Source: Myxococcales bacterium | Lineage (GTDB): Bacteria; Myxococcota; Myxococcia; Myxococcales; JAKAPL01 | NCBI GenBank assembly: GCA_021783235.1 | Contig: JAJXUD010000033.1 | Location: 1-47,395, forward strand | Length of the DNA: 47,395 nucleotides | Direction: 5' to 3' | In this document: piece after piece, positions 1 to 47,395 of the stretch | Numbering within the stretch: the stretch's first letter is position 1 | How the letters are laid out: each line of letters opens with the position of its first letter | Made by a program: the position numbers and the translations under genes | Notes under the pieces: generated by a model | What the model was told of the DNA's origin: nothing | What the model saw: the letters and a program-made list of their open reading frames with translations, nothing else | The model's database searches: none

Positions 1-451
1 GGTCGAGCGTCACCCGCGGGCGGAAGTGGCCGCAATCCTTGCCGCAACGCGTCTCTTCCTCGCCCGAGTGGGCGAACTCGGCGTCGACGTGCAGCGCTTC
101 GGGCCCGACGGCCGCGTGGAGGCCGCGAGCGTCGCGAGTGACCTCGAACTCCAGCGCCCCTCCCTCGCGCTTCACCCCCACCGGCACGCCGTTGTCCCTC
201 ATCGGCTGCTCGTCGAGCCGCCTCGGCGCGAGCGCGTGGCCCCCGTGCTGCCCCTGGTCCGCCCGCGCCAAGGGGATCGGCTCGACGAGCCGCTCGACCA
301 GCGGGAACGCCGCGGCCCCCGCGAGCCGCGCCTCCCGGCAGCGCTCCCAGCCCGACCGGTGCGCCTCGAAGCCCGCCTGCTCGTCAGGCGCGAGCCCTGG
401 ACGCGCCCCTCGTGGCTTCTCGGCGACCGAAAATGGGTCGGCACCTCGCAT
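1..451 (-). CDS. Partial hypothetical protein, 3' end beyond the window edge
   Basis: An open frame on the minus strand starts with ATG at 451 and runs off the left edge without a stop, giving about 150 residues. It begins MRGADPFSVAEKPRG and the visible C-terminal part contains a CGKDC motif. The composition (many Glu, Asp and Leu, GC-rich third positions) looks coding, while the other frames here give Arg/Pro/Ser-rich translations typical of shadow frames. I do not recognise the family. It is divergent from the tRNA gene, and the tRNA promoter lies just upstream of its start. No strong ribosome-binding site is seen, so the true start may differ. Confidence 0.5.
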   Translation of the reverse strand, partial: MRGADPFSVAEKPRGARPGLAPDEQAGFEAHRSGWERCREARLAGAAAFPLVERLVEPIPLARADQGQHGGHALAPRRLDEQPMRDNGVPVGVKREGGALEFEVTRDARGLHAAVGPEALHVDAEFAHSGEEETRCGKDCGHFRPRVTLD

Positions 452-459
452 CGAGTCGG

Positions 460-488
460 TTGACCGTCTCGGCGTGGCGGGGTTATGA
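460..488 (+). promoter_or_regulatory. Sigma-70-type promoter of the tRNA gene
   Basis: A -35 box TTGACC (460-465) and a -10 box TTATGA (483-488) are separated by 17 bases. The expected start is near 495, about 9 bases before the mature tRNA 5' end. Confidence 0.6.
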
Positions 489-503
489 CACGCCCGCGTT
501 CCC

Positions 504-577
504 CGGGGAGTGGCTCAGCCTGGTAGAGCACTTGGTTCGGGACCAAGGGGTCGCAGGTTCAAATCCTGTCTCCCCGA
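504..577 (+). tRNA. tRNA-Pro (CGG anticodon)
   Basis: A full cloverleaf can be drawn. The acceptor stem CGGGGAG/CTCCCCG has the C1-G72 pair typical of proline tRNAs. The D arm is GCTC/GAGC. The anticodon stem CTTGG/CCAAG holds the loop TTCGGGA, giving anticodon CGG. The T arm is GCAGG/CCTGT with loop TTCAAAT. The discriminator is A577, and the next bases are CCG, so the 3' CCA is not encoded and must be added after transcription. Confidence 0.95.
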
Positions 578-581
578 CCGG

Positions 582-633
582 CGAAGGCCGCGGCTTCCTC
601 GAGGTTCTCAGAGGAGGTCGCGGCCTTCGTTTT
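582..633 (+). terminator. Intrinsic terminator downstream of tRNA-Pro
   Basis: CGAAGGCCGCG (582-592) pairs with CGCGGCCTTCG (619-629). The stem continues inward through 593-600 with 611-618, including two G-U pairs, and closes on a 10-base loop. TTTT follows at 630-633. The same DNA encodes the last residues and stop of the convergent 55-residue gene, which ends at 608. Confidence 0.8.
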
Positions 634-775
634 GGGCGAGGGGGCATTCCGCGGGGATGGGCTTGGCCCAGAGCTGCATCTTGCAGCGCGGGCAGCGGCC
701 GCACTCCTCTCCGGGCGGCAAGGGGCAGTGGGTGACCTGGTCGGGGTTTCCCACGCACGCAAAGAAGACGGACAT
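608..775 (-). CDS. 55-residue Cys-rich small protein (putative zinc ribbon)
   Basis: ATG at 775 is preceded by AAGGG with 6-base spacing, and the frame closes with TGA at 608. The 55-residue product begins MSVFFACVGNPDQVTHCPL. It has cysteines at 7, 17, 25, 28, 31 and 44, including a CxxCxxC run (25-31) that suggests metal binding. It follows the SEC-C gene on the same strand with a 54-base gap, and that protein also ends in a Cys-rich metal motif. Its 3' end lies inside the stem of the tRNA terminator, so one DNA segment is both coding sequence and hairpin. I do not recognise the family. A chance frame cannot be excluded, but the ribosome-binding site and the cysteine spacing argue for a real gene. 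Confidence 0.55.
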   Translation of the reverse strand: MSVFFACVGNPDQVTHCPLPPGEECGRCPRCKMQLWAKPIPAECPLAQNEGRDLL

Positions 776-829
776 GGTCGCCCTTCATACGCCTGGGTCT
801 AAACCTGAGGGGGCCGTTCGTCAGCCACC

Positions 830-1870
<1,041 letters not shown>

Positions 1871-2020
1871 GGCCGCTACCTACTCCGGCGCCTCGCGAGG
1901 CGCAACGACGCGCGCTCAGGTTGGCTCTTTGGACTGCAGACGCCGATGGCAGGCTCCTCATCATCGCGCCCAGGGCCTGCGCCCACATCGCTGTCTCTCC
2001 TAACGGACCCGCCTTTGGGA

Positions 2021-2084
2021 GCCCCGACCGTCGCGGTCGGACGCCCGACGGGCCCGGTCGGAGCCTCGACCGTCGCGGTCGGGC
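2021..2084. repeat. Three tandem 20-22-bp palindromic repeats in a 309-bp gap
   Basis: Three adjacent units of the type GCCCCGACCGTCGCGGTCGG start at 2021, 2043 and 2063. Each contains the inverted repeat CGACCG...CGGTCG or a degenerate form (CGACGGGCCCGGTCG). Each unit could fold as a short hairpin. The surrounding gap, 1871-2179, between two minus-strand genes holds no convincing gene. The periodicity is close to 21 bases, so any frame through it reads as a heptapeptide repeat. Confidence 0.6.
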
Positions 2085-2179
2085 ACGCCCTTCGACGGGA
2101 GCCCCCGATCACGGCCCCGGTGACGCTGCAATGAGCCCGTTCCTCTGGGCGCTGCCCTCCCCTCCGTCTCCGAAGCGGC

Positions 2180-2839
2180 CTACCGGATGCTCTCGAGCAG
2201 GGCGGCGTAGGCCGAGTAGAAGCCGGCCAGCGTGGCCGCGAAGCCGATCAGGGCCGGGACGTAGGAGACGCTGATCCAGAGCCTCCGCCGGGCCGTCCCG
2301 CGGAAGGCCTGGATGAGGCAGGCGGCGGTGAGGGCGCCGAGGAGCGGCGAGAACCAGCCGCCGGCGACCAGCCGGGTGAGGGCGGTGGGTTGTCCGCCGA
2401 GGGTGTGGAGGGTGGTCAGGCTGTTGCCGTCGGCCAGCGGGAAGAAGAGCAGACCGACCGCGTTCAGCGCCGACCCGATGGCGGCGACCCAGCCCCAGGT
2501 CGTCAGCCGCTGCCCGTCGGGCGCGGCCGGGCCCGGCGGGTAGAGCCCCGGGAGCCGCTCGCCGAGAAACCGTTCGAGGTTTCGCCGGGCGCCCTCTGAA
2601 TCCGCCGGCCCGGCGCCCCGCGGCGCCGGTGGTTGCCAGAGCTCCTCGGGCCGCACGCGCAGCCGGAAATAGGCGTCCGGGTGCTCGCGCGCCACGAGCG
2701 TCGCCTCGCGGCGGCCGTACGCCGGGTCGTCCGGGTGAAGCTCCGAGACCGGCTGTTCTCGCCCGTCGCGAAGGACGACGAGGTCGCCGCCGGTCAACGG
2801 CTGCTCCGAGACGGTCGCCACCACGAAGGTTTTTCCCAT
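2180..2839 (-). CDS. Hypothetical membrane protein with soluble N-terminal domain
   Basis: The 219-residue product starts at ATG 2839 (MGKTFVVATVSEQ), with GAGG six bases upstream. An upstream in-frame GTG at 2845 is less likely. Residues 1-105 form a soluble, charged domain. Three hydrophobic segments follow, around residues 115-135, 150-175 and 185-212, so the protein is probably anchored in the inner membrane by its C-terminal half. There is no signal peptide. I do not recognise the family. It is divergent from the PilZ gene, with about 150 bases between their starts. Confidence 0.7.
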   Translation of the reverse strand: MGKTFVVATVSEQPLTGGDLVVLRDGREQPVSELHPDDPAYGRREATLVAREHPDAYFRLRVRPEELWQPPAPRGAGPADSEGARRNLERFLGERLPGLYPPGPAAPDGQRLTTWGWVAAIGSALNAVGLLFFPLADGNSLTTLHTLGGQPTALTRLVAGGWFSPLLGALTAACLIQAFRGTARRRLWISVSYVPALIGFAATLAGFYSAYAALLESIR

Positions 2840-2991
2840 GTTCACCTCGAAGGGAGATAGCCGAAGCGGCCCGCCGTCGCCACTCGGGTCGGGTGGAATC
2901 GCCCCGGGGGAGGCTCGGCCCGGGACCCCACAGGCTCGGCGCCTTCGTTTCTGCGCCCCGAATGCGGCCGGCTCCGTTACAATCGGAGCCC

Positions 2992-3486
2992 ATGAACCTA
3001 GACGTCTGGCTGGCGAGCTTTCGCAAGGCGCACGATCGCGCCCGCACCGGCGGCCTGTCGGCCGAGGAGCGGAGCGAGTACGAGAAGGCGCGCAACGAGT
3101 TGGCCCGGATGGTCGTCTCGGCGCAGCGGCTCACGCTCAAGCCGGGGGAGACGCCCCGCCAGGCGCTCCGCGTCGCCAAGGCGCTCCAGGTCGACCTGGA
3201 TCTGGAGGCGGGGACCCAGCGGGCGATGATCCAGGATCTCTCGTCCGGTGGCTTCTCGACCTTGCTCGCGCGGGGGCAGGCCGCCGGAAGCGTCGTCGCC
3301 TTCTCGATTCGGCTGCCCGGCGGGGCGGGAAGCCTCGCCGGTCGCTGCCGCGTCGCCGAGAGTCAGGCACGCAAGCAGGGCAACTACCGGGTCGCCTTCT
3401 CGTTCCAGGGGCTCTCGCCGGAGGACGCGGAGCGGCTCGAGCTCGTCCTCTTCGACGCGGTGCTCGAGCAGCTCAAGGCCCTCTGA
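2992..3486 (+). CDS. PilZ domain protein with a degenerate c-di-GMP site
   Basis: The 164-residue protein starts at ATG 2992, with GGAG 4 bases upstream. A helical N-terminus of about 55 residues is followed by a PilZ-like domain (about 62-155). The second canonical motif, D/NxSxxG, is present as DLSSGGFS. The first, RxxxR, is not intact: the region reads RVAKA. PilZ domains bind c-di-GMP in motility, adhesion and exopolysaccharide control, but proteins lacking RxxxR often do not bind it and act through protein contacts. The downstream lipoprotein gene starts 8 bases after the stop. Confidence 0.75.
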   Translation: MNLDVWLASFRKAHDRARTGGLSAEERSEYEKARNELARMVVSAQRLTLKPGETPRQALRVAKALQVDLDLEAGTQRAMIQDLSSGGFSTLLARGQAAGSVVAFSIRLPGGAGSLAGRCRVAESQARKQGNYRVAFSFQGLSPEDAERLELVLFDAVLEQLKAL

Positions 3487-3494
3487 GCCCACCG

Positions 3495-4085
3495 ATGAGG
3501 CTCGCCCCGGTCGCCTGCGCCCTCGCCTTCGTCGGGCTCGCTTGCCAGCGGCCGGGCGCCGCCGCGATCGACGGGGGGAGTGACGGCTGCTCGGTGGATT
3601 GCTGCCAGCGCCTCGCCGATTGCGACGGCGGGGTCGGCGCGGCGATCTGCGACGGCTGGAGCTGCGATGGGGCGGGCGGCCCTTCGGCCCCGGCGCTCGT
3701 GCGCGCGGTCCTACCGCTCGCGTTCGCGAGCAGCCCCTCGGCGCTGCTCACCGTGAGCGTCCTCGCGGACGTCCGGCCGGACGGCGGTCCGCTGGACTGC
3801 GCGGCGATCGCGAACGGCGTCGACGCCGGCTCGCTCTCGCCGGCCGACGACCGCGCGGTCAACCCGCTCCTGGCGCCCTACGCGGTGCCGGCCCACCTGT
3901 CGTCCGGGAAGCAGCTCCTCGAGTTCGGGCTCGATCGGCTCCCGAGCGGCCCCGACCGTCTCGTCGTGCTCGCGGGGAGCGTCGGCGGCGCGGACGCCGG
4001 CCCCTTGGCGGCGTTCGGCTGCGTGGCCACCGATCTCCTCGCGGACGGCGGGACCGTCGTCGGCGCGCAGGTCGAGGCCTGGTGA
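3495..4085 (+). CDS. Cys-rich lipoprotein, function unknown
   Basis: The 196-residue protein starts at ATG 3495, just after the PilZ stop. Its signal peptide ends in the lipobox VGLAC, so residue 17 would be lipidated. The next 45 residues are rich in Cys and Gly-Asp (including GCSVDCC). The remaining 130 residues form an Ala/Leu/Asp-rich domain I cannot assign. The PilZ gene upstream and the aldehyde dehydrogenase (start 4101) downstream are close enough for one transcript. Export to the periplasm or outer membrane is inferred from the lipobox alone. Confidence 0.75.
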   Translation: MRLAPVACALAFVGLACQRPGAAAIDGGSDGCSVDCCQRLADCDGGVGAAICDGWSCDGAGGPSAPALVRAVLPLAFASSPSALLTVSVLADVRPDGGPLDCAAIANGVDAGSLSPADDRAVNPLLAPYAVPAHLSSGKQLLEFGLDRLPSGPDRLVVLAGSVGGADAGPLAAFGCVATDLLADGGTVVGAQVEAW

Positions 4086-4100
4086 TCGGTGGGGGCGGGC

Positions 4101-5522
4101 ATGGAGAGACGCGTCTTCTTGGGGGGGCGCTTCGAGGCCGGCGGCTCGGTGCAGGAGGTGAGATCGCCGTTCGACGGGAGCGTCGTCTCACGGGTCCACC
4201 AGGCGGACGTCCGGCAGGCCGATCGAGCGCTCGCGCTCGCGGTCGAGCGGCGGGGCGAGCTCGGGCGCCTGAGCGCGGGTCGCAGGCGCGCGCTCTGCCA
4301 GGCGATCTCGGATGGCCTCGCGACCCGGCTCGAGGAGATCGCGCGGATCATCGCGCTCGAGGCCGGCAAGCCGATCGGGGCCGCGCGTACCGAGGTGAAG
4401 CGGGCCGTCGGGACGTTTGCCTTCGCGGCGGGCGAGGTCGCCTCCTACGGCGGGGAGCTCGTGCCGGTGGACTTCGACGAGGCCGCGCGGGGCTACCGGG
4501 GTTTCAGCCGGCTGGTCCCGAACGGTCCCGTCGTCGGGATCTCCCCCTTCAACTTTCCGCTGAACCTCTCCGCCCACAAGGTCGCGCCCGCGCTCGCCAT
4601 CGGCGCTCCCATCGTGCTCAAGCCGCCGCCGCAGGCGCCGTCGGCGGCGATCGTGCTCGCCGAGATCGCGCTCGCGGCCGGGGCGCCGGAGGGCGCGCTC
4701 TCGGTCTTGCCCTGTGAAAACGCGGTCGCCGAGCGGCTCGCGACCGATCCCCGCGTGCGGCTGCTCTCGTTCACCGGCAGCGCCCGGGTCGGCTGGAGCC
4801 TGCGCGGCAAGGTCGATCGGACGCGCGTCCTGCTGGAGCTCGGGGGCAACGCCGCGGTGGCGATCGCCGAGGATGCCGATCTCGACTGGGCGCTCGACCG
4901 GACGGCCCTGGCCGCCTTCGCCTACGCCGGGCAGGTCTGCATCTCGGCGCAGCGCGTCTACGCGCACCGATCGATCTTCGCGCAGGTCGTCCGCGGCCTG
5001 GTCGAGCGCGCCAGCCGTTGGCCGGCCGGGGATCCCCTGGACGAGGCCACCGTGGTCGGCCCGCTGATCGACGAGCGCTCGGCCGACCGGCTCCTCTCAT
5101 GGGTGGACGAGGCGCGGCGCCTCGGCGCGACCGTTGCCTGCGGCGGCGCTCGCCGCGGGGGGACCCTCGTGGATCCCATCGTCGTGACCGGCGCGCCCCC
5201 GAGCGCGAAGCTCGTCTGCGAGGAGGCGTTCGGTCCGGTGGTCGTCGTCGAGCCCTACGATGACTTCGACCAGGCGCTCGCGGCGATGAACGAGGGCGAG
5301 TACGGCCTGCAGGCGGCCCTCTTCACGCGCGATCTCGGCCGTGTTGGCCGGGCGATCGAGCGGCTCGAGGTGGGGGGGCTCGTCGTCAACGACGCCCCGA
5401 CCTTCCGATCGGACAACATGCCCTACGGCGGCCGAAAGGGCTCCGGCCTCGGGCGAGAGGGGCTTCGCTACGCCATGGAGGAGCTCTCGGAGCGGCAGAT
5501 GGTGGTCATCGGCAGCCGCTAG
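4101..5522 (+). CDS. NAD(P)-dependent aldehyde dehydrogenase
   Basis: The 473-residue protein covers the whole aldehyde dehydrogenase fold. The catalytic nucleophile is Cys280 in GQVCISAQRV and the general base is Glu246 in LLELGGNA. The substrate-side asparagine lies in ISPFNFPLN and the cofactor region in LSFTGSARVGWSL. The family oxidises aldehydes to carboxylates. The sequence resembles the branch containing lactaldehyde and non-phosphorylating glyceraldehyde-3-phosphate dehydrogenases, but the substrate cannot be fixed from sequence. ATG 4101 gives the usual N-terminus (MERRVFLGG); an in-frame GTG at 4089 is possible. It converges with the MshEN gene, with only 9 bases between the stops. 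Confidence 0.93.
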   Translation: MERRVFLGGRFEAGGSVQEVRSPFDGSVVSRVHQADVRQADRALALAVERRGELGRLSAGRRRALCQAISDGLATRLEEIARIIALEAGKPIGAARTEVKRAVGTFAFAAGEVASYGGELVPVDFDEAARGYRGFSRLVPNGPVVGISPFNFPLNLSAHKVAPALAIGAPIVLKPPPQAPSAAIVLAEIALAAGAPEGALSVLPCENAVAERLATDPRVRLLSFTGSARVGWSLRGKVDRTRVLLELGGNAAVAIAEDADLDWALDRTALAAFAYAGQVCISAQRVYAHRSIFAQVVRGLVERASRWPAGDPLDEATVVGPLIDERSADRLLSWVDEARRLGATVACGGARRGGTLVDPIVVTGAPPSAKLVCEEAFGPVVVVEPYDDFDQALAAMNEGEYGLQAALFTRDLGRVGRAIERLEVGGLVVNDAPTFRSDNMPYGGRKGSGLGREGLRYAMEELSERQMVVIGSR

Positions 5523-5531
5523 GCGAGCGCT

Positions 5532-6359
5532 TCAGTCCTCCTCGTCGAACTCGGCGAGGAACTCCTCCTTGGTGAGGAGCCCCTTGCGGGCCATCAGCCG
5601 GAGCAGCGCCCAGAAGCGGCGCTCGAGTTCGTCCATCCGCTCGGTCCTCGGGTCCTCCGCCCCGAAGAGAAACTCGAGGTCCTTCGCCATGCGGTCGTCC
5701 CGCGGCCGAGGCCGCTTGCGCTTCTCGCGCAGCCGCACCAGCTCGGCGAGCTCGGTCCGGCTCGTCACCTCCTCGGTGAGCGGGACCGGCTCCGCCTCGG
5801 GCAAGGGAGGGGGCCTGCGCGGCGCGTTGCCGGACTTGGTGTCGACGATCTCCTCGCCCCCGCCCGGCCGGACCAGGGTCATCCGGCCCGAGTCCGAGGA
5901 GGCGGCCGGATCCACTCCGCGGTGGTGGAAGTGGCGGGCGATGGCCCGGGCGATCTCGCTGCGGGGGGCGAGGAGCGGCTGGACCTTGCAGCCCGTCGTG
6001 AACTCGATCTGCTCGATGGCGGGCAAGTCGAGCGGATCGGCCATGGCGATCGTCAGGAGGCGGCGGCCGCTGCGCGTCTCCTCGAGCGCGACGGGGAAGA
6101 GGTCGTGCCGCTCGCAGAACGGCGCCCGCAGCAGCCGCAGCGCCGACCAGTCGCGCAGATCGACGGCGTCGACGACGCGAAGCCCCAGGGCTTCGCCCAG
6201 CGCGTGGCTGAGCACGCTCTCCGTGACGAAGCCCTTCGAGACGAGCACCGCGCCGATCCGTCCGCCGTTCTGCCGCTGGTACTGGAGCGCGGCGGAGAGC
6301 TGCTCGGGCTGGATGACGCGGCGCTCGAGGAGTATTTCGCCGATCCGCTTGCGCGCCAT
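5532..6359 (-). CDS. Stand-alone MshEN (GspE N-terminal) domain protein
   Basis: The 275-residue product begins with an MshEN/GSPII_E_N domain (about residues 1-150). It shows two repeats of the type RIGEILLERRVIQPEQLSAA and RIGAVLVSKGFVTESVLSHA. In MshE, such repeats of about 24 residues bind c-di-GMP. In the first repeat the usual Gly is Arg (LLERRVI), which may weaken binding. No ATPase domain follows. Instead there is a Pro-rich linker (about 170-195) and a basic then acidic helical tail ending EEFLAEFDEED. Myxobacteria carry several such ATPase-free MshEN proteins. A c-di-GMP response role is inferred. Confidence 0.8.
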   Translation of the reverse strand: MARKRIGEILLERRVIQPEQLSAALQYQRQNGGRIGAVLVSKGFVTESVLSHALGEALGLRVVDAVDLRDWSALRLLRAPFCERHDLFPVALEETRSGRRLLTIAMADPLDLPAIEQIEFTTGCKVQPLLAPRSEIARAIARHFHHRGVDPAASSDSGRMTLVRPGGGEEIVDTKSGNAPRRPPPLPEAEPVPLTEEVTSRTELAELVRLREKRKRPRPRDDRMAKDLEFLFGAEDPRTERMDELERRFWALLRLMARKGLLTKEEFLAEFDEED

Positions 6360-6424
6360 GCCGCCAGTCTAAGGGGCTGGCCGGCGCGCCCGCAAATTTC
6401 GCGCCCGACTGGCTGGCCGCTCGC

Positions 6425-6667
6425 CTACGGCTCGGGCGTCTTCGAGTCGTTCGGGCGCTCGGAGGGCTCGCGGACGTGGAGCTTGCCGTTCACCGGCAGG
6501 GCGTCGAGCTGGATGTTGATCGACTGATCGCGGTTGACCCAGGCGCTGCCGATCCGCTGCCAGAAGCTCTTGTCGGTGCCGGGCTTGTCGATGATGGTGT
6601 AGACGACGAGGCGCTTGGTGGGCGCCCGCGCCTGGGGGTTGAGCAGCAGGGGATCGCGCATGGCCAT
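6425..6667 (-). CDS. 80-residue conserved hypothetical protein
   Basis: The small acidic/basic mixed protein starts at ATG 6667, with GGAG 7 bases upstream. The core reads VVYTIIDKPGTDKSFWQRIG and continues SAWVNRDQSINIQLDALP, a compact beta-rich segment. I associate this with a small protein family in Myxococcota of unknown function. The last 15 residues are charged and Pro-rich. It lies between the MshEN gene and the DUF3467 gene on the same strand. There are no membrane segments or cysteines. Confidence 0.7.
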   Translation of the reverse strand: MAMRDPLLLNPQARAPTKRLVVYTIIDKPGTDKSFWQRIGSAWVNRDQSINIQLDALPVNGKLHVREPSERPNDSKTPEP

Positions 6668-6784
6668 GGCTTGTCTCCGAGTCGCCGGTCGTCCGGCGTG
6701 ATCGGAGGCACCGCAAGATGGGTGCCACGTCCAAGTGGCCGAAAAGTGGCCTTCGGGGCCGGGCGCACCCGGTCCGAAAACGCG

Positions 6785-7090
6785 CTACTGGGGGAGCGTT
6801 CCCGGCGGAAACGTCGGGACCTCGATGGTGCCGAAGCGCTGCTCGAAGCGGCGCACCTGCTCCTGCATGGCGAGGAGGAGCTGCTTCATGTGCTTCGGGC
6901 TCGTGATGATCCGAGCGCGCACCTTCGCCTTCGGCTGCTGCGGCTGGACGTAGATCATGTCGAGCGTGAACTCGGTCTCCGAGTGGTTGACGAGCGCCAT
7001 GTTCACGTAGCTGCCCTGGGCGATGTCGTCGTCGAGCTGGATCTGGAGCTGGAGCGGCTGCGGGGCGCTGGGCGGCGGCTGGACGGCCAT
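6785..7090 (-). CDS. DUF3467 family protein
   Basis: The 101-residue protein matches the DUF3467 pattern: QLDDDIAQGSYVNMALVNHS, then a beta strand TEFTLDMIYVQP, then a basic strand and an amphipathic C-terminal helix (SPKHMKQLLLAMQEQVRRFE). The family is small, soluble and functionally uncharacterised. ATG 7090 is preceded by AAGGA with good spacing. The dehydrogenase gene ends 20 bases upstream, so the two are probably co-transcribed from the promoter at 8263-8292. Confidence 0.85.
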   Translation of the reverse strand: MAVQPPPSAPQPLQLQIQLDDDIAQGSYVNMALVNHSETEFTLDMIYVQPQQPKAKVRARIITSPKHMKQLLLAMQEQVRRFEQRFGTIEVPTFPPGTLPQ

Positions 7091-7110
7091 GAAAGGTCCT
7101 TTCGGGGGCT

Positions 7111-8187
7111 CTAGGCGACGGCGGCGTTCGAAACGCCGCGGAGGCGGTCCTCGGCGAGGCTGTCCGCGACGGTCGCGGGATCCCGCCCCTCCGCCTTCGC
7201 GCGGGCGAAGATCTCGAGGAGCGTGTCGTGGATGCGCGAGGTCTCGGCGCGGGCGCGGGCCTCGTCGTAGCCCCGCCACTCCAGGGCGACGTTGATGAGC
7301 CCGCCGGCGTTGATGGCGTAGTCCGGCGCGTAGAGGATCCCGCGGTCGGCGAGCAGGGCGCCGTGGCGGAGCTCGGCGAGCTGGTTGTTCGCGGCTCCGG
7401 CGACGGCGCGGCAACGGAGCTTCGGAATCGTCTCGTCGTTCAGGATGGCGCCGAGCGCGTTCGGCGAGAAGACGTCGCACTCGAGGGCGTGGATCTCCGC
7501 GGGGCTCGCGACGGCGCAGCCGAGCTCGACCCGTACCCGCTCGGCCTTCGCGGCGTCGGCGTCCGCGATCGTCAGCTTCGCGCCGGCGCCGTGGAGAAGC
7601 TTCGCGAGGGCGTGGCCGACGTGGCCGACGCCGAGGAGCGCGACCCGGAGCCCCGCGAGGTCGCCGCGGCCGAGCGCGAAGCGGGCGACCGCCTCGATGC
7701 CGCGCAGGACGCCGAAGGCCGTCACCGGCGACGGATCGCCGCTGCCGCCCTTCGCGGGCGGCTGGCCCACCACGAAGCGGGTGCCCCGGCGGACCTCCTC
7801 CATGTCGTCGGGCGAGCTGCCCGAGTCCTCGGTCGTGATGTACCGGCCGCCCAGCGTGTCCACCGCCCGGCCGAAGGCCTGGAACAGCCGCGCCCGGTCG
7901 AAGGGGCCCGACGGGAGCAGGATGACGGCCTTGCCGCCGCCGTGAGGGACCCCGGCGAGCGCGGCCTTGTAGGTCATCCCGCGGGCCAATCGGAGGGCGT
8001 CGACGACCGCCGCCTCCTCCGTGGGGTAGGTCGAGAGGGCGCGCGTCCCCCCGAGGGCCGGGCCGAGCCGCGTGCTGTGGATGGCGACCACGGCGCGCAG
8101 CCCGCTCTCGCGGTCCGAAAGGAAGTGGACCCCCTCGTAGCCCCCCACTCGGCGGCCCGGCTCCGACATCGCGGCGAACAGTTCCAT
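7111..8187 (-). CDS. Glu/Leu/Phe/Val dehydrogenase, probably leucine dehydrogenase
   Basis: The 358-residue protein starts at ATG 8187, preceded by GAGG at about 8 bases. It contains the dimerisation/substrate domain with the catalytic lysine region MTYKAALAGVPHGGGKAVI. A Rossmann domain follows with LLGVGHVGHALAKLLHGAGA. The length and the sequence around GGGKAVI fit NAD-dependent leucine dehydrogenase (branched-chain amino acid to 2-oxo acid plus ammonia) better than the longer glutamate dehydrogenases. Phenylalanine dehydrogenase remains possible. In myxobacteria such an enzyme would feed branched-chain starter units for iso-fatty acids; that link is inference. It is transcribed from a strong promoter 69 bases upstream of the start. 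Confidence 0.9.
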   Translation of the reverse strand: MELFAAMSEPGRRVGGYEGVHFLSDRESGLRAVVAIHSTRLGPALGGTRALSTYPTEEAAVVDALRLARGMTYKAALAGVPHGGGKAVILLPSGPFDRARLFQAFGRAVDTLGGRYITTEDSGSSPDDMEEVRRGTRFVVGQPPAKGGSGDPSPVTAFGVLRGIEAVARFALGRGDLAGLRVALLGVGHVGHALAKLLHGAGAKLTIADADAAKAERVRVELGCAVASPAEIHALECDVFSPNALGAILNDETIPKLRCRAVAGAANNQLAELRHGALLADRGILYAPDYAINAGGLINVALEWRGYDEARARAETSRIHDTLLEIFARAKAEGRDPATVADSLAEDRLRGVSNAAVA

Positions 8188-8262
8188 GGCGAAGACCTCG
8201 AAGGTGAAGTCGCGGGACGATCCGTGAGAGCCCGTCAGCGGCAGGGGCCCCGGAGGCGGCGG

Positions 8263-8292
8263 AATATAGGAACCGCCCGCGAGCGCTGTCAA
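8263..8292 (-). promoter_or_regulatory. Strong sigma-70 promoter for the amino-acid dehydrogenase operon
   Basis: On the minus strand, TTGACA (8292-8287) is followed after 18 bases by TATATT (8268-8263). The predicted transcript starts near 8256, leaving about 69 bases of leader before ATG 8187. The rest of the 244-base gap up to hslO shows nothing else clear. Confidence 0.75.
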
Positions 8293-8431
8293 ACGGGCGT
8301 CCGGCCCCCCGCTCGATCGGCCCCGGGGGAAACTGACCACCAAGGCGAGTGCGACAAAGGCCGAGCGCGAGAGAGAAAGGGGGCAGCAGCAGGTCGTCGA
8401 GGCGGAGGAAGCGTGGGGCGCTCGGCAAGGA

Positions 8432-9346
8432 TCAGTCGCCCGGGTCCGAGTCGTCCGTGGCGGCGCGGATGAGCTCGAGGAGCTCCGGGCCGGCGACGTG
8501 GTACTTCGCGCCGCAGAACTGGCAGGCGAGCTTCGCCTCGCCGACCTCGGCGAAGAGCGAGCGCATCTCCTCGAGCCCCATGGCGAGGATCGCCCGCACG
8601 GCCCGGTCGCGCGAGCAGCTGCAGCGGAACTCGACGGGAACGTCCGCCAGGATCTCGACCCCGTCCCCCTCGAATCCCAGCCGCTCGAAGAGGGCCGTGG
8701 CCGTCTCGCCGGCGGCGAGGCCGCGCTCGAGCGCGCCTCCCCGCAACAGCTCGCGCGCGCGGGCCACCGCCGCCTCGTCTCCCCCGGGCAGTCGCTGGAT
8801 CAAGACCCCCGCCACCTGGCCGAGCGGCTCGCCCTCCTCGGGAAGCACCGAGAGCTGGACGGCGGTCTCGACCTGCTCGGAGCTCTGGAAGTAGCGCTCG
8901 AGGTCGCGCGAGAGCTCGCAGGCCTCGAGCTCCACCATGCCCCGGTAGATCTCTCCCCCGCCGAGGTCGCGCAGCACGCTGACGTAGCCCTTCCGGCCGA
9001 GGGCGCGCTCGGGAGCGAGAGGCTCTCCCGGGCCGCTCGTGAAGTAGACCTGCGGGTTCTTGATGTAGCCGCGGAAAGAGCCGTCGGTCCCCGCGTCGAT
9101 GAAGAGGCCGCCGGCGGGGCCGTCGCAGCCGATCTGAAGGTTGATGCGGGCGAGCTTCTTCTCGAGCGCCGCCGCGAGGAGCGCCCCGGCGGTCAGCCCC
9201 TGCGCGAGCAGCGCCGCCGAGGTCGGCGCGCAGCCGTGGGAGTCCCGAGCCTGCCGCGCGCCGAGGGTGGCGAACAGGGCGAACAGCCGGCTGCCCGTGG
9301 GCGCGAAGAGCCCCCGCACGAGGTGATCGCGAAGTGGGGCGGACAT
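8432..9346 (-). CDS. hslO: Hsp33 redox-regulated chaperone
   Basis: The 304-residue protein is a full-length Hsp33. The C-terminal redox switch has the zinc-binding cysteines Cys242 and Cys244 (CSC) and Cys275 and Cys278 (CQFC). The N-terminal chaperone core carries the IGCDGPAGGLFIDAG region. Hsp33 is a cytosolic holdase activated when oxidation releases zinc from these cysteines. Its start lies 9 bases after the stop of the HPr-kinase/S26 fusion, so it is probably the last gene of that operon. That position is unusual for hslO and may reflect simple read-through or a folding need linked to the upstream products. Confidence 0.93.
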   Translation of the reverse strand: MSAPLRDHLVRGLFAPTGSRLFALFATLGARQARDSHGCAPTSAALLAQGLTAGALLAAALEKKLARINLQIGCDGPAGGLFIDAGTDGSFRGYIKNPQVYFTSGPGEPLAPERALGRKGYVSVLRDLGGGEIYRGMVELEACELSRDLERYFQSSEQVETAVQLSVLPEEGEPLGQVAGVLIQRLPGGDEAAVARARELLRGGALERGLAAGETATALFERLGFEGDGVEILADVPVEFRCSCSRDRAVRAILAMGLEEMRSLFAEVGEAKLACQFCGAKYHVAGPELLELIRAATDDSDPGD

Positions 9347-9355
9347 GTCCTCATC

Positions 9356-10513
9356 TTATCCTTCGGAGGGAGCGCCGTCAGGATCCCGTGCAGAAGCAAG
9401 GGCTGCGATTCGACGAAGGAGACTGCGGCCGAGAGGCCCGGGTCGAAGCGGTGGCCCGAGCTCGACGAAGCCTCGGCCTGGGCGATAGACGGCCTCGACG
9501 AGACCGAGGATCTCGGAGCGCGGGCGGGGCGGGTCTTCGTTGCCGAGGTCTCCGGAGAGGACGACCCTCTCCGCGCCGGAAGGGCCGAGGACGCGGACGA
9601 TTCGGTGAGCGACGAGCTCGCCGCCGAGGCCGCGGGCGATCGCCACCGACTCGAGCCGCTCGGCGAGCCGCTGGTTGCCGAGCGGAAGGTGGAGGAGAAG
9701 ATCTCCTTCGCGGACAGCGGGCCACATGCAGGTGCCATGCGCCACTTGGCAGGTGAAGGGGCGCTTCCCGATCCGGTCGGAGGGCTTCCCGGGTACCAGC
9801 GCTCGTAGAAGAGGAAGCGGATCCTCCGTCAGCGAGAAGGAGAGCCTGAGACAGGGGATCGTCTTCGTGAGATCCTCGGCCAGCGCGAGCAGGGCCTCGG
9901 TGGCGCCGGGCCGAGCGGGCAGATGGGCTTGAGCGAGCAGGCCGCGGACCGCCTTGGCGCGGGAGACGGGCTCGAGCTTGGTCGGCCCTTTGTCCAAGAA
10001 GCAGACGGCCCCCAGTGGGAACGCGCCTTCGCTGGTTGGAAGAGGTGCGTCACTCCAGAAAGACGTGCCATGAATCTCGAAGGCGTCGCCGCGCCGGCGG
10101 AGCCCAATCGTCTCGTCGCTCAGCACGATGGCGCGAGGCGAACAGAGCCTCGATAGCGTGCTCTTGCCCCCACCGCTGGGAGCGAGACAGGCGATGCCCG
10201 CTCCCTCGACCAGGAGTCCCGCCCCATGAAACAGCGCACCATCGGGAAAGAGGCTGTGAGCCATCGCCGCACGCAGTACTGCGCCGGCTTCTGGGTAGGT
10301 TGACGACAGCGAGGCGGTTGCTTCGTCGGTAGTGGCTCGCCAGGAAAGCGCGGGCCCGCTTTCAAGGCGGACTCGAAGCAACGGCGACTTACCGGGAGAA
10401 CGCCTCTCCAGGGCACCGGTCGCGAGCCGACCCATCATGGCGATCAGGCTGGCATCTTCCGACTCGAAGCTGAGAGTCTCATGGAAGAAGCTCAGCTCGA
10501 TTGCTTCGGTCAT
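9356..10513 (-). CDS. HPr-kinase-like domain fused to S26-type peptidase-like domain
   Basis: The 385-residue protein joins two domains. Residues about 85-235 resemble HPr kinase: P-loop APSGGGKSTL (111-120), Walker-B-like VLSDETIGL, and HGTSFW. HprK-related kinases occur in RiPP clusters; PadeK phosphorylates the lasso peptide paeninodin at its C-terminal serine. Residues about 255-345 resemble ER/SipW-type S26 signal peptidases: TCMWPAVREGD (261-271), AHRIV with His303, and SGDLGNEDPP followed by EILG. The nucleophile Ser of the usual SMxP is Cys262 here. No membrane segment is visible, unlike true signal peptidases, so a cytoplasmic leader protease or a binding domain are both possible. 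Its ATG overlaps the stop of the 40-residue peptide gene by 4 bases. Confidence 0.8.
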   Translation of the reverse strand: MTEAIELSFFHETLSFESEDASLIAMMGRLATGALERRSPGKSPLLRVRLESGPALSWRATTDEATASLSSTYPEAGAVLRAAMAHSLFPDGALFHGAGLLVEGAGIACLAPSGGGKSTLSRLCSPRAIVLSDETIGLRRRGDAFEIHGTSFWSDAPLPTSEGAFPLGAVCFLDKGPTKLEPVSRAKAVRGLLAQAHLPARPGATEALLALAEDLTKTIPCLRLSFSLTEDPLPLLRALVPGKPSDRIGKRPFTCQVAHGTCMWPAVREGDLLLHLPLGNQRLAERLESVAIARGLGGELVAHRIVRVLGPSGAERVVLSGDLGNEDPPRPRSEILGLVEAVYRPGRGFVELGPPLRPGPLGRSLLRRIAALASARDPDGAPSEG

Positions 10514-10632
10514 TTGCTCGGAGGCGGCCGCTGGAAGCCCTGGTAGGGGCCGAGGGTCGTAAGGCAGAGCGGGGGAAGAAAGACACGCTCCGAACTCAGC
10601 TTCGGCGGTTGATATGGACGCTTTGTTTCCAA
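10510..10632 (-). CDS. Candidate RiPP precursor peptide, 40 residues
   Basis: A short frame with TTG start (10632-10630) is preceded by AAGGGG at 6 bases and ends with TGA at 10510, overlapping the HPr-kinase-like ATG as ATGA. The peptide starts ETKRPYQPPKLSSERVF after the initiator and ends GFQRPPPSK. Tyr7-xx-Pro10-x-Leu12 matches the YxxPxL leader signature that PqqD-like RRE domains recognise in lasso and related precursors. Cys23 and Thr25-Thr26 mark a possible leader/core boundary, and Ser39 is a possible kinase target. The core lacks Asp and Glu, and no lasso cyclase is nearby, so it is not a normal lasso peptide. The transaldolase gene in this window also uses TTG with a good ribosome-binding site, which makes this start credible. 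Confidence 0.62.
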   Translation of the reverse strand: METKRPYQPPKLSSERVFLPPLCLTTLGPYQGFQRPPPSK

Positions 10633-10644
10633 GCCAGACCCCTT

Positions 10645-13600
10645 TTAATAGTACAGGATTACATCGCCGGAAGTCGGTGACCCGATGGCGAGGTCAACGG
10701 GCGTTCCGCTGACGAAGACACCCGATTGCACGGCCAGCCCGAAGAACGACTGCCCGTTGTTGATGGAAGCAGAAGGTGCGTTGGGAAAGTAACCATTGCC
10801 GCTTCCTTGGTTTATATAAAGGTAGGCGCCGGAGTTGGTGTTGTTTGTTCCGACGAAGAGGTCCGGCTTGCCATCCTGGTTGACGTCCGGCGCGTTCACG
10901 TCCCAGCCGAAATTTCCGGACGAATTCGAGACTTGAACCACCGGCGTGGTGGTGACCGAACTGGCCGTCGTCTGATAGATATAGATTGTACCCGCTGATG
11001 CACCGGTGACGACGAGGTCCGGGGTGGCGTTCCCCGTTAAGGAGACTCCCCCGAACCCCGTCATTCCGTAGCCGTGGAAAGAGACACCGCAGGGGGGTGC
11101 GTTGGCTCCGCACGCCGGACCCGACCCGTTCGAAAGGGTGAATGAATCGGAGCTCGGTGAGATCGACCCGGTCGCGGCCTTCACCGCGGTCGCGCTGAAC
11201 CCGTACACGTTGTCGTTTCCGGTCGCCGGAATGACGAAGAATCCGTTGCCGACGTCGAAGGCCGCGAAGCGCATCCCCAGGTTGTCTCCGGTGGCGCCCG
11301 TAAAAGTCACGTTCGCCTGGGCGAAGGTCAAGCAGGAGGCCGCGGCGTTGCCCGTGCAGTTCGGGCTCACGGTGCTCCCGGCAACAGCGGTGGCGAGGGC
11401 GCTGCTGTAGAAGATGTAGCCAGCGCCGGGAGCGTAGGTGGTGATGGCGCCCGGAGCACCGATGAAGAGGTCCGGCTTCCCATCCCCATCGATGTCGCCA
11501 ATCGACTTGACCGAGAAGCCAAAGTAGCCATCCGTGGTCGGCCCCTGGATTTCGAGCGCGGGGACGGTTCCCAGTCCGGCTCCCGTGCTCAGGAAAAGGT
11601 CGACGCGTCCCTGATGCGAGTTCCAGGCGGGCGAGCCGACGGCGAGGCCGGCCGTCCCGCTGAAGTTACCGGCCACCGCATCCCAGCCGAACCAGTCCGC
11701 TGCGGTCTGGTTGGTCAACCGCACGGCGTTCGACATCGAGAAGGCGCTGGGGCTGGACGCTCCGGGAATCACGTAGACCGAGCCAATCCCCGAGAAATTC
11801 GGCGCCCCGATCGCGAGATCAGTGAGCCCGCTGTTGGTGAAAGAGCCAGTAAAGAGCCGGTAGCCGAAGTAGGTGCCAGAGGGACCCGACAGCGAAATCT
11901 GGTTCCAGATCTGATTCGGGTTTCCCGCGATCGTGTTGTCGTAGACCGTGAGCGCGGAGATCGGCTCCGAGCGGTTGCCGGCGGCATCCACCGAGCGGAG
12001 CGCGATGCCCCAGGCGTTGAAGGGCGTGAGGCCGCTCGTGCTGTAGGTGGTGGCGGTCCCGGGCGCCGTCCCGGCAACGGACGAGACGCCGGTGTCCTGA
12101 ACGACGCCGGTCGCAGCGAAGAACTGGCTGTCCGTGATGGTCGAGCTCCAGGCGCCGCTGGTCCAGCGCAGGTCGTAGGCGACGGCGCTGCCGTTGTCGT
12201 CCTGCGGCGCGCTCCAGCCGAGCTGTACCGTGGCCTTGTGCTCGTCGGTGACGGTGGCGGTGACGCTGGGCGGAGCGGGCGGGATGTCGTCGGTCTGAAC
12301 GGTCCAGCTCTGGATCGCCTGGTTGCCGGCGTTGTCGGTGATCGTGAGCGTCACCGTGCCGCTGGCGTGGGGCGGCAGGTTCACCGAGGCGAAGCCGACC
12401 GTCGCGGGATCCTGGGTGAGCGTCTGCGGCGCCGGGTCGGTCGTCGTCACGCCGCTGAAGGCGAGGTGAAGCGCCGCGCTCCCGAGGCTGCCGCTTCCCG
12501 ACACGGGTCCCAGATTGGCCGCCGTGGCCTGGAAGTTGGCGTTGGCGTACGGGTTGGTCGCGGCCGAGTAGCCGGTCAGGCTCGCGAGGTAAGAGACGCC
12601 CGCGACCGTCGTCCCGACCAGCGGGTTTCCGTTGGGGGCGACGACGTAGGCTGGGCTCGCGGGAGCCGCGGCCGAAAGCTGTGGGAGCGAGAGCTTCACC
12701 AGGTAGGGAACGGGCCCCAGCGTCGTGATGGCCCCGAGCGCGTCGGTGACCTGGCCGCTGAGCGTCCCCTGGGCTCCGTCGCTCAGCAGAAGCTGGAAGG
12801 TGGCGTGGCCGCTCGCATCCACCGAGGCCGTCGCGTTGACCGCGCTGCCGCCCTGCGGGGTGTTCGTGAGCTGAACCGAGGTCCCCTGCGGGCAGTCGGT
12901 CGCGAGGATGACCTGGCTGCTGCCGGTCTGCTGGTTGAAATAGAGCGGGTTGCCGCTGGGCTTGTAGAATGAGAGGCCGCAGCCCGGCGCCTGCACCGAG
13001 ATCTGGAGCCCGGCCGCGCTGCCGACGTTTCCGGCGAGATCCGCGACCGAAGCCGTGAGCGTGTGGACGCCGTCGTAGACCCCCGCCAACGCCACCTGCG
13101 CCGCGCCGTTCGAGACCGTCCCACTCGCGGCGGCGACGCCGTCGACGCTCACCGTCACGGTCTGTCCGTTGGCCACGCTGCTCTGAAGCCCCACCGTGAG
13201 GTCGTGGCTCGTGAAGGTCGGCGGGCTCGATCCCGCGGTCGGAGCGGGGGTCCAGCTCGAGGGGCTCGTGAAGGCGAGCGTCGGCGCCACCGTGTCGACG
13301 TCGATCGTCAGCCCGCCCGAGGGCACGCAGCTCTGGGGCGGGTTTCCGGCCGGGTCGGTGACGGTCGCGGTGAGGCTCTGCGAGCCCTGCCCCGCGGAGA
13401 CGGTGAACTGGGCTGCCGAGCTCGTCACCGCCTCGCTTCCCGCCGCGGTCCCGTTCAGCGACAGCGCCACCGTGCCCGGCACCGTCGCGCCCGCCACCAG
13501 CGCGTCGCCCGCGGTGACCGAGAGCGAGACCGGGAGGCTGATGGTTCCGGACTGCGCGCCGCCGTTCTCCTGCACGTTCCAGTAGCCGCCGGTCGGCGCC

Positions 13601-15519
13601 GTGAAGGCGCAGGACGGAAGGCTGGTCTTGACCACGAGCTGCGCATCCGCCGCCGGCGAGGTGAGCGGTGGGACGAGCTGCGGGGCGTAGTTCGAGTTGC
13701 CCCAGACGTCCGATACACGGGCCTCGAGATCGTGCGTGCCGTTCGAGAGAGTGATTGGCACCGAGGCCGTCGCCGCTGAGCCGCCCTGGACGATCGGCGC
13801 GGAGCCGACGGTCGCCGAGGCGGTCCGGTCGTAGATCGCGACCGACTGGGCCGAGCCGCCATCGGCGACGAAGCTGTCCGCGGGGTCGAGCGTCACGAGG
13901 GCCGTCGTCGCTGCATTTCCGTTCCCGCCGTCTGCCAGCGCGGCGGAATTGAGCCAGAGACCCCCATCGCCATCGACGAAATCGTTCGAGAACGCGACCG
14001 CTTGCACGGTGGGGCGAGTGGCGTGAACAGAGATCGACACTGGGGTCGCCGTGACGGTTCCGACCGAGTCCGTAACCTGAGCGGTCAACGTCTGATCGCC
14101 GTCCGAAAACGTGGCCATCAAGAGCGTGATGGAGCCCGCAGCGCCGACTGTGGCCATGGTGAAGGCACCCGTTCCGAACGGGCAGGCCGTCGAGCCGCTG
14201 GGAGGTGCGATCGTGCTGCAGAGGGTCACCTGCGAGCCGGTTTGCGCAGTCGTCGCCAGCTTCACCTGGAATTGAAGCGGGGCGGAGGGCTGGAAGTTGC
14301 TCTCCGAATTCAGGAGCTGTCCGGTGCTCGGTGAAATGATTGCAAGCGTTGGTGCTGAACTCGCCGTCACCGTGACCGCCGTGCTTTGAGCGAGATTCCC
14401 CGTGGCCGTGGTCGCTACGAAGGCGAGCGAGTCGCTGCCATTCGTGAGCGTGATCTCGACCGGATTGCTTGGGCCGCCGAATGTCCCGTCCGCGTTGACG
14501 TGGGGTGACCCCTTGGGCGTCGGGTAGGCGATCCCTTGGGCATCGACAATCTGGAAGCCCACAGGCATGTTGGCTGCGATCTGGGCGGTGAGGCCCGTGG
14601 TCGTGCCCGCGACGAAGATCTGCAACCCCGGGGTCGTCGGGTCCACGTCCTGGGCATCGCCGAAGGTCTGCCCATTCGCTGGCTGCGCGATCGTCGCGGT
14701 CGGCACCGTCGAATCCACGATGTAGCCGACCGGCTGCGAGACGCCGCTCGCGCCGCTCGAGGCGCTGCCGACGGAGGCCGTGACGGAGAGCCGCTGGGTC
14801 GGTTGGCTGAGCGCGGTGACCGGGGTGTCCGGCAGGGTCACGCCGTCGAAGACGGCCGTGCCGCCGGTGACGGTGGCGGTTCCGAGGCTGGTCGCGCCGG
14901 CGAGGAGCGTCGCGGGCAGGCCGTCGGCGCAGCCCGAGACGTCGGCGACGATCTTCGCCTGCATGCCGGGCTTCGTCGGGTCCTCGTCCTTCACCGTGGG
15001 CTTGCCGCCCACCGTGGCGCCGGTCTCGTTGAAGATCGTCCCGTCGGCGGGAGTCACGGTGATGGTGCAGCTCCCGGCCGGAAGCAGCACGCTGACGTGG
15101 GCGGTGGCCGAGGCGTGCCCCGCGCCGCCGGAGTCGGTGACGCTCGCCTGGAGGGCGTGGGCCGTCCCCGTGGGGGAGCCCGAGAGGCTCACGTTCGCGA
15201 TGGAGACCTTGCCTCCCTGGCCCACGGTTCCCGTGCCGCCGGGGTTGCCGTCGACGGTCAGGGTGACGGGCGAGCCCGGGGAGACGCCCTGCGCGGCGAG
15301 CTGGACCGTGATCTGGATGGTCCCCGCCGGCGCGTTCGGGTTCGTGTTGTCGCTCGAATGCAGCGTCGTCCCGTCGCTCGGTGCAACGAAGGCGATCGAG
15401 AGCTGCGTCGCCGGGCCGGTCGGCTTGCAGCTGCACGCCGTGCCAAAGATGCCGAGGCCCGCGGCCGCGAGCACGCCCAGCGCTCCATGGAAGAGTCGTC
15501 GATTCATTTGCCGGTTCAT
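10645..15519 (-). CDS. Giant lipoprotein with Ig-like, fibronectin III and FG-GAP repeats
   Basis: The 1624-residue protein starts at ATG 15519, with GGAG 7 bases upstream. A signal peptide ends in the lipobox FGTAC, followed by SCKPTGP. Residues about 35-1070 are a series of Ig-like beta domains, rich in Thr, Ser and Gly, with recurring ends such as ADLAGNVGS, TDPAGNPP and TDNAGNQ. A fibronectin III-like domain follows (about 1083-1190, LGWSAPQDDNGSAVAYDLRW). The last 420 residues are FG-GAP propeller repeats with calcium loops DIDGDGKPD (near 1343) and DVNQDGKPD (near 1546) and DLAIGAPNF-type blades. This points to a surface adhesin or scaffold on the outer membrane. It sits between the PqqD-like gene (32-base gap) and the peptide gene (12-base gap), which suggests a link to the peptide system. 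Confidence 0.85.
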   Translation of the reverse strand: MNRQMNRRLFHGALGVLAAAGLGIFGTACSCKPTGPATQLSIAFVAPSDGTTLHSSDNTNPNAPAGTIQITVQLAAQGVSPGSPVTLTVDGNPGGTGTVGQGGKVSIANVSLSGSPTGTAHALQASVTDSGGAGHASATAHVSVLLPAGSCTITVTPADGTIFNETGATVGGKPTVKDEDPTKPGMQAKIVADVSGCADGLPATLLAGATSLGTATVTGGTAVFDGVTLPDTPVTALSQPTQRLSVTASVGSASSGASGVSQPVGYIVDSTVPTATIAQPANGQTFGDAQDVDPTTPGLQIFVAGTTTGLTAQIAANMPVGFQIVDAQGIAYPTPKGSPHVNADGTFGGPSNPVEITLTNGSDSLAFVATTATGNLAQSTAVTVTASSAPTLAIISPSTGQLLNSESNFQPSAPLQFQVKLATTAQTGSQVTLCSTIAPPSGSTACPFGTGAFTMATVGAAGSITLLMATFSDGDQTLTAQVTDSVGTVTATPVSISVHATRPTVQAVAFSNDFVDGDGGLWLNSAALADGGNGNAATTALVTLDPADSFVADGGSAQSVAIYDRTASATVGSAPIVQGGSAATASVPITLSNGTHDLEARVSDVWGNSNYAPQLVPPLTSPAADAQLVVKTSLPSCAFTAPTGGYWNVQENGGAQSGTISLPVSLSVTAGDALVAGATVPGTVALSLNGTAAGSEAVTSSAAQFTVSAGQGSQSLTATVTDPAGNPPQSCVPSGGLTIDVDTVAPTLAFTSPSSWTPAPTAGSSPPTFTSHDLTVGLQSSVANGQTVTVSVDGVAAASGTVSNGAAQVALAGVYDGVHTLTASVADLAGNVGSAAGLQISVQAPGCGLSFYKPSGNPLYFNQQTGSSQVILATDCPQGTSVQLTNTPQGGSAVNATASVDASGHATFQLLLSDGAQGTLSGQVTDALGAITTLGPVPYLVKLSLPQLSAAAPASPAYVVAPNGNPLVGTTVAGVSYLASLTGYSAATNPYANANFQATAANLGPVSGSGSLGSAALHLAFSGVTTTDPAPQTLTQDPATVGFASVNLPPHASGTVTLTITDNAGNQAIQSWTVQTDDIPPAPPSVTATVTDEHKATVQLGWSAPQDDNGSAVAYDLRWTSGAWSSTITDSQFFAATGVVQDTGVSSVAGTAPGTATTYSTSGLTPFNAWGIALRSVDAAGNRSEPISALTVYDNTIAGNPNQIWNQISLSGPSGTYFGYRLFTGSFTNSGLTDLAIGAPNFSGIGSVYVIPGASSPSAFSMSNAVRLTNQTAADWFGWDAVAGNFSGTAGLAVGSPAWNSHQGRVDLFLSTGAGLGTVPALEIQGPTTDGYFGFSVKSIGDIDGDGKPDLFIGAPGAITTYAPGAGYIFYSSALATAVAGSTVSPNCTGNAAASCLTFAQANVTFTGATGDNLGMRFAAFDVGNGFFVIPATGNDNVYGFSATAVKAATGSISPSSDSFTLSNGSGPACGANAPPCGVSFHGYGMTGFGGVSLTGNATPDLVVTGASAGTIYIYQTTASSVTTTPVVQVSNSSGNFGWDVNAPDVNQDGKPDLFVGTNNTNSGAYLYINQGSGNGYFPNAPSASINNGQSFFGLAVQSGVFVSGTPVDLAIGSPTSGDVILYY

Positions 15520-15551
15520 CCTGGTCTCCAGATCCCCGGGCGGCGCACGTT

Positions 15552-15860
15552 TCAGCGCGTCGCCGCCTCGCTGCGAAGCTCGATGAGCCCCTTCTCCCGC
15601 AACAGCCCCATGAACGCCACCACGTCGGCCTCGGCCGTCGGCCGCTCGACCTCGTACGCTTCGACGATCCGCTCGACGATCTGACCCACGGAGCGCTGGC
15701 CATCCACGAGCGTCCAGATCTCGGTCGCGACGTCGTTCTCGAAGGTGTGGAGCGTCTGGTCGGCCTCGGTGATGGCGACGGCCACCCCTCCGAGAAGACG
15801 GGAGGCCACCCCGGCCTTGGGAGCCGGAAAAAGCGGCAAAAGCTCGACCATGCGGGGCAT
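15552..15860 (-). CDS. PqqD-family peptide chaperone (RRE)
   Basis: The 102-residue protein matches the PqqD fold. A short beta N-terminus precedes VAITEADQTLHTFENDVATE, then IWTLVDGQRSVGQIVERIVE and a C-terminal winged-helix part ending LLREKGLIEL. PqqD-like domains bind leader peptides (RiPP recognition element) and present the precursor to modifying enzymes. Family models that pair PqqD proteins with HprK-related kinases exist (the HPr-rel-A system). It is the first gene of the operon that contains the giant lipoprotein, the 40-residue peptide and the kinase/peptidase fusion. The start could be ATG 15860 or ATG 15851; neither has a strong ribosome-binding site. Confidence 0.82.
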   Translation of the reverse strand: MPRMVELLPLFPAPKAGVASRLLGGVAVAITEADQTLHTFENDVATEIWTLVDGQRSVGQIVERIVEAYEVERPTAEADVVAFMGLLREKGLIELRSEAATR

Positions 15861-15950
15861 TCTCGGGGTCCGAGCCGGCGGAAGTCAATGGATACTGTGG
15901 CCGGCCTCGCCCCCGGCGTTCAGGCGCCCCGAGCGCCCCTGGCGCCCCCC

Positions 15951-16913
15951 CTACTTTTGGAGGGCGGCCTGCAGCTCGGGCAGCGCCTTGAACAGGTCGC
16001 CCACGAGGCCGTAGTCGGCCACCTGGAAGATCGGCGCCTCGGGATCCTTGTTGATGGCGACGATCACCTTGCTGTTCTTCATGCCGGCGAGATGCTGGAT
16101 GGCGCCCGAGATCCCGGCCGCGATGTAGAGCTCGGGGGCCACGGTCTTGCCGGTCTGGCCGACCTGGTAGTCGTTCGGGACCCAGCCGGCGTCGCAGGCG
16201 GCGCGACTCGCGCCCACGGCAGCGCCGAGCGCGTCGGCCAGGCTCTCGATCGGCTTGAAGTCGCCCTTCGTGCCGCGGCCGCCCGAGACGACGATCCGCG
16301 CCTCGGTCAGCTCGGGCCGCGCCGACTTCACCTGCTCGAGCGCGAGGAACTTCGTCTTGATCGCGGCGGCGTCGATCTGCGCGGCGAACGGCTGCACCGG
16401 CGCCGCGCCCGCGCCCTTCTCGGCCGTTCCGAACTCGGTCGGGCGGACCGTGAGCGCCTTCACCGGCGTCGCGATCTTCACCTCGGCGAGGACCGCGCCC
16501 GCCCACATCGGTCGCCGGAACGTGACGTCGGTCCCCTCTCCCGTGAAGGCGAGGACGTCGGTCGCGAGGCCGGCGCCGAGCCGGGCGGCGGCGCGCGGAA
16601 GCACGTCCTTGCCGACGGCCGTGGCGGCGGCGACGACGTAAGCCGCCTCGAGCTGCTTTGCGGCCTGGGAGATCACCTGCGCGTACGGCTCGGCGAGCGG
16701 GTGCTCGAGCAGCTCGTGCTCGGCGAGGTGGACCTGGTCGGGCCCGTAGGACGCGACCTCCGCGGCCGCGCCCTGAGCCCCCTTCCCGAGGACGAGCACG
16801 TGGAGCTTGCCGCCGCTCCGCTGGGCGAGCTGCCGCCCGGCCTTGACGGCGGAGAGCGTGGCCTTCTTGAGTGTTCCCCCGAGCTGCTCGGCGACGACGA
16901 GGACGTTGTTCAA
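15951..16913 (-). CDS. etfA: Electron transfer flavoprotein alpha subunit
   Basis: The 320-residue protein has the EtfA N-terminal domain ([20 protein letters not shown]) and the conserved C-terminal FAD domain. That domain includes [37 protein letters not shown] and [20 protein letters not shown]. With EtfB it forms the heterodimer that takes electrons from acyl-CoA dehydrogenases and passes them to ETF-ubiquinone oxidoreductase. The gene follows etfB on the same strand after 17 bases. About 90 bases separate its stop from the PqqD-like gene, which probably begins a new unit. Confidence 0.96.
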
Positions 16914-16930
16914 GGGGTCTCCTCTCCGGG

Positions 16931-17722
16931 TCAGATGACCTTGGCTTCGTTGTGCAGCTTGTCGACGAGGGTTGCGACGTCCGGCACCTTGACGCCCCCC
17001 TTGCGGGCGGGCGGGGCCGAAAAGCGGAGCGTCGTGACCTTCGGGGTCACATCGACGCCAAGTGCCGCGGGCGTCAGCTCCTTCACCTCTTTCTTCTTCG
17101 CCTTCATGATGTTCGGGAGCGAGGCGTAACGAGGGAGGTTCAGCCGCAGGTCGACCGTCACCACCGCCGGGAGCGCGAGCTCGAGGGTCTCGAGGCCGCC
17201 GTCCACTTCACGGACGACCTTGGCCTTCGCGCCCTCGATCTGGATGCCGGGGGCCTTGGCCTTCTCCTGCTCGGACTCGAGGCTCTCGTGCTTCGAGGCG
17301 AACGTCGCCTGCCCCCAATGGAGGTACTCGGCGAGGAGCTGGCCGGCCTGGTTCTGGTCGTCGTCGATGGCCTGCTTGCCCATGAGCACGAGGTCGGGCT
17401 TCTCCTGCTCGACGATCTTCTGCAGCAGCCGCGCGACTCCGTCCGAATCGAGCGGGCCGTCGTGCTTGACGAGGATGCCGCGGTCGGCCCCCATCGCGAG
17501 CGCCTGGCGGAGCTCGCTGGTCGCCTTGTCCGAGCCGAGGGTGATCGCCACCACCTCGCCCTGGTGCTTCGCCTGGAGCCGCAGCGCCTCCTCGACCGCG
17601 ATCTCGTCGAAGGGGTTCGGCTTGTAGTTCATCCCGTCGGTCACGATGCCGCTGCCGTCGGGCTTCACCTTGATCGCCTGGTAGGGGTCTTCGACGCGCT
17701 TGACGGTGACGAGGATCTTCAC
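16931..17722 (-). CDS. etfB: Electron transfer flavoprotein beta subunit
   Basis: The 263-residue protein starts MKILVTVKRVEDPYQAIKVK and carries the conserved NPFDEIAVEEALRL region near residue 40. It also has the DDDQNQAGQLLAEYLHW-type nucleotide-binding segment, seen here as IDDDQNQAGQLLAEYL. EtfB binds AMP and holds the FAD domain of EtfA. It is the first gene of the etfBA unit, with a well-formed promoter 43-71 bases upstream. The arrangement is the usual one for short-chain fatty-acid and branched-chain amino-acid oxidation. Confidence 0.96.
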   Translation of the reverse strand: MKILVTVKRVEDPYQAIKVKPDGSGIVTDGMNYKPNPFDEIAVEEALRLQAKHQGEVVAITLGSDKATSELRQALAMGADRGILVKHDGPLDSDGVARLLQKIVEQEKPDLVLMGKQAIDDDQNQAGQLLAEYLHWGQATFASKHESLESEQEKAKAPGIQIEGAKAKVVREVDGGLETLELALPAVVTVDLRLNLPRYASLPNIMKAKKKEVKELTPAALGVDVTPKVTTLRFSAPPARKGGVKVPDVATLVDKLHNEAKVI

Positions 17723-17764
17723 GGCTCACACTCCCGAGAGAGGGGATGGCGCAATGCGTCGCGG

Positions 17765-17793
17765 ATACTAGAGAGCAGCCCCCCGCCGATCAA
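17765..17793 (-). promoter_or_regulatory. Sigma-70-type promoter for etfBA
   Basis: On the minus strand, TTGATC (17793-17788) and TAGTAT (17770-17765) are separated by 17 bases. The predicted start is near 17758, about 36 bases before the etfB ATG. Confidence 0.6.
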
Positions 17794-17807
17794 GGGGAAA
17801 ACAGGCG

Positions 17808-18455
17808 CTACTTTTTGGGGACTTTCTCCCAGTCGGAGAGGAACTTCTTGAGGCCCGCGTCGGTGAGCGGATGGCGCGCGAGCTGCTCGATCACGTTGAA
17901 TGGGATGGTCGCCACGTCGGCTCCCATCCGCGCCGCCTCGAGCACGTGGGTCGGGCTGCGGACCGAGGCGACGAGCGTCTGGGTGTCGTAGTCGTAGTTG
18001 CCGTAGATCTCGAGGATCTGCGCGACGAGCGCCATGCCGTCCTCGGAGACGTCGTCGAGCCTCCCCACGAACGGGCTCACATACGAGGCCCCCGCCTTGG
18101 CCGCCAGCAGGGCCTGCGTCGCCGAGAAGATCAGCGTGACGTTCGTGCGGATCCCCTCGGTCGTGAGCGAGCGCACCGCGCGCAGCCCGTCGGTCGTCAT
18201 CGGGATCTTCACGACGACGTTGTCGTGGATCTTCGCGAGCTCGCGCCCTTCCTTGATCATCGCCTCGGCCTCGACCGCGACGACCTCGGCGTTCACCGGC
18301 CCCTCGACCACGGCGAGGATCTCCCGCAGGACCTCCAGGAACGGCCGGCCGGTCTTCGCGACGAGCGAGGGGTTCGTCGTGACGCCGTCCACCATGCCCA
18401 TCGCATGGGCGCGCCTGATCTCGTCGATGTCCGCGGTGTCGATGAAGAATTTCAA
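17808..18455 (-). CDS. tal: Transaldolase (small, TalC/fructose-6-phosphate aldolase-like)
   Basis: The 215-residue protein is the short transaldolase type. It has [16 protein letters not shown] at the N-terminus, [13 protein letters not shown], and the Schiff-base lysine Lys83 in [11 protein letters not shown]. It also has the [17 protein letters not shown] and SPFVGRLDD motifs. The enzyme moves a dihydroxyacetone unit in the non-oxidative pentose phosphate pathway; close relatives act as fructose-6-phosphate aldolases. The start codon is TTG at 18455, preceded by AGGAG at 7 bases, and this ribosome-binding site overlaps the stop codon of the upstream collagen-like gene. The two genes are therefore coupled, although their functions look unrelated. 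Confidence 0.94.
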
Positions 18456-18464
18456 GTTTGGCTC

Positions 18465-19556
18465 CTAGAAGCAGTCGATCGTGACGGCGCTCGGATCGCA
18501 CTCGGTCGCGATTCCGCCGAGGAACCCCACGCCAAGCGACTGGCAGTAGCGCTTGGCGCAGGTCGTGATTCCCCAGCCGTCGTTTGCGCCGCACGTGCTC
18601 GCGGAGATGACCGATCCACAGTTGACGGCCGCGCTGCTCATCACGGAATAGGGGACCGTGAACTCTTGTGAGCCGAGGCCGGGCCGGGGTCCGACCGTGT
18701 CCGGCACGATCATCACGTAGTCCTCGGAGATCTGAAAGCTCGTGCTGTCCGTCTGGTTCGTCGTCCGGATCTCGAGGTCGGTGACCGTCTTGGTGAGCGA
18801 GAACGGGACACTGAAGGAGATCCAGACGTTCGCGGCTCCGAACTCGGAGGCCGGGACCGGGCGCGAGGCGACGAGCCCCCCGAACTGCCCCGAGTTGACA
18901 TCGAGGGTCACGCTGGCCCCCGCCGGGGTCCCGTTGGTCTTCAGCCGGGTGACGTAGACGTAGCTGCCCGGGGGGAGCGTCAGGTACGGACCGAAGCGGA
19001 CGGCGTTGACGATCTCCATCGCCTTGCCGGCGCTCGCGGTCGCGTCGCCGATGATCCCGCCCGCCGCCGGGTTCGTCGTGTCGATCGGGAGCGTCTCGGC
19101 CTCGGCGTAGTAGACCTGATACGCGTTGCCGATGGTGAGCTGCGGCCCGCCGTCCGACCCGCCCTGGATCGAGAGCGTGCCGTCGATCGTCGCCGCGCCG
19201 CTGAAGGTTCCCGTGAAGGTGCCCGCGGCGCCGGGTGGGCCCATCGAGCCCGTGAGCCCGGTCGGCCCGGCCGGACCCGTGGAGCCGGTGGGACCAGTGG
19301 GACCCGTCGCCGTGCCGCTGCCGGTGCCGCCGTCCAACGCGCCCGCTCCCGTCGGCCCGGTCGCCCCCGTGGCCCCCGTGGCCCCCGACGCGCCCGCGGG
19401 GCCCGTGGGCCCCGTCGCGCCGTGGGCACCCGTCGGGCCCGAGCTGCCATTCTGACCCGAGGGGCCAGTGGGGCCCTCGGCGCCCTGGGGGCCGGTGGCG
19501 CCGGGGCAGGCGGCCAGGGCGAAGGCGGCGCAGAGGGCGAGGCGGCGAGAGGGCAT
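18465..19556 (-). CDS. Collagen-like lipoprotein
   Basis: The 363-residue protein has a signal peptide with lipobox ALAAC (Cys17). It then has Gly-X-Y triplets: about 18 uninterrupted from Gly19 to residue 71, a break around residues 72-84, and about 10 more to residue 112. The X and Y positions are mostly Pro, Ala, Thr and Ser (GPTGPSG, GATGATG). Residues 113-363 form a beta-rich globular domain ending in six cysteines around [10 protein letters not shown] and TIDCF, probably disulfide-bonded. Bacterial collagen-like proteins form trimeric stalks. A surface stalk with a C-terminal head is inferred. A good promoter lies 32-61 bases upstream. Confidence 0.88.
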
Positions 19557-19587
19557 GCGGGAGATCTCCGGCGCGGGAGCGCGCCGG

Positions 19588-19617
19588 AAGCTAGACGGCC
19601 GTTCGCTCTCCTGTCAA
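19588..19617 (-). promoter_or_regulatory. Sigma-70 promoter for the collagen-like gene and transaldolase
   Basis: On the minus strand, TTGACA (19617-19612) and TAGCTT (19593-19588) are separated by 18 bases. The predicted start is near 19581, about 25 bases before ATG 19556. Confidence 0.65.
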
Positions 19618-19704
19618 GCGAGCGCCGCCTCGCGTCGCCTCGCTTCGACCGGGTACGGCCTCGCCTCGGTCGCGCTCCTCGCCGCTGTTGCCCCAGCGAG
19701 ACTC

Positions 19705-19713
19705 TGCTATAGT
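19705..19713 (+). promoter_or_regulatory. Possible extended -10 promoter for the Ser/Thr kinase
   Basis: TGCTATAGT is an extended -10 element (TGn plus TATAGT). No good -35 box is seen at the usual distance. The leader would be only about 10 bases long before ATG 19730. Confidence 0.38.
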
Positions 19714-19729
19714 CAGCCGCGAATCCGAC

Positions 19730-21709
19730 ATGTCCACCGCCCCCAAGGAAGCCCCTCGCCTCGGCAAGTACCTCCTCCTCAAGAAGCTTGGCGGGGGCGG
19801 CATGGGGCGGGTCTACCTGGCCTCGCTGGCCGGCCCGATGGCCTTCGAGAAGAAGGTGGTCATCAAGACCATCCTGCCGGCCTACACGCAGAACAAGGAC
19901 TTCGTTCAGCTCTTCCTGAACGAGGCCCGGCTGGGCGCCCGGCTGTCGCACTCGGCGGTCGCGCAGATCTACGAGCTCGGCGAGGAGAACGGCCTCTACT
20001 ACCTCGTGATGGAGCACGTGGACGGCTGGACCTTGCGCCAGGCGATCCTCGCCGCCAAGCGGGCCAAGAAGAGCCTGAACCCGGCGCGCGTCGCCGAGGT
20101 CCTCGCCCGCTCCTGCGAGGGGCTCCATTACGCCCACACGCTCTCGGACAAGGACGGCAAGCCGCTCGGCGTCGTCCACCGCGATCTCTCGCCGCAGAAC
20201 ATCATGATCTCCCGCGAGGGGGACGTGAAGGTCATCGACTTCGGCGTGGCGCGCAGCGACCTGTCGACGAACGAGACCGTCGCCGGAACCATCAAGGGCA
20301 AGCTCTCGTACATGTCGCCCGAGCAGGCCCGGGGCGAGCGCGTCGATCTGCGCTCCGACATCTTCGCGCTCGGCGTCGTGCTCTACGAGGCGCTCACCAA
20401 CCGCAACCCCTTCGACCTCGACTCGCCGCTTTCGATTCTGCGCGCCCTCGAGACGCTCGACCCGCCGGCGCTCAAGTACGTCGACGCCGCGCTCGGCCCT
20501 TTCGACCCCATCGTCCGCCGCTGCCTGCAGAAGGACAAGGATCTGCGCTACCCGGACTGCCGAGAGTTACGGATGGATCTTCTGGGCGTGCTCGAGCGGG
20601 CCCGGGCGAGCCAGCGCGACCACCTCGGAAGCTGGGCGGCGTCGGTCCTCGAGGGCGTTCCCACCGCCGCCGATCCGCTCGGAGCGGGCGGGGATCCGGG
20701 CGGCGACGGCTCGCGCACCCAGGTCGAGGCGGTGCCGAACCCGTTCGAGGGGCCGCACGATCCCGGCGAGGCGTTGCCCGACGAGCCCGAGGCGGAGCTG
20801 CCGCTCGAGGCCCAGGCGACGATGCTCAAGCCGGAGCCCGTGAGGGCGGCTGTCCCAAAGACCGAGCAGGCGACGGTGCTTCGGCCGCACGGCTCGTTAC
20901 CAGCTCCCGCGGGGCCGTCTCACCCTCCGGCGAGGCGGCCCGCCGCACCGCCCGCATTGCCGCCGGACGACGATTTCGAGGACGACGTCTCGCATGTGAG
21001 TGGCCTGCGTCGCTCGCCGCCCTGGCTCCTCATCGGCGCGGCGACCGCCACCGCGGGCCTCGTCCTCATCGCGGTCGTGGTGAAGATGCGCCGTCCCGCC
21101 CCCCCGAGCCCGGCCGCCGCCGCGATTCCGCCTGCGAACCCGGCTCAGCCTCCCGAGCCGCCGGCGGCGCCCCCACCGGAGCCCTCGAAGCAGGTCGCCG
21201 CCGCGGCGCCGCTGCCGCCGGCCGAGCCTGCTCCATCTCCCGCTCCGTCCGAGGTCGTGCCGGAACCCGCTGTGGCCGAGCCGGAGCCCGTCGCCGCGGT
21301 CGAGAGGCCTCGCCACCACCGGCGCCGCGCGGCGTCCTCGAACGCGACCGCGGCGCCGCCAGTGGTGATGGCCGAGGCGCCGATCGAAGGGCTCGTCATC
21401 CGCACGCTCGGCGAGACGCGGGCGGTCGACCCGTCCGGACAGCTCGTGAATTCGCACGTCCCGCAGCCGACGAGCGCGCGCCTCACCATCGGCAGCCTGA
21501 CGGTCAAGCTCTCGGAGTCTCGCCAGGGCGGCGCACGGCTCCTCTCGATCGCGAGCCAGCCCTGGGCGATCGCCTCGGTCGACGGCGTCTCCCGGGGCAA
21601 GACTCCGCTCGCCGCCGTTCCACTTCCCGACCACGGCCTTCGGCTCGAGCTCATCCGGCCCGGGATGGACGCGCCCGCGGTCCTGCAGATCCGCCCCTCG
21701 GGGCAATAG
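19730..21709 (+). CDS. Membrane-anchored Ser/Thr protein kinase
   Basis: The 659-residue protein has an intact eukaryote-like kinase domain (about 14-290). It contains the glycine loop LGGGGMGRVYLAS, the lysine VVIK (Lys46), VHRDLSPQNIM (near 147), VIDFGVARS (near 168) and MSPEQARGE. An acidic juxtamembrane region with Pro and Glu follows (about 300-425). A single transmembrane helix is near 430-450 (WLLIGAATATAGLVLIAVVV). The outer part is a Pro/Ala-rich stalk, then a PEGA-like domain near the C-terminus (SVDGVSRGKTPLAAVPLP). It probably senses a periplasmic signal and phosphorylates cytoplasmic targets. ATG 19730 is preferred because the kinase domain follows at once. The next gene starts 12 bases downstream. 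Confidence 0.95.
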   Translation: MSTAPKEAPRLGKYLLLKKLGGGGMGRVYLASLAGPMAFEKKVVIKTILPAYTQNKDFVQLFLNEARLGARLSHSAVAQIYELGEENGLYYLVMEHVDGWTLRQAILAAKRAKKSLNPARVAEVLARSCEGLHYAHTLSDKDGKPLGVVHRDLSPQNIMISREGDVKVIDFGVARSDLSTNETVAGTIKGKLSYMSPEQARGERVDLRSDIFALGVVLYEALTNRNPFDLDSPLSILRALETLDPPALKYVDAALGPFDPIVRRCLQKDKDLRYPDCRELRMDLLGVLERARASQRDHLGSWAASVLEGVPTAADPLGAGGDPGGDGSRTQVEAVPNPFEGPHDPGEALPDEPEAELPLEAQATMLKPEPVRAAVPKTEQATVLRPHGSLPAPAGPSHPPARRPAAPPALPPDDDFEDDVSHVSGLRRSPPWLLIGAATATAGLVLIAVVVKMRRPAPPSPAAAAIPPANPAQPPEPPAAPPPEPSKQVAAAAPLPPAEPAPSPAPSEVVPEPAVAEPEPVAAVERPRHHRRRAASSNATAAPPVVMAEAPIEGLVIRTLGETRAVDPSGQLVNSHVPQPTSARLTIGSLTVKLSESRQGGARLLSIASQPWAIASVDGVSRGKTPLAAVPLPDHGLRLELIRPGMDAPAVLQIRPSGQ

Positions 21710-21721
21710 GAGAACCACCCG

Positions 21722-22543
21722 ATGCAGCTTCGCCACCCGTGGACGCTCGGCCTCTCGCTCCTCTGCCTCGCGTTGCCCGCCGCCGCGCAGGAGGCCCCCG
21801 TCGGCCCCGCGCTCGATCACACGCCCGTCGTCCACGCCACCCCGGGCGAGCCGCTCACGCTGACGGCCACCATCCACAGCGGCAACGGCGTCTTTCAGCC
21901 GATCGTCTCCTTCCGCCACGTCGGCGAGGCCGCCTGGGTCAAGGTCCCGCTGCTCCCCTCGGGCGGCGACCTCTATTCGGCAACGATCCCTGGCGCCTCG
22001 CTCGGCAGCGACATCGAGTACTACCTCGAGGCCTACGACAACGACGGCAACGGGCCGGCGCGCGCGGGGAGCGCGGATGTCCCCTTCCGCATCTCGGTGG
22101 GCGGAGGCGCCGCGCCGTTCGTTTCGACGGCCGCGCGCGAGACCAGCGCCCAGACCGCCGTCCAGCCGCCGGCTCCGGCGCCGAGCGCCGAGGCGAAGAA
22201 GCAGACGGGGGTGGACGGCCGGACGATCGGGGGCGTCGCGGCGCTGGCCGTCGGCGTGGTCGGCGGCGTGGTCTGCGGCTACGGGGTCTACCAGCGCAGC
22301 GCCGCCGTCACGAACGCGAACAGCGCGAGCGCCGCGGTCCGCCCGCAGTACTACCCTGAGATCTCCGAGTTCACCGCGGTCGGGATCGGCGGCGGCGTCG
22401 TCGCCGTGGCCGCCATCGCGACCGGCGTCTACCTGCTCGCGAGCGGCTCGAAGGACGAGGCGCCGGCTGCCTCGCCCTCCGGCGGCCTCTCCGTGGCGCC
22501 GCTCCCCGGCGGAGCCGTGGCGGCCTTCTCGGGAAGCTGGTAG
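21722..22543 (+). CDS. Secreted/membrane protein encoded with the kinase
   Basis: The 273-residue protein has a signal peptide (MQLRHPWTLGLSLLCLALPAAAQ). A beta-sandwich-like domain follows (about 35-130, with ATIHSGNGVFQPIVSFRHVG and YYLEAYDNDGNGPA). Then come an Ala/Pro linker and two hydrophobic helices (about 170-190 and 220-242). The domain ending in DNDGNGPA resembles the beta-sandwich found in many myxobacterial PEGA/kinase-associated proteins. The start lies 12 bases after the kinase stop, so it is likely a partner or ligand-facing subunit of the kinase. That role is inferred. Confidence 0.75.
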   Translation: MQLRHPWTLGLSLLCLALPAAAQEAPVGPALDHTPVVHATPGEPLTLTATIHSGNGVFQPIVSFRHVGEAAWVKVPLLPSGGDLYSATIPGASLGSDIEYYLEAYDNDGNGPARAGSADVPFRISVGGGAAPFVSTAARETSAQTAVQPPAPAPSAEAKKQTGVDGRTIGGVAALAVGVVGGVVCGYGVYQRSAAVTNANSASAAVRPQYYPEISEFTAVGIGGGVVAVAAIATGVYLLASGSKDEAPAASPSGGLSVAPLPGGAVAAFSGSW

Positions 22544-22563
22544 GAGGGGCTCCGGATCGTCCC

Positions 22564-22583
22564 GGCCGGATGCTCCGGCCTTT
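22564..22583 (+). terminator. Possible terminator after the kinase operon
   Basis: GGCCGGA (22564-22570) pairs with TCCGGCC (22574-22580) around a 3-base loop, with TTT after it. The U-tract is short, so termination may be weak. Confidence 0.4.
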
Positions 22584-22629
22584 GGCCTCCCGTCAGCCGG
22601 CCGTGCCGGCTTCCTTCATGGAGTCCCAG

Positions 22630-24072
22630 ATGACCTTCGACAGTAGGCCGCAGCCGGCCGCCCAGGCGTCGCACGACACCCTGAATCCGCCCGAGCTCGT
22701 CCGTTTCATGCTCTCGGGCTGGAAGGCGCGGCGCCCGAAGGTCGCGCCCCTCCGGGGCCTCGCGCGCTTTTCCGAGCGGCGGGCGAAGCTCTCGGCGCTC
22801 TTCCCCGGCGAGGCGCTCGTCGTCCCCACCGGCCACGAGAAGGTGCGGGCGAACGACACGACCTACCGCTTCCGCCCCGGAAGCGATTTCTACTACCTCA
22901 CCGGCAACCAGGAGCCCGACTGCGTCCTCGTGCTCGTGCCGCGGGCACGCGCCGGCCACGAGGCGCTGCTGTTCGTCGAGCCGAACCCGGGCCGCGGCTC
23001 CCCCACCTTCTTCACCGATCGGGCGAAGGGCGAGCTCTGGGTCGGGCCGAGGCTCGGCGTCCCCGAGAGCCGCGCCCGCTACGGCGTCGATCGCTGCGAG
23101 GGACTGCCAGCGCTGCCGGCCTTCCTGCGCGGCCTCGGCGAGGACCGAACGCCCCGCCACCGGGTCGTGCGCGGCGTGGACCCCGAGCTGGACGGCCAGC
23201 TTCCCGGCCGCCGCGAGGAGGATCGCGCGCTCGCGACCGCCCTCTCCGAGCTCCGGCTCATCAAGGATTCGCTCGAGATAGCCGCCCTGCAGAAGGCCAT
23301 CGATTCCACTCGAAATGCCTTCGAGGACGTGGTGCGCGCCCTCTCGCGCTGCCACAGCGAGCGCGAGGTCGAGGGGATCTTCAACCTGCGCGCTCGGGTC
23401 GAGGGGAACGACGTCGGCTACGGCACGATCGCGGCCGCAGGCGCCAACGCCACCATTCTCCACTGGACCCGCAACGACGGCCGGGTCGAGAAGGGCGACC
23501 TCCTGCTGCTCGATGCGGGGGTCGAGGGGAACGAGCTCTACACCGCCGACGTGACGCGCACGATCCCGATCTCGGGGAGGTTCACGCCGCCGCAGCGCGA
23601 GATCTACGAGTTCGTGCTCGCCGCCCAGGCCGCGGCCTACCGCGAGGTGCGTCCGGGTCGCGACTTCATGGCGCCCCACCGGGCCGCGATGGTGGTCCTC
23701 GCTCACGGCCTCTTCGATCTCGGCATCCTGAAGCTCCCTCCCGAGGAGGCGCTGCAGGACGAGAAGCAGCTCTACAAGCGCTACTCGCTCCACAACGTCT
23801 CGCACATGCTCGGCCTCGACGTGCACGACTGCGCGATGGCCCGCGCCGAGGCCTACAAGTATGGCGCGCTCGCCCCCGGCATGGTGCTCACCGTGGAGCC
23901 CGGGCTCTACTTCCAGCCGGACGACCTCACCGTGCCCGCGAAGTACCGCGGCATCGGCGTACGCATCGAGGACGACGTCCTCGTGACCAAGAGCGGCTGC
24001 CGCGTGCTCACGAAGGACTTCCCGAGCGCGGTGAAGGACGTCGAGCGCTGGGTCCAGCGGGCCCGGAAGTAA
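22630..24072 (+). CDS. Xaa-Pro aminopeptidase (aminopeptidase P, M24B)
   Basis: The 480-residue protein has an AMP_N domain (about 30-165, with YRFRPGSDFYYLTGNQEPD) and a pita-bread M24 peptidase domain. All five metal ligands are present: Asp295 (LLLDAGVE), Asp307 (YTADVTRT), His392 (HNVSHMLGLDVHD), Glu423 (TVEPGLYF) and Glu447 (VRIEDDVLV). The enzyme removes N-terminal residues ahead of proline and uses two manganese ions. The start at 22630 is chosen because GGAG lies 6 bases upstream; ATG 22618 is an alternative. There is no signal peptide, so it is cytoplasmic and likely works in peptide turnover. Confidence 0.95.
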   Translation: MTFDSRPQPAAQASHDTLNPPELVRFMLSGWKARRPKVAPLRGLARFSERRAKLSALFPGEALVVPTGHEKVRANDTTYRFRPGSDFYYLTGNQEPDCVLVLVPRARAGHEALLFVEPNPGRGSPTFFTDRAKGELWVGPRLGVPESRARYGVDRCEGLPALPAFLRGLGEDRTPRHRVVRGVDPELDGQLPGRREEDRALATALSELRLIKDSLEIAALQKAIDSTRNAFEDVVRALSRCHSEREVEGIFNLRARVEGNDVGYGTIAAAGANATILHWTRNDGRVEKGDLLLLDAGVEGNELYTADVTRTIPISGRFTPPQREIYEFVLAAQAAAYREVRPGRDFMAPHRAAMVVLAHGLFDLGILKLPPEEALQDEKQLYKRYSLHNVSHMLGLDVHDCAMARAEAYKYGALAPGMVLTVEPGLYFQPDDLTVPAKYRGIGVRIEDDVLVTKSGCRVLTKDFPSAVKDVERWVQRARK

Positions 24073-24199
24073 CGCCGGGGAGCGCTCGCCGATTCGATCC
24101 CAATCGGGCGCCCGCGGGCGTTCGAGACTTGACGTGTAGGCCGAGGTGGGAGGAGCGCCGCCTTGAACGGCCCGCCGCGCGATTGTAGAAGGCTCGGCC

Positions 24200-25912
24200 A
24201 TGAAACCTCTCCTCCGGTTGCTCGCCCTCGGGGCGCTCGCTCTCATCGCCTCGTGTAGCTGCCACAACACCCTCGGGGGGGTGAACGGCTCGCTCACGGC
24301 CTCGCCGCCGAGCGTCGACTTCGGCAAGCAGGCGATGGGCTCGACGAAGACCGTCACCGTCGTCATCACGAATGCGGGGAGCGCCCCGGTGACGCTCGAG
24401 AGCGTCTCCATCTCGGGCGACGCCCATTCGGCCTTCAAGGCGACCCTCGCCTCGGTGAGCCTCGGCATCGGCGAGACGGCGAAGATGACGGTCAGCTACG
24501 ATCCACCCGCCCAGGAGCAGGACAGCGCCACGGCCGAGGTACAGAACGACACGGGGACGCCGCTCGGCGTGCCCCTCTCGGGGACGGGGGCGGATCCGTG
24601 CTTTGGGATCAGCTGCAACGGGACGAACGGCTCCTGCACGGGGACGTGCGAGAGCGGCAAGTGCGTCTACCAGGGCGCCTGCTCGGACAAGTCGCAGTGC
24701 CTCTCGAACGGCACGTGCAACCCGACGACCGGCGCCTGCGAGGGGACGAGCGACTGCGAGAAGCCGGGCAACGGAACCTGCAACGGTAACGAACTCACGG
24801 GCGACGTCGCGCCGGGAAGCTGTGACCAGGGGACCGGCCAGTGCAATTACAACCACACGACCGTCAGCTGCGACTGCGCCTGTGTGCAGAACGGAAGCCA
24901 GGCGAGCTGCGTCTACAACTGGGCGCCGGTCCCGGGGGCGCCCACGGGCGAGGTCTCGAGCGTCTGGGCGAGCGGCCAGCAGGCGGGAGATCTCTGGCTC
25001 GACGTGATCAACCGGGCGAGCGCCCAGGCGGTCTTCAACCCGCAGACGATCTACCACGCGACGGGCGGCGCCTGGAGCCAGGCGGCGCAGATGGGGAATG
25101 CGCAAAACCCGTTCTGCCAGGGGCCGGGCTGTGGGCTCCTCCTCTCGGGTTCGTCCGACGGCGACCTCTACGGCGCGGTGGACTGCACGAGCGTCACGGG
25201 CTCGGGCGCGCAGGCGACCTGCGCCGCCGGCGGCGCTTGGCACTACACGGGCGGCAGCAGCGGGTCGGACGAAGGTTTCCCAACGATCAACGCGAGCACC
25301 GTCGACCTGCCGCTGACGCCGATCCTGGACCTCGGCGGCACCGGCTTCGCGCTCAACACGGACCCCACCGGCCCCGAGCTCGTCTCGAATGCGGGCGGAG
25401 CCTGGACGGCCACCCACAACTTCCACTGGTACTGCCAGGCGCTCGGCGCGATCTGGGGCACCTCGGCGAGCGACCTGTGGGTCTCGTGGGGCTGCACGAG
25501 CAGCGGCAATGGGAACGTCGGCAACGGCGTCATCGCCTACTGGGACGGCACGACGCAGGACACGACGAGCGGCAAGACGATGAAGCTCGCCTCGGGCGAG
25601 TATTCGGACGCCATGTGGGGCAGCGGCGACTCGGACGTCTGGGCGGTCGGTACGCACCGCTGGCACTACGACGGCTCGAGCTGGTCGCAGGATCCCTCGA
25701 CCCCGCCGGGACCGGACAGCGCGCTCTGGGGCAACGGGACGGACTACTTCGCGGGCGGTGGCTACCCGGACCTCTACCACTACACCAAGGCGAACGGCTG
25801 GCAGATGGAGTGCATCCAGCCGGGCTACGGGGGCCCGTCGGTGACCTCGCTCGCGAGCGACGGCACGAGCGTCTACGCGGCTACCGCGAGCGGCCTGATG
25901 GTGCGGCAGTAG
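24200..25912 (+). CDS. Cys-rich lipoprotein with ASH-like domain
   Basis: The 570-residue protein has a signal peptide with lipobox LIASC. Residues about 35-130 resemble an ASH/SPD-2/Hydin beta-sandwich (VDFGKQAMGSTKTVTVVITN, then ISGDAHSAFKA). A region with about 20 cysteines follows (135-240, with CNGTNGSCTGTCESGKC). The C-terminal part (about 245-570) has WASG/LWGNG-type segments repeated every 40-60 residues (SSVWASGQQAGDLWLDV, AIWGTSASDLWVSWG, MWGSGDSDVWAVGT, ALWGNGTDYFAGGG), like a beta-propeller. This architecture is common in surface lipoproteins of myxobacteria. The function is unknown. The 3' end overlaps the convergent lipoprotein gene by 32 bases. Confidence 0.85.
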   Translation: MKPLLRLLALGALALIASCSCHNTLGGVNGSLTASPPSVDFGKQAMGSTKTVTVVITNAGSAPVTLESVSISGDAHSAFKATLASVSLGIGETAKMTVSYDPPAQEQDSATAEVQNDTGTPLGVPLSGTGADPCFGISCNGTNGSCTGTCESGKCVYQGACSDKSQCLSNGTCNPTTGACEGTSDCEKPGNGTCNGNELTGDVAPGSCDQGTGQCNYNHTTVSCDCACVQNGSQASCVYNWAPVPGAPTGEVSSVWASGQQAGDLWLDVINRASAQAVFNPQTIYHATGGAWSQAAQMGNAQNPFCQGPGCGLLLSGSSDGDLYGAVDCTSVTGSGAQATCAAGGAWHYTGGSSGSDEGFPTINASTVDLPLTPILDLGGTGFALNTDPTGPELVSNAGGAWTATHNFHWYCQALGAIWGTSASDLWVSWGCTSSGNGNVGNGVIAYWDGTTQDTTSGKTMKLASGEYSDAMWGSGDSDVWAVGTHRWHYDGSSWSQDPSTPPGPDSALWGNGTDYFAGGGYPDLYHYTKANGWQMECIQPGYGGPSVTSLASDGTSVYAATASGLMVRQ

Positions 25913-26417
25913 CCTTCGACGGCACGACGCCGATCGACTCGGGCTTCTTGTCGACCGGGCGGCCGTCCGGACCGCCGATCTCGTCCACGATGAGCCAGGC
26001 GCCGTCGCGCCGCTCCCAGCGCTCCTCGACGAGATCCTCCTTCTCGGTGAGCGAGGGGAGCCGCACCCAGGAGACCTTCACGAAGGCGCGGCCGCCCGCC
26101 TTGTCGAGCCGGACCTCCTCGATGTCGAAGGAGGTGATCGACAGATCGCGCTCGTCGCGCCGCTCGATGGTCCCGCGGCGCCAGGCCGCGCGCTTCTCGG
26201 GGGCCCAGAAGGCCGCGGCGGCGACCTCGTCCTTCCAGTGGAGCGCGCGTTCGTAGAGCTCGACCTGGTGGTTCAGCTCGTCGGTGTCGCCGGTGCGGAC
26301 CGAGGAGGAGAGGCCGGTGCAGCCGGCGAGCAGGAGAAGCAGCGGGAGGAGGGGCGTCCTCCGGAGGCCTCGACGAGCGATCGGGGGAGAGGGCGGCGCG
26401 GCAGAGTGGTTCGTCAT
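25881..26417 (-). CDS. Small lipoprotein, function unknown
   Basis: The 178-residue protein starts at ATG 26417 (MTNHSAAPPSPPIARRG); an in-frame GTG at 26429 is possible. A lipobox LLLLLAGC places Cys33 as the lipidation site. The mature part is charged and mostly alpha/beta (LYERALHWKDEVAAAAFWAP, then FVKVSWVRLPSLTEKEDLVE and RWERRDGAWLIVDEIGG). It resembles small NTF2-like or DUF4440-like periplasmic proteins in layout, but I cannot name the family. It is divergent from the TPR gene and convergent with the Cys-rich lipoprotein, overlapping it by 32 bases. Confidence 0.75.
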   Translation of the reverse strand: MTNHSAAPPSPPIARRGLRRTPLLPLLLLLAGCTGLSSSVRTGDTDELNHQVELYERALHWKDEVAAAAFWAPEKRAAWRRGTIERRDERDLSITSFDIEEVRLDKAGGRAFVKVSWVRLPSLTEKEDLVEERWERRDGAWLIVDEIGGPDGRPVDKKPESIGVVPSKATAAPSGRSR

Positions 26418-26481
26418 GCGCGCTCGCACTGTACCAAACCGCGCGGCTCGCGTGGTAGCATCGGGCGTCGCATCCCAAGAG

Positions 26482-29238
26482 ATGACCCGCTCCCCCGTCG
26501 AGAAGCTCGAGCAGATCCTCGCGGCCGACCCGGGCTCGCTTGCCTTCGTCGAGCTCGCGAAGCTGCTCGTCGACCACGGTGATCTCGGCCGCGCCCTTCA
26601 GGTCTGCCAGGAGGGTGTCGAGCACCACCCGGACTCGGTTCAGGGGCGCGTTCAGTGGGGACGGGCCCTCCTCCTGTCCGGCAAGCCCGTCGAGGCGATG
26701 GAGCAGTTCGATCGGGCGTCGGCGATCGAACCGGACAACCCGTACGCCTACAACCTGATCGGCGAGATCCTGATCCAGCGCAAGCTCTACCGCTCGGCGC
26801 TGCCGATCCTCCGTAGGGCGGTGGCGCTGCAGCCGAGCGACGCGCGCGTGCGCCAGTGGCTCGATCAGGCAGAGGCCGAGGCCGCCGATGGACTCGTTCC
26901 GCTCGCCGACCAGGTCTACCCGAACGATCCCACCCGGGCCTTCGTACCGAACTGGGCCCCGCCTGCCGCCGCGGCGAAGTCCCCCGTCCCCACTCCGCCC
27001 GTAGACGTTCCCGCCGCGCCGACTGAAGCCCCGCCGGCCGCGCCACCGGTCCCCGCGGCCTCCGAGGGCGCGGGGGAGCCCACCGTCATCGTTGCCTCCC
27101 CCGGCCCCCGCCCGCCGGCCGAGGCGACGGACCCGCGCGTCGCAGCGCCACCGCCCGTCGGGCCGACGTCGAACCCTCGGATCACCGCGCCTCCGCCGTT
27201 GCGGCAGACGACGAACCCGAAGATCGTCGTTCCCCCGCCGCTGCGCGCCTCGCCGAGCGGGCGGAGGAGCGCCGCCGAGCTGCTCGGCGATCTTCCCGAC
27301 GCCCCCCCGGTTCCGGCCGCGTCGATCCCTGGCGTCTCGGCCGACGAGGCGAAGCAGATCGCTCAGGCCTTCGAGTCGCAGCTGCGCCATGGATACGAGG
27401 CGAAGCGAGAGGCCCCCGTCCCCTTCGCGCGGCGCCACTGGCTCGCGCTGACGCTCGCGGCCGCCGGCGCGGTGGCTGGGGCCGTGGGCGTCTCCGCGAT
27501 GGTTCTCGTGCGGCGCCACTACGCGCAGGCGCACCGGCAGCAGTTCCTCGCCCGGGCCCAGGATGGACTCCTCCTCGACACCTTCTCCTCAGTGACCGGC
27601 TCGACCCATCAGCTCGATGAGGTCCTCGCGGCCGATCCCTCGAATGCGCTCGGGCGGGCGCTCGCGGCGCAGGCGGCGGCCACGCTCTGGCGCGACTACG
27701 GCGGAGCGTCCGCAGCCCGGCAGCGAGCCGAGGATCTCCTCGGCGACCCGTCGCTCCAGAACGCCGCGCCCGATGCCGTGGCGGCGGCGCGGTTCCTCCT
27801 CGCGGAGGACCGGAAGGCGCTCGCCTCCGAGATCCTCGCGGTTCCAGAGGGGAAGGCCGGTCCGTGGACCGACTGGGCAGCTGGCGAGATCCTGATCGAC
27901 CGGGGGGACGCGCGAGGCGCGCTCGCCCGCTTCGAGGCCGCCCTCAAGAAGGCGCCGGCGCACGTCGCCACCCTGCTGGCCGTCGGCGACTATTATCTGC
28001 GTGCCGGCGATCCGTCCCGGGCAGCCGAGCTGTTCGGCCTCGCCCATACGGCCTCGCCCCAGAGCGTCGGCGCGGCCGTGGGGCTCGCCGAGTCGCAGAT
28101 TGCGCTCTCGGCGAGCGGGCCCGGAGCGTGGGCCGAGGACGAGAAGGCGCTCGCGCAGGTGGAGGCGCCGGGACCCGGGGCCATCCCGACCGCCTTTCAG
28201 GTGCGACTGGACCTCGCGACGGCCCGCGTGCTCGCGGAGGAGGGGAAGATCGATCCGGCGCTCGCGCGGCTGAAGGCCGGTCTCGCCGATCACGGCGACG
28301 AGGTCGCGGCCTACGCGGGGGCCCTCGCGGATGTCGAGATGGCGGCGGGCCACTACGCCGAGGCCGAGGGGGCGGCGCGCCGCGTCCTCTCGAAGAAGCC
28401 GCGGGATCCCGCTGGGCAGGAGCGACTTGCGCGAATCCTGCTCGGTCGTGGGAAGCTGCGGGAGCTGCTTCTGCGCGTCTCCCCAGTGGGGCCGGATCCG
28501 CGGACGCTCCACGTCCTGCGGGCCCGGGCCGATCTCGGCCTCGGCGAGTGCGTCGCCGCGCGACGCGAGGTCGAGGCGACCGAGCGTGGGCCCGAGCGAG
28601 TCGTTCCGGTCGGTGGCGCGGTAGTGCTCGCGCTCTGCGACGCACGCGACGGCCACGCGGATCTGGCCCGCCAGGCGCTCGAGCGGCTCGTCGCGCTCCC
28701 GCAGCCGGCCGCGTCCGCCCTTCTCGGCCTCGCGTCGGTCGAGGCGGACGCCGGCGACATGAGGGGCGCGGTGGCCAAGGCGCGGGCGGCCGTGGCCGCC
28801 GACGGCCGGAGCTACGAGGCCCATTGCGCGCTCGGTCGCTACCTCGTCGCGGCCGGCCATCCCTCACAGGGCCAGCGCGAGCTCGCCCGAGCGGTCGCTC
28901 TCGACGCCGACCACGAGGAGGCGCGCCTCGCCCTCGGGCTGATCGAGCTTCGCTCGGGCCACGTCGATGCCGCGCGGGCCGATCTAGAAGCTGCGCTTGC
29001 CGAGTCGCCGTCCGACCCAGGCGCCGAGGTCGCGGTCGCGCGGTTGGATCTCGCCGACAAGCAGCTGCCCGAGGCGATGCGCCACGCGGCGCGCGCCGTG
29101 AGTCTCGATCCCCAGAGCGCTGAGGCCCATCGCTGGCACGGCAAGATCGCCCAGGCTTCGGGGCAGCGGAAGCTCGCACAGCGAGAGGCGAAGACCGCGC
29201 AGAAGCTCGCGAAGGCCCAGCGCCGAAAACGACGCTGA
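26482..29238 (+). CDS. TPR protein with one membrane segment
   Basis: The 918-residue protein starts at ATG 26482 (MTRSPVEKLEQIL). An upstream extension exists but reads as Arg/Pro-rich non-coding sequence. TPRs occupy about residues 8-135. Residues 160-280 are Pro/Ala-rich and contain three near repeats: DPRVAAPPPV, NPRITAPPPL and NPKIVVPPPL. A single transmembrane helix lies at about 320-344 (LALTLAAAGAVAGAVGVSAM). The remaining 570 residues are TPRs, placed in the periplasm by this topology. Cytoplasmic and periplasmic TPR arrays joined across the membrane suggest a scaffold. It is convergent with recA, with 27 bases between the stops. Confidence 0.85.
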   Translation: MTRSPVEKLEQILAADPGSLAFVELAKLLVDHGDLGRALQVCQEGVEHHPDSVQGRVQWGRALLLSGKPVEAMEQFDRASAIEPDNPYAYNLIGEILIQRKLYRSALPILRRAVALQPSDARVRQWLDQAEAEAADGLVPLADQVYPNDPTRAFVPNWAPPAAAAKSPVPTPPVDVPAAPTEAPPAAPPVPAASEGAGEPTVIVASPGPRPPAEATDPRVAAPPPVGPTSNPRITAPPPLRQTTNPKIVVPPPLRASPSGRRSAAELLGDLPDAPPVPAASIPGVSADEAKQIAQAFESQLRHGYEAKREAPVPFARRHWLALTLAAAGAVAGAVGVSAMVLVRRHYAQAHRQQFLARAQDGLLLDTFSSVTGSTHQLDEVLAADPSNALGRALAAQAAATLWRDYGGASAARQRAEDLLGDPSLQNAAPDAVAAARFLLAEDRKALASEILAVPEGKAGPWTDWAAGEILIDRGDARGALARFEAALKKAPAHVATLLAVGDYYLRAGDPSRAAELFGLAHTASPQSVGAAVGLAESQIALSASGPGAWAEDEKALAQVEAPGPGAIPTAFQVRLDLATARVLAEEGKIDPALARLKAGLADHGDEVAAYAGALADVEMAAGHYAEAEGAARRVLSKKPRDPAGQERLARILLGRGKLRELLLRVSPVGPDPRTLHVLRARADLGLGECVAARREVEATERGPERVVPVGGAVVLALCDARDGHADLARQALERLVALPQPAASALLGLASVEADAGDMRGAVAKARAAVAADGRSYEAHCALGRYLVAAGHPSQGQRELARAVALDADHEEARLALGLIELRSGHVDAARADLEAALAESPSDPGAEVAVARLDLADKQLPEAMRHAARAVSLDPQSAEAHRWHGKIAQASGQRKLAQREAKTAQKLAKAQRRKRR

Positions 29239-29265
29239 CGGGGGGCCGCTTTCCGAGGCAGCCTC

Positions 29266-30303
29266 CTACTGGGAGGCAGCCGTCGAGGGCTCCGACGGCG
29301 CTTGAGGGTGCGCCGGGACCTGGACGAGCTCCCGGGCGAGCCGTTCAGCGAGCTCCGGGTGGTCGCGAAGGTGCTCGATGGCCCGCTCCCGTCCGAGCCC
29401 GATCCGCTCACCCCCGACGCCGAACGACGCGCCGCTCTTCTCCACGAGCCCAGCCTCGACGCCGAGGTCGAGGATCTCGGCATGCCGATCGACCCCGATG
29501 CCGTAGCGGATGTCGAACTCGGCCTCGCGGAAGGGAGGCGCGACCTTGTTCTTGACGACGCGGACGCGGGTTCGGCTGCCGACCACCTGCTCGCCGTCCT
29601 TGACCTGGCCGATGCGCCGGACGTCGAGCCGGACCGAGGCGTAGAACTTGAGGGCGTGCCCGCCGGTCGTCGTCTCGGGGTTGCCGAAGACGACCCCGAT
29701 CTTCATCCGGATCTGGTTGATGAAGACGATCGTGCTGCCCGTCTTCGAGACGACTCCGGTGAGCTTTCGCAGGGCCTGGCTCATGAGCCGGGCCTGGAGC
29801 CCCATGTGCTGGTCTCCCATCTCACCCTCGATCTCGGCGCGGGGCACCAACGCCGCGACCGAGTCGACCACCACGAGGTCGATGCCACCCGAGCGGACGA
29901 GCCCCTCGGTGATGTCGAGGGCCTGCTCGCCGGTGTCGGGCTGCGAGATCAGGAGCTCGTCGATGCGGACGCCGAGCCGCTTCGCGTAGCCGACGTCGAG
30001 CGCGTGCTCGGCATCGATGAAGGCAGCGGCGCCGCCGGCCGCCTGGGCCGCAGCGATGGCGTGCAATGCGAGCGTGGTCTTGCCGGAGGACTCCTGGCCG
30101 TAGATCTCGACGACGCGCCCACGCGGGTAGCCGCCGATGCCGAGGGCGCGGTCGAGACCGACCGACCCGGAGGGCACGCCGACGAGCGGGGCGGGCGGCT
30201 CGTCGTCTCCGAGGCGCATGATCGCGCCCTTGCCGAACTGCTTCTCGATGGCCGCGACCGCGGCCCCGAGGGCCTTGAGCTTCTCCGTCTGTTTCTGAGT
30301 CAT
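29266..30303 (-). CDS. recA: Recombinase RecA
   Basis: The 345-residue protein is a complete RecA. It has the P-loop GQESSGKTT (69-77), [18 protein letters not shown], the catalytic region [20 protein letters not shown], and the L2 segment [20 protein letters not shown]. Its C-terminal domain ends in a short tail (PSTAASQ) that is less acidic than in E. coli RecA. RecA catalyses strand exchange and triggers LexA cleavage. Its ATG overlaps the comM stop as ATGA, so its translation is coupled to comM. The stop lies 27 bases from the convergent TPR gene, with an imperfect hairpin there (29261-29277). Confidence 0.98.
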
Positions 30304-31859
30304 GGTGTTGCTCCTCTCTGTGAGACTTCGGTGGGGGGCTCGAGCGAGCGGTACTGGAGCGCTTCGGCGACGTCCTCGGGCAAGAGCTCGTCGTGGTTGG
30401 AGATGTCGCCGATGGTGCGCGCGACGCGCAGGACCCGGTGGTAGACGCGCGCGCTGAGCGAGAAGCGCTCGACCGCGCGGGCGAGAATCGCCTCGGCCGG
30501 ATGGGAGAGACGGCAGATCTCCCGCGTGGCGCGGTCGGGGATCTGGGCGTTGCAGAAGAGCCCCGCGCTTCGCTCGAAGCGGCGAATCTGCCGCTCCCGG
30601 GCGGCCGTGACGCGGGCTCGGATCGCGAGCGAGCTTTCTCCGTCCGGTGCGCCCATGAGGGCCCCGAGTCGCAGCGCCGGGATCTCGAGGTGGAGGTCGA
30701 GCCGGTCGAGGAGCGGCTGGGAGATGCGGGCCTGGTAGCGGGCGACCTGTGGCCAGCTGCATCGGCAGGTGGCGGCGGGGTCGCCTCGCCGGCCGCAGGG
30801 GCAGGGGTTCATCGCTGCGACCAGCATGAATGCAGCCGGAAACGTGAGATTTGCCTGGGCTCGCGCGACGGTGACGCGACGCTCCTCGAGCGGCTGGCGA
30901 AGGGACTCGAGGACGTTGCGGTGGAACTCGGGAAGCTCGTCGAGGAAGAGGACGCCATTGTGCGCGAGCGAGATCTCGCCGGGGCGCGGGGGGCTGCCGC
31001 CCCCGATGACCCCCGCGTCGCTCGCGCTGTGGTGGGGCGAGCGGAAAGGGCGCTGCGCGATCCAAGGGCGTTGGTCCGTCAACTCGCCGATGACGCTGTA
31101 GACGCGGGTCGTCTCGAGCGCCTCCTCGAACGTCATGGGCGGCAGGATTCCGGGGAGGCGCCGGGCGAGCATGGTCTTCCCCGCGCCAGGAGGGCCCACC
31201 ATGAGCACGTTGTGCCCACCGGCCGCAGCGACCTCGATGGCGCGTTTCGCGTGGGCCTGGCCGAGGACGTCCTTGAAATCGAGCGAAGGAGGGGCGCCGG
31301 AGGCCGCGAGGGCGTCGTCCGGCGAGGGCTGGACGGGCAACTCGTCGCCGCCACGGAGCCAGTCGAGGATCTCGGTCAGCCCACGGGCCGACCGGACCCG
31401 TAGCGGCCGGACGACGGCGGCTTCGCAGGCGTTGGCGCGCGGCACGACCACGTCCTTGGCGCCTCGCGCCCTCGCCAGCACCGCGAGGGGCAGGATCCCG
31501 GTGACGCGGCGCAGTCCGCCCGTGAGCGACAGCTCCCCCGCGAAGAGGCGGCCCTCGAGCGCTTCGGGATCGAGCAGCCCGGCCGCGCTGAGGATGCCGA
31601 TCGCCACCGGAAGATCGAAGCCGGCCCCCTCCTTGCGGAGGTTCGCCGGCGCGAGACTGACCGTGATCCGCTTCTGGGGCAGCGTGATCCCAGCGTTCCG
31701 GATGGCTGCCTGGACGCGGACGCGGCTCTCGCGGACGGACGCCTCGGCGAGGCCGACCAGATCGAAATACGGCATCCCGAGGGCGAGGTCGACCTCGACC
31801 TGGACGGGGACGGCCTCGAGGCCGAAGACAGTGGCGGTCTGGACGGTGGCGAGGGCCAT
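30300..31859 (-). CDS. comM: ComM-like Mg-chelatase family AAA+ ATPase
   Basis: The 519-residue protein has the three-part ComM layout. These are an N-terminal ChlI-like domain ([20 protein letters not shown], then [16 protein letters not shown]), an AAA+ domain with Walker [12 protein letters not shown] (near 220) and Walker [12 protein letters not shown], and a C-terminal Mg-chelatase domain. A Cys cluster [19 protein letters not shown] lies between sensor elements. ComM is a hexameric branch-migration helicase that extends the RecA-made heteroduplex during natural transformation. ATG 31859 gives the usual N-terminus; the TTG at 31871 has no better context. It is directly upstream of recA with a 4-base overlap. 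Confidence 0.94.
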
Positions 31860-32011
31860 GCTCGGAGCCAACGCAAGGCTCGCGCCAACGTCGAGGCCGA
31901 GGAAAAAGAGCCGGTTGGGCTTGTCCGGACGGTCGCGAAATCGGACTCCCGGTCGCGGACCGGAGAGGATCGCGACGCCGCGCCGGACGGCCGTGGCCCC
32001 CGCGGTCTTCC

Positions 32012-32656
32012 TTAGAAGAAGCTCTTCGGAACGTAGATGATGTCGCCGGGGCGCAGCGCAAAGTTGTCGGCGCGGCCGAGACCGATGTCCTCCACGGCGA
32101 TCTTGATGCGGCGCTCGTTCCCGTCGACGAGGCGGGTGACGCTCGTCGAGTTGCGGGCGGCGAGCTGGCCGAAGCCGCCGGCCAGGGTGATGGCCTGGAT
32201 CACGTTCATCCCGTCCTCGTACTGGAAGGTTCCAGGCTTCTGTACCTCGCCGAAGACGAACACCTTCTTCGAGTTGTACTCGCGGACGAAGACCGAGACG
32301 TTCGGGTGGCGCAGGTAGCCCTGCGCGAGACAGCCGGCGAGCCGGTCGGCGGCGTCCGTGCTGCTCAGGCCAGAGAGTTGAACGCGGCCGCAGAGAGGAA
32401 AATCGATGGTCCCGTCGCTCGCGAGCCGAAAGATCCCGGAGAGGTCGGGCTCCTGGAAGACGCGAACCTCGAAGACGTCGCCCGTTCCGAGCGTGTTCGC
32501 TGCCACGGGGGCGATCGCAGCGGCCGGCAGCGAGGCGGCGTCGTCGGCGGCCGCGGAAGCGTGGCGACAGCCCGCCGCAAGAGAGAGGGCCGCGACGAGG
32601 AGGAGGCGTCTCGAGAGGTTCGGCACGAAGAAGAGATTTAGAACCCGGGGCCTCAC
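32012..32656 (-). CDS. Outer-membrane polysaccharide export (OPX) protein, short EpsY-like type
   Basis: The 214-residue protein has a signal sequence with lipobox-like LAAGC. A poly_export domain follows (about 55-130, [19 protein letters not shown], then [19 protein letters not shown]). An SLBB domain comes next (about 135-200, [20 protein letters not shown]). It ends [11 protein letters not shown] without the C-terminal helix that lets Wza span the outer membrane. Short OPX proteins of this kind in Myxococcus (EpsY, WzaS and WzaB type) work with a separate outer-membrane barrel. A barrel gene lies immediately upstream, 31 bases away. The start is GTG at 32656; GTG 32626 is possible. No polymerase or glycosyltransferase is in the window. 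Confidence 0.9.
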
Positions 32657-32687
32657 CCTGTAAAGGAGCGGCCGGGCCAGCGAATCG

Positions 32688-34010
32688 TCAGTAGGTGAGC
32701 GTCAGGCGGACGTAGCCTTCGTGGTTCGCGTATCCCGGGCCGCCAAAGACCGAGCTGCTCGAGTTAGGGGGAAAGGTACTGAAGGCCGCCTGGTCGTTGC
32801 TCCCGAGGCTCGTCAAATCGTAGCCAGCCGCAATTCGGAGCCAGCGGGCGATCTCGTACTCGGGCCCGACGTCGAGTCGCAGGTAGCCGTCCTGGCGACC
32901 GGCGGCACTCCCCAGGCTGTCGAGCGGATAGTTGAAGAAATCAAAGGAGCCATCGAAATGGAGCGTCAGCTTTCCGCCCAGGAGCACGTGGGCGCTGAGG
33001 TAGGGGCGCGTGTCGGTGTAGTAGGCGAGCACCGTCGGTGCCGGTTGGAGGAGCCGCACCACACCCACCTTGATGTTTCCGGTTTCGCTGAAAATGTAGC
33101 CGAGTTGGAGCTGACCGATGAAGGTATGCGCGTCGCCCACGGTCGCGAGCGCCGGGATCGTCGAAAGGTCCGAGGAAGCGAGGATGGTCTGCGCGTAGCC
33201 GCCTTTCGCGACGAGCTCGATCCGCGACGTGAGCAGGCCGGCGATGCCGAGCGTCCCATCGACGATATCGAGGGGGGCATTCGCCATCAGACCCGACCCG
33301 GGATTGTCGTAGCCAGCATAGAGGAAGTCGCCGGCCAGCAGGATGGCCGTCTTCGGAAGGAATCGCCAGCTCAACGTCAGGCTGGCCTTGTGCTCGTAAA
33401 AGTTCATGTCGCTCGCGAGCGACGGGTTGCAGAGGGGGTTGTCGCAGCCTCCCGAGAAGCCCGCAGGGATTCCGAAGGGTTCGAAGTACTCGAGGATGAA
33501 GTCGTAGGAGGGCTCGATGGAGAGCGCTCCCCCGCCCGGCCGAATGGTGAGCTTCGCCCCGGCGTCGTTGTAGTCGGAGATGATCGCGAACGGCAGCGCG
33601 ACCATGTTGCTGTTGTCGCTCCGGTTGAACGTGTCGCCGACGTCGAAGGAGACGGTCCCGCCGCGGTTGAACCCGAGGGTGAGCTGGCCGTCGCCCAGGA
33701 CCCGATCGTAGCCGGGGTTGAGGGTATAAAAGAGAAAGTCGACGTCGCCCGAGCCGTCCACCGAGACCACGGGAGAGGGGACGTCGAGCTTGAGCCCGGG
33801 CCGGACGTCCCAGAGGAGGTCGCCCCCAGGGGGGCCGCCAAGGTTGATCGCCGCGAAGCTGTCGTAGCGGCTCTGCAGGTCGAGGAAGGGGTGAAGACGC
33901 CCATCGCCGACGGCGATGCCACCCTCGTCGGCGCGGCCCGTCGCCGAGAGGCCGACGCTCACGAGCGCCGCTAGCGCGAGGAGGCTCCAGATGGGGCGGG
34001 TTGGCGGCAT
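32688..34010 (-). CDS. Outer-membrane beta-barrel, EpsX/Wzp-like partner of the OPX protein
   Basis: The 440-residue protein has a signal peptide ([20 protein letters not shown]). It then has alternating amphipathic strands with aromatic ends throughout, for example [40 protein letters not shown] and [17 protein letters not shown]. It ends in an aromatic residue (YVRLTLTY), as outer-membrane barrels do. Its length is right for an 18-strand barrel of the type that pairs with short OPX proteins in myxobacteria. The pair would form the outer-membrane channel for a surface polysaccharide. ATG 34010 is used; a TTG at 34037 is in frame. The upstream gene encodes a periplasmic helical protein of unknown role. 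Confidence 0.82.
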
Positions 34011-34065
34011 GAACTGTGTCGGCCCCTCCCAGGGCAATGGCTCGAAACCGTCGAGCCGCCCGCGG

Positions 34066-34662
34066 CTACTGCAGCGGGCTCAAGACTGGCGGGTTGATGA
34101 CGACTGGCGGGGCGATGGGTGGGTTCGTCGTCACGTCCGGCAGCCCCTCCGGCGTTTCGACCGTCACGACCGTGTTCTCGTCCACGACGTAGGCGAGCTG
34201 GCCGATGCACTGCTCTGCCTCCGCGCGCAGTTCCTGCACCCGCTGGTGCGCGATGCCGATCTTCGCGTATTCATGGCGCGCGTCGTCTTCCGCGCCCTTG
34301 GCGACGGCCTCCTGGAGCGCGATGAAGGACTGCTCCGAGATGCGAAGGAGGGCCTTGACCTGCGTGAGCTTTTCATTGACGCAGTTGAGTTTGACGAGGT
34401 CGCGCTCGCGGCGGGCCTCCTCGACGCGCTTGAGGACCTGGGCGAGGATTTCCTGCATGGCAGAGACGGCTTCCGACGCGCGAGAAAGCTTCTCTTTGTC
34501 TGAGAGCTGCTCGGCCTCTTTCGACTCGATTCGCAGCCCCTGGCTCGGGGTCGAAGCAGGCGCTTGCGGGGCGACCGCCGCTTCCTGGGCGAGCGCCGGC
34601 GCCGCCGCCAGGAGCGCGACAGACGCAAGCACACGGAGAGCTTTGACTGATGCTCGAGACAT
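34066..34662 (-). CDS. Periplasmic helical protein with two cysteines
   Basis: The 198-residue protein starts at ATG 34662 (MSRASVKALRV), with GAGGGG 6 bases upstream; the ATG at 34668 is less well placed. A signal peptide ends near AAAPALAQ. The mature part has a helical, charged region (about 45-150). A cysteine lies in LVKLNCVNEKLTQ and another in AEQCIGQLAYVVDEN, probably a disulfide. The tail is Pro-rich (PPIAPPVVINPPVLSPLQ). I do not recognise the family. Its position between the cyclic-nucleotide-binding gene and the barrel gene suggests a role in polysaccharide export or motility. Confidence 0.7.
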   Translation of the reverse strand: MSRASVKALRVLASVALLAAAPALAQEAAVAPQAPASTPSQGLRIESKEAEQLSDKEKLSRASEAVSAMQEILAQVLKRVEEARRERDLVKLNCVNEKLTQVKALLRISEQSFIALQEAVAKGAEDDARHEYAKIGIAHQRVQELRAEAEQCIGQLAYVVDENTVVTVETPEGLPDVTTNPPIAPPVVINPPVLSPLQ

Positions 34663-34720
34663 CGCCATCCCCTCGAAGTTCAAGAGGCTATCGCCTGCCA
34701 ACCCGGCTGTCAATCGAGCC

Positions 34721-35170
34721 TCACGACGGCTGGCCGCCCAGCCTCGCGTTGGTTTCCCGAAGGCGCGTGCTGAGAACGCGCGCGATGTTGATGACCAAGA
34801 AGGCAAAACCGTCCTTGTGGTTCTTGCGAAACGTAGCGAGATTCTCCGCCGTCAGGTGCAACATGGTGGAGTCGGACTTCGCCCGGACGGTCGCCGAGCG
34901 GAATTCCTTGTCGATCAGCGACATCTCCCCGAAGAACTCCGGGGGCCGAAGCGTCGCCAGGGCTCGCAGCTCTCCTTTGCTTCCTTTGTGGACGACCTCG
35001 ACCTCGCCGTTCATGAGGACGTAGAGCGAATCGCCGAGGTCTCCCTCCTCGAACACCACCTCGCCGGCGGAGTAGCGCCGGGGGCGCGAGAGCTCGGCGA
35101 GCAGCTCGAGCTCGGGCTGCGAGAGCATCTCGAAGAGCGGAGACTTCTGAAGGACCTCTAGTTTCTCCAT
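34721..35170 (-). CDS. Cyclic nucleotide-binding domain protein
   Basis: The 149-residue protein is a single cNMP-binding domain: LQKSPLFEMLSQPELELLAE, then VVFEEGDLGDSLYVLMNGEV. The phosphate-binding cassette follows as FFGEMSLIDKEFRSATV, with the conserved Glu and Arg that contact the cyclic phosphate. No DNA-binding domain follows, so it acts through a partner protein. It sits between a coiled-coil cytoplasmic gene (16-base gap) and the two-cysteine periplasmic gene in the gliding/export cluster. This points to second-messenger input to the machinery, which is inferred. Confidence 0.88.
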   Translation of the reverse strand: MEKLEVLQKSPLFEMLSQPELELLAELSRPRRYSAGEVVFEEGDLGDSLYVLMNGEVEVVHKGSKGELRALATLRPPEFFGEMSLIDKEFRSATVRAKSDSTMLHLTAENLATFRKNHKDGFAFLVINIARVLSTRLRETNARLGGQPS

Positions 35171-35186
35171 GCGCGCTCCCGTTCGG

Positions 35187-36185
35187 TCATCCGTCCGTCC
35201 GCTCGGCGGCCTTGCCCTTGCGCCCCTCTAGAAAGAAGGATTCGAACCGTTGATCGCCCTCGTCGACCCGGCGTCCCTCCCTGCCGGGCTCGAGGAACTC
35301 CACACCCCGCTGCTTGCCGACTCGGTAGATCGAAAGCGACTTGATCTCGATGTTGAATTCGTCGGAATCGTTAATCAGCGGGACGCAGTAGGCCCCCTCC
35401 TGGTCCTCCCGCTGCCGCCAGTAGAGGAACTCCTCCCCCACCGCGCAGCCGAATCGGTCTTTCGCGTCGGAGAGAAGGATCGCCCGCCGCTCCTTGTGCT
35501 GCCCCTCGAGCTGGCTCTGCTCGTCGGCCTCCCGGCGAAGCGCCTTGCTGCGGGCCTTGCGCTCCTCTGCCTCCCGAAAGAGTCGCTCGGCGCGCCGGCG
35601 AATCTTGCGTCCCTGCAGCCGCTTCTCGGCGACGAGCAGGCTCAGCTCCGCGCTCGTGGCCCACATCCGCTCGACCTCGTCCCAGAGGCGGAGCTTGCGC
35701 TGAGTCTCACGCTCGTAGGCGTCGTGGGTTTCACGGTGCTCCCGCTCCGCGCGCTTCAGCTCGGATTCGGCCGAGGCGAGGTTGCCGTCGCCCTTCGCGC
35801 GCAGTGTGCCGAGCCGCTCCCGGATCTCGTCGAGCGCCTTCTCGGCGGCGCCGAGTCGGTACCAGATCTCAGAGACCTTGAAGCGCTGCTCCTCGTAGTT
35901 CGCGACGATCTCGAAGGAGCGGTTCTCTACCTCGCTCGCCTCCGCCACCAGTTTTGCGGCCTGGTCCTCGCATTCACCGGCCCGGTAGAGCGTGTCGATG
36001 GCGTTCTTCTGAGCGAGTTCGGCGCGAAAGTCCATGAGCGTCGACTGGGTGAGCAACTCGTCGAAACGCGCGGATGCCTCGTCCTCCGCGGCCCGCGCCT
36101 GGACGAGCCCGTCCCACCACGAGAGGAATTCCCTCGAGGCGACTAGCTCCCGGGCTTCTCCGAGACTTTTGGCTCGCATCGGCAT
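35187..36185 (-). CDS. Cytoplasmic coiled-coil protein
   Basis: The 332-residue protein has no signal peptide or membrane segment. Residues about 30-235 are strongly helical and charged with heptad character (LRAKGDGNLASAESELKRAE, RRRAERLFREAEERKARSKA). The last 90 residues form a beta-rich domain (GEEFLYWRQREDQEGAYCVP, then FNIEIKSLSIYRVGKQRGVE). It lies 6 bases after the GltG-like gene, so it is part of the same transcript. It could be a cytoplasmic linker to the gliding complex; I do not recognise the family. Confidence 0.7.
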   Translation of the reverse strand: MPMRAKSLGEARELVASREFLSWWDGLVQARAAEDEASARFDELLTQSTLMDFRAELAQKNAIDTLYRAGECEDQAAKLVAEASEVENRSFEIVANYEEQRFKVSEIWYRLGAAEKALDEIRERLGTLRAKGDGNLASAESELKRAEREHRETHDAYERETQRKLRLWDEVERMWATSAELSLLVAEKRLQGRKIRRRAERLFREAEERKARSKALRREADEQSQLEGQHKERRAILLSDAKDRFGCAVGEEFLYWRQREDQEGAYCVPLINDSDEFNIEIKSLSIYRVGKQRGVEFLEPGREGRRVDEGDQRFESFFLEGRKGKAAERTDG

Positions 36186-36191
36186 TCGAGT

Positions 36192-37553
36192 CTACTGCGA
36201 GGAGACGAAGTTCCAAGAGAACTGAACGGCGGTGTCGCTGTCCGGTGTGAACGGAAAGTGCCAGAAGCGGATCTGCGACTTGATGCAGGAGACGACCTCG
36301 TCGCTGTGGAGGGTGTCCTCGTCGAGTTCGACGTCGCCGACCCGGCCCGTCGTCGCGATGGTGATCCGGACTGCGAGCTTCCCTTTCAACGTCGGGTTGA
36401 GCTTGAGCTGCTTCTCGTAGCAGTTCTGGATCGATCGCAACCGTGCCTTGACGAAGCGGCTGACGGCGTCCCGGTCGATGGTCGAGGACTCGACCTCGGT
36501 CTCCCCGGAGGAGACCGAGGCCGAGATGTGCGTCTCGGACTTTCGGCCGAGGCCGACCTTTCCGCCGCCGGCCGTCCCGAGCGAGCCGATGTCCGCCGCC
36601 TTGCCGCTTCCTCCTCCCTTATGACCGCCGGCACCGACCGAATCCGCCCCCGCGATCCCAATGCCCCCCGCACCCGCCAGTGCGCCAGCGATGTCGCTGT
36701 CCTTTCCACCGGCGCCGAGCACGTCCTCGATGGCGCCGCCGCCAGAGCCGCCCTCCGAGCCGAGGATCTTGAGGAGGCCTTTGCTCGCGACGGCCGCGGC
36801 GATCCTCGCATGTCGGGCAGCAGCCTCGGCCGCCATCTCGGCATCGGACCGCTTGGGCGCCGCCTTCTTGGCGACCTCCTTCGACTTGTCCGCCTTCTTC
36901 GGGGCATCGCCCGCCGCGGCCTTGGTCTCCTTCGGTTTCGGCGGGGTGAGCGGTTTGTCTGGGATGATGAGCTTCGCGAAACGGTCCGGGATCTCGTCCA
37001 GCGTAACCTCGTCGCTCACCTCGCGCCCCGACACCGCCGCGATGAGGCCGAAATGGAAGCCGAACGAGATGACGAGGATCCCGAGGAAGACCCGATCGAT
37101 GGTTCTCCACCAGCCGCCGCGGGCCACGTCCGGGAGCTGCGGGCGAGCCGGCTCTGGGGGCGGCGCGACGAACTGGAAGAGGAGCGTGTGGTCGCCGAGT
37201 ACGACCTTGCCCCGAGACGCGTCGGTGAGGGGTAGGTCATAGGCTGAGTCCGCGTGCCGCTTCGCCACTCCCTGCGAGACCAGCGTCTTGAAGTCCATCT
37301 GCGGACCATCGCCGACGGAAAGTTTCCCCTCCATCTGATCCGTGAATCGGAGGTGGTAGCCCTGCCCGCGGAGTTCGAAGAGGGGGAACGTCTTTGGGGC
37401 GGCGCCGTCCGCGAGCGCGAAGGTGTTTCGCGATTCGGAGCCGATGGTGACCGTCTCGCGTCGCTTGATGAGGCGCTCTTCGACGATCTTGCCGCTCTGG
37501 ATGACGCCGATGCGGAGAATCTTTCCGCTCTTGGAATCCGCGCGCTCGCTCAT
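36192..37553 (-). CDS. gltG: GltG (PglI)-like modular gliding protein
   Basis: The 453-residue protein starts at ATG 37553, with GGAAG upstream. Residues 1-130 are a cytoplasmic domain that resembles FHA (ETVTIGSESRNTFALADG). A single transmembrane helix spans about 155-175 (VFLGILVISFGFHFGLIAAV). A Pro/Lys/Ala-rich segment with TonB-box character follows (KPLTPPKPKETK), then a Gly-rich stretch (268-335). The C-terminal AgmX/PglI domain (362-453) carries CYEKQLKLNPTLKGKLAVRI and a likely Cys378-Cys423 bond. In Myxococcus, this architecture links the cytoplasmic motor-associated complex to the outer membrane during gliding. It is the best-supported glt assignment here. Confidence 0.82.
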   Translation of the reverse strand: MSERADSKSGKILRIGVIQSGKIVEERLIKRRETVTIGSESRNTFALADGAAPKTFPLFELRGQGYHLRFTDQMEGKLSVGDGPQMDFKTLVSQGVAKRHADSAYDLPLTDASRGKVVLGDHTLLFQFVAPPPEPARPQLPDVARGGWWRTIDRVFLGILVISFGFHFGLIAAVSGREVSDEVTLDEIPDRFAKLIIPDKPLTPPKPKETKAAAGDAPKKADKSKEVAKKAAPKRSDAEMAAEAAARHARIAAAVASKGLLKILGSEGGSGGGAIEDVLGAGGKDSDIAGALAGAGGIGIAGADSVGAGGHKGGGSGKAADIGSLGTAGGGKVGLGRKSETHISASVSSGETEVESSTIDRDAVSRFVKARLRSIQNCYEKQLKLNPTLKGKLAVRITIATTGRVGDVELDEDTLHSDEVVSCIKSQIRFWHFPFTPDSDTAVQFSWNFVSSQ

Positions 37554-37585
37554 TTCGCTTCCTTCATCGCCTCGAGCCCGCGGGC

Positions 37586-37831
37586 TCAGAACGGCTCGTG
37601 GTTGACGGACTGTACGATCTTCGGGAGGAAGGTCTCGCTCCGCTCCAACTCGCCGAAGTTCAGATTGGAGCGCTGCAGGATGTAGAAGGCCTGGGGCTTC
37701 TGGATGCGTCCCTCGACGGTGATGACGTCGAGCTTGAGCACCTTGCGAGGCTTCGTCGTCTCGGCGGCGCGAGCGGCGCCGCCCCAGAGTCCCAGCGAGG
37801 CGACGGCGGACAGGAGAATCGAACGCATCAT
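37586..37831 (-). CDS. Small periplasmic protein of the gliding cluster (GltF candidate)
   Basis: The 81-residue protein has a signal peptide (MMRSILLSAVASLGLWGGAA). A short mature part includes VITVEGRIQKPQAFYILQRS and then ETFLPKIVQSVNHEPF. Its ATG overlaps the gltE-like stop as ATGATG, with GGAG in the upstream coding sequence. The gene lies between the GltE-like and GltG-like genes, the position where gltF would fall in a D-E-F-G order. I cannot confirm the family, so the name is a suggestion only. Confidence 0.6.
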   Translation of the reverse strand: MMRSILLSAVASLGLWGGAARAAETTKPRKVLKLDVITVEGRIQKPQAFYILQRSNLNFGELERSETFLPKIVQSVNHEPF

Positions 37832-39303
37832 TTGGAGTCTCCTCCGAGCTTATCCCCCTCGGGGGCCTGAGGGGCAGGGGGAGGGGCCTTGTGGGGCGAG
37901 GGCGAGGGATACGACGCCGGCGTCGGCCCTGGATCGGCCTCTTGAAGCCGGCTGCCCCCGCCGGTCGCCTGCATCGCCTTTCGCCTCTCCTCGGCCCCCT
38001 TCTTTGCCGCCTCCTCGGCGGCCTTCTGCTGGGCGGCGGCCTTCTTGGCTTGCTCGGCAGCCTTGCGGAGCTTGTCGCGTCGCTCGACCTCCTCGCGCCG
38101 TTTCTCCTTGCCGATGTCCTTCTGCGCGTCGGAGAGGTACTGGGCGACCTTGGAGTCCTCGCCACCGGCGCTCTGGAACTTCTGGAGGTAGGCGATCGAT
38201 TGGTCGATCCGATCGAGCGGCGACACGCCGGTGATCGTGCCGTCGAGGTAGAGCACGCCGAGATTGAACCAGCCGTCGATCTGCTTCGGGTCGAGCGCGA
38301 GGGCCTTCTCGTACTCGGCCTTCGCGAGATCGTACTGCTTGTTGCCCCGGTAGGCGTTGCCGAGGTTGAGATGAGCGTCGGAGAAATCGGGCGCGTCATG
38401 GACGGCGAGCTGCAAGTGCTGGATGGCGCTCGGATAATCCTGAGCCCGCACGAGCAGCGCGCCAAGGTTGTTCTGGATCTCGGGGAGGTCCTCGCGCAGT
38501 TCGGCCGCCTTGCGGAGGTCCTCGAGCGCCAGCGCCTGGTTCTTGTCCTCGAGGTCCAAGAAGGCGAGGGTGCTATAGACGAGAGCGTTCGAGCCGTCGA
38601 TCTGGCGCGCGTTCTCCGTCACCATTCGGGCGAGTTCGAAGCGCTTCTGATGGAAATAGATCGAGGCGAGTTCGAGCATGCCGGGGACGTTCCGCTCGTC
38701 CGCCTTGAGCACCTGCTTGGCCTCGCCGGCAGCGTCGTCGTAGCGCCCCTCGGCTTCGAGTGCTTGGGCGAGAAGGCCGTGGAGCTGGATTGCTGCCGGG
38801 GTTTTGGCGATCAGCCCACGCAGTTCGCTCTCCGCGGAGGCCGCCTGGTCGCGCCGAAGATAGAGATGCGTCAGGTTCTCGGCCGCCTGAAAGAGGTCCG
38901 AGCGGATCGATAGGGCCTGCCGGTAGGCGGCCGCCGCGCGATCCGACTGGCCGGTCCGCTCGTAACAGATTCCCAGGTCGTAGGCCGCCCAGGCCTGGGT
39001 CGGCGCCCGGCTGAGCACGGACTGGAGCAGCGAGATGGCCGTCGGGTAATCGCCCGACCGGGCATGCCGCAGGGCGTCCTCGAAGGCGCCTTGAACCTGT
39101 GGGCTCGGGGGAGCCGGAGCGGGAGCGCGACGTGCTGCGGGCGCGTGCTCCGGACCGACGAGAGTGCCGGCTTGTGCGGGCCCGGCCGCCGGAGAGCCAG
39201 CCTGCTCGGCCTCGGAGGGGGTCTCATCGGGCTTTGGCTGCGCCGATGCGCAGCCGACGAGCGCCAGTGATGCGAGGGAGATCAGGAGGTGGCGGCGGCT
39301 CAC
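37828..39303 (-). CDS. gltE: GltE (AglT)-like TPR lipoprotein
   Basis: The 491-residue protein starts at GTG 39303 (MSRRHLLISLASLALVGCAS). A lipobox LVGC lipidates Cys18. A Pro/Ala linker precedes TPRs from about residue 75 to 370 (ALRHARSGDYPTAISLLQSV, AYRQALSIRSDLFQAAENLT, NAYRGNKQYDLAKAEYEKAL). The last 110 residues are a basic helix rich in Lys, Ala and Gln and then a Pro-rich tail. GltE in Myxococcus is an outer-membrane TPR lipoprotein of the gliding complex, which matches this layout. Its start overlaps the preceding stop as GTGA. Confidence 0.78.
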   Translation of the reverse strand: MSRRHLLISLASLALVGCASAQPKPDETPSEAEQAGSPAAGPAQAGTLVGPEHAPAARRAPAPAPPSPQVQGAFEDALRHARSGDYPTAISLLQSVLSRAPTQAWAAYDLGICYERTGQSDRAAAAYRQALSIRSDLFQAAENLTHLYLRRDQAASAESELRGLIAKTPAAIQLHGLLAQALEAEGRYDDAAGEAKQVLKADERNVPGMLELASIYFHQKRFELARMVTENARQIDGSNALVYSTLAFLDLEDKNQALALEDLRKAAELREDLPEIQNNLGALLVRAQDYPSAIQHLQLAVHDAPDFSDAHLNLGNAYRGNKQYDLAKAEYEKALALDPKQIDGWFNLGVLYLDGTITGVSPLDRIDQSIAYLQKFQSAGGEDSKVAQYLSDAQKDIGKEKRREEVERRDKLRKAAEQAKKAAAQQKAAEEAAKKGAEERRKAMQATGGGSRLQEADPGPTPASYPSPSPHKAPPPAPQAPEGDKLGGDSK

Positions 39304-42300
39304 TTGCCCTCCTCGCCGCCCAGCCTATCGCCGGCCGGAGGGGCCGGCGGTGGGAAGCCGTTGAGGCTCAGTGCCAGCGGCGCAGGCGAGAGCACGTCGA
39401 ACGCCAGCTCCTGGCGCGCCTCCTTGAGGAGGGGGTACTCCTTCGGCCGGTAGTGGTTGAGGCTCTCGAGAGTCTTCTTCGTCCAGCGGTTCACGATGTG
39501 AAGCCGGCGCGCCTCGTCGAGGGTCTTGACGTAGTCGTCGACCGCCTGCGTCTCGAGCGCCGTCGCCTTCTGCGCGAGCTGATCCTGGTAGAGCGCGATT
39601 GCCTCGTCGCCGTACCGCTTGATCTCCGGCGGTACGGGCGCGTCGTAGATCGAGTTCGCGAAGTGCTCGAGGACGTTCGCCTTCCGGTAGAAGGCGGCGA
39701 GGATCCACTCGGGACGCTTGAAGCGGACGAGCCCCAGGTAGGCCTCGCGCAACCGCTTCGCGTCGGCTGCCTTCTCCTTGAAGGAGTTGGCGAGGACCTT
39801 TCTCGAGCCGTGGATCTTCAGCCGGTCGTAGGCGGCAAATTGCTCCTCGAGGAGGTCGAACGCCGCTTCAGCCGCGGCGTCGGCGGCCATGACCTTGTCG
39901 GGGCCGAGATGCAGCCGGTCGTAAGTCGCGACCGTCTCCTTCAGCATCGCGAGCCGCCCCCGGTCGTTGTGCAACTGGCCATAGTCCTGCGCCATCTTGA
40001 GCCTGGCCTGGACGACGAGCTCGGCTTGCGTGCGGTCGTGGTCGAACTTCTTGTCGAATTCCTGGAACGCCTTGATGGCGCCACCCCAGTCCTTCATCTT
40101 TTCGAAGACCAAGGCCGCTCGAAAGAGGTTCTGCGGCGCGTCGGGCTCGTTCGGGAACAGCTCGGCGTAGCGCCGGTAGGCGCGGGCGGCCTCGGGGTAT
40201 CGCTGGAGCCCCTCGAGGAGCCGAGCGGCGTCATAGAGGGCGCTCGGGCGGTTCTTCGAGTTCGGGTATCGATCGACGAGCAGCAGGTATCGGTTCACTG
40301 CCTTGTCGAAGTCGTACGACTGTTCGGCGTCGGAGGCGACGCGGAACAGCGCCTGATCGGCGAGCGAGCTCTTCGGGTACTCCTGGACGATTCTCTCGTA
40401 AATCTTGAGCGCCGAGTCGAACCGGCGGGTCTTCTCGTAGCAGACGGCGGCGTTGTTGAGCGCTTTGTCCGCGAACTCGTGCTGCGGGTTCTTCTGAACG
40501 AGTTCCAGGAAGAGCTTCGCGGCCTTCTCGTAGTGGCCGGCGTCCATCGACTGCTGCGCGAGCTTGAAGATGCCGGCGAGCTGGAACTTCACGAGGGTCT
40601 TCTCGAGCTCCGAGCCCTTCTGGACCACGCCTCCCGACGCCTGGAGGAGCGCGGTCGTGGCGGAGGTGACGTGCTCCCAGTCATTCGTCGCGAGGTAGCT
40701 CTCGATGGTGAGGTTTGCCGCGTACTGCGCGACGTCGCTGCGCGGCCAGCGCGCGATGAGATCGTGAAAGCGGCAACGCGCCTCGTCGAACTCGTTGAAG
40801 ACGTAGAAGTCCTCGGCGGCCTTGTAGGCGACCGCCGGGGCCAGGTCGTCCGCGGGGAAGAGGTTCATGAACGCGTCCGATGCGCGCACGAGCGACTGGT
40901 AGATCGGCGGTAGCGGCTCGGGCTTCGGGACCACTCCGTTGCGGTCGGTGCTCTTGAGCACGGGGCGCGGCTGGAGTTGACCCGTCTGCTGCTCGCGCTC
41001 GATCTCGTTCTCGTAGGAGAGCACGGCGTCGTGGGCGGCCTCGCGCCGGTACTTGTTGTCGATCGTCATGTCGCGCACCGCCTCGTACTCCTTGGCGGCG
41101 AGCGGGAGCTGCAGCGAGTTGTAGAGGGCGTCGGCGTAGTAATAGGTGAGGTCGTAGACGTCCTTCGTGTGCGGGTACCGCTCGAGGTACTGGCCGAAGG
41201 CGTCGGCCGCGGTCTTGTACTCGGTGAACGCGAGATCGACCTTGCCGTCCTTGCGGTACGCGATGGCCTGCTCGATGTGGTAGACGGCCGCATCGCGCAG
41301 CGCGCGCTCGGTCATTTCTCGCGCCGAGGCGAGCGCGTCGAGATTGTCGTGGTTCGCCCGGTACCAGGCCGAGCCCTGACCGTAGTCGCGGACCAGGCGG
41401 TCTCGCTCGGCGGTCTGCTTGTCGAAGGCGCGATCGCGCGCGTAAGCCAGGATGATCTTGGCCTGGATCTGCGGAGCGTCCGGGGCGAGCGGCGCGCGGG
41501 CGATCGCCAACTTGTAGGCCGCCACCGCGTCCTGGTTGTGCGTCTCGTCGTAGAGGACGTCGCCGAGCCGCTTGTAGACGTCCCGCTCGTACGGCCGGCC
41601 GCCAATGCGGCGGAACCAGTCGGCGGCCTTCGCGATGCCGCCCCACTTGTCGTCGGCGAAGCAGATGGCGGTGTACTGCAGCGCTTCGTTCTGCATGTCA
41701 CCGCCACCCCTCCCCTCGTGCTTCGCGGCGTAGTAGTCGAGAAGGCGGACGAACGCGTCGACGGCCTTGTCGTAGTCGTCGAGCCGGTAGTAGGTCCAGC
41801 CGAGCTTGTAGATGGCCTTGTCGTAGAGCGGCTGGTCCGGGAACTGGAGGACGTGCAGGTAGGCCTCGGCCGCCCGTCGCAGCGCCACCTGGGGATCGCC
41901 CGTGACGGCGTCGAAGTAGTACTCGCCTTGGCGTAGCCAGGCCTCGGGCACGAACCTGCTTCGCGGGAAGCGATGGATCAGCTCGGCGAAGGCTGCGTCG
42001 GCGCCGCTCTGGTCGCCCTGCTGCTCGTCGCAGTAGCCGAGCAGGTAAAAGACCGCGTCGATGAAGCGGTAGTTCGGCCACTGGGCCAGCATTCGATGGT
42101 AGAGCTGGATCGAAGCCGAGAAGTCGTAGGCGGGCTGCTGGGGCTCTTCCTTGGTCTTGCCTGCCTGGAAGTCCTTCGCCCTCTGCTGAAAGGCATCCAT
42201 CGCCAGGTTGTAGTCGTCCTGGCCCTTCTCGTACTGGAGTTCGGCGAGTCGGAAGGTCGCGTCAGCGCTGTATTGTGGGTCGCTCGGGTAGCGCGAGAGG

Positions 42301-42773
42301 AACTCTTCGAAGAGCGCGATCGCATCCTTGCGCTCCTTGCGCTCGACGTTTTCCAGGTCGCGGATCGCGTGCTCGTAGGATTCCGCGAGCTGCCCCCGAC
42401 GCTCGTCGAACTTCTTCTCGACGAGCAGGTGGATCTCGTTCTGATAATCCTTCGACTCCGACTGGTAAGAATCCTCGGCCGCGAGGTAGTCGCGCACCTC
42501 GGGATCCGACCGAAGGTCCTGCGCGCGGAGCTTTTCGGCAGCGATCTGGGGCTTTGCCGCGGCGGCCCTCATGCGGGCGACGTCCTTCGCGGCCTCGGTC
42601 TCGGGGCCACAGCTCGTCGGCAGGGGCTCGAGCGCCGCTGCCGGCGAGATCGGATCGGCGGGCGCGCCACCGTTCGCTGGAGGCGGGTCGAGGCGGGGAC
42701 TTGCCGCCTGGGGCTGCGCCGGGGAGGCGAGCCAGAGTGCCGCGAGGAGCGCACCGGTTCCCAGGGCCGTCAC
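39300..42773 (-). CDS. gltD: GltD (AgmU)-like giant periplasmic TPR protein
   Basis: The 1157-residue protein starts at GTG 42773. It has a signal peptide (MTALGTGALLAALWLASPAQ) and then a Pro-rich segment. Long TPR arrays fill most of the protein (ATFRLAELQYEKGQDDYNLA, AIYKLGWTYYRLDDYDKAVD, LYDAARLLEGLQRYPEAARA). The C-terminus is Pro-rich (LSLNGFPPPAPPAGDRLGGE). Its size, export and TPR content match GltD, a periplasmic gliding component of about 1200 residues. It overlaps both neighbours as GTGA. Other long TPR proteins also have this layout, so the name rests on gene order as well. Confidence 0.72.
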   Translation of the reverse strand: MTALGTGALLAALWLASPAQPQAASPRLDPPPANGGAPADPISPAAALEPLPTSCGPETEAAKDVARMRAAAAKPQIAAEKLRAQDLRSDPEVRDYLAAEDSYQSESKDYQNEIHLLVEKKFDERRGQLAESYEHAIRDLENVERKERKDAIALFEEFLSRYPSDPQYSADATFRLAELQYEKGQDDYNLAMDAFQQRAKDFQAGKTKEEPQQPAYDFSASIQLYHRMLAQWPNYRFIDAVFYLLGYCDEQQGDQSGADAAFAELIHRFPRSRFVPEAWLRQGEYYFDAVTGDPQVALRRAAEAYLHVLQFPDQPLYDKAIYKLGWTYYRLDDYDKAVDAFVRLLDYYAAKHEGRGGGDMQNEALQYTAICFADDKWGGIAKAADWFRRIGGRPYERDVYKRLGDVLYDETHNQDAVAAYKLAIARAPLAPDAPQIQAKIILAYARDRAFDKQTAERDRLVRDYGQGSAWYRANHDNLDALASAREMTERALRDAAVYHIEQAIAYRKDGKVDLAFTEYKTAADAFGQYLERYPHTKDVYDLTYYYADALYNSLQLPLAAKEYEAVRDMTIDNKYRREAAHDAVLSYENEIEREQQTGQLQPRPVLKSTDRNGVVPKPEPLPPIYQSLVRASDAFMNLFPADDLAPAVAYKAAEDFYVFNEFDEARCRFHDLIARWPRSDVAQYAANLTIESYLATNDWEHVTSATTALLQASGGVVQKGSELEKTLVKFQLAGIFKLAQQSMDAGHYEKAAKLFLELVQKNPQHEFADKALNNAAVCYEKTRRFDSALKIYERIVQEYPKSSLADQALFRVASDAEQSYDFDKAVNRYLLLVDRYPNSKNRPSALYDAARLLEGLQRYPEAARAYRRYAELFPNEPDAPQNLFRAALVFEKMKDWGGAIKAFQEFDKKFDHDRTQAELVVQARLKMAQDYGQLHNDRGRLAMLKETVATYDRLHLGPDKVMAADAAAEAAFDLLEEQFAAYDRLKIHGSRKVLANSFKEKAADAKRLREAYLGLVRFKRPEWILAAFYRKANVLEHFANSIYDAPVPPEIKRYGDEAIALYQDQLAQKATALETQAVDDYVKTLDEARRLHIVNRWTKKTLESLNHYRPKEYPLLKEARQELAFDVLSPAPLALSLNGFPPPAPPAGDRLGGEEGK

Positions 42774-45121
42774 TTGACGTCTCCCAGGACTTCCTTGAAG
42801 TCGTCGTCCAGGAGCCGAAGCTCGCGATCCTCGTCGGTGGCGAGCTTCTGAATCTTGTCGGTCTCGTTCTTCTTGCGCGTCCAGGCGACGTCGATGATGC
42901 CGACGTCCGCCTTGAGGACCAGGTCGTAAAACGACCGCCTCACCTGGCGGAACGAGGCGAACGCGATGCGGCCCACAAGCCCGCTGGCGCTCGTCGTCGT
43001 CGAGGCGACCTCGCTCTCGAAGCCGTCGAGGTTCTTGGCCTCGATCGCAATCTTCTCTCGGATGACCGCTGCCTGCTGGAGGGCCGCCTGTTGGATGGCC
43101 GAGAGGGCGCTCTGCGCTCGCTTGCGGAGAGAGGCGATGCGCGAGTGCAACTCGGCGGCACGCTGAGCCGCGTCGCCGCCGTTGCCAGCGGCGCCCCGCG
43201 CCCGCGCGAGTAGCTCGGCCTCTCGGTGAACGGCGCTGGCATATGCCTCGCGAACCTGGGCATCGCCTGTCGCGTCGACTCCCGCGACAGTGGTCTGGTC
43301 GTCCTTGAGTGTCGTCCGCAGACGCGTGACGTCCCCGTCGAGGTCATCGAGGTCGCCGAGCTCCTGCTGCACCTGCGCCGCGAACCGCGCCTCCTCGGCG
43401 GGGTCGACCTTCCGCTGGGAGGCCGTCTGCTCTTGCATCTGCCGGACCGCCACGAGCTGCGCTCGCTCCGATTGGATGACGAGCGAGAGCTGGAAGAGCT
43501 GCTTCTCGAGGCCGGCGAACCGCTCGACCATCTCGGCGCGTCGGGCGTCGAGCTGCGTGGCGGTCTTCGGCAACGTGTCGAATCGGGCCTGGATCGCCTG
43601 CCGTTCGGCCTGAGCCTGCGCGAGGGCTTGCCGATCCTGAGGCGAGAGGAGGCGGCCGAGCAGGGCCTGCTCCACGGAGACGAGCTGGCGATCGTACGAC
43701 ACCAGCGCCGCGTCCACGGCGCCCGCTCGAGCGTAGCCCGCCTGAAGGGCCGGGAACGCGTCCATCGAGCCGGCCGCGGCGATGCGCGCTTGAAGCCGCT
43801 GGAGGATCTGTCGTCCCTCGTCGACTCCCCGCTGGCTCTCGCCCAGGTCGGCCACGACGGATTGGGCTTCGCCCACGTCGGTGCGGGAGCTCGCCCAGCG
43901 CTGGGCGGCGGGCGGGAGGAGCGTCGCCACGTCGAAGCTCTTGCCCTTCGCGGCGAGCAGCTTCTCGAAATACGCGGCCGGATCGTCGTGAGACTTGAGC
44001 AGGGCGTCGATCTCGTCGCGGACCGGCCCGTACTTGTTGATGACGCCGTTGAACGCCTCCACGGCGTCGCCGTACTTCTTCAGCTTGAGGAGGAGTTGGC
44101 CCTTGAGCAGGTTCACGCTCGGGGTGAGCTTCGTGTCCGGTGCGCCGAGGAGGATGAGATCGACCGCCTTGCCGGCGTTCTCGTAGGAGCCCTTCTTCAC
44201 GTACGTCCAGGCGATCTCGTAGAGGGCATCGTAGAAGTTGGGCGAGCTCTCCGGGATCGCCTGGTAGGCGTCGAGGGCCTCCTGCCACTGGCCGAGCTCG
44301 TACTCGATCCGGCCGATGGCGAGCCACCCCAGCTCTCGAATCTCGCCTTCCGCTGGGCTGCCGGTGCCCGGGCCGCGGACGACCTCCTGAAACTGCGCGA
44401 GCGCGCGCGGCAGGTCGCCGAGCTCGACGTCGCAGACGCCCAGGTAGTAGACGGCCTGAAGGTGGTGCGGTCCGTCCGGGACACGCGAGAAGGCCTCGGC
44501 GGCGCGGCGCGCGCGCTCCGGAGCCGGCAGATCGGTGCGGTCGAAGGCGACCTTGGCGAGCAGGTACTCGACGCCGGGACTCAGCCGACCGTTCTGCCGC
44601 GAGAGCCCGACGTAGCGATCCATGTCCCGGAAGTCGTGCGTCTTCGCCGCAATGTCCAGGTAGCGCCCGAGGGCGTCCTCGAAGTGACCCTGCCCCGGGC
44701 CGAGATCGATGACCTGGCGCAAGAACTGCTTGGCGCCAAGGTAGTCCTTCTGGCGGTAGAGCGACTCGCCGAGGTAGTAGACGCCATCCTCGTAGTGGCG
44801 GCTCGAGCGGAACTGCGGGTTCAAGACGAGGTCGTACAGCAGGACGCTCGCGGCCACGTAGTCCTGGAGCAGGAAGTGGAGTTCGGCCTTGCCGAAGCGC
44901 TGTTCCAGGCTCTCGACGTTGCCCGAGTTCAGGCGCTGCACGTATCCCTGCTCGACCAGGGCGAGTTGATCTTCCTCCGCTTGGACGCCTCGCTGGATGG
45001 CGTCCACCCGAGCGGCGAGCTCTCGCGGATCCTCGCCGCTCTCCTGGGAGCGGCCGGACGCGGCGAGGCCGAGCCCGAGGACGGCGAGAAGTCCCGCCGC
45101 TGCTGGGCCACGCCCGATCAC
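42770..45121 (-). CDS. Exported TPR/coiled-coil protein, possible GltI
   Basis: The 783-residue protein starts at GTG 45121 (IGRGPAAAGLLAVLGLGLAA). This start is set by the overlap with the upstream stop. A signal peptide is followed by TPRs (about 45-330, with VYYLGESLYRQKDYLGAKQF, YYLGVCDVELGDLPRALAQF and IAWTYVKKGSYENAGKAVDL). The C-terminal half (about 400-780) is mostly coiled coil (LFQLSLVIQSERAQLVAVRQ). It overlaps the 235-residue gene upstream and the GltD-like gene downstream by 4 bases each. GltI is a candidate name because of its position, but I am not sure. Confidence 0.65.
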   Translation of the reverse strand: MIGRGPAAAGLLAVLGLGLAASGRSQESGEDPRELAARVDAIQRGVQAEEDQLALVEQGYVQRLNSGNVESLEQRFGKAELHFLLQDYVAASVLLYDLVLNPQFRSSRHYEDGVYYLGESLYRQKDYLGAKQFLRQVIDLGPGQGHFEDALGRYLDIAAKTHDFRDMDRYVGLSRQNGRLSPGVEYLLAKVAFDRTDLPAPERARRAAEAFSRVPDGPHHLQAVYYLGVCDVELGDLPRALAQFQEVVRGPGTGSPAEGEIRELGWLAIGRIEYELGQWQEALDAYQAIPESSPNFYDALYEIAWTYVKKGSYENAGKAVDLILLGAPDTKLTPSVNLLKGQLLLKLKKYGDAVEAFNGVINKYGPVRDEIDALLKSHDDPAAYFEKLLAAKGKSFDVATLLPPAAQRWASSRTDVGEAQSVVADLGESQRGVDEGRQILQRLQARIAAAGSMDAFPALQAGYARAGAVDAALVSYDRQLVSVEQALLGRLLSPQDRQALAQAQAERQAIQARFDTLPKTATQLDARRAEMVERFAGLEKQLFQLSLVIQSERAQLVAVRQMQEQTASQRKVDPAEEARFAAQVQQELGDLDDLDGDVTRLRTTLKDDQTTVAGVDATGDAQVREAYASAVHREAELLARARGAAGNGGDAAQRAAELHSRIASLRKRAQSALSAIQQAALQQAAVIREKIAIEAKNLDGFESEVASTTTSASGLVGRIAFASFRQVRRSFYDLVLKADVGIIDVAWTRKKNETDKIQKLATDEDRELRLLDDDFKEVLGDVK

Positions 45122-45825
45122 TTGGCGTTCCCGGCTCCTCCGGTGACGGAGCTTGGGACGGCCGCGTCCGAAGGCTTCTCCTTGCTGACCTCGATGTCGT
45201 AGCGGACGGCCGGGCGATCTTTGAGCTCGGTCGTGATTCCACCCTTCTCGAAGCCGACGACGCGCACGACGGAAACCCGCCCGGGCTCGGCGTTGAAGGT
45301 GTAGCTCGACTGAACTTTGAACTTGTAGCCTTCCAGATAGGTGAACAGGCCATAACCATGGCCGCGGTAGACGAGTCGCACGCTGATCTGATGATTTCCG
45401 GGGACGATCTGCCCGTTGAAGATCTCGAACGAGGGCTTGTCCGCGAGGTCCCCTCCGTTGTCGACCTTCGTGTAGATCGGGGCGCCGTCCAACGCGTAGG
45501 CGGCGCTCTCGAGCACGAACGACGAGCCCATGTCGTTCTGGTGGAAGACGATGGCCTTGGCGCTGCTCGAGATGTCTCCGCCGAGCACGGTCTCCTGCAG
45601 CAGCAGGAGACGCGACTTCGTGCGGAAGATCTTCTCCTTGAGGTCGTTGACCTGCTCCTCGAGGCCCTTGATCTTGAGGTCGAACTGGTCGTCCTGCGCG
45701 CCGGCGGGCGCGGCTGGCGGGACGGCGGGGACGGCCGCGGGGGGCGCCGCCTGCGCGAGAGCCCGTCCGATGGGTAGGCCCAGTTGAATGGCGGCGACCG
45801 CGAGCGACACTGCAACAGAACGCAT
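45118..45825 (-). CDS. Exported coiled-coil/beta protein, first gene of the gliding operon
   Basis: The 235-residue protein starts at ATG 45825, with GGAGG 5 bases upstream. It has a signal peptide ending near IGRALAQ and a Pro/Ala linker. A coiled coil spans about 45-80 (LKIKGLEEQVNDLKEKIFRT). A beta-rich domain spans about 85-215 (AIVFHQNDMGSSFVLESAAY, HQISVRLVYRGHGYGLFTYL). Similar myxobacterial proteins are often mislabelled dihydrolipoamide acetyltransferase; no lipoyl or transferase motif is visible. It is translated first in the operon behind the promoter at 45922-45951. Confidence 0.7.
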   Translation of the reverse strand: MRSVAVSLAVAAIQLGLPIGRALAQAAPPAAVPAVPPAAPAGAQDDQFDLKIKGLEEQVNDLKEKIFRTKSRLLLLQETVLGGDISSSAKAIVFHQNDMGSSFVLESAAYALDGAPIYTKVDNGGDLADKPSFEIFNGQIVPGNHQISVRLVYRGHGYGLFTYLEGYKFKVQSSYTFNAEPGRVSVVRVVGFEKGGITTELKDRPAVRYDIEVSKEKPSDAAVPSSVTGGAGNAK

Positions 45826-45921
45826 GACGACCTCCGGAGGGAGGTGACCTCACGCTCCCCGCATGGAGATCTCGGGGAGTGGCGAGGAATCCAGCTCGAC
45901 CGATGGGCTGGACGAGGCCCC

Positions 45922-45951
45922 GTTATATTCCGCGCGGAGTCTCCAAGTCAA
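45922..45951 (-). promoter_or_regulatory. Sigma-70 promoter of the glt-like operon
   Basis: On the minus strand, TTGACT (45951-45946) and TATAAC (45927-45922) are separated by 18 bases. The predicted start is near 45914, giving a leader of about 90 bases. It lies in the 238-base gap between mglA and the first gliding gene. The operon can therefore be transcribed separately from mglBA. Confidence 0.65.
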
Positions 45952-46063
45952 ACGACAAGCGCCGGAAATTCGACCGGTTTCCAGACGGTCGCTCGGTTGG
46001 TCGGAAGGGATTCGGCTTCCGAGGCCAGACCGCGCCGAGCATCCCCCAGCGGATTCGAACGCC

Positions 46064-46651
46064 TCAGCCGCCCTTGCGCAGCTCGGTCAGAACGAGCTTC
46101 GCCACGGCCTTGAGCGTATCGAAGACCCCGACCCCCGTGGGCGCCACGGCCTGGTACTCGGGGATGCCGCTCGGGTTCAGCGCTCGTCGGAGCTCCTCGA
46201 CCGGAACCACGTTCGGCAGATCGCGCTTGTTGTACTGGAGGACGAATGGAACCTTGGCGAGGTCGTAGCCCTGCTCGGCGAGGTTGATCTTGAGGTTGTC
46301 GACCGACTCGAGGTTGGCCTCCATGCGCTCGACCTGCGAGTCGGCGACGAAGACGACCCCGTCGACGCCCTTCAGGATGAGCTTGCGCGAGGCGTCGTAG
46401 AAGACCTGCCCTGGGACCGTGTAGAGGTGAAAGCGCGTCTTGAATCCGCGGATCTCGGCCAGCGAGAGCGGCAAGAAATCGAAGAAGAGCGTTCGGTCGG
46501 TCTCGGTGGCGAGGGAGATCATCTTCCCTTTCGCCTCGGGGTTGGTCTTCGCGTAGATGTACTGGAGGTTCGTCGTCTTCCCGCAGAGCCCGGGTCCGTA
46601 ATAGACGATCTTGCAGCTGATCTCGCGCGACGAGTAGTTGATGAAGGACAT
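46064..46651 (-). CDS. mglA: MglA small GTPase, motility polarity switch
   Basis: The 195-residue protein has the same length as Myxococcus MglA and a nearly identical visible sequence. The P-loop is GPGLCGKT (19-26). Arg53 and Gln82 are the intrinsic catalytic residues; [10 protein letters not shown] replaces the usual DxxG with Thr78. NKRD (141-144) reads guanine. MglA-GTP marks the leading pole and assembles the gliding and type IV pilus machinery; MglB stimulates hydrolysis. It starts at ATG 46651, 32 bases after the mglB stop. The gliding cluster follows downstream on the same strand. Confidence 0.97.
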
Positions 46652-46683
46652 CTTCGAAGGCTCCGCCGCCGGCCCTTCGCCGG

Positions 46684-47163
46684 CTATTCGCTGAACAGGT
46701 TGTCGATGTCTTCGTCGGTAATTTCGGCGAAGGGAGAGCTCGCCCCTGGCGCTTCGACCTTCTTCAGTAGGCCCTCGAAGATCTTGCCGAGCTCCTCGCT
46801 CGCCCTCTTGACCCGAAGCCTGACGAGGCCGAGGCGCGAGCGGTCGGCGAAGATGACCACCAGGATGACTCGCCCGCCGACGATGGTGATGTGAAGGTTG
46901 TCGTGCTCGCCCTCGTGAAAGAGGATGGAGAACTCCTTTTCGCCGAGCAGCTTCGCGAGCCCCCCCGTCGCCGCGATGTTCCCAGCGGTCAGCGAGGCGA
47001 GCGAGGTCGTGTCCAGGTTCTCGGTCTGCCCGCAGCTGGCGATGAGCTGCCCGTTCTTGTCGACCAAGAAGACGACCTTGGCGTCCGCCTCGCGGGTGAG
47101 GCGCTCGCACACGCCGGTGATCTGGGTGAACTCCTCCTCGTACATCACCATCTGGGCGTTCAT
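46684..47163 (-). CDS. mglB: MglB, Roadblock/LC7 GAP for MglA
   Basis: The 159-residue protein is a Roadblock/LC7 domain protein. It begins [20 protein letters not shown] and contains [40 protein letters not shown] and [20 protein letters not shown]. It ends [17 protein letters not shown]. The length and the C-terminal tail match Myxococcus MglB, which acts as the MglA GTPase-activating partner at the lagging pole. It starts at ATG 47163 and precedes mglA by 32 bases. Confidence 0.97.
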
Positions 47164-47222
47164 CGCGCGGGCTCTCTCGATAGAGGTTCGCCTGGGAGAA
47201 GCGGGAGGCGTCCGAACGACCC

Positions 47223-47251
47223 TGATAGCAGAGCGGTCACCTGGAACGCAA
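47223..47251 (-). promoter_or_regulatory. Possible mglBA promoter
   Basis: On the minus strand, TTGCGT (47251-47246) and CTATCA (47228-47223) are separated by 17 bases. Both boxes are imperfect. The predicted start lies about 50 bases before the mglB ATG. No other gene is visible in 47164-47395. Confidence 0.3.
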
Positions 47252-47395
47252 GGTGCCCTGAGGTTTTGCCCAGGGCGCCGGACAAAGTCGGACTGGAGCG
47301 CGAGGCAGCCGGCGGCTCGCCGGCCCGAGAGACATCAGGGGGACAGCTGCGGGCCGCGCGGAGCAAGCGGACCAACTCGATACGTCACGTGCGGG

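Follow-up and report, generated by a model that had tools for sequence, protein, structure and literature searches.

A predicted phosphopeptide RiPP cassette linked to a giant integrin-like lipoprotein in Myxococcota

Organization of the locus

The window analyzed here is the whole 47,395-nt stretch of DNA from a Myxococcales genome. Within it, five minus-strand genes run from a PqqD-like gene to hslO. A previous sequence-only reading had listed these genes with gaps of 32, 12, -4 and 9 bases; all five were confirmed to the base and the gaps were reproduced. The first gene (15552-15860) encodes a 102-aa PqqD-like protein (Pfam PqqD, E 2.5e-16), predicted to be a discrete RiPP recognition element (RRE) that binds a YxxPxL leader. 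It is followed by the gene for a giant FG-GAP lipoprotein of 1624 aa (10645-15519), with a lipobox (FGTAC/SCK), Ig-like repeats, a fibronectin-like stretch and a C-terminal propeller, then by a putative 40-aa precursor peptide with a TTG start (METKRPYQPPKLSSERVFLPPLCLTTLGPYQGFQRPPPSK; 10510-10632) and by a 385-aa fusion protein (9356-10513). The fusion consists of an N-terminal HprK-like peptide kinase domain (9779-10513), assigned by structure modeling and conserved residues, and an S26 (Sec11/SipW-like) peptidase domain (9356-9736, GTCMWP...AHR...GD).

The last gene, hslO (8432-9346), encodes an ordinary Hsp33 (Pfam HSP33, E 1.9e-63). It had been counted within the operon system, but it is no neighbor of the cassette in the relatives examined; we ruled it out as a component and regard it as a bystander. 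The etfA and etfB genes (electron transfer flavoprotein, 15951-17722) upstream of the operon and an aldehyde dehydrogenase gene farther away (4089-5522) are housekeeping genes. No transporter or NTP transferase gene is present in the contiguous cassette, which is bordered by hslO and etfA/etfB. A 1294-aa frame across the lipoprotein gene (11819-15703) was discarded as a shadow frame. A defence system was also rejected, as PADLOC gave no match among the window proteins. Our literature searches for this cassette, as an HprK/PqqD RiPP system, a PqqD/FG-GAP system of Myxococcota or a PqqD/FG-GAP lipoprotein system, found nothing.

RRE and kinase

The nearest solved natural relative of the PqqD-like protein in the PDB is the lasso RRE TbiB1 (4e-5); other matches are 9x8z, a "PqqD family protein" (5e-4), and the lasso RRE 9x90 (5e-3). 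With the search size set to 10,000, the family profile of the cassette RREs recognizes BsfB1 at 4.8e-20, and that of the cassette kinases recognizes BsfK, a proven RiPP kinase, at 1.6e-20.

No Pfam family matched the fusion protein, and NCBIfam kinase models remained below their cut-offs. Because a PDB sequence search for an HprK-like kinase returned Walker A matches only, the kinase fold was tested by modeling. In the AF2 model of the fusion protein (pLDDT 83) both domains fold well, and Foldseek matched the kinase domain to PEPCK and HprK/P with a probability of 1.00. Conserved residues are H96, G-x-GK117-S/T (Walker A) and D133-E134; they correspond to the His, the Walker A motif and the acidic pair reported for BsfK, with D-E in place of D-D. 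As the modeled fold, the His, the Walker A motif and the acidic Mg site are all present, we assign the window kinase to the HprK/PEPCK superfamily.

Conservation of the cassette

The fusion protein was searched against 60 relative genomes, and the kinase profile was run on 147 genomes from the class and on 195 from the phylum, after which about 90 stretches were examined. The kinase-profile survey yielded 45 loci with an FG-GAP-bearing cassette (type I), spread over many genera and consisting of PqqD, the FG-GAP gene and a YxxP peptide, then kinase and S26; these loci are mutually related and do not represent 45 independent events. PqqD/RRE lies directly upstream of the FG-GAP gene in 41/45; the other four, in which no PqqD was seen, end at the edge of a contig or of the examined region, and in genome G052 PqqD is present just beyond the examined stretch. 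A short [YW]xxP peptide stands behind the FG-GAP gene in all 45 loci, an HprK-like kinase within 600 nt in 37 and an S26 peptidase gene in range in 41, while a radical SAM gene is found in seven. The RRE tree contains one clade of 31 plus several smaller clades. In two genomes of the same family as the window genome (G001 and G002), kinase and peptidase are separate and a radical SAM gene lies between them (HprK-rSAM-S26).

The sequence-only reading had named peptide-less loci, a lipoprotein placed elsewhere and an unconserved peptide frame as outcomes that would count against it; all three were looked for in the relatives, and none was found. It had also asked whether the five genes stay adjacent. 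RRE, lipoprotein, peptide and usually kinase and S26 do, hslO being the exception.

Precursor peptide

Judged from its sequence and context, the 40-aa frame is a real gene. A candidate ribosome site (AAGGGG, 10644-10639) lies 6 nt ahead of the TTG start, homologous peptides of 41-42 aa are encoded just before the kinase in G001 (MEKRPYEAPRLTSEKVFIPMLNAATSTLAGYGAFKRPPPKH) and G002, and the 4-base overlap of the peptide gene into the kinase gene is the same in the window and in G001. At random points in these loci, a frame with the motif is within range only 6% of the time, and peptides of close pairs have dN/dS values of 0.04-0.47, that is, they are under purifying selection. All 40 aligned peptides have Pro at Tyr+3 and Tyr or Trp at position 0; 38 have Val, Leu or Ile at position +5, and 82% have Ser or Thr at position +7. 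The predicted RRE-binding motif of the window peptide, YQPPKL, is located in the leader (10597-10614); leader motifs of the YxxP type have been found experimentally to bind RREs (PMC10368454, PMC13381572). The C-terminal cores of type I peptides are variable, differ in length and often contain two or more Cys residues. The core in the window, GPYQGFQRPPPSK, resembles the cores YGAFKRPPPKH and YGPYRRPPRR of the radical-SAM subtype.

A register test on a thinned set of 36 peptides found Ser or Thr at Tyr+18 to Tyr+20 in 31, compared with 11.6 expected (sd 2.7, maximum 22, 5000 tail shuffles). Two proven phosphosites share this register. BsfA of Bradymonas sediminis is phosphorylated on Ser3 (Tyr+19) by the HprK-like BsfK, helped by the RRE BsfB1 (PMC10368454). 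LppA, the precursor of the linear polyphosphorylated peptides (LPPs) of Paenibacillus alginolyticus (lppAKBSDN, Nat Commun 2026), has the motif YxxPxVLxHQxIxFETxxS, is cut after T and is phosphorylated on Ser3 (PMC13381572), which the motif and the cleavage site place at Tyr+18. The window peptide has Thr at both Tyr+18 and Tyr+19 (Thr25 and Thr26, 10555-10560), and these are the predicted phosphoacceptors.

S26 peptidase domain and radical SAM enzymes

The S26 family profile matches the Sec11 signal peptidase (7e-9). Relatives encode S26 by separate genes. In the window S26 domain, a Cys occupies the position of the Ser nucleophile (9461-9736), and His and Asp are retained. The nucleophile is Cys in five genomes (the window, G001 and G002 at loci L021 and L022, and those of loci L086 and L089); most others have Ser. 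All of these Ser-to-Cys genomes lie inside or adjoin the radical-SAM-bearing branch of type I, and the four besides the window retain unfused S26 genes. A Cys nucleophile could indicate an inactive or altered protease; since it recurs across five genomes, the sequences make an active Cys-His-Asp protease likelier than a dead one. No transmembrane segment was found in the fusion, which would be a soluble chain. With kinase and protease fused on it, the protease is predicted to be located where ATP is and to remove the leader in the cytoplasm, and the fusion fits a coupling of phosphorylation with cleavage. Other long S26 frames of the family, such as L046 10785-11771, show an apparent C-terminal fusion to a GNAT-like acetyltransferase, with weak Pfam matches (0.002-0.008).

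There is no radical SAM gene in the window operon, nor does the 97%-complete window genome encode an ortholog of the enzyme seen in the relatives; the best match of a radical SAM search was the enzyme of a second cluster on contig C107 (see below) and the others were short and weak. From these comparisons, the simplest account is that the radical SAM gene was lost and its neighbors were fused in the window lineage. In G001, G002 and some other relatives, the peptide is probably a substrate of the radical SAM enzyme as well. The enzyme of the G001 cassette (P0009, L019 1999-3021) has the YydG peptide epimerase as its best NCBIfam match (5.6e-16, far below cut-off), and an epimerase-like reaction is thus possible.

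Without the radical SAM enzyme that its nearest relatives have, the window pathway could be simplified or decaying. In the stronger form of this explanation, the window copy would be decaying or repurposed, with its radical SAM lost, its kinase and protease fused by deletion and its protease inactivated by the Ser-to-Cys change, as the HprK-rSAM-S26 order in G001/G002 against the fused HprK-S26 and the missing ortholog might indicate. However, every frame is open, the peptide core is retained, four genomes with separate S26 genes have the same Cys, and the model of the fusion folds well in both domains; we therefore consider decay improbable.

Comparison with known systems

By analogy of its working parts, the window system is nearest to the LPP family. 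Both have a discrete RRE, an HprK kinase and a YxxPx[LV] leader, and neither has a lasso cyclase. The peptidases belong to one SipW/Sec11-like fold family, but of the Ser-His-Asp residues of LPP the window domain keeps His and Asp and has Cys for Ser, which most relatives retain. In the LPP pathway, a SipW-like Ser-His-Asp peptidase is offered the leader by the RRE and cuts the unphosphorylated precursor poorly (PMC13381572). LPPs were stated by their authors to be restricted to Bacillota, with a role that is unknown (PMC13381572). The LPP core set includes an NTP transferase and an MsbA-like transporter but no lipoprotein, whereas the reverse holds for the window cassette. The cassette peptides combine YxxPx[LVI] with Ser/Thr near +18, but where the LPP motif continues with HQxIxFET they have SE[KR] and a hydrophobic run instead. 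The window further differs in its fused kinase and peptidase, its Cys nucleophile, the radical SAM enzymes of its relatives and the obligate giant FG-GAP lipoprotein. We did not file it as an LPP member, because neither the motif beyond YxxPxV nor the NTP transferase and transporter core genes were found. What would be new relative to LPP is the occurrence in Myxococcota, the obligate giant lipoprotein with its integrin-alpha-type propeller, the cassette without NTP transferase or transporter, and the radical SAM enzyme in some relatives; new in the window itself are the HprK-S26 fusion with a Cys nucleophile and the lack of a radical SAM.

The bsf cluster resembles the window in its YxxPxL leader, RRE-assisted HprK-like kinase, Tyr+19 register and adjoining FG-GAP gene, but it has a lasso cyclase, a B2 leader peptidase, an ABC transporter and an NTase, all four of which are missing from the window operon. 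Lasso peptides in general also share the YxxPxL leader and the discrete RRE. The earlier statement that no standard lasso pathway explains the locus held, as B2, cyclase and transporter are all absent from the operon. We ruled out a lasso pathway, given that the operon has no B2 leader peptidase and no asparagine-synthase-like cyclase. No unassigned gene that could be a cyclase remains between PqqD and hslO, the upstream flank consists of the etf genes, and in the whole window genome B2 gave just a weak match (2.1e-4) to a 508-aa frame on another contig.

Two other systems pair a PqqD-like with an HprK-like protein. Radical SAM proteins belong to one of them, the SynChlorMet (Scm) cassette, in contrast to the window operon, and we know of no FG-GAP partner in its description. 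Matches to ScmC (7.7e-4 in the window, 1e-6 in G001) and ScmD (2.8e-5) are weak, and all lie far below the curated cut-offs (for the window proteins, 18.9 vs 125 bits for ScmC and 24.2 vs 100 bits for ScmD). The other is the HPr-rel-A system (HprK_rel_A, PqqD_rel_X). Matches to HprK_rel_A come only from the kinases of G001 and L023 and are weak (4e-4 and 4e-5) and below cut-off; the window kinase does not match this model and reaches 12.1 vs 200 bits for HprK_rel_B.

Giant lipoprotein and proposed pathway

The lipoprotein has Pfam matches to FG-GAP (7e-14) and Big_13 (1.8e-7). Its C-terminal beta-propeller (10645-11904) matches integrin alpha-5 by profile (5e-31), and the best Foldseek matches of its AF2 model (pLDDT 81.6) are integrin alpha-5/alpha-V (E 6e-15). 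Profile and model thus agree on the FG-GAP propeller fold of the integrin alpha subunit, although the window protein is a bacterial lipoprotein with an Ig-like stalk and no beta subunit. The propeller of integrins helps bind short peptides. In the 60 relative genomes, all 13 full-length members of the FG-GAP family are inside the cassette; the remaining matches are either short and partial or belong to copies of the cassette that lie at the end of a contig. The link between peptide and lipoprotein is strong by genetics, as read from the genomes compared, and it suggests that the two work together; the invariant linkage and the integrin-like propeller point to peptide binding or display. Of the earlier proposal that the lipoprotein is a partner, carrier or target, the association itself stands, being invariant in 45 loci, while the choice among these roles is drawn from linkage.

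The peptide could also be an independent antimicrobial or signal made by a RiPP pathway, with the lipoprotein as its receptor, an immunity protein or a mere operon neighbor. Next to the Bradymonas bsf cluster is an FG-GAP protein to which the authors of that study ascribed no part in the pathway (PMC10368454), locus L121 (G051:C10, 5795-10382) likewise has an FG-GAP gene some 2 kb ahead of HprK, PqqD and a genuine lasso B2 gene, and LPP distributions are patchy and transfer-like (PMC13381572). In nearly every type I locus, however, the FG-GAP gene is placed inside the operon with RRE on one side and peptide on the other, its full-length family was not found outside the cassette in the 60 genomes, and the cassette has no transporter. 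In addition, three genomes (G075, G074 and G137; L055, L060 and L059) have the kinase relocated, so that its adjacency is lost, yet the RRE-FG-GAP-peptide unit is intact. On this evidence, an independent peptide appears unlikely.

We favor, with a probability of roughly 60%, a linear phosphopeptide RiPP pathway of the LPP working type, whose product would serve or be displayed with the lipoprotein. The sequence-only reading had likewise inferred a phosphorylated, cleaved short peptide, and the component genes, the recognition of BsfK and BsfB1 by the family profiles and the LPP and Bsf precedents bear this out as an inference. At the level of sequence, the production of a phosphorylated, trimmed short peptide by an RRE-dependent RiPP route is well supported. 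The PqqD-like RRE would bind the YQPPKL leader, the HprK-like domain would phosphorylate a Ser/Thr about 19 residues past the Tyr (Thr25/Thr26 in the window), and the soluble Sec11/SipW-like domain, with Cys-His-Asp for Ser-His-Asp, would cut off the leader in the cytoplasm; we infer these three steps from homology, from motif conservation and from relatives whose activity is proven. The core might then be exported by a route encoded elsewhere and act with, or be bound by, the integrin-alpha-like propeller of the outer-surface lipoprotein, a step that invariant gene linkage and fold suggest. More tentatively, the cassette may represent a RiPP class of its own. Its phosphorylated peptide, radical-SAM-modified in some lineages, would be the dedicated ligand or prosthetic peptide of the giant integrin-like lipoprotein. 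If so, the lipoprotein would be a phylum-wide surface receptor or adhesin that is switched on by a modified peptide encoded alongside it.

The toolkit of RRE, HprK and Sec11/SipW-like peptidase is now seen outside Bacillota, where it is tied to a single giant integrin-like lipoprotein; this is a strong hint that such phosphopeptides may function on the cell surface together with a defined partner. The FG-GAP gene beside bsf, set aside by its authors as uninvolved, becomes a testable part. Deletion and mass-spectrometry work would be feasible if the relatives, as we believe, include cultured myxobacteria.

Related arrangements

Two further arrangements share RRE, YxxP peptide and HprK with type I. 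Type II has the order S26, RRE, small lipoprotein, secreted 1029-aa protein with a PQQ_2/BamB-like propeller, peptide and kinase; in types I and II alike, the large secreted partner has a beta-propeller at its end. Type II loci (L072 4948-10338, L069-L071, L074, L076-L078, L106, L111 and L112) occur in large-genome genera, the small lipoprotein has 178 aa, and the peptide cores, such as ILWEQPFVALAQISQCNIPGESECIP, are far more conserved than those of type I. Type III comprises RRE, radical SAM/SPASM, peptide, kinase and mostly S26, without FG-GAP.

These arrangements bear on two other views of the peptide. Instead of being a RiPP, it might assist the lipoprotein as a small partner, chaperone or plug, and the RRE, kinase and protease would regulate lipoprotein assembly; both the invariant lipoprotein-peptide adjacency and the variable cores would suit such a role. 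This seems improbable, though, given that the leader holds the canonical RRE motif and the phosphosite register of proven RiPP precursors, and that type III RRE, HprK and S26 proteins of the same phylum serve YxxP peptides with a radical SAM and without FG-GAP. Alternatively, the peptide could give rise to a small prosthetic group or cofactor that the propeller protein uses, in the manner of PQQ and mycofactocin. The RRE, the radical SAM in relatives and the propeller partners (FG-GAP here, the 1029-aa protein in type II) are in line with this idea, but radical SAM is missing from 38/45 type I cassettes, the kinase chemistry is unlike that of PQQ, and cores vary in length, often with two or more Cys, so that it seems very improbable. 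The phosphopeptide pathway remains our preferred reading.

The window genome contains a second RRE cluster on contig C107 (L034, 5367-11523), which is type III-like. It begins with a TlpA-like thioredoxin and PqqD, continues with a radical SAM/SPASM gene (6332-7420), a 62-aa YxxP peptide (7417-7605) and an HprK-like kinase (7602-8414), and ends in a 1022-aa C25 (gingipain-family) peptidase. A frame at L034 6304-7420 was rejected as a shadow, the true gene being the radical SAM in another frame. Type III loci also include L081, L083-L085, L088, L092, L097 and L116, with peptide cores of the EA[LM].[GS][IM]CK type that are often GS-terminated, and one relative (L080) was detected in a Chloroflexota genome.
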